This document shows, one piece after another, positions 1 to 35,104 of a stretch of 35,104 nt of DNA. Made by a program: the position numbers and the translations under genes. Under the pieces are notes generated by a model, which saw only the letters and a program-made list of their open reading frames with translations, did not search any database and was not told the DNA's origin. The DNA is from an uncultured Thermomicrobium sp. (GTDB taxonomy: Bacteria; Chloroflexota; Chloroflexia; Thermomicrobiales; Thermomicrobiaceae): NCBI GenBank assembly GCA_938028665.1, contig CALIMB010000004.1, forward strand, positions 1-35,104, in the 5' to 3' direction. Every line of letters begins with the position of its first letter. Position 1 is the first letter of the stretch.

Positions 1-2
1 TC

Positions 3-590
3 CTCGCCAACGGGCGTTTCGATGCCCTGGAGTTGATCCGGGCAGGAATCCTGTCTGATCAGGATGCGTTCCAGCAACAGGCACAAGCTACTCACCTCCC
101 GGATTCGGTGCTGCGGGTGGTGGCTCACATCATGGCAATCGCTGTTCTTGCGGTTACCGGCCGAGCGATCGACGCGAGCACACTCCAGGGCTGGCGAGCG
201 GGCTTTTGTCCGGTCTGCGCAGCCTGGCCGACACTCGCCGAGTTCCGTGGTCTGGAACGTGAGCGCTGGCTGCGGTGTGGGCGTTGTGGAACTGGTTGGC
301 GCTATCCCCACCAGCAATGTCCGTTCTGTGGCAATACTGATCATCGCAGTTTGCGCTATTTCGCCGAAGAAGGGAAACAGGACTCACAGCGGGTTGAGGT
401 GTGTGAGCAGTGCCGCGGCTACGTGAAGACCTTTGCAACACTCGGCCCCTGGAGCCACGGTGAGGTACTGCTGCAGGACCTTTTGACAGTCGAGCTTGAT
501 TTCGCCGCACAGGACCGCGAGTACCGCCGCCCGGAAGGGCTGGGGTTTCCACTCTCTGTTCACATTGTGGCACACGAGCTAATGGCATAA
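3..590 (+). CDS. fdhE: FdhE, formate dehydrogenase accessory protein (5' end outside window)
   Basis: The reading frame is open from the first bases of the window, so the N-terminal part lies upstream; about 195 C-terminal residues are visible. The visible part has four CxxC pairs, in the contexts CPVC, CGRC, CPFC and CEQC, followed by a GYVKTF stretch. This arrangement is typical of FdhE, a cytoplasmic rubredoxin-like zinc/iron protein needed for maturation of respiratory formate dehydrogenases (family knowledge). An internal TTG at 33 has no convincing ribosome site, and coding sequence clearly continues upstream of it. The formate dehydrogenase structural genes would be expected just outside the left edge (inference). 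The family call is secure because of the cysteine spacing. Confidence 0.9.
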   Translation, partial: LANGRFDALELIRAGILSDQDAFQQQAQATHLPDSVLRVVAHIMAIAVLAVTGRAIDASTLQGWRAGFCPVCAAWPTLAEFRGLERERWLRCGRCGTGWRYPHQQCPFCGNTDHRSLRYFAEEGKQDSQRVEVCEQCRGYVKTFATLGPWSHGEVLLQDLLTVELDFAAQDREYRRPEGLGFPLSVHIVAHELMA

Positions 591-774
591 GATCAAGCAC
601 TTAGATCGCCAATGGTGTGCAAGGCGCAGGTCAAAGCACTGGAGATGAACCACCCCAGCAGCTTACACTGCTGGTGGTCCGTCTCTTGATCCAAGAGGCC
701 GGCGACAAGGCACTCCTCCCCTCTCCTGCCCAAGGCACGTGCGGTACACTGCCCACAAGGGGTGCCAGGAAAGG

Positions 775-1176
775 ATGACCACGATGCAGCAGGTGTTTGA
801 CCCCGCGCAGTTGGTACGGCCCTCAGTCTTTTGTCAAGCTCTTCTCGCTGCACTGGAGGCGAGCGAAGGGCGCCGCAGACGACGCAAACGCGATCAGACT
901 CCGGATATGCTAGGACAGGAGCTCAAGCGCTGGGTGCTGGCGCAGGCGATTGCAGCAGATCCGGCTCCAGAGGATTTTGAGGGGTGGCTGCTGCAGCTTG
1001 TCTTGAATACACCTGGCAGCGGAGGTCTGCGCGCGATGTGTCAGGAGGTGCTGATGGAGTACCAGCTGGCGCAGAACGATCCTGATTTCCGCGCCTGGCT
1101 CGCGTTCGGCGCGCCGAGCGCTGACAAACCGCGCAACGACTGTCTCCCGTGCAACGGCGGTCTGCAGCAAGGGTGA
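775..1176 (+). CDS. Small hypothetical protein downstream of fdhE
   Basis: This is a 133-aa open frame on the same strand as fdhE, 184 nt downstream. I do not recognise the family. The product looks soluble: a basic run (GRRRRRKR) near residue 37, then amphipathic, probably helical segments with many Leu, Ala and Trp, and a Cys-poor body ending in DCLPCNGG, which has two cysteines. The ATG at 775 directly follows AGGAAAGG; an ATG at 784 has the better spacing to that ribosome site and may be the true start. Its position suggests a link to formate dehydrogenase assembly, but nothing in the protein itself shows that. It is more protein-like than the competing frames. Confidence 0.55.
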   Translation: MTTMQQVFDPAQLVRPSVFCQALLAALEASEGRRRRRKRDQTPDMLGQELKRWVLAQAIAADPAPEDFEGWLLQLVLNTPGSGGLRAMCQEVLMEYQLAQNDPDFRAWLAFGAPSADKPRNDCLPCNGGLQQG

Positions 1177-2205
1177 GTGATCGCCTAGCCTTCTGACTTC
1201 TGAAGTGGAGCAGATGCTGGGGCGCCAGGATCCTGGTAGGAAGATCATGACGACACCCCGAACAGGGGCGACCAGGGCTCGAGACCCAGCTTTGTTGACA
1301 TGGCTCCAATTCCCATGAGGAGGGCGTCATCCTCTTGTGATGCCGGAAGATCAGGATTCCCGTTCCGCGCCAGCCCCTTCCGCCTCGTTACCCAGGGCGA
1401 CGCAGGCTTAGGGCGAATTTCTCTCTGCTGCAGCACTGTGCCCAAGGCAACGAGAGTGGTGCTGGTCAACGCCACAATAATCTGCCCTGGTCGCGTCGCT
1501 TCCACACCCTGTCCTGTACGGTAGCGCACTGAACTGCATTGAGACGAACGGCACTGGCCCAAGATCGGCTGATGGCAACCTGCCACGCGCTTCGCCGCTG
1601 TTCGTGTCGGTATCCTGCCAGGATATACAGCGGCAAATCTGTCGCATTCGCGTGTCATACTGCTCCTCAGCTTGTCGTGCCGGCTCAGGAGGGGAAAGCG
1701 CCTCGAGAGGCATGAGCTCATGCTCGCACACTGCCCATGCAAAACAAGCTGGAGTGTCCTGTGGCCTTTCGCTTTGCTCTCTCGTGAGGAGTATTCTTGC
1801 GCCAGAATCCAGGTGAATACCAGGTGGCCAACGGCTCAGTCTAGCTCTCTTGCGAGGATTCGCCACGCGCCAAGACGTCCAAACATCAGGGATCCCTACC
1901 TCCCTCGTCGTACTCAGCGTCATCAGTTCTGCCCACGCCGACGCCGATAAAAACTGAAGGCTTCCAGCCCGCGGACGAGAGATCACAAGACGCCTGCCCG
2001 GCAACCAGCACGCATTTCGCGCTCTGGTTCAACACCGGAGAGGTGTGCCCTACGTGGCCGGCTTCGCCGCCGCTCTGATTCACGGTGCCGTGAACGCCCA
2101 TTCTTCGGGATGCAACGTCCTCCCTACCCTCCTGTCCTGCACCCGGGCAGCAAGCCTTGTCTCGTCCATGAAACACCATCCACACACATCGTCGAGAGTC
2201 GCGGA
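1177..2205. other. About 1 kb without a recognisable gene
   Basis: Several overlapping open frames exist on both strands, the longest 198 codons on the minus strand at 1408-2004. All have Cys/Arg/Ser/His-rich, low-hydrophobicity translations without domain motifs, and none has a good ribosome site. I see no IS ends, tRNA or terminator here. The stretch could be eroded coding sequence, but I could not recover a family in any frame. Confidence 0.5.
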
Positions 2206-2237
2206 ACTGCCCCACGCCTTATGAGGCGCGGGGCAGT
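2206..2237 (-). terminator. Hairpin downstream of the permease gene
   Basis: A 13-bp stem (ACTGCCCC(G/A)CGCC against GGCGYGGGGCAGT) encloses a 6-nt loop and begins 30 nt after the permease stop codon. In the minus-strand transcript the single mismatch becomes a G-U pair, so the stem is strongest as RNA in that direction. There is no real T-run after it, so termination may be inefficient or factor-assisted. Confidence 0.5.
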
Positions 2238-2266
2238 CCTTGAATGCGAGACGTTACGTTCCTCAG

Positions 2267-3616
2267 CTAGAGGAAGAAGAGTCCCGCTGCAAGACTCACG
2301 GCTGCAACCACTGCCGCCATAAGGGTAGGAACACGCCAATCTCGTAACGCTGCACCGTAGACGAGGAGACTAGGCAGGCTCACCGCCGGAAGTGTAAGCA
2401 GCAGCGCCGCCGCTGGGCCGGTCAAACCCTGTTGGATAAGGGGAACAGCGATCGCAAGCTCTGTCCACGTTGGGATCATAAAGAGGACGCCGACGAGCAC
2501 CGAAAAAATGACCGTTGTGGGGGTATTGCCACCTCCGATAGAGGTCAGGATGGGTGCCGCCCAACCGACGAGTGCTGCGGCGATGAGTAGCGTCGGAACG
2601 GCGATGCGCCCGATCATCCAGGCCATCGCGAGCCACGTCGTGACGAGTTCAGACGGCGTTTCGACCCGGCGTTGCTGTACATACTGTTCAAATGAAAAGG
2701 CCCTCATCATTCGCTCAAGCCAGCGTAGTCCACGGTCACCCGCCTCTTCTACAATGACCGGTGGGCGACGTCGGACAGCGAGTGTGACGAGCCACGTACC
2801 AAAAACTGCGAGCAGGACTGCTCCACCAATTCGAAGTAGTGCAAAGTCTGCTGGTAGTAACGTCACTGCGAGGAAGAGTGTCGTCACATTAAGCAACGGG
2901 GCTGCCACCACAAAAGCCAGGGATGCATTGAGTGATGCACCACCACGGTAGAGACTTGCACCAATTGGCCCCGCGCAGCAGGAACAGAAAGGATAGCCGA
3001 GGGCGCTCACACTCCCTGCCAGGTGTCCAGGAAATCCAGTCAAACGGAATACTCTCTTGAGCCCCTCACTTGAACAGAGGAGAACAAGAAAGAGTGCACC
3101 GAGTAAAATTCCGAGCATTGTTGCATGCCAGACTACCAGGAGAAAATTGACGGCTTCCCCAACCGGACGAAACCACCCGGGTAATGCATCGATGGCGAAC
3201 GTCTTGGCAACACTGGCTTTCCCCGCCGCCGCGACCCGCTGGGCCTGCACGATGCGATAGACAAAGAGGTCAACAATGAGTGCGCCCATGAGGAGCGCTC
3301 CAAGGACGTTGCGCATTCGACGGAGTAAGTTGCTGTCTAAACCTGACTCGACCGAGCGAAGGAGCCGGAAAAGCGCCCAGCTCGCAAGGAGCGCACTGAC
3401 GAGAACCACGACATGCCACGGCGTGTAATAGAGAAAGGCTGACGGCGCACCCAGTTTCTGATAGGCTCCAGTGTCCAGCAAAAACGCACGACGCATGTCA
3501 ACGATGGTGGCAAGGAGCAAAACGACTGTTGCAAAGAAAGCAACCAGAGTAAGCTGAAGAGCTTGCGTTGAACCCTGAGCAACGCTGACTGGCTGACGCG
3601 GAATTACTCCACTCAT
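2267..3616 (-). CDS. DUF318/ArsP-type membrane permease (PF03773-like)
   Basis: The 449-aa product is an integral membrane protein with roughly ten hydrophobic segments. The first half carries the family hallmark, YPFCSCCAGPIGASLYRGGA, followed by a small-residue-rich helix. The second half repeats the fold around a GGGNTPTTV segment. Related proteins include YraQ/UPF0718 permeases and the methylarsenite exporter ArsP, in which the cysteines contact the substrate (family knowledge). The substrate here is unknown; a metal(loid) or organic conjugate is an inference. The frame extends upstream to 3730, but the start chosen is the ATG at 3616, which is preceded by GGAGGAGG six bases upstream. It stands alone, with a long gene-free stretch upstream and a hairpin downstream. 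No ArsR-like regulator is adjacent. Confidence 0.8.
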   Translation of the reverse strand: MSGVIPRQPVSVAQGSTQALQLTLVAFFATVVLLLATIVDMRRAFLLDTGAYQKLGAPSAFLYYTPWHVVVLVSALLASWALFRLLRSVESGLDSNLLRRMRNVLGALLMGALIVDLFVYRIVQAQRVAAAGKASVAKTFAIDALPGWFRPVGEAVNFLLVVWHATMLGILLGALFLVLLCSSEGLKRVFRLTGFPGHLAGSVSALGYPFCSCCAGPIGASLYRGGASLNASLAFVVAAPLLNVTTLFLAVTLLPADFALLRIGGAVLLAVFGTWLVTLAVRRRPPVIVEEAGDRGLRWLERMMRAFSFEQYVQQRRVETPSELVTTWLAMAWMIGRIAVPTLLIAAALVGWAAPILTSIGGGNTPTTVIFSVLVGVLFMIPTWTELAIAVPLIQQGLTGPAAALLLTLPAVSLPSLLVYGAALRDWRVPTLMAAVVAAVSLAAGLFFL

Positions 3617-4268
3617 CACGATCCTCCTCCAATCTCCAAGCTGCACCACATTGCCGCGGGGTGTTCGAATGCACCAGATAGCCGGCCGCCACGGCAATCC
3701 CGGCGTCTCTTCATGTGTTGCAGTGCACACTGGTGAAGTCTTTTAGCAGCGACCGCACCGGTCGCTCGAGGAGGATCAGGGACCGCGGGGAACACTTGGC
3801 CCAGCATCCCCTACTAAGAGTTGGGAGACATCAATTAGTCGGCCCGTCGAACGCTGGGTATGCGCGACCACGGTGGCTTGCCTTTCATGCAAATTGTTTC
3901 GCAAATTTTTCTTGACCACAGGTAGGCTGTCAAGCGAGTGGCTAGTCCAACAACACCGACCCGCCGCACACCACTTGGTAGCCCCGGAAAGGGGACAGCA
4001 TCTCGACGCTCCTCACCGGTTGTGGTTTCGGTATCTTGAGGAGTGGGGAGGTGGGCTACTACGCGGGTCACGCCACGCGAGCAAGACAGCACTGGCGAAC
4101 TCGCCATCGGGCTGTGATTGGAAGGAGTGGACCGGGCAGCAGCAGACCTTGCTGCACAGACTCTGCATGTCTGGTGCTGCTACTACTTCTGTCTAGGAAA
4201 GTCTCAAAGTTCGGCTCGGCCACGTGCTTGGGAAGGCAAGTCTAGGTGAGCAACATCCCGCTTGGCCA
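3617..4268. other. 652-nt gene-free stretch upstream of the permease
   Basis: No open frame here looks coding. It holds a possible minus-strand promoter near 3905-3933, AT-richer sequence with two ATTTGC direct repeats 12 nt apart (minus strand, near 3888-3907), and a hairpin at 3748-3766 (AGCGACCG, 3-nt loop, CGGTCGCT). If the promoter is real, the permease mRNA has a leader of nearly 290 nt. Confidence 0.4.
3905..3933 (-). promoter_or_regulatory. Possible promoter for the permease transcript
   Basis: On the minus strand there is a perfect TTGACA (3928-3933), a 17-nt spacer and AAAAAT (3905-3910), which matches the -10 consensus at four of six positions. The 13-mer CTTGACAGCCTAC that contains the -35 recurs exactly at the gntR promoter (15415-15427). 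The distance to the permease start is long, so the assignment is tentative. Confidence 0.35.
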
Positions 4269-4802
4269 TCACGTGCGACCAGGATACCGGACAACTCCCT
4301 CCTGCACTTGTGCGAAGATGGGTAGCCGGTGCGGCTCAAGACGCGTGGGTGAGAGGATATGCCAGACGGGGATACCCTGCGCAACGAGCGCATCGGCGAT
4401 GAGGCTGCGGTGACAGCGCCAGGGCACAGCTTCGGCACAGAGCAGGACGAGCGGCCCCTCGTATACCGCCATCTGGAGGAGTTCCGCGAGCGCAGCGGCA
4501 AAGGGAGGAGTCTGCATGTAGTCGGCGAAACCGCGAAACCCAGGATCCTCCCACCCGGTGTTCGTTGAATCAGATCGCGGTCGCCGCCGGCCGCCGAGAG
4601 CGGGGAAGTGCCGATAGGTCATGCCGTGCTCGGGTAACTGCTGGGCAAGGAATTCACGAGTGAACTGCGGGTTCCGGCGTGAGTGTGGGAAACGGCGCAC
4701 GTCCACGAGACAGCGGATCCCGTATGCGCTGAGCAGGGCCAGAAATTCGGCGAAAGAGCGATTGGAGTGACCAAGAGTGAAAATCCGGGTGTCCGACATC
4801 AT
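4269..4802 (-). CDS. DUF488 family protein
   Basis: The 177-aa product starts with the family's N-terminal signature, beginning IFTLGHSNRS and continuing through the VDVRRFPHSR region; the LLCAE/WRCHR segment lies in the C-terminal half, with Cys-rich WRCHRSLIADAL. This is the usual full length for DUF488 (PF04343), a family of unknown biochemical function found widely in bacteria and archaea. The start is the first of two adjacent ATG codons (4802/4799), with AGGA about seven bases upstream. It is transcribed in the same direction as the molybdenum hydroxylase genes and lies 218 nt downstream of the small subunit, so it could be cotranscribed. Nothing in the sequence ties it functionally to them. 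Confidence 0.8.
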   Translation of the reverse strand: MMSDTRIFTLGHSNRSFAEFLALLSAYGIRCLVDVRRFPHSRRNPQFTREFLAQQLPEHGMTYRHFPALGGRRRPRSDSTNTGWEDPGFRGFADYMQTPPFAAALAELLQMAVYEGPLVLLCAEAVPWRCHRSLIADALVAQGIPVWHILSPTRLEPHRLPIFAQVQEGVVRYPGRT

Positions 4803-5020
4803 GCGCAGTCCTGCCACGACGGTTTAGCGAGTCGATGCACCCGCGGAGCTGCGACGGGGGACAGCTCTCTGACACAGGAGAGACGGTGCAGCTCTCCCCA
4901 GACCACTGAACCTTTGGCCGGTCGCGTTCTCAGCACCAAGCCGGGCCCGCTCTCTTCGCGAGTATCGGTGCACCACCGTCTCCAAAAAGTAGACGCTAAC
5001 CTGCATCTCCGCAACGACGT

Positions 5021-5518
5021 TCACCGCGTTGGTTTCCCGGTTGCGGCCTGGTGCATCCGCTGGGCCGCATCCTGCACTGCTGCGAGGATACGAAGGTACG
5101 AGCCGCACCGACAGAGATTGCCGGCAAGATAGGTCGCAGCCTCCTCAGGAGAAGGATTGGGGTTTTCGGCGAGCAAGGCTACAACACTCAAGATCATCCC
5201 CGGGGTACAGTAGCTACACTGAAACGCCTGCTGCGCGAGGAACGCTTCCTGAACGGGATGAAGCGTACCCTCCGGGGCCGTGAGTCCTTCGAGCGTCGTC
5301 ACCGGTACGTCATCGGCAAGACTGGTGAGAAGCAGGCAACTGGAAACAGGGCGTCCATCAACAAGCACTGTGCACGCACCACAGATGCCGATGCTGCAGG
5401 TCTCGCGGACGCTGGTCAGCCCGAGGCGATCACGCAAGGTTTCGAGAAGCGTCTCATCGCATGAGACCAAAACGTCGTGATACTCACCGTTGACGATCAG
5501 GCGAACGAGCTGTCCCAT
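5021..5518 (-). CDS. 2Fe-2S subunit of a xanthine-oxidase-family molybdenum hydroxylase
   Basis: The 165-aa product has the full two-cluster pattern of CoxS/XdhC-type small subunits. The N-terminal plant-type cluster uses C41, C46, C49 and C61; the C-terminal four-helix cluster uses C101, C104, C136 and C138 (CSYC and CRCG). It carries electrons from the molybdenum site of the large subunit to the FAD subunit (family knowledge). The start at 5518 overlaps the stop of the large subunit in a TGATG arrangement, implying translational coupling; a GTG one codon earlier (5521) is also possible. Length and cysteine spacing are normal. The FAD subunit that completes the enzyme is not beside it but at 11373-12272. 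Confidence 0.93.
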   Translation of the reverse strand: MGQLVRLIVNGEYHDVLVSCDETLLETLRDRLGLTSVRETCSIGICGACTVLVDGRPVSSCLLLTSLADDVPVTTLEGLTAPEGTLHPVQEAFLAQQAFQCSYCTPGMILSVVALLAENPNPSPEEAATYLAGNLCRCGSYLRILAAVQDAAQRMHQAATGKPTR

Positions 5519-7815
5519 CACGGTGCCTCCTCCTGAGCAGCGCGCAGGGCACGCAAGACGCGTTCGGGAGTCAACGGTAATGCGGTGAGACGGGCGCCAA
5601 TAGCCCGCGCGACGGCGTTGCCGATGGCTGCAGGGACAGGCGGCAGCGCAGTCTCACCGAGTCCATGCACCTCGGCTCCCGGGCATTCCAAGAGGTCGTG
5701 TGAGAGTGTTGTTGGTAGATCGAGGAACGAGGGGATGAGATAATCTGAGAGATTTGTGGTGAGCGACTGTCCCGCATCATAGACGAGCTCCTCGAAGAGC
5801 GCACTGCCAAGTCCCATGATCATACTCCCCTCGTTTTGCAATGCAGCCATGAGCTGATTGACCACGCGGCCAGCATAGACTGCGGCATGTAGTCGCAGAA
5901 CACGCACCTGCCCGGTCTCTGGATCTACCTCGACTTCAGCTCCTGCTGCCCCTTGATGCCAGTGTGAGGAGGCAATGCCGTGTCCCGTCTCGGGATCGAG
6001 TCCTCCTTCGTTGCGAAAAATGGCATGTTCTTGGAGTTCTTCATACCCCGTGGCGGTGACGAGCTCACTCCAGCTCACGCAGCGCTCTGGCACACCACGG
6101 ACACAAACTGCGCCAGGTTTGAGCTCGAGATCGTCCGGCGCAACTTCGAGACGTTCTGCTGCAAGCTCCCGAAGACGCGCCGCGAGCTGCTCGGCGGCTT
6201 GTCGAATAGCATTCCCCATCATGTAGGTCGAGCGACTTGAGGTCGTGCGGTTATCAAACGGAGTACGATCGGTATCTGGGTCGATGAGATGAACGGCGGT
6301 AGGGGGTAACCCAAGAGGTTCGGCCGCTAGCTGGGCAAGTACGGTACGGGCACCTTGACCAAGTTCGACGGTTGAGGAATAGACCGTCACTTGTCCAGTG
6401 CGATCGACACCGACACGAGCTTCCGAACGGCTCGGTGTTGTCATCCCTTTCATGACGACAGCGAGCCCTTTGGCCCGGAGGCGACCCTCTGAAGATCGCT
6501 CGCGAGAACCCTGTGCCCAGTCGAGTGCCCGAGCAACTGCTTCCAGGCATTCCTGGAAATGAACATCGTGCAGCGTCTCGCCGGTCGCAAACTGCTCACC
6601 ATCATGGAGCACATTGCGCAGGCGGAACTCGAGCGGATCGAGGCCAAGAGCATCGGCTGCAATATCCATCATCCGCTCCGAGGCCCAGACGACCTCGGTT
6701 ACGGCATAGCCACGGAAGGCACCTGCTGGCGGGAGATTGGTATAGACGCAGTACGAGTCCACCGCGACGTGCGGAATGCGATACGGACCCACACTGCCGA
6801 ACCCTCCTTTGCGGGCGACATCTGGTCCGCAATCGGCATAGGCTCCTGTGTTCCAGTACGCGAGCACACGCTTCGCCGTGATCCGACCGTCACGCGTCAG
6901 GCCGAGACGGATTGTGACAATCGTCGCGTGGCGTGTGAGTGTCACGAACTCCTCATAGCGATCGAGCACCAGCTTGACAGGGCGATCAGTCAGATAGGAG
7001 AGGACCGCAACCTGCGGCTCAATACGTGGGAAGACTTTACAGCCAAAGGAGCCTCCCATTGGGGGGACAATGACGCGTACCTGTTCTGGTGCGAGCCCGA
7101 AGAGCTGGGCAAGAATCTGGCGTGTATTGAACGGCGTCTGGGTGCCGCTGATGACCACAAGACGCCCATCGTCCCAGTAGGCGAGGGCAGCATGCGGCTC
7201 CATCGCCACATGCTGGGCAGCAGGTACGTGGAACGTCTCCTCAAGCACAAGGTCGGCCTCAGCAAAGCCACGCTCCACGTCACCAGTGTAGAGCCGGAAA
7301 TGATGACAACAGTTGGTCCCGAAGATCGGTCGCAGGCCGAAGTACACGGCGTGGCCACGATGCAGCTCCTCAGGGCGAAGCTCGTGGATAAGCGGTGCGT
7401 CGGGTCGCAGTGCCTCAATCGGGTCGAAGACTGCTGGTAGTGGATCGTACTCGACGACGACCCGGGCGGCTGCCTCACGTGCCGCACGCGCGCTCTCCGC
7501 GGCGACCAGTGCAACCATGTCGCCGACATAACGGACACGCTCGTGCGCAAGTACTGGTTGGTCTTCGATCTGAGGACCGTAGACAGGGCGCAAGTTCGGG
7601 ATACGAGAGAGATCAGCGGCAGTCACAACGGCGACGACACCCGGCACTGTCCAGGCTCCACTCGTGTCGACGCGACGGAGACGGCCGTGCGGCACGGTAC
7701 TCCGCACGATCGCCGCGTGCAGCATCCCAGGAACGCTGCTGTCCTGGCTAAACCGGATGCGAGCGGTCACGCGCTCCAAAGCATCAACCATGCCAAAGGT
7801 CATGCGACCGCTCAC
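5518..7815 (-). CDS. Molybdopterin-binding large subunit of a xanthine-oxidase-family hydroxylase
   Basis: The 765-aa protein shows the expected order: N-terminal a/b hammerhead domain (about 5-130), then the Mo-cofactor domains with SGTQTPF near 223, GGSFGCK at 254-260, GAFRGY at 365-370, and the catalytic glutamate in GLGE (E721). It would hydroxylate a carbon centre of its substrate using water as oxygen donor (family knowledge). The position occupied by AYxCSFR in aerobic CO dehydrogenase reads GAFRGY here, so a CO dehydrogenase is unlikely. The start is the GTG at 7815, with GGAGG eight bases upstream; ATG at 7803 lacks a ribosome site. It follows a long, structured gap and overlaps the 2Fe-2S subunit gene. 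The substrate is unknown. Confidence 0.93.
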   Translation of the reverse strand: MSGRMTFGMVDALERVTARIRFSQDSSVPGMLHAAIVRSTVPHGRLRRVDTSGAWTVPGVVAVVTAADLSRIPNLRPVYGPQIEDQPVLAHERVRYVGDMVALVAAESARAAREAAARVVVEYDPLPAVFDPIEALRPDAPLIHELRPEELHRGHAVYFGLRPIFGTNCCHHFRLYTGDVERGFAEADLVLEETFHVPAAQHVAMEPHAALAYWDDGRLVVISGTQTPFNTRQILAQLFGLAPEQVRVIVPPMGGSFGCKVFPRIEPQVAVLSYLTDRPVKLVLDRYEEFVTLTRHATIVTIRLGLTRDGRITAKRVLAYWNTGAYADCGPDVARKGGFGSVGPYRIPHVAVDSYCVYTNLPPAGAFRGYAVTEVVWASERMMDIAADALGLDPLEFRLRNVLHDGEQFATGETLHDVHFQECLEAVARALDWAQGSRERSSEGRLRAKGLAVVMKGMTTPSRSEARVGVDRTGQVTVYSSTVELGQGARTVLAQLAAEPLGLPPTAVHLIDPDTDRTPFDNRTTSSRSTYMMGNAIRQAAEQLAARLRELAAERLEVAPDDLELKPGAVCVRGVPERCVSWSELVTATGYEELQEHAIFRNEGGLDPETGHGIASSHWHQGAAGAEVEVDPETGQVRVLRLHAAVYAGRVVNQLMAALQNEGSMIMGLGSALFEELVYDAGQSLTTNLSDYLIPSFLDLPTTLSHDLLECPGAEVHGLGETALPPVPAAIGNAVARAIGARLTALPLTPERVLRALRAAQEEAP

Positions 7816-8313
7816 TGTATCTTCCTCCCCTCAGCATGAGGCACAAGCGTGCAGCGCAGGCTGTACCAGTTCAGTCTGGAACTTGAACAGCAGCGAGGCG
7901 CAGCGGGAACATTAGAGTTCACACGCGACAAGTGTCGATTCACGCTGGGGAAAGCGACACTTGCGCCGGCGACAGTGCCACGCTGCCAGGCAAAGCAGCC
8001 CTGCTTTGCCAGCGAGTCAGGTGAGGCAGGTTCTCCTGCGAGACGTGAGCTGACAACACTGCTCGCAAAAGTCCACTGACCTCGGTACCACCACGTGATC
8101 GCAAGCATCACGCTTGTCCTTGCTGCGTGTACTGGGTGTGGGAACTCTTGGTCCCGCGGTCAGCAGGCAACCGTGCAAGAACCACGAGCGGTCGGCAGCA
8201 GTCAGATATGCCGCAATAGAGCGCGTGGTGAAGGCGATGCGTTGGACCACGTTGCGACTGACCGCGGGTCGCCTTTTTCCTCCCCGGCATCGTGTCCGCG
8301 ACAACCCTCGGCT
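7816..8313. other. Structured 498-nt gap between the two catabolic blocks
   Basis: No coding frame is credible. The half nearest the large-subunit gene contains three successive hairpins (7925-7966, 7989-8010 and 8026-8039). A further stem, GCGAC...GTCGC, is followed by CTTTTT on the plus strand near 8254-8276; it is in the wrong orientation to end the minus-strand operon. I found no convincing sigma70 promoter for the large-subunit gene. Confidence 0.5.
7925..8039 (-). ncRNA. Candidate structured mRNA leader with three hairpins
   Basis: In minus-strand order the RNA would form GCAGG-AGAA-CCTGC (8039-8026), then a 10-bp perfect inverted repeat CTGGC-type stem at 8010-7989 (GGCAAAGCAG with CTGCTTTGCC), then a long stem at 7966-7925 (CAAGTGTCG with CGACACTTG, extended by GCG/CGC across one bulge). 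The last stem ends about 110 nt before the GTG of the large subunit. It could be a terminator/attenuator array or a cis-regulatory RNA; it does not match any riboswitch consensus I know. Confidence 0.35.
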
Positions 8314-10008
8314 TTAACTCAAGAGTTCAACGACGCCAGCCGAGCCGTTAACACGGATTCGCTGGCCTGTACGGATGACCTGCGTCGCAAGGCTGGTGCC
8401 GACAACGGCGGGGATGCCGAATTCGCGCGACACGACCGCGGGGTGTGAGAGTTGTCCACCGGAATCGGTCACCAAGCCAGCGATCTTGGTGAAGGCAACC
8501 ACCCAAGCTGGATTGGTCATACGGCAGACGAGAATCTCCCCACCCTTGAGTGCGTCGACATCCTCGAGCGTATGGGCGACGAAGGCAATACCTTCGATCA
8601 CACCTGCCGAGGCTGGAATTCCCTCGATCCGTTGTGTCACCTGCCGCGGCTTGAGGGAGTCGAAGAACTTCTGTGGGTAACCCCAGAGCGTCTTGTACGG
8701 CTCCTGGAAGAGTGCCCATTCGCTGGCCGTCCCAATCCATTCCCGCGGGCGGATGGAGAACGCGTGCTCGCGGGCCTCACGGCGCTGTCGAACGAGTTCC
8801 TTGGCGTTGGGCAGGTTGGAGGGTTCAGCAGCGAGGACACGAAGTTCGTGGTAGCGAAGGAAGAGCACATCATCCGGCTGATTGAGAAGGCCCGCTTCCA
8901 CGAGCCGTCGTCCGATGGCGAGGAGGACGTAACGCATCCGAGCAAAAGTGCCCTGATCGATATAGAAATGATGGTCAGGCGTGAGTGGCATCATCTGGAG
9001 GACGCGGTGGAGGGCTGCCTCAACGCGTGCGCGCCCGCGAACATCATCCAACGGAACCTTATTGAGGAGCTCTTGGATAGCAGCATCACGATCCTGGCGA
9101 AGACGCTGAATGGCCTCTGGATAGGAATAGTCTGTCTGGAGATACCCCTGGATGGCGGCGATGATCGGGGCAGGATTCTCGTACCAGGTCGGGTAAATGT
9201 ACTCGTGGCTGTAGAGCGCCTTATGACCAAACTCGCGCTTGTACTCGTCGAGCCAGCGCAGGAACTCACGGCCCTCAGCCGTCTTCTCGAGCTCGGCAAG
9301 GATTTCGGTCGGCGTCTCTTTGCTGAAGGCTTCGGTCAGAACGACGTTACGCTTGACTCGCTCCTTGGCTTCCCAGAGTGCGTGGACAGCGTCCCAGTTG
9401 CGGTCACTATCCGAGACCATGATCCGTTCAAGCAGGGTGGGATCGACATCGCCGATGACCTCACGCACGGCGGTCTGGAAGTCGAGGGAGGCTTGGAACT
9501 GCGAGAGATTGAGAATCCAGTGGATCCGCCAGTGGCGCTCTTGGATATCAATCGCATCCTCCAAGAGGACCATCAGTTCGGGGAGCGAAGCTGTCTCATA
9601 GGGGAAGGAATCGAGATAGGCGAAGTTCCGCTCAATCTCTGGGCGAAGCCGCTCTTGCCACCATTCCAGGCCTTTCTCCGCATAGACGCGCATAACCATG
9701 CTGTAGTAGGGTGCGATCTCTTGTGCCTCTTTGGGATCGCGCTGGACAACAGCGGTATAGAGATAGCCGTTGATGACTTTCGCTTTCCAGTCGACGCCGA
9801 ATGGAGCGCCGAACCGGCGGTAGAGATAGGCACAGGTTGCCCACCAGCCGCCGAGTTCGAAGAACATAGGGGACAGCGGGTTCGGGCAATGCAAGTCATC
9901 CCACCACCAGAAGAGCTGCTTTTCCTCTTCACTGGCCCATTCGACTGGGAAGGACTCGTCACCAAAGAAGGTGATGGGGAGCTGGACTTCCGGTCGTTCC
10001 TGGGTCAT
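8314..10008 (-). CDS. Histidine-domain subunit of a split PEP-synthase-like (phenylphosphate-synthase-type) kinase
   Basis: The 564-aa product lacks an ATP-grasp domain. Its first two thirds are a Trp- and Glu-rich helical region, comparable to the substrate-binding/linker region of rifampin phosphotransferase or phenylphosphate synthase protein 1. It ends in a complete phosphohistidine swivel domain, with GGQLSHPAVVSREFGIPAV placing the phospho-accepting His at residue 522. In such enzymes ATP pyrophosphorylates this His, which then hands phosphate to an alcohol, phenol or pyruvate-type acceptor (family knowledge). The missing ATP-grasp half is encoded in the same operon at 12899-13870. The start is the ATG at 10008, with AGGAGGAA seven bases upstream; the frame extends to 10053 without a ribosome site. 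It is the last gene of the gntR operon, 41 nt after the ABM gene. Confidence 0.85.
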   Translation of the reverse strand: MTQERPEVQLPITFFGDESFPVEWASEEEKQLFWWWDDLHCPNPLSPMFFELGGWWATCAYLYRRFGAPFGVDWKAKVINGYLYTAVVQRDPKEAQEIAPYYSMVMRVYAEKGLEWWQERLRPEIERNFAYLDSFPYETASLPELMVLLEDAIDIQERHWRIHWILNLSQFQASLDFQTAVREVIGDVDPTLLERIMVSDSDRNWDAVHALWEAKERVKRNVVLTEAFSKETPTEILAELEKTAEGREFLRWLDEYKREFGHKALYSHEYIYPTWYENPAPIIAAIQGYLQTDYSYPEAIQRLRQDRDAAIQELLNKVPLDDVRGRARVEAALHRVLQMMPLTPDHHFYIDQGTFARMRYVLLAIGRRLVEAGLLNQPDDVLFLRYHELRVLAAEPSNLPNAKELVRQRREAREHAFSIRPREWIGTASEWALFQEPYKTLWGYPQKFFDSLKPRQVTQRIEGIPASAGVIEGIAFVAHTLEDVDALKGGEILVCRMTNPAWVVAFTKIAGLVTDSGGQLSHPAVVSREFGIPAVVGTSLATQVIRTGQRIRVNGSAGVVELLS

Positions 10009-10049
10009 GGCGTTCCTCCTTTCCGCGCAGCGAGGCGATTGCTTGATCC

Positions 10050-10346
10050 TCACTCCGGTTCGATGAGCTCATAGAACTCTGGCACGCGACTCTCGAGCAT
10101 TGGGACCACTGTGCCGAGAATCTTTTCCTGAAAGTACGGGGTCGCCTTGTGTGCCTCATAGTCCGCAGGGCTCCGATACTGCTCGTAGAGCAAGAACTTG
10201 CGCGGATCGTCCTGTGACCGATTGACGTAATACACCAAGCAGCCTGGCTCCGCCCGTGAGAGGGTGACCATCTCTTTCAAGATGGCCGCAACTTCCTCAT
10301 CCTTTCCCTCTTTGGTGTAGTAGTGGGCAACGACGACAAACGGCAT
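10050..10346 (-). CDS. ABM-domain protein (antibiotic biosynthesis monooxygenase/quinol monooxygenase family)
   Basis: The 98-aa product is a single dimeric ferredoxin-like ABM domain: a first beta strand (FVVVAHYYTKEGK), EPGCLVYYVNRS in the middle, FLLYEQYRSPADYEAH with the conserved E-Y pair, and a short C-terminal strand. Members oxidise quinols or polyketides without cofactor, or degrade haem, while many are unassigned (family knowledge). The start is the ATG at 10346 with AAGGAGGAG ten bases upstream. It lies 40 nt after the FAH gene and 41 nt before the kinase His subunit. A role on a phenolic or hydroxylated intermediate would fit the context but is an inference. Confidence 0.82.
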   Translation of the reverse strand: MPFVVVAHYYTKEGKDEEVAAILKEMVTLSRAEPGCLVYYVNRSQDDPRKFLLYEQYRSPADYEAHKATPYFQEKILGTVVPMLESRVPEFYELIEPE

Positions 10347-10386
10347 TGGACGCTCCTCCTTCCTGTTCCCTTCCCCCAAACTCCGC

Positions 10387-11376
10387 TTATGAAGCCGAAT
10401 GACGTACGACACGATTCCGCAGCACACCAATGCCTTCCACCTCCAACTCGACGACATCGCCAGGCTTCAGGAAGCGACCGAGCTCGAGTCCACAGCCGTT
10501 GGTCACCGTACCCGACCCCCACAGCTCGCCCGGGTAGATGGTTTCACTCTGTGAGACATGCGCGATGAGCTGGGCGAATGTGAAATGCATACCGGCGCTC
10601 GATCCCTCCGACCAGACCTCGCCGTTGACACGTGCCACCATGCGCAAGTTCGTCACGTCAAGTTCGTCGGGAGTCACAAGGAGAGGACCGATTGCGTTGC
10701 CGGTATCGAAATCCTTTCCTTTGCTCGGTCCCATCCCGATCGGGGCCTCACGCAGTTGCTGGTCGCGTGCACTAAAGTCGTTAAAGATCGTGAACCCAGC
10801 GATGTAGCGGTGTGCTTCGCCGACCGGAATATCTTTGCCGCGCCGGCCAATCACCATTCCGAGTTCGAGTTCGAAGTCAAATTGCTGCGTGTAGTGCGGC
10901 ATCACCACCTCCGCATCGGGGCCGACGACGGTTTCAGGATTCCCTTTGTAGTAGGCTGGCACCTCATACCAGGCTGGTGGAATCTCACCCCCGCGACCAA
11001 GTGCGCGGCTTGCGTTGCGCATGTGCCCTTCAAAGGTGAGGAAATCCCGGATCAGCCGCGGGCGTGGCAGCGGCGCAAGAAGACGAACTTCCTCGAGTCG
11101 ATATCGTGTACGTCTCCCGAACGCCTCTTCGACGCGGAGCCCCTCCTCAACCGCCCGCGCTGCCGCGTCCCATCCCAGTGCTCCATGGCCAAGGAAGGCA
11201 ACCATATCGTCTGGCAAGAGCAGCGTGGCAAGTCGTTCGGCCTCGCAGCCAGGATCGGTTCGGGCGAGGTAGGCGGAATAGGCGACCTGGAGATCGACCA
11301 GCCAGCCATCGGCCAAAGCACCGATCCGGCGAATGGTTCCGGCTGGACTCGAGATTGCGAACGTGGCGAGCTTCAT
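10387..11376 (-). CDS. Fumarylacetoacetate hydrolase (FAH) family protein
   Basis: The 329-aa protein has an N-terminal small domain (about 1-110) and a C-terminal FAH domain. The metal ligands are visible as the two Glu of FDFELELGMV and the Asp of FNDFSARD. GKDFDTGNAIGP and the final GDVVELEVEGIG strands are also typical. The family covers C-C bond hydrolases (fumarylacetoacetate), decarboxylases, 2-keto-pentenoate hydratases and other Mg-dependent enzymes, so the exact reaction is open. The start ATG overlaps the stop of the FAD subunit gene (ATGA). It is therefore embedded in the catabolic operon and most likely cleaves or hydrates an oxidised ring-opened or keto intermediate (inference). 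Confidence 0.9.
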   Translation of the reverse strand: MKLATFAISSPAGTIRRIGALADGWLVDLQVAYSAYLARTDPGCEAERLATLLLPDDMVAFLGHGALGWDAAARAVEEGLRVEEAFGRRTRYRLEEVRLLAPLPRPRLIRDFLTFEGHMRNASRALGRGGEIPPAWYEVPAYYKGNPETVVGPDAEVVMPHYTQQFDFELELGMVIGRRGKDIPVGEAHRYIAGFTIFNDFSARDQQLREAPIGMGPSKGKDFDTGNAIGPLLVTPDELDVTNLRMVARVNGEVWSEGSSAGMHFTFAQLIAHVSQSETIYPGELWGSGTVTNGCGLELGRFLKPGDVVELEVEGIGVLRNRVVRHSAS

Positions 11377-12272
11377 GCGTTTCCACTTCCTTCCGGCTCG
11401 CAGTGCAGTCCGGCGCGCTGTGCAGCCAGGCGCAGCACCCGAGTAGCGAATACCCTCACCATCTCACGACGGTACCAGGCACTGGCCCGCAGATCAGAGA
11501 CGGTGTCAACCGTTCCAGCATAGGCACTGGCAAGCATGGTCATGAGTGCCTCGTTCAGTGGATGGCCACGAGCTTGCTCGAGGACGGAGGGAACGCGCTG
11601 CGGACGGTCACCTGCCGCACCGACCACAAGCTCGATTGTTGCAACGCGTCCTCCATCATCCAATAAGACAACAGCCGCCACCCCTAGGGCAGGGCGATCC
11701 TCGTGTGAACGGGTACGAACCTTCAGATAGGCTGCGCCGGCCCGTGGGGGCAGCGGCGGGACCCGGATGGCCGTGACAAGCTCGTCCGGCGCACGCACCG
11801 TCTGATAGGCTCCAGTGACAAAGTCAGCCACCGGCACACAGCGACGTCCGCGTAGACTCAGGAGTTCCACCGAGGCTCCAAGAGCGGCCAAGACCGTCGG
11901 CGGATCGGAAGCTGGGTCAGCTTCGCAGAGGTTACCCACTAGTGTTGCTTGTTCGCGTACCCGGACGTTGGCCACCTCCGCAAGCGTTTCAACAAGAACA
12001 GGCGAGTGCGAACGGACGATTGGCGAGCGCTCGAGCATGCGGTGTGTGATCACCGCACCAATGAGGAGATCACCAGTTGGCTCGATAGCGACATGGCGGA
12101 GGTCCGGAACTCTTCGCAGGTTCACGAGCAGGCGCGGACGAATGAGCCCGTGGCGGAGTGTCAGCGTGACCCAAGTTCCTCCGGCGACGGGGATCGCATC
12201 CTCCCCTGCACTGGCGAGCAGTGCCAGTACCTCATCGAGCACTGTAGGAGTTACGACCGCGCACTCCATCAT
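11373..12272 (-). CDS. FAD-binding subunit of the molybdenum hydroxylase
   Basis: The 299-aa product is a CoxM/XdhB-type medium subunit with the two FAD-pyrophosphate motifs, AGGTW at 30-34 and LVGN at 111-114, and a C-terminal CO_deh_flav_C-like domain. It would pass electrons from the 2Fe-2S subunit to an acceptor (family knowledge). Two adjacent ATG codons are possible (12272 and 12269); the stop of the HD gene overlaps both. The stop overlaps the FAH start. This subunit sits 3.5 kb upstream of the large and small subunit genes, with five other catabolic genes' worth of operon context around it, instead of the usual M-S-L or L-M-S cluster. I see no second FAD subunit, so it is probably the partner of 5021-7815. 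Confidence 0.92.
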   Translation of the reverse strand: MMECAVVTPTVLDEVLALLASAGEDAIPVAGGTWVTLTLRHGLIRPRLLVNLRRVPDLRHVAIEPTGDLLIGAVITHRMLERSPIVRSHSPVLVETLAEVANVRVREQATLVGNLCEADPASDPPTVLAALGASVELLSLRGRRCVPVADFVTGAYQTVRAPDELVTAIRVPPLPPRAGAAYLKVRTRSHEDRPALGVAAVVLLDDGGRVATIELVVGAAGDRPQRVPSVLEQARGHPLNEALMTMLASAYAGTVDTVSDLRASAWYRREMVRVFATRVLRLAAQRAGLHCEPEGSGNA

Positions 12273-12883
12273 CGGCTGTCTCCGGCTGGACCTTCCACTG
12301 CAGCAGAGGCACTAGCCACAATGTGCTCTTCTAGCCGGGCCAGTGCGGCACGCAGCAACGGCTTCGCGAGCTCGCGGGCACGTGGGATCCTGATTCGCTC
12401 AGCCATGTAACGGAAGTGGACAGCAACGAGCTCGGGGGTGAAGCCCTGCTCACCGGTCAGCCCACGGTTGATGAAGCGATCAACGTTGACCTCAAGAAAG
12501 CTGAGAGAGTCGGCCGCCTGCAGCAGATCGGCTTCCGGCCAACCTCCCCACTCATGGACTGCTACCAGGGCACGCACGGCCTCGACCAGGGCCGGGTCAG
12601 CCCCCTGTTCGGTCAACCAGGCGGCGACGAGACGCGCCGAACGTTGCTGGTGCTGCTCCTCGTAGAGGCGATCAGGAATACCGTGCTGCACGTTGAGCCG
12701 CGGGGAATCAGGCCCTGGGAAGTGACGTTCCATGTCGTGGGTCAGTGCTGCCAAGCGAAGTGCCAGGCTGGCCCGTGGTTCCAGGATGAAGAGCCAATCG
12801 AGCGTCCGCCGCAAGTGCTCAGCGTTCCAGTATGGAGCGATCCAGGTGTGTGCTCGCGAGAGTAGTTCGCGCTCGGTCGGCAT
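12269..12883 (-). CDS. HD-domain protein of unknown specificity
   Basis: The 204-aa protein shows an HD signature, LAALTHDMERHF with H49-D50, plus other metal-ligand candidates: His and Glu in HEWGGWPEADLL and an Asp in QAADSLSFLE. This suggests a metal-dependent phosphohydrolase (family knowledge). The start ATG at 12883 has GAGGAGAGGAG upstream, within the end of the ATP-grasp gene's intergenic spacer (15 nt). It lies directly between the ATP-binding kinase subunit and the FAD subunit. Phosphatase action on the phosphorylated intermediate made by the split kinase, or on a nucleotide by-product, is an attractive inference but unproven. It has no GGDEF, EAL or Rel/Spo features. Confidence 0.75.
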   Translation of the reverse strand: MPTERELLSRAHTWIAPYWNAEHLRRTLDWLFILEPRASLALRLAALTHDMERHFPGPDSPRLNVQHGIPDRLYEEQHQQRSARLVAAWLTEQGADPALVEAVRALVAVHEWGGWPEADLLQAADSLSFLEVNVDRFINRGLTGEQGFTPELVAVHFRYMAERIRIPRARELAKPLLRAALARLEEHIVASASAAVEGPAGDSR

Positions 12884-12898
12884 CGGCTGCTCCTCTCC

Positions 12899-13870
12899 TC
12901 AGACGAGCGTCGTGATCGGACGACTTTGCAAGACAAACAGCTGGCCTGCAGCAATCGCCCACTCGACGTCTTGCGGTGCAGCAAAGAACGCTTCGACCTG
13001 CTCCGCCAGCGCACAGAGTGCACTGAGTTCCTGCTCATCCAGCACGCGGGCACGTTGCCGATGCTCAGGCACAGGCAACGCGGTCAGCCCACCCGGCTCA
13101 GTCCGCACCAGCATCTGCAACTTCGGTGGGACAAGAACGCGGAGCAGCCGGCGGCTTTGTCGGTCAAGTTCGTAGTGATCTGGTGTGACTTCACCTGAGA
13201 CGAGCAACTCGCCAAAGCCCCAGACCGCCTCGATAACAAGGACATCACGTCGCCGCTGGACGGGGTCAGCTGTGAAGAGCACACCCGCTTTCTCCGGCAC
13301 GACGAGCTGCTGCACGACGACAGCGAAGGCGAGGTCGTCGAGCGACCCCTTGCGAGCACGATAGACAAGGGCGCGCGGACTGAAGAGGGATGCCCAGCAG
13401 TCGCGGATCCGTTCCAGCACGGCATCGATCCCGCGCACATCGAGGAACGTCTCCTGCTGCCCGGCGAAGGATGCTTGCGAGGAATCTTCCGCCACCGCAC
13501 TCGAGCGAACCGCGACGGGGATCGACTCACCGTGGCCAAGCTCGGCATAGGCACCGGCAACCGCTGCATCGAGCTCCAACGGGATCGGTTGGCACTTGAT
13601 GAGCTGCTGGAGCTGGGCCGCGATGGCTTCAAGCTGGTGCCGCTGGCTCGGATCGAGTTGCCGGAGGAGAGAACGAATGGTCGTGTCGAGCCCAGTCGCT
13701 TGCAAGAATGTCGCGAAAGCAGCACTGGTTACGACGAAGCCTGGGGGGACGGGAAGACCAGCAGTCGCCAGACGAGCCAGACTTGCCCCTTTGCCACCGG
13801 CCTGTGTGACGTCAGCACAGGCGGGATCGTCAAACCAGCGAACAAGCGCAGCCGTTGCCAGTCTCCTCAT
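12899..13870 (-). CDS. ATP-grasp subunit of the split PEP-synthase-like kinase
   Basis: The 323-aa protein is essentially one PPDK_N/PEP-synthase nucleotide-binding domain: GGKGASLARL at 25-34, VAVRSSAVAEDSSQASFAGQ in the middle, FTADPV, and the C-terminal LQSRPITT that normally ends this domain. No His swivel domain is present; that is supplied by 8314-10008. The same division is known for phenylphosphate synthase (protein 2 ATP-grasp, protein 1 His domain), which transfers phosphate from ATP to phenol and yields AMP and phosphate. No CBS-type third subunit is visible here. The start is the ATG at 13870 with AGGAGT eight bases upstream. The frame to 13930 lacks a ribosome site and would overlap the cyclase gene. 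The gap to the cyclase gene is 5 nt. Confidence 0.88.
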   Translation of the reverse strand: MRRLATAALVRWFDDPACADVTQAGGKGASLARLATAGLPVPPGFVVTSAAFATFLQATGLDTTIRSLLRQLDPSQRHQLEAIAAQLQQLIKCQPIPLELDAAVAGAYAELGHGESIPVAVRSSAVAEDSSQASFAGQQETFLDVRGIDAVLERIRDCWASLFSPRALVYRARKGSLDDLAFAVVVQQLVVPEKAGVLFTADPVQRRRDVLVIEAVWGFGELLVSGEVTPDHYELDRQSRRLLRVLVPPKLQMLVRTEPGGLTALPVPEHRQRARVLDEQELSALCALAEQVEAFFAAPQDVEWAIAAGQLFVLQSRPITTLV

Positions 13871-13875
13871 AGGAA

Positions 13876-14598
13876 CTACTCCTCGACGATGGCGACGGCA
13901 CGTACGGGGGCTGCAGTCGTCCCAACCCATTTGATGGGGAAGGCCGCTACTTTGAAACCATAGGGACGAGGGATCTGTTCAAAGTTAGTCATATTCTCGA
14001 TGTGGTAGTACTCGCGTTCCCGCATAACGAGATGGGCTTCCCAGAACTGTTTGCGCTCGAACATAGCCCAGACAGGTGGATCGAAAGTGATGGCATCGAT
14101 TCCCATCACTTTGATACCTTGGTCGATGAGCCAGAGCGTTGCCTCTCGGGTCATGCCACAGTGGTCAGTTAGATAGCGTTGTTCATGTTGATACGCCCCA
14201 GCTCCGGTCCAGATTAGGACGATATCGAGTGGTTTGAGGCGATAGCCAATCTTCTCCAGTGCTTGTTGGATCTCCGTGGCGGTGATAGCAGAGCCTTTCT
14301 CCTTATGGCGGAAGTCGAGGAGAACGCCATCGGCATAGCAGTACTCGAGGGGGATACCCTCCGGCCCAGGGGCCTCGGCGACGAGGTGTTTGCGGGCATC
14401 GATGTGTGTGCCCACATGGTCATTGAGGTACAACCGGTAGCTGGCAGTGAGCCAGGTTGCGCCATACTGGGCAGCACCGATCCGCTCGGCGAACTCTTCC
14501 CACGATTCGTGCATCTCGATTTTGGGGGGCGGGACACGCGGGAAGGTGATCATGTCGTTATGGACCGGCATAGAAAGATCAATCAAGCGAACACCCAC
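13876..14598 (-). CDS. Cyclase-family metal-dependent hydrolase (PF04199)
   Basis: The 240-aa product contains the family metal motif HVGTHIDARKH (H61, H65, D67, H71), matching HxGTHxDxxxH. Family members include bacterial kynurenine formamidase and isatin hydrolase, which hydrolyse amide or lactam bonds with Mn or Zn, as well as unassigned cyclases (family knowledge). The start is GTG at 14598, with AGGGAG about eight bases upstream. It is the second gene of the operon, 46 nt after gntR and 5 nt before the ATP-grasp gene. A ring- or amide-opening role on the imported substrate is plausible; the FAH-family enzyme downstream could act next. The substrate cannot be deduced. Confidence 0.88.
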   Translation of the reverse strand: MGVRLIDLSMPVHNDMITFPRVPPPKIEMHESWEEFAERIGAAQYGATWLTASYRLYLNDHVGTHIDARKHLVAEAPGPEGIPLEYCYADGVLLDFRHKEKGSAITATEIQQALEKIGYRLKPLDIVLIWTGAGAYQHEQRYLTDHCGMTREATLWLIDQGIKVMGIDAITFDPPVWAMFERKQFWEAHLVMREREYYHIENMTNFEQIPRPYGFKVAAFPIKWVGTTAAPVRAVAIVEE

Positions 14599-14644
14599 AG
14601 AACTACTCCCTTCTGGCTCATGGCTCTAGCCGAAGAAGGACATC

Positions 14645-15355
14645 TCAACGCTCTTGGTCAGCGTTCAGTTCCCTGGACAGTGCCTCATAGACCCAGCGTC
14701 CCGGCTCCTCAATATGACGGCGCATCACCGCTTCTGCGAGGTCAGGATCGCGGGCACGCAGCGCTTCTAAGATGGGTTCGTGACGAGCAGCGAGCCCCTC
14801 GATGGCACGGCGATGGACGGAGAAGGTGAGAAAGGTCGTCGTCGCCAGACTCAAACTTGTCCAGAACTGCTGGAGGAGGCGGTTCCCGGACGCCTCTACG
14901 ATGATCCGGTGGAAGGCAATGTCAGCCTCAATCGCCGAGGCCTTGTCGCCATACTCACTCGCCTCACGCATGCGGTCGATCTGTTCCTCGAGGGCGAGGA
15001 GCTGCTCGGTGGTAATACGCGTAGCAGCGGCACGGGCCGCAACACCCTCAATTGCGGCGCGGATGGGATAGATCTGGACCAGTTCTTCGTGGGTGAATGC
15101 CCGGACACGCGTACCGCGGAAGGGCTCGCTGGTGACGAAACCGAGCAGCTCAAGATCCCGTAGCGCCTCACGCACCGGCGTTTGGCTGACCCCAAGCTCC
15201 TGAGCAATGCGCGTCTCAACAATCCGGTCACCGGGAGTGAGACGGCGACGGAGGATTGCGTCGATGAGGTACTCCTTGATCTCCTCGCGGAGAACGCGGC
15301 GAACGATCGGTTTCGGTAGTAGCTGATCACGGTTGAGTGGTTTAGGATCTGGCAT
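14645..15355 (-). CDS. GntR-family regulator, FadR/FCD subfamily
   Basis: The 236-aa protein has an N-terminal winged helix (about 20-85) with the GntR signature: LTPGDRIVETRIAQELGVSQ, followed by TPVREALRDLELLGFV. The C-terminal FCD domain has probable metal/effector ligands: D and H in DIAFHRIIVEASGN, then His residues in ARHEPILEAL and MRRHIEEP. Such regulators bind organic acids and usually repress neighbouring catabolic genes (family knowledge). It is the first gene of the operon. The start ATG at 15355 has GAGGA six bases upstream. Its own promoter carries two overlapping inverted repeats, so autoregulation is likely. The same AATCGAT core occurs in the liv operon promoter, suggesting that it controls transport too (inference). 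Confidence 0.93.
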   Translation of the reverse strand: MPDPKPLNRDQLLPKPIVRRVLREEIKEYLIDAILRRRLTPGDRIVETRIAQELGVSQTPVREALRDLELLGFVTSEPFRGTRVRAFTHEELVQIYPIRAAIEGVAARAAATRITTEQLLALEEQIDRMREASEYGDKASAIEADIAFHRIIVEASGNRLLQQFWTSLSLATTTFLTFSVHRRAIEGLAARHEPILEALRARDPDLAEAVMRRHIEEPGRWVYEALSRELNADQER

Positions 15356-15367
15356 TGATGTCCTCGC

Positions 15368-15389
15368 ATTCTCTTCGAGAATCGATTCT
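15368..15389. promoter_or_regulatory. Overlapping inverted repeats, probable GntR operator
   Basis: There are two overlapping palindromes: ATTCTC-TTC-GAGAAT at 15368-15382 and the perfect 12-mer AGAATCGATTCT at 15378-15389. They lie just downstream of the predicted transcription start of gntR, where a bound repressor would block initiation or elongation. Position and symmetry are seen directly; the identity of the binding protein is inferred. Confidence 0.6.
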
Positions 15390-15397
15390 ATATTGTG

Positions 15398-15426
15398 ATC
15401 CTACGGCCGCCCCTGTAGGCTGTCAA
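15398..15426 (-). promoter_or_regulatory. Sigma70-type promoter of the gntR catabolic operon
   Basis: The minus strand reads TTGACA (15421-15426), a spacer of exactly 17 nt, then TAGGAT (15398-15403). The predicted start lies near 15391, about 36 nt before the gntR ATG. The consensus -35 and ideal spacer make this one of the two best promoters in the window. Confidence 0.7.
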
Positions 15427-15770
15427 GCTCCACACTACCAGGCCTCGTCCTTGCCTTTTCCAAGCGGTGCCACACTGCTCAGTACCCCTGCCTCCGCAGC
15501 AGCTGGTTGGTGGCTTACGGAGGGCGGGGGACACGGCATACCTCGCAACGGTGAGGCTCACACACCGGTCTCGGGTGGTCCTGGGGACATGCCGGGAATC
15601 GCTGCATCGTTTGCGGTGCGTCCTGATCTCACGTCTTCGTCTTTCTCTCCTCTCCATTCCGTCATGACCAATCCGCTCGTCGCTGTTGAGTTGGCAGCAA
15701 GCGCTTTGCAATTGCGTCTTGGAGGACAATCACGCGTTTCTTGTTCGTGGAGCATCGCTCTGCTCTTCCC
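15427..15770. other. 344-nt gap between the two minus-strand operons
   Basis: This lies between the gntR promoter and the stop of the TIM-barrel gene at 15771. The open frames in it are extensions of shadows of the neighbouring genes. I see no strong terminator for the upstream operon, so read-through into gntR is possible. Confidence 0.4.
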
Positions 15771-16610
15771 TCATGAAGGACGAAGTGCCTTGAATCGTTG
15801 CATCGTCTCGAGCATCGCGCGCTCAGTCGGTAGTCGTTCGACACTCGAAGCGCCGAAGAAGCCGACCACACCGCGCGTCCGGGCGAGCACATATGCGACA
15901 TCCTCAGGTTCGGCGATCGGCCCACCATGGCAGAGCACGATCACATCGGGATTGACCGCTTTGGCAGCATCGCACATCGCCTGGACGCGTTCGACGGCTT
16001 CATCAAGCGTGAGCGCGGTCTTGGCCCCGATCATGCCCTTTGTCGTCAGCCCGACATGCGGAACAATAATATCCGCCCCCACTTCGGCCATCGCTCGAGC
16101 CTGATCGGGATCAAACACGTACGGGGCAGTCAGCATGTCGAGTTCGTGGGCGATCCGGATCATTTCGATCTCGAGATCGAACCCCATTCCAGTCTCCTCA
16201 AGGTTCTGACGGAAAATCCCGTCGATCAACCCCACGGTCGGGAAGTTCTGGACACCAACAAAGCCCATCTCCTTCAGCTGACGGAGGAAGACCGGCATGA
16301 GGCGAAACGGGTCGGTACCGCAAACACCAGCGAGGACGGGGGTACGGCGGACAATAGGGAGGATTTCGGCAGCCATGTCAACGACGATAGCGTTGGCATC
16401 GCCGTAGGGCATGAGCCCGGCAAGAGAGCCTCGCCCCGCCATCCGGTAGCGCCCGGAGTTGTAAATGATGATCAGATCTGCTCCCCCCGCGTCAGCGCAT
16501 TTAGCCGAGAGTCCTGTTCCTGCACCAGCACCGATGATCGGCTTCCCCTCGGCCAGAGTGGCACGTAGCTTGGCGAGTGCTTCAGCACGCGTCATCGGAC
16601 GCCAACTCAT
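15771..16610 (-). CDS. TIM-barrel, phosphoenolpyruvate-hydrolase-like protein (PF09370 family)
   Basis: The 279-aa product reads as an (ab)8 barrel: [41 protein letters not shown] near the start, [25 protein letters not shown], and [16 protein letters not shown] towards the end. These match the family annotated as PEP hydrolase-like or TIM-barrel signal transduction protein, whose true reaction is poorly defined. The start chosen is the ATG at 16610 with GGAAGGG upstream; a GTG at 16628 would overlap that ribosome site. It follows the Tm-1-like gene by 36 nt. In fungi and bacteria the two are frequently paired or fused (family knowledge), which suggests that they act together. It is the last gene of the liv operon. 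Confidence 0.85.
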
Positions 16611-16646
16611 CGTTTCCCTTCCTCTCACAACTGAACGGGCACTTCC

Positions 16647-17888
16647 TCAAGCTGAGGGTGCTCTCTCCGTAGCTTGCGCCCTAATGAGCTCGTCGAGGCG
16701 CCTAGCCATAGCCCGAGCAAACGCGGGGTCGTTGATATCGGTATCCCACTCGTGCACCTCGACATGCTGGGCAAGATTGGCTTTAAGCGCTTCAATCAGA
16801 GCGCGATCTGCTTCCGGATCGTAGAACGGCTTGCCTTCGACATCAATCGCTGAGAAACCGCGTCGTGGGATGAAGAGAGCTACTGGGCCGCGCGCAGCAT
16901 TCAGCTTGCGCGCGATGATCTGGCCGAGCTCGGCACACTCCTCGCGGGTGGTGCGCATGAGCGTCACAGTGGGATTGTGCTGGTAGAGGCGACGCTGCCG
17001 AAAGCGCTCAGGAACGGTATCAAGCGGGCCGAAGTTGACCATGTCTAGTGCTCCAAGGGAGACAACTTGCGGAATGCCCGCCGCACCAGCCGCTTCCAGT
17101 CGCTCCGGCCCTGCAGAAAGCACACCTCCGACAAGCTCATCTGCGAGCTCCGTGGTCGTAATATCGAGCACACCAGCCAAGAAGCCACCCTTGATGAGTC
17201 CCTCCATTGCTTGACCGCCTGTGCCGGTCGCATGGAAAACTAAGACTTCGTAGCCGCGTGCCTCAAGTTCTTGGCGAGCTTCAGTGACGCAAGGGGTGGT
17301 GACACCGAACATTGTCGCGGCGACAAGCGGTCTACTTGGCACCGTTGGCTGGTAGGTTTCGTAAGCCTGCGCCATACCAGCGATCGCTGCCGCAGCATTG
17401 GTTAAGATACGCTCACTAATCCGGTTTATCCCAGCGATGTCGACCACCGGATAGAGCATGGCGATATCACTGGCTCCAACATACGGCCGAGTGTCACCAG
17501 AGGCGAGGGTCGAGACCATCAACTTTGGGACACCGATCGGGAGCGCACGCATCGCTGCGGTGGCAATTGCTGATCCTCCTGACCCGCCGAGCGCAAGGAT
17601 CGCATGCAAGCGTCCTGCCTGGAAGAGTTCCTGCACGAGGGCTGATACTCCCCGCGCCATGGCAGCGATGGCATACCCGCGGTCAGCACGAGCGACGAGG
17701 TCCGCAAGTTCGACACCACCAGCCCGTGCAACTGTCTCACGGGTGACGTCCGGAACGGTCTCAGGTTCACCAAGAATACCGGCATCCACCAGGATAACCT
17801 CGCAGCCATGCTCGCGGAGGCGCTGTCGCAGAAACGCATACTCCTTCCCCTTGGTATCAAGCGTGCCGATGAGAACGACCGTCGGCAT
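16647..17888 (-). CDS. Tm-1-like/UPF0261 ATP-binding protein
   Basis: The 413-aa protein opens with VVLIGTLDTKGKEYAFLR, the typical UPF0261 start, and contains LALGGSGGSAIATAAMRALPIG, STLASGDTRPYVG, FHATGTGGQAMEGL and AALFIPRRGFSAID-type segments (here VALFIPRRGFS). The family is named after tomato Tm-1, whose N-terminal domain binds nucleotide and viral replicase; the bacterial role is unknown (family knowledge). It starts 14 nt after livF, with GGGAAGGGGG upstream, and precedes the TIM-barrel partner. Its location inside an importer operon implies that the pair metabolises the imported compound or a derivative. Length is normal and the sequence appears intact. Confidence 0.88.
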   Translation of the reverse strand: MPTVVLIGTLDTKGKEYAFLRQRLREHGCEVILVDAGILGEPETVPDVTRETVARAGGVELADLVARADRGYAIAAMARGVSALVQELFQAGRLHAILALGGSGGSAIATAAMRALPIGVPKLMVSTLASGDTRPYVGASDIAMLYPVVDIAGINRISERILTNAAAAIAGMAQAYETYQPTVPSRPLVAATMFGVTTPCVTEARQELEARGYEVLVFHATGTGGQAMEGLIKGGFLAGVLDITTTELADELVGGVLSAGPERLEAAGAAGIPQVVSLGALDMVNFGPLDTVPERFRQRRLYQHNPTVTLMRTTREECAELGQIIARKLNAARGPVALFIPRRGFSAIDVEGKPFYDPEADRALIEALKANLAQHVEVHEWDTDINDPAFARAMARRLDELIRAQATERAPSA

Positions 17889-17902
17889 CCTCGCCCCCTT
17901 CC

Positions 17903-18634
17903 CTAGGCTGCGCGCTGAGCACTCACTCCGAGGTACCGCTGCTGCAACGCTGGATCAGCGAGGAGCATGTCAGAGGTCGTCTCGAGCGCAATCCGCCCGC
18001 TGACCATGATGGCAATGCGCTGAGCGAGAGCGGTGGCGACAGCCAGTCGTTGCTCGACAAGAAGAATAGCAAGCCCGCCTATCACGAGATGTCGAAGAGT
18101 CGCGATGAGGTGCTCGACGATGACCGGAGCGAGCCCCTCAGATGGTTCGTCCATGATTAGGAGCTGCGGGTTGGTGAGGAGTGCACGAGCGATGGCCAGC
18201 ATCTGCTGCTCACCACCAGAAAGCGTACCGGCTGGCTGTCGCCTCCGTTCGGCCAACCGCGGGAAGAGCGCATAGATGCGTTCCGGCGTCCAAGCGTCTC
18301 CCGTGCTCGTGCCACGGCGAGGGACAAGCCGGAGATGTTCCTCAACAGTTAAGGAAGGGAAGATGCGTCGCCCTTGCGGGACGTAACCCACCCCAAGCGC
18401 AGCGATCCGATGCGGCGGCTGACCAATAAGCTGGTGTCCAGCCAAGCGGACAGACCCGCGGACACTCGGCAAAAGACCGGTGAGTGCCAGGCAAAGCGTT
18501 GTTTTCCCCATGCCGTTCCGCCCGAGGACAGCAAGCGGCTCGCGCCCGAGCACCAGATCGATTCCCTGGAGGACATGACTCTGGCCATAATAGGCATGGA
18601 GCCCATGGACTTCAAGAAGCGGTACGCTCGTCAT
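17903..18634 (-). CDS. livF: LivF-type ATPase of a branched-chain amino acid/amide-family importer
   Basis: The 243-aa ABC ATPase has Walker A GRNGMGKTT, signature LSGGEQQML, Walker B LLIMDEPSEGLAP and a downstream EQR switch (LLVEQRLAVA), all typical of LivF. It energises uptake by the LivHM channel at the inner face of the membrane. Its ATG overlaps the livG stop (ATGA), and the Tm-1-like gene follows after 14 nt. Substrates of this family range from Leu/Ile/Val to amides, urea and aromatic acids, so the name does not fix the substrate. Confidence 0.93.
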   Translation of the reverse strand: MTSVPLLEVHGLHAYYGQSHVLQGIDLVLGREPLAVLGRNGMGKTTLCLALTGLLPSVRGSVRLAGHQLIGQPPHRIAALGVGYVPQGRRIFPSLTVEEHLRLVPRRGTSTGDAWTPERIYALFPRLAERRRQPAGTLSGGEQQMLAIARALLTNPQLLIMDEPSEGLAPVIVEHLIATLRHLVIGGLAILLVEQRLAVATALAQRIAIMVSGRIALETTSDMLLADPALQQRYLGVSAQRAA

Positions 18635-19407
18635 TGGGTCCCCCCGAGATAGATCTGTTGCACGGTCGCGTTCCTGGCGATTTCGCCCGGTGTTCCCTCA
18701 GCAATGACACGCCCCTCGTGGAGCACCGTTACACGCTGTGCTACTTGGAACGCTACATCCATGTCGTGCTCGATGAGCAGAACCGTCATCGTGGGCTCCA
18801 GTGCGAGGAGAAGCGCACTCAACTGCTCCCGTTCACCGGGAGAGAGGCCGGCAGCAGGCTCATCGAGGAGTAGGAGCTTCGGTCGGCTTGCGAGCGCCAT
18901 CCCTAACTCCAGTTGCCGTTGCTCCCCGTGCGAGAGCGCGGCCGCAAGTGCGTGCAAGGCATGGCGGAGGCCAACCTGTTCTGCGAGCCGCTCAACCTCC
19001 ACGCGCTCAGGATCCTGAGCCCTTGGCCGGCGCAGACTAAGTCGCCACGGTTGGACACCTCGAATGGCGAGATAGAGATTATCGGCAACGCTTAGACGCG
19101 GGAAAATGAGAGGGGTCTGATAGGTGCGTGCCAGGCCGAGCCGGATACGGTGGTGGGGTGGCAGACGCGTAACGTCACGCCCGAAGAAGCGAATTGTGCC
19201 GGTCGTAGGCCGGAGTTCCCCAGTGATCACGTTGAAGAGGGTCGTCTTCCCTGCGCCGTTGGGACCAATAATAGCACGTCGTTCGCCCGGCTCGAGGGCG
19301 AGCCAGACATCGCGCACCGCGACGAGTCCACCGAAGTGGCGGCTCACGCCCTGGAGCTCCAGGGCATGAGCCGCAGTTTGCGGGCGATGCACCTCAACAG
19401 CGATCAT
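18631..19407 (-). CDS. livG: LivG-type ATPase of the same importer
   Basis: The 258-aa ABC ATPase has Walker A GPNGAGKTTLF, the LivG-specific long insert (GLARTYQTPLIFPRLSVADN), signature LSHGEQRQLE (a common LivG variant), Walker B LLLLDEPAAGLSP, and the switch IEHDMDVAF. The ATG at 19407 lies four bases after the stop of the binding protein. The frame extends upstream to 19536 but would overlap that gene by more than 100 nt. There is no clear Shine-Dalgarno site, which is consistent with translational coupling. It pairs with LivF on the LivHM membrane subunits. Confidence 0.93.
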   Translation of the reverse strand: MIAVEVHRPQTAAHALELQGVSRHFGGLVAVRDVWLALEPGERRAIIGPNGAGKTTLFNVITGELRPTTGTIRFFGRDVTRLPPHHRIRLGLARTYQTPLIFPRLSVADNLYLAIRGVQPWRLSLRRPRAQDPERVEVERLAEQVGLRHALHALAAALSHGEQRQLELGMALASRPKLLLLDEPAAGLSPGEREQLSALLLALEPTMTVLLIEHDMDVAFQVAQRVTVLHEGRVIAEGTPGEIARNATVQQIYLGGTQ

Positions 19408-19411
19408 GTTT

Positions 19412-20839
19412 TCAAGACCCAAAGGTTTGCTTAATCTTCTGGCAGGTCGGGTTGTCACGCGTGAATGAGCCAAGCGAGAGGTACTTGTCCTCGGGCAGTC
19501 CAAGCGTCTGGTTGACCCCTTCGACCACCTTGACAAGCTTATTGTACAAGGTACCGTTTGGTCCCTCAGCCACCTCAGTCACGAAGTTGTTGGCAATCGC
19601 CTGGCGATTCTTGTCCAGCTTGATATGGCCAGTGGGGCCGTCAAACTCCACCTTGGCAAGCGCAGCCTGAAGCTTCTTCTGTCCATCGCTTAGGTCCGCA
19701 TTGACAGCTCGGAGACCCAGGAGCAAGCCTTTGGCATTGACGTAGTAGCCCCAGCAGAAGAGCGATGGCGTGCTGAGGCCCTGTGGGAACTGCTTCCGAT
19801 AGGTCTCTACCCAGGATTGCCATGCCGGATCAGGATTGTCAGCTGCTACCGGTCCAGCCCCCGGAATGCCGATGACGCGCTCGCGGAGTGGTCCCTTGGT
19901 CTCCAGGACATTCTGGTCAACGGTCGAGCTCCCGCCGATGAGCGCCGCCTTGCCGCCAAATTCAGCATATGCTTTCAGAAAGTTGACCGCATCTGAACCA
20001 CCAAGGATCACATAGATCGCATCGATGTCGCTAGGCATCGAGGTGATGACCGAGCTGTAATCTTTCGTACCAATTGGTACCCAGAACTGTGCAACCACGT
20101 CACCACCGAGCCGACAGAACTCCAAGAGAAATCCAGCCACTTGGCTGTAGGGGTAGGAGTAGTCCTCACCCAGCGTAGCAACACGTCGGTATCCCTTGAC
20201 CTCGTAACAATATGTTCCAAGTCCAGCCATCCATTGGACACCGTCGGTTGAGAAGCGGAAGAAGTTGGGAGCCGGATCGCGCAGCGTTGTGTCCTGGGCA
20301 GCCGAGGTACCGTTGACGATGGTCTTATCGGGGACCGTCTTAGCATAGTCGCGCAGTGCTAACCCTTCGTCCCCGGAGAGCGGTCCGACAATGCAGTCGA
20401 CTTTATCCTGCTCGATTAGCTTCCGAGCCTTCTCACGAGCAACTTGGGGTGTTGCATCCGTGCTCTCTTTGACGAGCCGAATCTTCTTGCCAGCGATGGC
20501 TCCGCCAAACTCGGCCACAGCGAGCTCGACACCGCGAACAGCTTCCTCACCGTACAGCGCGAAGGCTCCTTCCAGCGTTGCGAGGATACCAATGACAATC
20601 TCACCGGCGGCCGGCCCAACCGTGATTGTCGGGCTGGGCGCTGCAGCTGGCGTCGCTGGCGGAGCAGTCGGTGAAGCAACCGCAGCTGGCGTGGGGCTGG
20701 CAGCTGGTGGCGCGGGAGTTGGCGTCGCCTGCTGGCCGGCACACGCCGCTAACAGAGCTGACGCAGAGGCTGCCAGACCGAACAGTCCCGCGCGCCGAAG
20801 GAGCGCTCGACGGCTGAACCGGGGTTCCTGCACGTTCAT
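19412..20839 (-). CDS. Substrate-binding lipoprotein of the liv-type importer
   Basis: The 475-aa protein begins with a twin-arginine-like SRRALLRRAG segment, a hydrophobic stretch and the lipobox LLAAC (C33), then an Ala/Pro/Thr linker of about 50 residues, as expected for a surface-anchored lipoprotein. From about residue 90 (EIVIGILATLEGAFALYGEE) it is a Peripla_BP_6 fold, with the VDCIVGPLSGDEGLALRDYA and GSSTVDQNVL regions. It would capture the substrate outside the membrane and deliver it to LivHM. The start at 20839 is preceded by GAGGAGGAG; the frame extends to 20908 without need. It lies 78 nt after livM and 4 nt before livG. The binding domain is typical of the amide/branched-chain class; the ligand is unknown. 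Confidence 0.92.
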   Translation of the reverse strand: MNVQEPRFSRRALLRRAGLFGLAASASALLAACAGQQATPTPAPPAASPTPAAVASPTAPPATPAAAPSPTITVGPAAGEIVIGILATLEGAFALYGEEAVRGVELAVAEFGGAIAGKKIRLVKESTDATPQVAREKARKLIEQDKVDCIVGPLSGDEGLALRDYAKTVPDKTIVNGTSAAQDTTLRDPAPNFFRFSTDGVQWMAGLGTYCYEVKGYRRVATLGEDYSYPYSQVAGFLLEFCRLGGDVVAQFWVPIGTKDYSSVITSMPSDIDAIYVILGGSDAVNFLKAYAEFGGKAALIGGSSTVDQNVLETKGPLRERVIGIPGAGPVAADNPDPAWQSWVETYRKQFPQGLSTPSLFCWGYYVNAKGLLLGLRAVNADLSDGQKKLQAALAKVEFDGPTGHIKLDKNRQAIANNFVTEVAEGPNGTLYNKLVKVVEGVNQTLGLPEDKYLSLGSFTRDNPTCQKIKQTFGS

Positions 20840-20917
20840 CGTTCTCCTCCTCTCCTCCTGGCCTTCGGATCGCCAGATCGGCTTCTCAGATGCAACACGA
20901 GAAGACACCTCCCTTCG

Positions 20918-21895
20918 CTAGAAGCCGGCATGACGCGACGGTGCGAGACGCGCAAGGAGTGTGCGGCGCAGCAAGGACCAAAGGCGCAACACGATGCCGC
21001 TCAGCCCTTCGGGGGAGAACAGGACGATCGCAAGAAAGGTCAGCCCGATCAGAGTGTTGAAGCGCTGGGTAAATGAGCTCGCGAAATTAGTGACGAGAAC
21101 GAAGACCAACGCACCGAGAAATGCGCCCTCGGCGTAAGCCAGACCACCGATCACCGCAATAACAAGGATATTAATGAGTCGGGTGAGATCGATTGTCGTT
21201 GGTGAGATAGCTCCGTTGTACCAGACGAGGAGCAGACCACCGATTCCGGCCAGAAAACCGGCGACGGTGAACGCCGTCACGCGATGGAGCGCAACATTAT
21301 AGCCCAGAGTACTCAAGCGCCGCGGGTTATCACGCAGCGCCTGTAGGGCCAACCCGAAAGGTGTGCCAGCGAGATAGCGAACAAATCCATAGGTCACAAG
21401 ACCAATCGTGAGACAGAAGTAGTAGAAGAGCGTACGCTCTCCGAGAGAATGGCCAAAGAGCTCCGGAGCACGAATACCGAGGATACCGGTGTGACCGCCA
21501 AAGATCGAACGATTCTGGTTGGCAAGGGCATAGACGACCATGCCAAGCGCGACCGTGATCATAAGGAAGTAGATACCAGTCGAACGCACTGCAATAAGCC
21601 CGAAAGCGAGTGCGGCGAGCGTGGCAACAGTAAGTCCTCCCAGGACGCCGATCCACCACGGCTGTCCAAGAGTGCTGGTCAGATAGCCATAGCCATAACC
21701 GGCCAGGCCTGCCAGCGTCATCTGCGCTAGGGAGACCATCCCGCCATAACCAGCAAGTAAGGAGAGACTGAGCGCGATCACACCCAAGCACAGTGCGGGG
21801 GTAACAATGCGCCCGACAAAGTAGGCACTACCCCACAGGGGAAACGTTGCAAAGCAGAGAAGAACCAGTGCTCCCACGAGCCACAGCTTCCTCAC
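20918..21895 (-). CDS. livM: LivM-type membrane subunit
   Basis: The 325-aa polytopic membrane protein has the conserved LivM segments SLLAGYGGMVSLAQMTLAG, NQNRSIFGGHTGILGI, a loop with LQALRDNPRRLSTLGYN (the cytoplasmic coupling helix that docks on the ATPases), and GLAYAEGAFLGA near the end. It starts at GTG 21895, overlapping the livH stop as GTGA. With LivH it forms the transport channel in the cytoplasmic membrane. Confidence 0.92.
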   Translation of the reverse strand: MRKLWLVGALVLLCFATFPLWGSAYFVGRIVTPALCLGVIALSLSLLAGYGGMVSLAQMTLAGLAGYGYGYLTSTLGQPWWIGVLGGLTVATLAALAFGLIAVRSTGIYFLMITVALGMVVYALANQNRSIFGGHTGILGIRAPELFGHSLGERTLFYYFCLTIGLVTYGFVRYLAGTPFGLALQALRDNPRRLSTLGYNVALHRVTAFTVAGFLAGIGGLLLVWYNGAISPTTIDLTRLINILVIAVIGGLAYAEGAFLGALVFVLVTNFASSFTQRFNTLIGLTFLAIVLFSPEGLSGIVLRLWSLLRRTLLARLAPSRHAGF

Positions 21896-22761
21896 GCCGG
21901 CCTCCCAAAGAGTCCCTGTGGACGGAGTGCGAGCACCACAACCATCAGCAGAAAGCTCACAATCGCTGCATACGTGGGAAAGAGCGCAAGGCTGTACTGC
22001 TCGACGAGCGCGACGAGCACCGCAGCGACCGCCGTACCTGGCAGACTTCCCATTCCGCCAACAATGACCACGATGAGTGATGCCAAGAGATACCGTGCGT
22101 CTTCTCCCGAGGAGATCGAGAGCACCGAACCACCGATCACCCCAGCAAGCCCCGCCAGCCCAGCACCGATCGCGAACATGAGCGCAAAGAGACGCTGCAC
22201 GTCAATGCCGACCGCCGCAACCATGTCACGGTCGTCGATGGCGGCACGCACAATGATCCCAAGGCGGGTGCGCGCAAGGACAAACCACACTACAAGCCCG
22301 AGCACAATGGCGAAGGCAAGCACAAAGAGGCGATAGCGCGGGTAGCCGACATCCAGCAGCGGGATACGCAGGCCACCCGTAATCACTTTGGGCGGGGAAA
22401 AGTCATACGTGAAGCCACCCCAACGCGCCAGCATGAGATCGGCAGCAACGATCGAGACGCCGATGGTCACCAGCGCCTCACGCAGCTCCTGACCATGGAT
22501 GCGCTGCAGCAGACCGAGTTGCAGCACCAAGCCAGCAAGAGCGGTGACGAGCAGCGCCGCAAAAGCGCCGAGCACCCAACTCCCCGTCCGATCAGCGACA
22601 CTCCAACCGAGGTAGCCACCGAACAGGTAGAGCGATCCGTGGGCAAGATTAACCACGCGGAGCACTCCGAAGATCAGCGTGAACCCGATGGCAACGATGA
22701 AATACAGTGCCGCCAGCGTCAAACCGTTCAGCGTAACGGTCACAAACTGGGGCCAGCTCAT
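21892..22761 (-). CDS. livH: LivH-type membrane subunit, first gene of the importer operon
   Basis: The 289-aa polytopic membrane protein has LivH landmarks: LNGLTLAALYFIVAIGFTLI and FGVLRVVNLAHGSLYLFGGY at the start, the coupling loop GIIVRAAIDDRDMVAAVGI, and GGMGSLPGTAVAAVLVALVE. A ribosome site (GGAGAGG) precedes the ATG at 22761. It heads a minus-strand operon running to 15771, driven by a strong predicted promoter about 70 nt upstream. It is divergent from the VOC/SDR pair. Confidence 0.92.
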   Translation of the reverse strand: MSWPQFVTVTLNGLTLAALYFIVAIGFTLIFGVLRVVNLAHGSLYLFGGYLGWSVADRTGSWVLGAFAALLVTALAGLVLQLGLLQRIHGQELREALVTIGVSIVAADLMLARWGGFTYDFSPPKVITGGLRIPLLDVGYPRYRLFVLAFAIVLGLVVWFVLARTRLGIIVRAAIDDRDMVAAVGIDVQRLFALMFAIGAGLAGLAGVIGGSVLSISSGEDARYLLASLIVVIVGGMGSLPGTAVAAVLVALVEQYSLALFPTYAAIVSFLLMVVVLALRPQGLFGRPA

Positions 22762-22821
22762 CGCCTCTCCTGCCGTTCCGGATCATCGTGCATGGCCACG
22801 ACCCTTACCTTGCGGATCTGC

Positions 22822-22835
22822 GATTATCGATTATC
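22822..22835. promoter_or_regulatory. Near-palindrome overlapping the liv promoter -10
   Basis: GATTATCGATTATC is symmetrical except for one T/A pair (12 of 14 positions) and is centred on ATCGAT. It overlaps the predicted -10 of the liv operon. It shares the AATCGAT core (minus strand) with the perfect palindrome at the gntR promoter, so binding by the same GntR protein is plausible. Confidence 0.5.
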
Positions 22836-22861
22836 GTAAGAGCAAATGACGTCGCTGTCAA
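22833..22861 (-). promoter_or_regulatory. Sigma70-type promoter of the liv/Tm-1 operon
   Basis: The minus strand reads TTGACA (22856-22861), a 17-nt spacer and TACGAT (22833-22838), the latter matching four of six consensus bases. The predicted start is about 65 nt before the livH ATG. The geometry is identical to that of the gntR promoter. Confidence 0.7.
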
Positions 22862-23375
22862 GGGGGAGACAGACTGGACCTGGCACCATTCCCTTCTGAA
22901 AACGCTCGCCCCGCTGCGCAACAGCCGGGCAGCTCGGCAGGTAGAGGCAGACGGCACGATGGCAAGCTGTCGACGAAACGTGTCTTTTTCTGATGCAACG
23001 CCTCCTGATCGCCTCTCCGAGGTGAGGGGTTTAAGCCGTTTTGCGGACCCGAAGCTGTGTACTCACCTTGCGCGTTTTCTTCCCAATAGGGTGCCAGGAT
23101 GCTCGGCCAACGCCGACCACCACGATCCGCTCCCTCCTTTACCCATCGTTTGCCTCCGATTGTGGTCAGCGCAACCAGCTATGGGCCGTGATTTAGGAGC
23201 TCGGCGGCCTTCCCGCAAGAAGGTGTGCACGAGGCCCCCGTACGGGGGGCTGACATGACGGAAGAGCTCCAGGAAGCAGCAGCTGGTCACGTCTGGTGGA
23301 TGCGATGATCGCACCAGAGGAGAACAATGACCGTTGTCGGTCGTGTTGGAGAGTAGAGATGCAGGAGGTGAAGAT
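22862..23375. other. 514-nt divergent intergenic region
   Basis: This lies between the liv promoter and the VOC gene. No coding frame is convincing. It contains the GC-rich palindrome at 23235-23248 and a CCTC/GAGG stem near 23011-23028. I could not pick a clear promoter for the VOC gene. Confidence 0.4.
23235..23248. repeat. GC-rich perfect palindrome
   Basis: CCCCCGTACGGGGG is a perfect 14-nt palindrome about 130 nt upstream of the VOC start. It could be an operator or the stem of a short hairpin; there is no following T-run. Confidence 0.4.
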
Positions 23376-23750
23376 ATGGCCACGCTGAAGCGTATCCAAC
23401 ACGTTTCGATCACTGCACCGCTCGACGGGACGGAGATTGCCCGCGCTTTCTACGGTGGCGTGCTCGGTCTCCGGGAGAAGCCGGTGCCAGAGAATCTGGC
23501 CGGACTCAACATCCTGCTCTGGTTCGATGTCGGGCCGAGCGAGCTGCACATTGTTGCGGAGGATGACGAGACACGTGGTCGCTCGCGGCGCCATCTCTGT
23601 TTCGAAGTTGACGACCTTGCAACAATCCGCACTCGGCTAGCCGAGGCCGGATACCAACCCTATGACGCGACACCAATCCCAGGACGGCCCCGCTTCTTCT
23701 GTCGTGACCCATTCGGGAACTTGTTTGAGTTTATGGTCTTTGCTGAGTAG
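23376..23750 (+). CDS. VOC-family (glyoxalase/dioxygenase fold) protein
   Basis: The 124-aa single-domain protein has two babbb modules. Probable metal ligands are H9 (RIQHVSI), the H/E of ELHIV, the His of RRHLCFEV and the Glu of NLFEFMVF. DPFGNLFEF is the standard C-terminal motif. Family members include lyases, isomerases, ring-cleavage dioxygenases and resistance proteins (family knowledge). The start at 23376 has GGAGGTGAAG upstream; the frame extends to 23334 without a ribosome site. It is divergent from the liv operon and 430 nt upstream of the SDR gene. Cotranscription with the SDR is possible but the gap is large. Confidence 0.85.
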   Translation: MATLKRIQHVSITAPLDGTEIARAFYGGVLGLREKPVPENLAGLNILLWFDVGPSELHIVAEDDETRGRSRRHLCFEVDDLATIRTRLAEAGYQPYDATPIPGRPRFFCRDPFGNLFEFMVFAE

Positions 23751-24180
23751 TGGTGAGAGTGAGTCGGTAGCGAGCAGTACGGTCGTCAGCACACCATTGC
23801 GGTGCAGGAGCTCCCGATGCCGGAAGAGGTGCCGCGGATAGACGGACCCGTGGCGACAGTAATCTCTTCTGGACCGGAGAGCATCCTCAGCTAGTACTGC
23901 TCCGAGCACTTGAGATCTCTCCTCACACTGGCAGAACCCAAAGAGATGCGCGGCGTGGGAGAGATGAGCGAGGGAAGGGGGAAGAAGCTCAGCTTCGGCT
24001 GCTGCCAGCTCGGTGTGAGACATTCCGCCTAGGGAGAACAGCGTGCTCAGCGCTCCTCTGGTGGGGCCACACGCCCCACATTGGCTTGTCAACACCCGCT
24101 GCTCGGCTCATACTCGCAAGGGGTGCGAGGAGGCGCCGGCCAGGGCTGCCCGGCGCTCTGCTTTCAGTGGGAGGTGCGTG
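23751..24180. other. 430-nt gap between the VOC and SDR genes
   Basis: Open frames here give Cys/His/Arg-rich translations without motifs. The SDR frame extends back to 24043, but the usual SDR start with GGGAGG upstream is at 24181. No terminator or promoter was identified. Confidence 0.4.
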
Positions 24181-24972
24181 ATGGATTTGGGGCTCCGCGG
24201 GAAGGTCGCGATGGTGGCAGCAGCTAGTCAAGGTCTCGGCAAGGCCGTGGCGCTGGGCTTTGCGCGCGAAGGGGCGAACCTCGCGATCTGTAGCCGGAAC
24301 GAGACCGCACTCGAAGTGGTGGCCAAGGCCACGCGTGCTTATGGGGTGGATACGTTGGCAGTTCCGGCAGACGTGACACGCGCCGAGGACATCACGCGCT
24401 TTATCGAGCGCACGGTCTCCCACTTCGGCGGCATCGACATCTTGGTGACGAACGCCGGGGGTCCACCGGCCGGCACGTTCCAAGATTTTCCAGACGATGC
24501 TGCCTGGCAGGCAGCGTTCGAGCTGACGCTGATGAGCGCGGTACGCCTAATTCGCGGCGTGCTCCCCTCGATGCGGGCACGCGGAGGTGGCGCCATCATC
24601 GTGATGACCTCGTCCTCAATCAAAGTACCGATCCCCAACCTTATCCTATCCAATGTCTTCCGGGCGGGAGTTGCAGCACTGGCGAAGACACTGGCCGAGG
24701 AATTTGCTCCGTATAACATCCGCGTCAACAACGTGCTGCCGGGACGGATTGCCACGGAGCGGCTACTCTACCTCGATCAAGTTACCGCTGAGCGGGCAGG
24801 AGTCTCTGTCGAGGAAGTCCGCCAGCGGACAATCGCAGAGATCCCGCTGGGTCGATACGGTGACCCTGAAGAGTTCGCCAACGCGGTCGTCTTCCTGGCC
24901 TCAGAGCGCGCAAGCTACATTACTGGCGCCTCACTCCAGGTGGACGGCGGCTATATCAAGTGCATCTACTGA
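24181..24972 (+). CDS. Short-chain dehydrogenase/reductase with non-canonical active site
   Basis: The 263-aa Rossmann protein has the nucleotide-binding glycine motif AAASQGLG (13-20, in place of TGASxGIG), NAGG at 91-94, the catalytic-type serine in MTSSS (144-146), and a C-terminal YITGASLQVDGGY typical of FabG-like SDRs. Where YxxxK normally lies, the sequence reads LSNVFRAGV, so Tyr is replaced by Ser (S157) and Lys by Arg (R161). The start at 24181 has GGGAGG six bases upstream. A 7-bp stem (24971-24991) follows the stop codon. The following 284 nt, to the convergent ECF gene, hold no evident gene. The substrate is unknown, and so is whether it is an active oxidoreductase. Confidence 0.88.
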   Translation: MDLGLRGKVAMVAAASQGLGKAVALGFAREGANLAICSRNETALEVVAKATRAYGVDTLAVPADVTRAEDITRFIERTVSHFGGIDILVTNAGGPPAGTFQDFPDDAAWQAAFELTLMSAVRLIRGVLPSMRARGGGAIIVMTSSSIKVPIPNLILSNVFRAGVAALAKTLAEEFAPYNIRVNNVLPGRIATERLLYLDQVTAERAGVSVEEVRQRTIAEIPLGRYGDPEEFANAVVFLASERASYITGASLQVDGGYIKCIY

Positions 24973-25256
24973 GCGACGTGCTTGGTCGCTCAATGAGCGA
25001 TCAAAGGAGCGCATGTACTGCAACGGTGCACCGGGGAAGGTTGCCTGCCGAAGCATGCCGGCAGTGGCGCACCACTGCTTGAGGCGCTGTTCCAGCCGCA
25101 AATCGCCGATCGGCGTCGCACAACTGGCGACCGTTGGTTCAGTCCTCTACGCGGAAGAGGGTGATATCCGCTTCGACCACCGAAGCTGATGCGTCGCGCA
25201 TCGGACACGCGCACTCTCTTGAGTGGACCATGATGGCAGAGTGACCGGTACGGGCC

Positions 25257-27974
25257 TCAGCCGACCGGCCACAGAGGAGAACGACCAAAGCCCGCGAGTG
25301 TGGCAGTTAGGAATAGGATCTCTAGAGCGAGCCCCGCGACAAGCACGAGCCAATCGACTCGGCCGAGGCGGAGCTCACCGAAACGCGGGCGGTGTCCGCG
25401 CACTCCCACACCACGGACGGTGAGAACCCAGCTCAGTTGTTGCGCCTGGCGGAATGTCGCGGCGAGGGAAGCAGAAAGTACAGGCAGCAAGGCGCGCAGA
25501 CGTGCTATTCCCCGTTCCGGAATATCCCAGCCGCGGGTCTGCACTGCTTCAGATACTGTGGAGAACGTCTGAGCGAAGACAGGGATGAAACGGAGACCAA
25601 TCGTCAGGGCGAGCCCGACGCTCGCTGGAAGTCCCAGCCGGACAAGCCCTTGCACCAGCGCTCGCTCACTTGTGGTTGCAACCCAGGACAGTGCGAGCAG
25701 CGCCAGCGCGACCAGACGGAGCGCCGTACCCAGCGCGCCGAGGATGCCAGGAAGGGTCAGCACAAGCGGTCCAGAAGAGACGAGGACCGGCTCACCAGCA
25801 CGATCGAAGAGAGGGCGGAGCACCAGGACAAGCAAGAGGAGCGGCATGAGCGCTCGCCAGACGGCCATGAGTCGCGCGCGGTCGAAACCGCCACCACGCC
25901 AAAGGAGACCGTGCAGCGCGGCGACCGTCACGGCGAGGACGAACGGACTCTGCCAGAGCAGCAGCGATGGTACGGCGACGAGGACCAGTGTGAACTTGAC
26001 ACGGGGATCGAGGCGTGCCAAGGCAGGCACTGTCCGTCGTTGCGGCGGCACGCTTGGCTCGGAGCGCCTGGGCGGTGTCGGCAAGCGAGCAGCCTGCGCC
26101 GGCTCGGGTGCGACAGCAGCAGAGGATGCGAAAAGCGCCGTGACAAGTTCCTCGGGCTCGAGCGCTGGCGGCAGCCCCAACGCCCAACTGAGCTCGGTGA
26201 CAGGAAGCGGGACCAATCCACTAGCCTCGAGTTGTGCAGCATCACCGAGAACAGCGCGTGGCGATCCCTCAGCCCACACGCTCCCCTCGGCAAGCAGCAC
26301 AACGCGGTGCGCACATCGTGCGACGAACTGGAGATCGTGACTGATGAGAAGGGTGCTCGCACCAGCGGCTGCACGCTCAGCGAGGAGCTGGAGAAGGAGC
26401 TCACGACCGGCTTGATCGAGAGCACTGGTCGGTTCGTCGAGAACAAGGAGCAACGGCTCGCGCGCGACCGCGGCAGCGAGCGCAACCAGCTGGCGCTGCC
26501 CACGACTGAGAAGCGGGAGATGTCGCTCGGCGAGCCCCAGGAGACCGAAGCGCGCCAGCGTTTTCCGGGCTCGCTGCTCACTCTCCTCAGGGGAGAGTCC
26601 AAGTTGACGCAGCCCGAAAGAGACTTCAGCCAGTGGGGTCGCATGGACAAGCTGATGATCCGGGTTTTGCGCCACATAACCAACGAACGCTGCAAGTTTG
26701 CTGATCGTCGCCGTCCGCGTGTCCTGGCCGGCGACAAGGACGCGACCAGTTGTGGGATGAAGAGCCCCAATCACCTGTCGGGCAAGCGTTGTCTTCCCGG
26801 AACCGTTCGGTCCAACAACGGCGACTACTTCGCCAGGGAAAACAGCAAGCTCTACGTCACGTAGGGCCAGCGGCCCATTCGGATAGTGGAAAGAGACGTG
26901 TTCAACGCGAAGGACTGGTTCGCCAGCGATAGCACGGGTAGCCCGTCGGCCTGGAGACTCGCGCAGGCCACCAGATGAACCGTATGCCATCTTGACAGCA
27001 CTCGGTTCACCCGGCTCGTGGCACGCAGACCCAAACGCCGTGCGCAGGTACGTTGCTGCCTCGTCCATGTGACGGAAAAGTGGCGGCACAGCCGAGAGGC
27101 CGCGCACCTGGAGGTGACGGGCCAGTGCTGCCAGCTGGGGCTCGGTGATGCCGAGTGCAGGGAGACGTTGCCAATCAGTGAAGGCATCCTCTGGCGGAGC
27201 ATCGAGGACAAGTCGACCATTGATAAGGCCGAGCAGGCGCTCGGCCAGCGGGAGCAGGAGGTCGCTATCACGCTCAGCCAGCACGATCGTCAGCGAGCGA
27301 ACCGGATCAGCCGCCAGCGCAGCCAGCGTTTGCAGCAATTCGCGTTTTCCGCGCGGGTCGAGCTGGGCAGTGGGTTGGTCAAGTACGAGCAGTTCAGGCT
27401 GGATAGCGAGCGCGACCGCAAGGGCGAGACGCTGCTTCTGCCCGCCGGAAAGGTGCCCAGACGGCCGGTCGACTTCGTGCGTCAGACCGACTGTCTCAAG
27501 TGCCCAGGCGACCCGACGTGCAACTTCCTCGGGTGAGAGCCCGCGGAGCTCCAGCGCAAAGGCAACTTCGTCCGCCACGCTGAGGCCAATGAGATTGGCC
27601 TCTGGATCCTCAAAGACGATGCCGACCGAGCGGGCCAGCAGAGCCGGTGGAACGCTAGTTATTTCCTGATCAGCAACGACAAGCCATCCGCGCACGGTGC
27701 CACCTGTCTCGTGAGGAACGAGACCGGCAAGGGCCAGGCAAAGCGTGGTCAACCCACTCCCGCTCGGACCGACCAGGCCAACAATTTGCCCCGCGGGGAT
27801 AACAAAGGTCAGGTCCTCAAGCGCCGTGTATGGGTGTTCCCTAGAGGAAAGAGCAGGATAGCGGTAAGTGAACCCCTCAGCCCGAACGACGGCACGGATC
27901 GCTGTGCTCGGCCTCGCATCTGCGGTCGACCGTACCCGCGGTCGCATCTCAGAGTCCATGAGCACGTTGTCCAC
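25257..27974 (-). CDS. Fused ECF transporter: ATPase 1 - ATPase 2 - EcfT membrane subunit
   Basis: The 905-aa product combines three proteins that are usually separate. NBD1 (about 30-265), NBD2 (about 353-590) and an EcfT/CbiQ-like membrane domain (about 650-905) with the QTRGW and TVRGV coupling segments. NBD2 has normal catalytic motifs: K394 in Walker A, Q436 in the Q-loop, E514 in Walker B and H546 in the switch. NBD1 has L75 for the Walker A Lys, E122 for the Q-loop Gln, Q200 for the Walker B Glu and R235 at the switch His, while its signature LSGGQ (175-179) is intact; the NBD2 signature is LSRGQ (489-493). The chain would energise vitamin-type uptake with the S component encoded upstream. 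The start used is GTG 27974; ATGs at 27959 and 27947 are alternatives, since no strong ribosome site decides. Confidence 0.92.
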   Translation of the reverse strand: MDNVLMDSEMRPRVRSTADARPSTAIRAVVRAEGFTYRYPALSSREHPYTALEDLTFVIPAGQIVGLVGPSGSGLTTLCLALAGLVPHETGGTVRGWLVVADQEITSVPPALLARSVGIVFEDPEANLIGLSVADEVAFALELRGLSPEEVARRVAWALETVGLTHEVDRPSGHLSGGQKQRLALAVALAIQPELLVLDQPTAQLDPRGKRELLQTLAALAADPVRSLTIVLAERDSDLLLPLAERLLGLINGRLVLDAPPEDAFTDWQRLPALGITEPQLAALARHLQVRGLSAVPPLFRHMDEAATYLRTAFGSACHEPGEPSAVKMAYGSSGGLRESPGRRATRAIAGEPVLRVEHVSFHYPNGPLALRDVELAVFPGEVVAVVGPNGSGKTTLARQVIGALHPTTGRVLVAGQDTRTATISKLAAFVGYVAQNPDHQLVHATPLAEVSFGLRQLGLSPEESEQRARKTLARFGLLGLAERHLPLLSRGQRQLVALAAAVAREPLLLVLDEPTSALDQAGRELLLQLLAERAAAGASTLLISHDLQFVARCAHRVVLLAEGSVWAEGSPRAVLGDAAQLEASGLVPLPVTELSWALGLPPALEPEELVTALFASSAAVAPEPAQAARLPTPPRRSEPSVPPQRRTVPALARLDPRVKFTLVLVAVPSLLLWQSPFVLAVTVAALHGLLWRGGGFDRARLMAVWRALMPLLLLVLVLRPLFDRAGEPVLVSSGPLVLTLPGILGALGTALRLVALALLALSWVATTSERALVQGLVRLGLPASVGLALTIGLRFIPVFAQTFSTVSEAVQTRGWDIPERGIARLRALLPVLSASLAATFRQAQQLSWVLTVRGVGVRGHRPRFGELRLGRVDWLVLVAGLALEILFLTATLAGFGRSPLWPVG

Positions 27975-28039
27975 ACCACTGGACGAGTGCTGCGTTTGCG
28001 CTCATCAGCTCAGACAGAGAGCATTCGGTGGGCAGGTGC

Positions 28040-28594
28040 TCAGGCCTCGCGGTGGAACCGTTGCGGCTGCAAACGAGCGAGGAGCGCAGCGTAACTCTCC
28101 CGGAAGAGGATAGTCAACGCGACACCGCCGACTGCACCCGAGACGACCTGCCAGATGTTGAAGGGAACATTGGCTGTCGCGGTCGCAAGGCCAATACGCA
28201 GCACAGCGACTTCGTACACAAAATACCCGACAACAAGAAGAAGACCGCCGAGGGTGACAGCGAGGATCATACGCCAAACCCCGGCACGCCAGCCGATCCA
28301 TCCAGCGAGGAAGCCCTGGAGCCCGTGGAGCACAAGTGTCGCGGGAGCGTACTGGCCATAGCCACTGGTGAGGTCGGCCAACATCGGGCCGAATGCGCCG
28401 CTGATGCCGCCGACAATGGGGCCAAAGAGGAAAGCACCGGTATAGATGGCAATATCGCCGAGGTGAATATAACCACTGGGGATCGGCACCTGGATGAAGC
28501 GAGTGGCTACGAAGACGATGGCGATCATCACGCCGCTCAGAGCAATGGTGAGCGGAGTGAACACGAGTCGCTGCGGCTGTTCGGGTCGTTCCAT
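28040..28594 (-). CDS. ECF transporter S component (substrate-binding membrane subunit)
   Basis: The 184-aa membrane protein has about six hydrophobic segments and the S-component pattern of the ECF riboflavin/HMP-type group: an N-terminal helix with FVATRFIQVPIPSGYIHLGD, then AIYTGAFLFGPIVGGISGA, and FGPMLADLTSGYGQYAP. It would bind a vitamin or precursor with high affinity; pyrimidine, riboflavin or pantothenate-like ligands are possible, but the sequence does not decide. The start is ATG 28594 with GGAGG eight bases upstream; the frame to 28660 lacks a site. It lies 65 nt before the A-A-T fusion, so both form one transporter. Overlapping hairpins precede its ribosome site. Confidence 0.85.
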   Translation of the reverse strand: MERPEQPQRLVFTPLTIALSGVMIAIVFVATRFIQVPIPSGYIHLGDIAIYTGAFLFGPIVGGISGAFGPMLADLTSGYGQYAPATLVLHGLQGFLAGWIGWRAGVWRMILAVTLGGLLLVVGYFVYEVAVLRIGLATATANVPFNIWQVVSGAVGGVALTILFRESYAALLARLQPQRFHREA

Positions 28595-28625
28595 AGCATG
28601 ATCCTCCTCTCTCCAAGTAGGCCAA

Positions 28626-28651
28626 GCATGTCCGGAACATGCAGCCCGGAC
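28626..28651 (-). promoter_or_regulatory. Mutually exclusive hairpins upstream of the S-component gene
   Basis: Two stems share bases: GCATGT (28626-28631) with ACATGC (28637-28642), and GTCCGG (28630-28635) with CCGGAC (28646-28651). Only one can form at a time, about 15-40 nt upstream of the GGAGG site, as expected for a switch-like leader. No known vitamin riboswitch core was found. Confidence 0.35.
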
Positions 28652-29343
28652 AACAGCCAATTGGCACCATCCAATAGGAACAACCGCAGAAGGATCGCGT
28701 TCCTGGGGAACGATGATTCGGCAGCCCTACCATGCTCTCGGCTGCTCCAGTGTTCAGTTGCCACACATCCACTTCTGCTGTTGTCGGTCACGATGCCCGG
28801 TCACCCAGTAGGCCGCACGAGCACTAGTTCCTGCTCAACACGTCAGCCGATGGGGCACCACAGACAGGCAGCAGGGGTCAGGACTGTCTCCAGGGCATTT
28901 ATGCCGGTCAACGTCTTCACCGTTGAGCATGCCTGGGATGCCACGGCGATCATCCTAGAATCAGAGCAACTCGTTGGATGCAGGAGCAGATGATGCCCCC
29001 TCACCCCAAGTCAGTGGAGATTGCATTCCGGAGGAAGACGCAAGTCATGTGTCAGAGCTGGTCATCAACATCTCAACGAGAAACCAGCCCGCCAGTCAGC
29101 CCCAGCGTTGATATCCGTCTCGCGCTGCGACTGTCCCACACGCATGAGGAAAATCGCGGAGATGTGCCCAGTATATGCCTGCTATCATAGTCACACATGG
29201 TGCAATAGTCCTCAACCGCGGTAAAGAGATTGCCGCACTGTCGTCACCCTATTTCCCTATACGGCTTTCTCAACATGAGAGTCCCTGAGCGTATGTACGG
29301 GGAAAGGCAATATAGCTCTCTGGAGTTTGAGGGTAGTACTTGC
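28652..29343. other. 692-nt divergent region between ECF and ABC-2 genes
   Basis: No reliable gene. The 70-codon frame at 28978-29190 lacks motifs and a good ribosome site. Promoters for both flanking operons must lie here, but I could not single one out; TATCAT near 29183 is a weak -10 candidate for the plus strand. Confidence 0.4.
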
Positions 29344-30291
29344 ATGGGTATCCACGCACCTCTCATCGTTATTGACCAACTGGAGCGGCGGTTCGGCGAG
29401 ACAGTTGCACTGGCGGGGATCAGTTTTCATGTTGCTGCCGGGGAGATCGTCGGGCTCCTTGGCCATAATGGAGCAGGAAAGACAACCACCATTCGTCTCC
29501 TCCTGGGGCTGCTCACGCCCCACAACGGCACTGTGCGTGTCTTCGGGCTTGATCCTCTCGTCGATGGCGAGCGTATTCGGCAACGAACAGGCGTTGTCAG
29601 CGAATCTCCGGGACTCGACGAGCGGCTGACGGCGCGGGAGCTGCTGCACGTGTTTGCCGATCTCTACGACGTGCCGCGGGCAATCCAGCGCCAGCGCATT
29701 GCGGCACTGCTCGAGCAGTTTGGGCTCATCGAAGTGGCCGACCGTCGAGTGGCGACCTACAGTGCCGGAATGCGGCAACGCTTGGCGCTGGCCCGCTGCC
29801 TTTTGCACGATCCGGAGCTGCTCCTCTTGGACGAGCCAACCGCGGCGCTTGATCCGGTTGCGGCACACTACGCCCGGGAACTAATCGCCGAGCGGCGGCG
29901 TGAGGGACGGACGATTCTCTTGGCGACGCACAACTTGGAGGAAGCGGAACGGCTTTGTGACCGCATTGTGATTCTTGAACGTGGACGTGTGCTGGTAGAG
30001 GGGCATCCACAGGACCTTGCAGCCGCGCTCGGCGTTCCAGCACGACTCGCTATTGAAGTGGAGCCGAATTTCCTGGATATCGCGCTTGATGTCCTGGCTC
30101 GCCGCAGTTTGACAGTATGGGCGGAGCCAGAACCGGGCCGGATCATCATCGACCGCATGACGAGGAGGCAGGTTCCCGAAGTGATTGCCGCGCTTGTCGC
30201 AGCCGGTATTCCGGTGTACAGTGTGACACTCCGCACACCATCGCTGGAGGATGTCTACTTGGCATTGCACCAGCGAACGGAGCGGAGGTGA
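29344..30291 (+). CDS. ABC-2 type exporter ATPase
   Basis: The 315-aa ABC ATPase has Walker A GHNGAGKTTT, Q-loop region VVSESPGLDERLTARELL, signature YSAGMRQRLALARCLL, Walker B LLLLDEPTAALDP and switch LLATHNLEEAE, then a C-terminal regulatory extension of about 90 residues (ARLAIEVEPNFLDIALD and onward) typical of drug/Na+ or gliding-type ABC-2 exporters. The start chosen is ATG 29344, after GAGGG, because the conserved domain begins eight residues later; the frame is open to 29230. The permease gene starts three bases after its stop codon. Confidence 0.9.
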   Translation: MGIHAPLIVIDQLERRFGETVALAGISFHVAAGEIVGLLGHNGAGKTTTIRLLLGLLTPHNGTVRVFGLDPLVDGERIRQRTGVVSESPGLDERLTARELLHVFADLYDVPRAIQRQRIAALLEQFGLIEVADRRVATYSAGMRQRLALARCLLHDPELLLLDEPTAALDPVAAHYARELIAERRREGRTILLATHNLEEAERLCDRIVILERGRVLVEGHPQDLAAALGVPARLAIEVEPNFLDIALDVLARRSLTVWAEPEPGRIIIDRMTRRQVPEVIAALVAAGIPVYSVTLRTPSLEDVYLALHQRTERR

Positions 30292-30294
30292 GGC

Positions 30295-31101
30295 GTGCAC
30301 TGGCAGCGTGTCTGGGCAATCGTGCGCAAGGATCTCATTGCAGTGCGGCGGAGCCGGCCGGTGCTCGTGCCACTGGTCATCCTGCCTATGATCTTCTTCA
30401 TCGCTTTACCGGTTGCTTTTGGGATCATGGGGCGATTTCTTGTCGAGACGCGAGACACCGAGATTGAACCACTACTTCGCAGACTCCCTGCTTCTGAGCG
30501 AGCTCAGCTCGAGCGGCTCGAGCCGGGCCAGCAGCTCGCGGTCATGCTCATCAGCTATCAATTTGCACCGCTGATGCTGCTGGTCCCGCTCGCCGTCGCG
30601 ACCGCTATTGCAGCGGATAGTCTTGCAGGCGAGCGCGAGCGGCAGACGCTTGAGGCACTGCTGGTGACGCCGATCCGTGATGAGGAGTTGTTCCTCGGCA
30701 AAGTTCTGACCGCCACACTGCCAGCCGTTACGATCGGCTGGTTTGGCACGCTCATCGGCGTGTTCGTGGCCATGGCTGTCACGAGCGTGGGGCCACCGCT
30801 TCTGCCGAGCGTGCCCTGGCTTATCCTCGCACTTCTTGGGGTCCCCGGGGTGGCGTTCCTTGGGCTGGGGACCGTTGTGCTCCTCTCAGCGCGGGTGCGC
30901 GGGTTGCAAGAGGTCATGCAGTTGAGTGGGCTTCTGGCCATGCCACTCATTGGGATCCTCGTGGCCCAAGCGAGTGGACTCTTCCTCATTGACTGGCGAC
31001 TTGCACTGCTTGGCAGTGTGGTCATCTGGGTAGCGGCGTTTGGCGTTTTGCATGCTGGTCGAGGTCTCTTTCACCGGGAAAAGTTACTTCGACTCGGGTG
31101 A
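30295..31101 (+). CDS. ABC-2 type exporter permease
   Basis: The 268-aa membrane protein has an N-terminal cytoplasmic helix (WAIVRKDLIAVRRSR) and about six hydrophobic segments, with the ABC-2 family motif ERERQTLEALLVTPI near residue 112. It starts at GTG 30295 with GGAGGTGAGG immediately upstream, overlapping the ATPase gene's end region, and forms the membrane partner of that ATPase. An unknown lipid, drug or ion is exported. Its 3' end overlaps the convergent MFS gene by 18 bp. Confidence 0.88.
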   Translation: MHWQRVWAIVRKDLIAVRRSRPVLVPLVILPMIFFIALPVAFGIMGRFLVETRDTEIEPLLRRLPASERAQLERLEPGQQLAVMLISYQFAPLMLLVPLAVATAIAADSLAGERERQTLEALLVTPIRDEELFLGKVLTATLPAVTIGWFGTLIGVFVAMAVTSVGPPLLPSVPWLILALLGVPGVAFLGLGTVVLLSARVRGLQEVMQLSGLLAMPLIGILVAQASGLFLIDWRLALLGSVVIWVAAFGVLHAGRGLFHREKLLRLG

Positions 31102-32313
31102 ACGCAATACGGGCGAGCGCGTTCGCCGCGCTGTGGACTCAGCCACCGCCGCTGCCACGGCCGAGACGCATCCGAGCAAGACAAGACTCCACCAAACTGG
31201 TTCATAGTGGCCAAGGACTGTATACAGCGTGCCGACACTCAGGGGAGCAGCAGCGCGCGCCAGCGTTATGGGAAGCGCCATTGTGCCAGCAAGAGCTCCG
31301 TAGGCCGGGCTGCCGAACAACTCCGCAGGACGTACTGCCCGCACGATGGTGATCATCCCGTTGGCCATTCCAAACAGCCCGACGAAGCCGAGAACGGCAG
31401 TCGTGCCACCTCCTGGGAGGAGCAAGAGGAGCAAGGCACCACCCTGTACGAGGAAGACAGCGATGGTCAACATCCGGTCGGACAACCAGCGAGCGAGCGG
31501 TGCGACGAGTACGCGTCCCGGAATCTGCATCAGGCCAACGAGCCCCGTTGCAGTCGCAGCAAAGGCAGGCGTGAAGCCACGACCCTGCAGGTACGGCAGG
31601 AGATGGACATTCACGGCCACTGTGACGAACGCAGCGAGCGTCAATGCCGTGCTCAGTGCCCAAAAGGTAGGAGTACGGAGCGCCTTGCGAGCACCAGAAG
31701 CTAACTCCCTCTGTGCGCTCTCTGAGTGATTCGGTGGCGCACGCAGGAGCAGCGCGTGCGGCAGAACTGTGACGAAGAACAGCAGCCCAGCTAGAGTAAC
31801 CAGTGCGTTACGCCAGCCCAGAAAGCTAACAAGCCACGTGTTGAACGGAGTAAAGATGAGGGAGGCAAGCCCGCCGACAAGCGTGAGGACTGTAACTGCT
31901 AACCGCCGGCGCCGTTCGAACCATTTAGCCAGCGTGGCAAAGGCTGGCTCGTAGAGGACAAGAGCCATGGCGAGTCCGAGCCCGATCCAGAGCGCATAGA
32001 ACGCAGGGAGCGCCTGGATCCGTGACCAGGCAAGGATGAGTAGTGTGGCCAGAAGCGAGCCGAACGTCATTGGCCAACGCGGGCCAATGTGATCGAGCAG
32101 ACGGCCGACGAAGGGCGCAGCCAGTCCGGAAAGGAGCAGAGCCAGCGAGAACGCAACGGTGATCGAGGCACGTGACTGGCCAAGCTCGCGCTCCATGGGC
32201 ACGAGAAAGACGGCAAATCCATAATAGAGCACACCCCAAGAAACCGTCTCGGTGAGTGCGAGTGTGGCGACAATCACCCAGGCATAGCCGCGATCGCGCT
32301 CCTTTTGTCCCAC
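31084..32313 (-). CDS. MFS transporter (oxalate/formate antiporter or monocarboxylate-like type)
   Basis: The 409-aa product has about 12 hydrophobic segments, the opening YAWVIVATLALTETVSWGVLYYG and PFVGRLLDHIGPRWPM in the loop 2-3 position, an arrangement typical of the MCT/OFA branch of MFS. A carboxylate substrate would fit but is unproven. The start is uncertain: GTG 32313 has GGGGGAGGGG directly upstream, while ATGs at 32340 and 32355 have weaker sites and add 9 or 14 residues. The gene ends inside the convergent ABC-2 permease gene. Confidence 0.85.
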   Translation of the reverse strand: MGQKERDRGYAWVIVATLALTETVSWGVLYYGFAVFLVPMERELGQSRASITVAFSLALLLSGLAAPFVGRLLDHIGPRWPMTFGSLLATLLILAWSRIQALPAFYALWIGLGLAMALVLYEPAFATLAKWFERRRRLAVTVLTLVGGLASLIFTPFNTWLVSFLGWRNALVTLAGLLFFVTVLPHALLLRAPPNHSESAQRELASGARKALRTPTFWALSTALTLAAFVTVAVNVHLLPYLQGRGFTPAFAATATGLVGLMQIPGRVLVAPLARWLSDRMLTIAVFLVQGGALLLLLLPGGGTTAVLGFVGLFGMANGMITIVRAVRPAELFGSPAYGALAGTMALPITLARAAAPLSVGTLYTVLGHYEPVWWSLVLLGCVSAVAAAVAESTARRTRSPVLRSPESK

Positions 32314-32548
32314 AGCCCCTCCCCCAGCCCATGATCGCATAACGCCTGGCGGCAAGACAGAGGCGTCGTCGAATTGGTTTGTGCCTGGCTGTCTTCGATA
32401 GGCGCCATTCGTGGCACCCCTCTAACGTGAGCCCCGGATCCATTTTCGATAATGCAGGGCTTGCAGTCAGAAGGGGCGTGCATCGAGCTCACTGCTCTCC
32501 GAGTCCCTGCGGTGGACTGCGTGAACGTGCGTGTCAATGGACAGCGCT

Positions 32549-32946
32549 TCAGCTCGAGACAGTATAAACGGCGAGGATCGCCTGGGTATCAGCGATAGCA
32601 CGCTCCGCTACAGTATGGGTGTAGGTCTCTACTGGAGTCAGCACGCCGAGCACGTCTAGATAGCGCGTTGGGATATACAGCTTGTCAAGTCCGAGCGCTA
32701 CCGAGCGAAGCGATGCCAATGAGCGTTGGAGTTTGTGGGGAAGTTCAGCGATCAGCCGGGTAACCGTGTATCCTCAGGAATCGAGATCAGCGGCATACCA
32801 GAGAGCCTTTCGAGCTTTCTCGGCTGCTTGCTGTCCAAAGCAGGCCTGGACGGACTTGTGCACATCATGGAGTGCACAGGCCGCTTCGAGATCGTCTTGT
32901 GCTTGCCGGAGCCAAGGCTCAGCTTCAGCTCGGCGCTTTCTAGATA
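32549..32946 (-). pseudogene. Decayed HEPN-domain gene (toxin half of an MNT-HEPN pair)
   Basis: Reading the minus strand from about 32946 gives a HEPN domain: AEAEPWLRQAQDDLEAACAL near the start, then CFGQQAAEKARKALWYAADLD, a stop TGA at 32774-32776, and continuing in the same frame GYTVTRLIAELP and LDKLYIPTRYLD up to TGA at 32549-32551. QQAAEKA and DKLYIPTRY are hallmarks of the family. The first codon is GTA, possibly a mutated GTG. HEPN proteins are RNases or AMPylation targets in HEPN/MNT toxin-antitoxin systems (family knowledge). The in-frame stop and missing start indicate loss of function, unless the stop is a sequencing error. Confidence 0.7.
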
Positions 32947-33264
32947 CTCAGAGTGCACTCGTACCTCACGCAACATCACGAGTAGGAAAGGGGGCTCGGA
33001 GCGCTCCAGAAACTCTTAAGACGAGGAGCTCGACCGGATGAGAAGCGTCTGCCAAGAGCTCGAGCACATGGTCGATCCGCTCGAGCGGCGCGAGCTGGGT
33101 ATCCCAAATACGAATGAGATCTCAATCCGAGCGGCGCCCCGCAGTACTCCGAGCCAATGAGCCGAAGAGAAGGATCCGTTGGGGTGGAGTGCCCCCACCA
33201 ATCGGTGAACAGCGCGGTTGAGCCAGCTGACAAGCGTCTGGTCGGCTTGGACTACCAGTTGCAT
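32947..33264 (-). pseudogene. Decayed MNT nucleotidyltransferase gene (antitoxin half)
   Basis: The minus strand begins at ATG 33264 with GGTGAGGGG just upstream and reads a plausible N-terminus to RLVGALHP. Sequence then continues in another frame as QRILLFGSLARSTAGRRSD, stop (TGA at 33122-33124), DLIRIWDTQLAPLERI and VELLVL, and shifts again before FLLVMLREVRVHSE. This is the minimal nucleotidyltransferase signature GSxAR...SDxDL, with the stop codon falling inside the catalytic DxD. One frameshift (near 33178-33185), one stop and a second frameshift make the gene inactive. Its order before HEPN is as in intact MNT-HEPN operons. Confidence 0.7.
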
Positions 33265-33268
33265 GACC

Positions 33269-33289
33269 CCTCACCGAGATGCGGTGAGG
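33269..33289. repeat. Inverted repeat at the start of the MNT remnant
   Basis: CCTCACCG, five bases, CGGTGAGG: an 8-bp perfect stem that includes the MNT ribosome site on the minus strand. It could have been the autoregulatory operator of the former toxin-antitoxin operon, or a simple hairpin masking the site. Confidence 0.45.
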
Positions 33290-33420
33290 TCTGCAATACT
33301 GAACCATGGATAGCATCACCTCAGGGCTGTCAGAGGGGGTTCACAATTTCGCAATAATCCCCGTCACCTGATGAAACATACTCTAGTGTTGCTGGGGATT
33401 TGCCGTTCAGGAGGAGTCAC

Positions 33421-33888
33421 GTGGGAGAGAACGCACAGCGACGGCCGATCAGGGTGCTCATTGTCTGCACGCACAACTCAGCTCGCTCGCAGATGGGTGA
33501 GGCGCTCTTGCGCTGGATGGCAGGGGATGCGGTCGAGGTCTACTCCGCCGGAACCGCACCGACACAGGTGCATCCGCTGACGTTGCGCGTCCTTGACGAG
33601 CTCGGAATCGACACGGATGGGCTCCGCGCGAAGTCAGTCGACGAGTTTCGTGGACAGACCTTTGACTATGTCATTACGGTGTGTGACCAGGCACGAGAGA
33701 GTTGCCCGATCTTTCCGGGTGGTGAGCAGATTCACTGGTCGTTCCCCGATCCCAGTGCCGTAGAGGGGGATGATGAACAACGACTCGAGACCTTTCGCAA
33801 GGTCCGTGACGCGATTGCACAGCGATTGCGCTTGTGGGTGAGCGTCACGTTGCGAGAACGAACGCGTCGCCCCGGGGTTCTGCGCTAA
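33421..33888 (+). CDS. arsC: Thioredoxin-coupled arsenate reductase ArsC
   Basis: The 155-aa protein has the low-molecular-weight phosphatase P-loop CTHNSARS (C16, R22), FPDP with the acid Asp, and two further cysteines in VCDQARESC (C88, C95). The spacings of 72 and 7 residues match C10/C82/C89 of the Staphylococcus plasmid pI258-type arsenate reductase, which relays a disulfide to thioredoxin while reducing arsenate to arsenite. The start is GTG 33421 with AGGAGG six to eight bases upstream; a TTG at 33400 is less likely. No arsR, arsB or acr3 lies next to it, and the arsP-like permease is 30 kb away in this window. The stop codon lies within a short direct repeat. Confidence 0.93.
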   Translation: MGENAQRRPIRVLIVCTHNSARSQMGEALLRWMAGDAVEVYSAGTAPTQVHPLTLRVLDELGIDTDGLRAKSVDEFRGQTFDYVITVCDQARESCPIFPGGEQIHWSFPDPSAVEGDDEQRLETFRKVRDAIAQRLRLWVSVTLRERTRRPGVLR

Positions 33889-33972
33889 CCCTCTACCCCC
33901 AGCAGGAGACTGGAGCCGTTGGCACCTATTGGGCGATGACGAATTCTGCGCTAACACTCTACCCTCAGCAGG
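33878..33972 (+). repeat. Pair of 29-nt direct repeats at the arsC stop codon
   Basis: A 29-nt sequence starting TTCTGCGCTAAC at 33878 recurs at 33944 with two mismatches, 66 nt apart. The first copy contains the arsC stop codon (TAA). The sequence between and after the copies is unrelated. It may be a partial tandem duplication of the gene end or a recombination scar. Confidence 0.6.
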
Positions 33973-34376
33973 CCACTTCATCTTCGGTCATGTCTGGCAA
34001 AGACTTCGGCGGGTGGGAAGAGGCGACCCCGCGTTGAAAGTGATTGCACACCGCCGAAACGTTGTTGTCGGGTTCGTTCAGAGAACTCGTTATCCTGACT
34101 CGGCGCACCGAAAACAGGATAGCGCGGCAGCTCGACTAGTGAGAGCACCAGAAGAAGGAACGCCAACACGAGCCGATCGGGCGACTTAAACTATTGGCGC
34201 TCTCATGGTAATGAAAAGGTATTCTCCAAGGAGAGCACCTTGGAGCGCCTGCCAGTTGTGCACTAAACGTTGTTTGCTTGAGATAGAGCCCGCCGGGAGG
34301 GCCAATATATGGCATCAGCACTCATTACACCGCGGCAGGGTGATTGTTCTGCTCGTGACGTTGGCTGGCAGGTTTA
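33973..34376. other. 404-nt stretch with no convincing gene
   Basis: A minus-strand frame at 33978-34169 (63 codons) has a hydrophobic N-terminus but no ribosome site or known motif. A plus-strand frame up to 34435 encodes a hydrophobic VIVLLVTLAG segment just before the next gene and may be the displaced signal peptide of that gene. Confidence 0.4.
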
Positions 34377-34931
34377 TTGCCGATTTATCTTGTTGCCGCG
34401 GAGGAACCGGGGAATTCGGACGACTCGCCGACTGAAGATCCACGGCCATACTTGGTGGCCATCGCTGTCGGAAAACAGTGGTACCCAACGGTAACCTCCG
34501 CGAGCACTGATGCCGTCGTGACCGTTTCCATGGGGAATACCACGCTCACCTTTTCTTGCCCGTTTGATCCAAACAACCCTTTTGCTTCCTGTGGATCGAC
34601 TCAAATCGAACTGTCACCGTTACCACAAACCTATGACGTGAGTGAAGTCCCGCCGCCAGAAGCCATCCCGGGGAGTGGTACCGGCACCTTCAATTTTCTC
34701 TCGGATAACCTGTGTCGCGAGCCTCCTTTCGACGACTTCCCTTACCGAGGCTGGTGTTTCCTGTTCCACACTGTAGTGAACGTGGCACCTTCATTTCAAG
34801 AAGAAAGATCGAGCGTCATTATCTACAAGGCTTGGATAGACGATGACCCCAGTCAGCCGTCAACGCCGACGAACACTGACGTCATCGTTACCATTGATGG
34901 CACACCAACCACTCTGACGTGCCCGGCTTAG
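34377..34931 (+). CDS. Secreted, Cys-containing hypothetical protein, interrupted
   Basis: The 184-aa open frame starts at TTG 34377 with no clear ribosome site. Upstream, the same frame reads RWLAGLLPIYLVAAEE after a stop at 34356-34358, while the neighbouring frame supplies VIVLLVT; joined by a one-base shift they form a credible signal peptide, so the 5' end may be frameshifted. The mature part is rich in Thr, Ser, Pro and acidic residues with paired cysteines (FSCPFDPNNPFASC, NLCREPPF, YRGWCFLF), suggesting an exported beta-sandwich protein. I do not recognise the family. The TAG at 34929-34931 cuts the frame where a second, similar unit (VIVTIDGTPTTLTCPA) has just begun. Base composition is less GC-rich than in neighbours. 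Confidence 0.5.
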   Translation: MPIYLVAAEEPGNSDDSPTEDPRPYLVAIAVGKQWYPTVTSASTDAVVTVSMGNTTLTFSCPFDPNNPFASCGSTQIELSPLPQTYDVSEVPPPEAIPGSGTGTFNFLSDNLCREPPFDDFPYRGWCFLFHTVVNVAPSFQEERSSVIIYKAWIDDDPSQPSTPTNTDVIVTIDGTPTTLTCPA

Positions 34932-35104
34932 GACGGAGTGTGCGGAGTTGTGACCATTCAGGGAAGTGTTGCCAACGTCAACGTTACGGTGACCGAGCCG
35001 AATCCGCCACCAGGATGGGTTTATAGTGGTACGCTCGATTTTTCACAATACGTCTGCCCACCGCTCCCTCCCTCACGGTGTCGAGCATTCTATGTTGTGA
35101 ACAC
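34932..35104 (+). pseudogene. In-frame continuation after TAG, running off the window
   Basis: Past the TAG the same frame stays open to the window end, reading DGVCGVVTIQGSVANVNVTV, then GWVYSGTLDFSQYVCPP and SRCRAFYVVN. This resembles the first unit's pattern (VVTVSMGNTTLTFSCP, later YRGWCFLFHTVV). The stop therefore seems to split one repeat-containing protein rather than end it. Confidence 0.5.

Follow-up and report, generated by a model that had tools for sequence, protein, structure and literature searches.

We report that the window, a 35,104-nucleotide stretch of DNA from an uncultured Thermomicrobium sp., encodes what is, judged from its motifs, an energy-coupling factor (ECF) module in which one ATP site is degenerate throughout; of the cases that we found, it is the most extreme. 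Two nucleotide-binding domains (NBD1 and NBD2) and a T component are fused into one A-A-T protein. The module is probably an asymmetric ECF motor, in which one composite site (site 2) hydrolyses ATP and the other (site 1) has decayed stepwise into a static half. One-sided ATP sites are apparently widespread among ECF ATPase pairs, and apparently unreported.

In the Pfam search, the A-A-T protein contains two ABC_tran domains and a CbiQ domain at residues 652-855 (PF02361, 78.5 bits). Its ATPase domains match the NCBIfam energy-coupling factor ATPase families TIGR04520 (6.8e-107) and TIGR04521 (4.9e-103), both above cut-off. The features that mark ECF transporters are all found here: an EcfA/CbiO-family ABC ATPase pair (NCBIfam), an EcfT/CbiQ membrane coupler (PF02361) and an S component (PF07155), whose gene lies directly upstream on the same strand. 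There is no periplasmic binding protein gene within the two-gene S-AAT cluster. With all sequence-level ECF features present, the S and A-A-T genes are predicted to make up a complete S-A-A-T importer, putatively an ECF importer of the vitamin type. Translation of the A-A-T gene could start at GTG 27974 or ATG 27959, and the motif findings are unaffected by this choice.

Table 1. Features of the S-AAT gene pair in the window.
Feature	Positions	Strand	Remarks
A-A-T fusion NBD1-NBD2-EcfT	25257..27974	-	single open frame, 905 aa
S component, 184 aa, PF07155 ECF-ribofla_trS	28040..28594	-	Pfam 5.1e-32; first gene of the S-AAT pair
Shine-Dalgarno-like AGAGGAGG of the S gene	~28602-28610	-	
NBD1, residues ~28-330	26985..27893	-	Walker A, Q-loop, Walker B and switch degenerate; signature intact
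L75 for Walker A Lys	27750..27752	-	motif position computed
E122 for Q-loop Gln	27609..27611	-	motif position computed
NBD1 signature LSGGQ, intact, part of site 2	27438..27452	-	motif position computed
Q200 for catalytic Walker B Glu	27375..27377	-	motif position computed
R235 for switch His	27270..27272	-	motif position computed
NBD2, residues 352-610, canonical K394, Q436, E514, H546	26145..26921	-	
NBD2 signature LSRGQ, degenerate, part of site 1	26496..26510	-	motif position computed
T component CbiQ/EcfT, residues 646-905	25260..26039	-	Pfam PF02361

The NBD1 motifs read GPSGSGLTT at residue 69 (L75), FEDP (E122), LSGGQ at 175-179, LDQPT (Q200) and ERD (R235), and those of NBD2 read GPNGSGKTT (K394), AQNP (Q436), LSRGQ at 489-493, LDEPT (E514) and SHD (H546). 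Each of the named residues sits in its motif column in an alignment with about 170 other NBDs. The preliminary description had read Leu, Glu, Gln and Arg in place of the Lys, Gln, Glu and His of NBD1, and had called NBD2 complete except for its signature; both readings are borne out residue by residue. NBD1 retains the P-loop glycines, the Mg-binding Thr, the Walker B Asp, the D-loop Asp and the A-loop tyrosine region. In an ABC dimer, the Walker motifs of either domain oppose the signature of the other domain, and the five lesions therefore belong to one composite site. In site 1, composed of the NBD1 Walker motifs and the NBD2 LSRGQ, all five motifs are altered, the Walker, Q-loop and switch lesions lying in NBD1 and the signature lesion in NBD2. 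The opposite site, site 2, composed of the NBD2 Walker motifs and the NBD1 LSGGQ, is intact. The earlier claim that every defect lies in the same composite site and the other site is canonical agrees with these motifs, as well as with the lesion counts over 129 ECF ATPase pairs given below.

The same A-A-T fusion with L/E/Q/R at the four NBD1 positions is present in Thermomicrobium roseum and in four other Thermomicrobium genomes (G006, G003, G001 and G005), at 61-82% identity. In G002, the gene lies in two halves at contig ends, with residues identical to those of the other Thermomicrobium. The orthologue alignment that had been proposed as a check thus gives L/E/Q/R in every Thermomicrobium relative, the finished T. 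roseum sequence included, and no close relative with intact NBD1 motifs or with Lys at position 75 was encountered. None of the four NBD1 residues varies among six Thermomicrobium sequences, although only 52% of the NBD1 columns overall are invariant. Likewise invariant across the six sequences are the Walker, Q-loop and switch residues of NBD2, and the NBD1 LSGGQ is invariant within the genus. The NBD2 signature drifts, with LSRGQ giving way to LGRGR and LSRSQ in two congeners. The invariance of the four residues against this background, together with the distribution of lesions over the 129 pairs, is not due to chance.

Orthologues at the family and order levels, several of which stand beside the same S component (45-61% identity in the S component), retain the NBD1 Lys and Gln, and also the Glu in all but one (L029, with Asp); those of the G008 and G007 types are among the ones with K/Q/E. 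Their NBD1 switch residue is Q, S, R, N or G, not His, and their NBD2 signature is LGRA, LGRG, LNRS, LSRS or similar. Given these intermediate states, the signature and the switch His of site 1 were lost first, being gone from these relatives too, whereas the Lys, Gln and Glu disappeared only on the branch to Thermomicrobium. CbiQ was absent from the long frames outside Thermomicrobium, and in our sample the A-A-T fusion is restricted to this genus, in line with its earlier characterization as unusual. In another Chloroflexota lineage, that of G435 (L099/L153), the combination V/D/E/Q faces LGRAE, an independent and parallel loss of the Walker A Lys.

To survey ECF ATPase pairs more widely, we used three samples. 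The first comprised 81 pairs chosen by similarity to the query, from which L080 was left out of the later counts owing to its incomplete NBD2 match. Since a similarity-based sample could favour the polarity of the query, a second sample was drawn with the curated family TIGR04520, and a third was taken from plasmids of Halobacteria, Actinomycetota and Bacillota. The 80 similarity-sampled pairs carry 130 lesions at site 1 and one at site 2. Among 51 divergent representatives, a K/Q/E/H lesion occurs in 21 of the NBD1s and in none of the NBD2s, all 21 lesioned NBD1s oppose a degenerate NBD2 signature, and the NBD1 lesion state changes at least eight times on the tree. Altogether, 111 of 129 pairs from Chloroflexota and other phyla are lesioned at one composite site, 17 at none and one at both, and every pair with both Walker-type and signature lesions is coherent (56/56); these counts refer to sequences, many of them related, rather than to independent events. 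The asymmetry had been regarded as unexpected for ECF importers. It is confirmed for the module in the window but is not confined to it: among the ECF ATPase pairs of Chloroflexota, Halobacteria and Rubrobacter, one-sided loss in milder form is frequent.

A second, distant ECF lineage from other Chloroflexota (L192, L193, L206-L210 and L212) follows the same rule with the roles of the NBDs swapped: the signature of the first NBD is LSQGQ, LSVSL or LTYGQ, and the second NBD is without the switch His. This lineage, found in the TIGR04520 sample, which itself bore out the one-site rule, led us to reject a general rule that the lesions always lie in NBD1. The D-loop Asp of its first NBD is often missing (LDEPTTMIS/P/G). 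Two further pairs, on Halomarina and Haladaptatus plasmids (L106 and L107), have LQQP in the first NBD, with the Walker B Asp and Glu both replaced by Gln; they adjoin nucleoside hydrolase genes and may belong to a nucleoside or base importer. A fused ECF ATPase on an Enterococcus faecium plasmid (L110) has LSHGQ in its second NBD; next to it lie a gene for a SAM hydroxide adenosyltransferase and an S component that carries the annotation of an ECF-type riboflavin transporter.

Heterodimeric exporters such as TM287/288, BmrCD and TAP also combine one consensus and one degenerate site, but they are exporters and, unlike the window, keep the Walker A Lys in the well-studied cases. The closest match in the pattern of loss is with the fungal ABCG proteins Pdr5 and Cdr1, in which the Walker A, Q-loop, Walker B and switch motifs of NBD1 and the signature of NBD2 are likewise affected and site 2 is canonical. 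In the deviant site of Pdr5, the Lys is replaced by Cys, the Q-loop residue is Glu, the catalytic Glu is Asn, the His is Tyr and the signature is LNVEQ; this site binds ATP without hydrolysing it, with ATP present in both solved conformations, and is compatible with transport (PMC7756269, PMC8421411). However, these proteins are exporters with an unrelated membrane domain and with other replacements than the window (C/E/N/Y and LNVEQ), and the resemblance is convergent. The preliminary description had noted that such asymmetry is known for some ABC exporters. This is correct, but limiting it to exporters is too narrow, because degenerate sites have been described in fused-NBD importers outside the ECF family, namely RbsA and NupO, each with one degenerate site (PMC11466899). 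In contrast to the window, those are Type II importers with binding proteins, and it is the second Walker A that is lost, which places the defect in the opposite NBD.

Within the ECF family, the group I protein YkoD of the thiamine/HMP transporter YkoEDC has two fused ABC ATPase domains, and its partners are a single T component and a single S component dedicated to it (PMC5037267). The module in the window resembles it in domain architecture, having a fused ATPase pair with one T component and an adjacent S component; its T component, however, is fused as well, and one of its ATP sites is fully degenerate. The group II EcfA1-EcfA2-EcfT modules of L. delbrueckii and T. maritima likewise consist of a pseudo-symmetric EcfA dimer and EcfT, and NBD1 of the window aligns with EcfA2 (4mki) over almost its entire length. 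Unlike in the window, they are encoded by separate genes and both catalytic Glu residues are present, each of which is required in L. delbrueckii (PMC10368641).

In ECF modules, the dimer closes and the S component is expelled when ATP binds, and hydrolysis then resets the module (PMC10368641). In that study, neither single Walker B E-to-Q mutant of the L. delbrueckii transporter had ATPase activity beyond background or functioned in vivo. The viability of an ECF motor with one site can therefore not be taken for granted, and Q200, present naturally in the window, comes as a real surprise: either the other parts of the machine are now adapted to one site, or site 1 has been rewired. In the asymmetric motor that we favour, site 2 would bind and hydrolyse ATP and thereby power the cycle. 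Site 1, which on the loss of its Walker B Glu is predicted to be unable to hydrolyse, would be the static half, either holding unhydrolysed ATP or empty, and NBD1 would, like that of yeast Pdr5, contribute structure and coupling. An AlphaFold2 model of NBD1-NBD2 made without an alignment had a mean pLDDT of 41 and was not used. The dimer geometry is taken from known ABC structures. One ATP would be consumed per cycle.

A plausible though somewhat doubtful special case of the asymmetric motor is that NBD1 is a nucleotide-free scaffold, which supplies the LSGGQ and D-loop that site 2 needs and bears a T-coupling surface. The replacement of the Walker A Lys by Leu and the genus-wide invariance of LSGGQ fit this idea; however, NBD1 retains the nucleotide-site elements listed above, from the P-loop glycines and Mg-binding Thr to the Walker B and D-loop Asp residues and the A-loop tyrosine region, and Pdr5 still holds ATP with Cys in place of the Lys (PMC7756269, PMC8421411). 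It is also conceivable, but unlikely, that site 1 is rewired rather than dead, with E122 substituting for the catalytic Glu and R235 for the Walker A Lys, and that it still binds or slowly hydrolyses ATP. The substitutions of K, Q, E and H by L, E, Q and R swap charges while keeping the net charge, a rewired site is compatible with where R235 lies and how the charges are arranged, and the four residues stay invariant over sequences of 61-82% identity while the NBD2 signature drifts. Of the 17 NBDs that have lost the catalytic Glu non-conservatively, 16 have an acidic Q-loop or switch residue, compared with 4 of 42 degenerate NBDs that keep Glu or Asp, but the 17 NBDs represent about six lineages, the pattern was recognized only afterwards and the statistic ignores relatedness. 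Moreover, the signature opposing site 1 is degraded, and the Q-loop residue of Pdr5 NBD1 is also Glu (E244), yet no hydrolysis takes place there (PMC8421411). A putative gain of acid after loss of the catalytic Glu is thus a lead only, and it is improbable that an ECF site has been rewired to hold nucleotide in another way, with its charge conserved and a role of its own in resetting the transporter. The NBDs on which this lead rests include L065, L081, L085, L096, L223, L106-L108, L113, L114 and that of the window.

Selection on the gene bears on two further readings. Two close pairs that include the window are informative, and they give dN/dS values of 0.24-0.29 for NBD1, 0.13-0.14 for NBD2 and 0.15-0.17 for T; NBD1 is slightly relaxed yet clearly constrained, under purifying selection. 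These NBD1 values and the invariance throughout the genus therefore exclude sequencing error and a pseudogene. The extensive loss at one site could suggest that what is left of the module is in decay, has no function or serves only in regulation, but this is very unlikely: dN/dS is well below 1 in all three parts, site 2 is intact throughout, and no frameshifts or site-2 losses were seen in congeners. Besides, the S gene adjoins the A-A-T gene in all complete Thermomicrobium loci, and the synteny is kept in T. roseum. The source is a draft genome of 110 contigs, where a sequencing or assembly artefact might arise, but the same residues occur in five independent genomes, and because the finished T. 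roseum megaplasmid carries them too, the artefact is refuted, leaving it practically no chance.

Full-text searches of open-access literature gave no account of an ECF transporter with a degenerate site, and earlier notice in subscription papers is possible. As far as we found, the need for two hydrolytic ECF sites has been tested mainly on one symmetric protein. In a conserved protein of Thermomicrobium, evolution has fixed the very E-to-Q change that inactivates the symmetric one and has removed the Walker A Lys as well. The graded relatives offer natural constructs, with more and more lesions, in which the number of ATP sites required by an ECF motor could be tested. Our results also suggest that ECF transporters other than the lactobacillar models often have one-sided ATP sites.

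The neighbours of the S-AAT pair are a divergent ABC-2 exporter (29230-31101) and convergent SDR and glyoxalase-fold genes. The same gene order is annotated in T. roseum DSM 5159, in which the S-AAT pair is TRD_RS09680/TRD_RS09675 and the A-A-T protein is WP_012642778.1, encoded on the finished megaplasmid. Neither a riboswitch nor another Rfam RNA was found at gathering score in the window and five homologous loci, and a mir-202 match at a relaxed Rfam threshold was rejected as a chance match. A scan of genome contigs for relatives gave one weak, unrelated match. One other ECF module was found in the genome, CbiM-CbiQ-CbiO at C102, and its CbiO ATPase is fully canonical. With regard to group I versus group II organization, the S gene adjoins the A-A-T gene, and an unpaired S component is also present. 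This PF12822 S component at contig C79 (G000:C79; L149:3047-4003) has no module of its own and lies beside a periplasmic binding protein gene (PF01497). Since it is unpaired and the other module is just CbiMQO, sharing of the A-A-T motor among S components is possible, and the C79 component may use that of the window.
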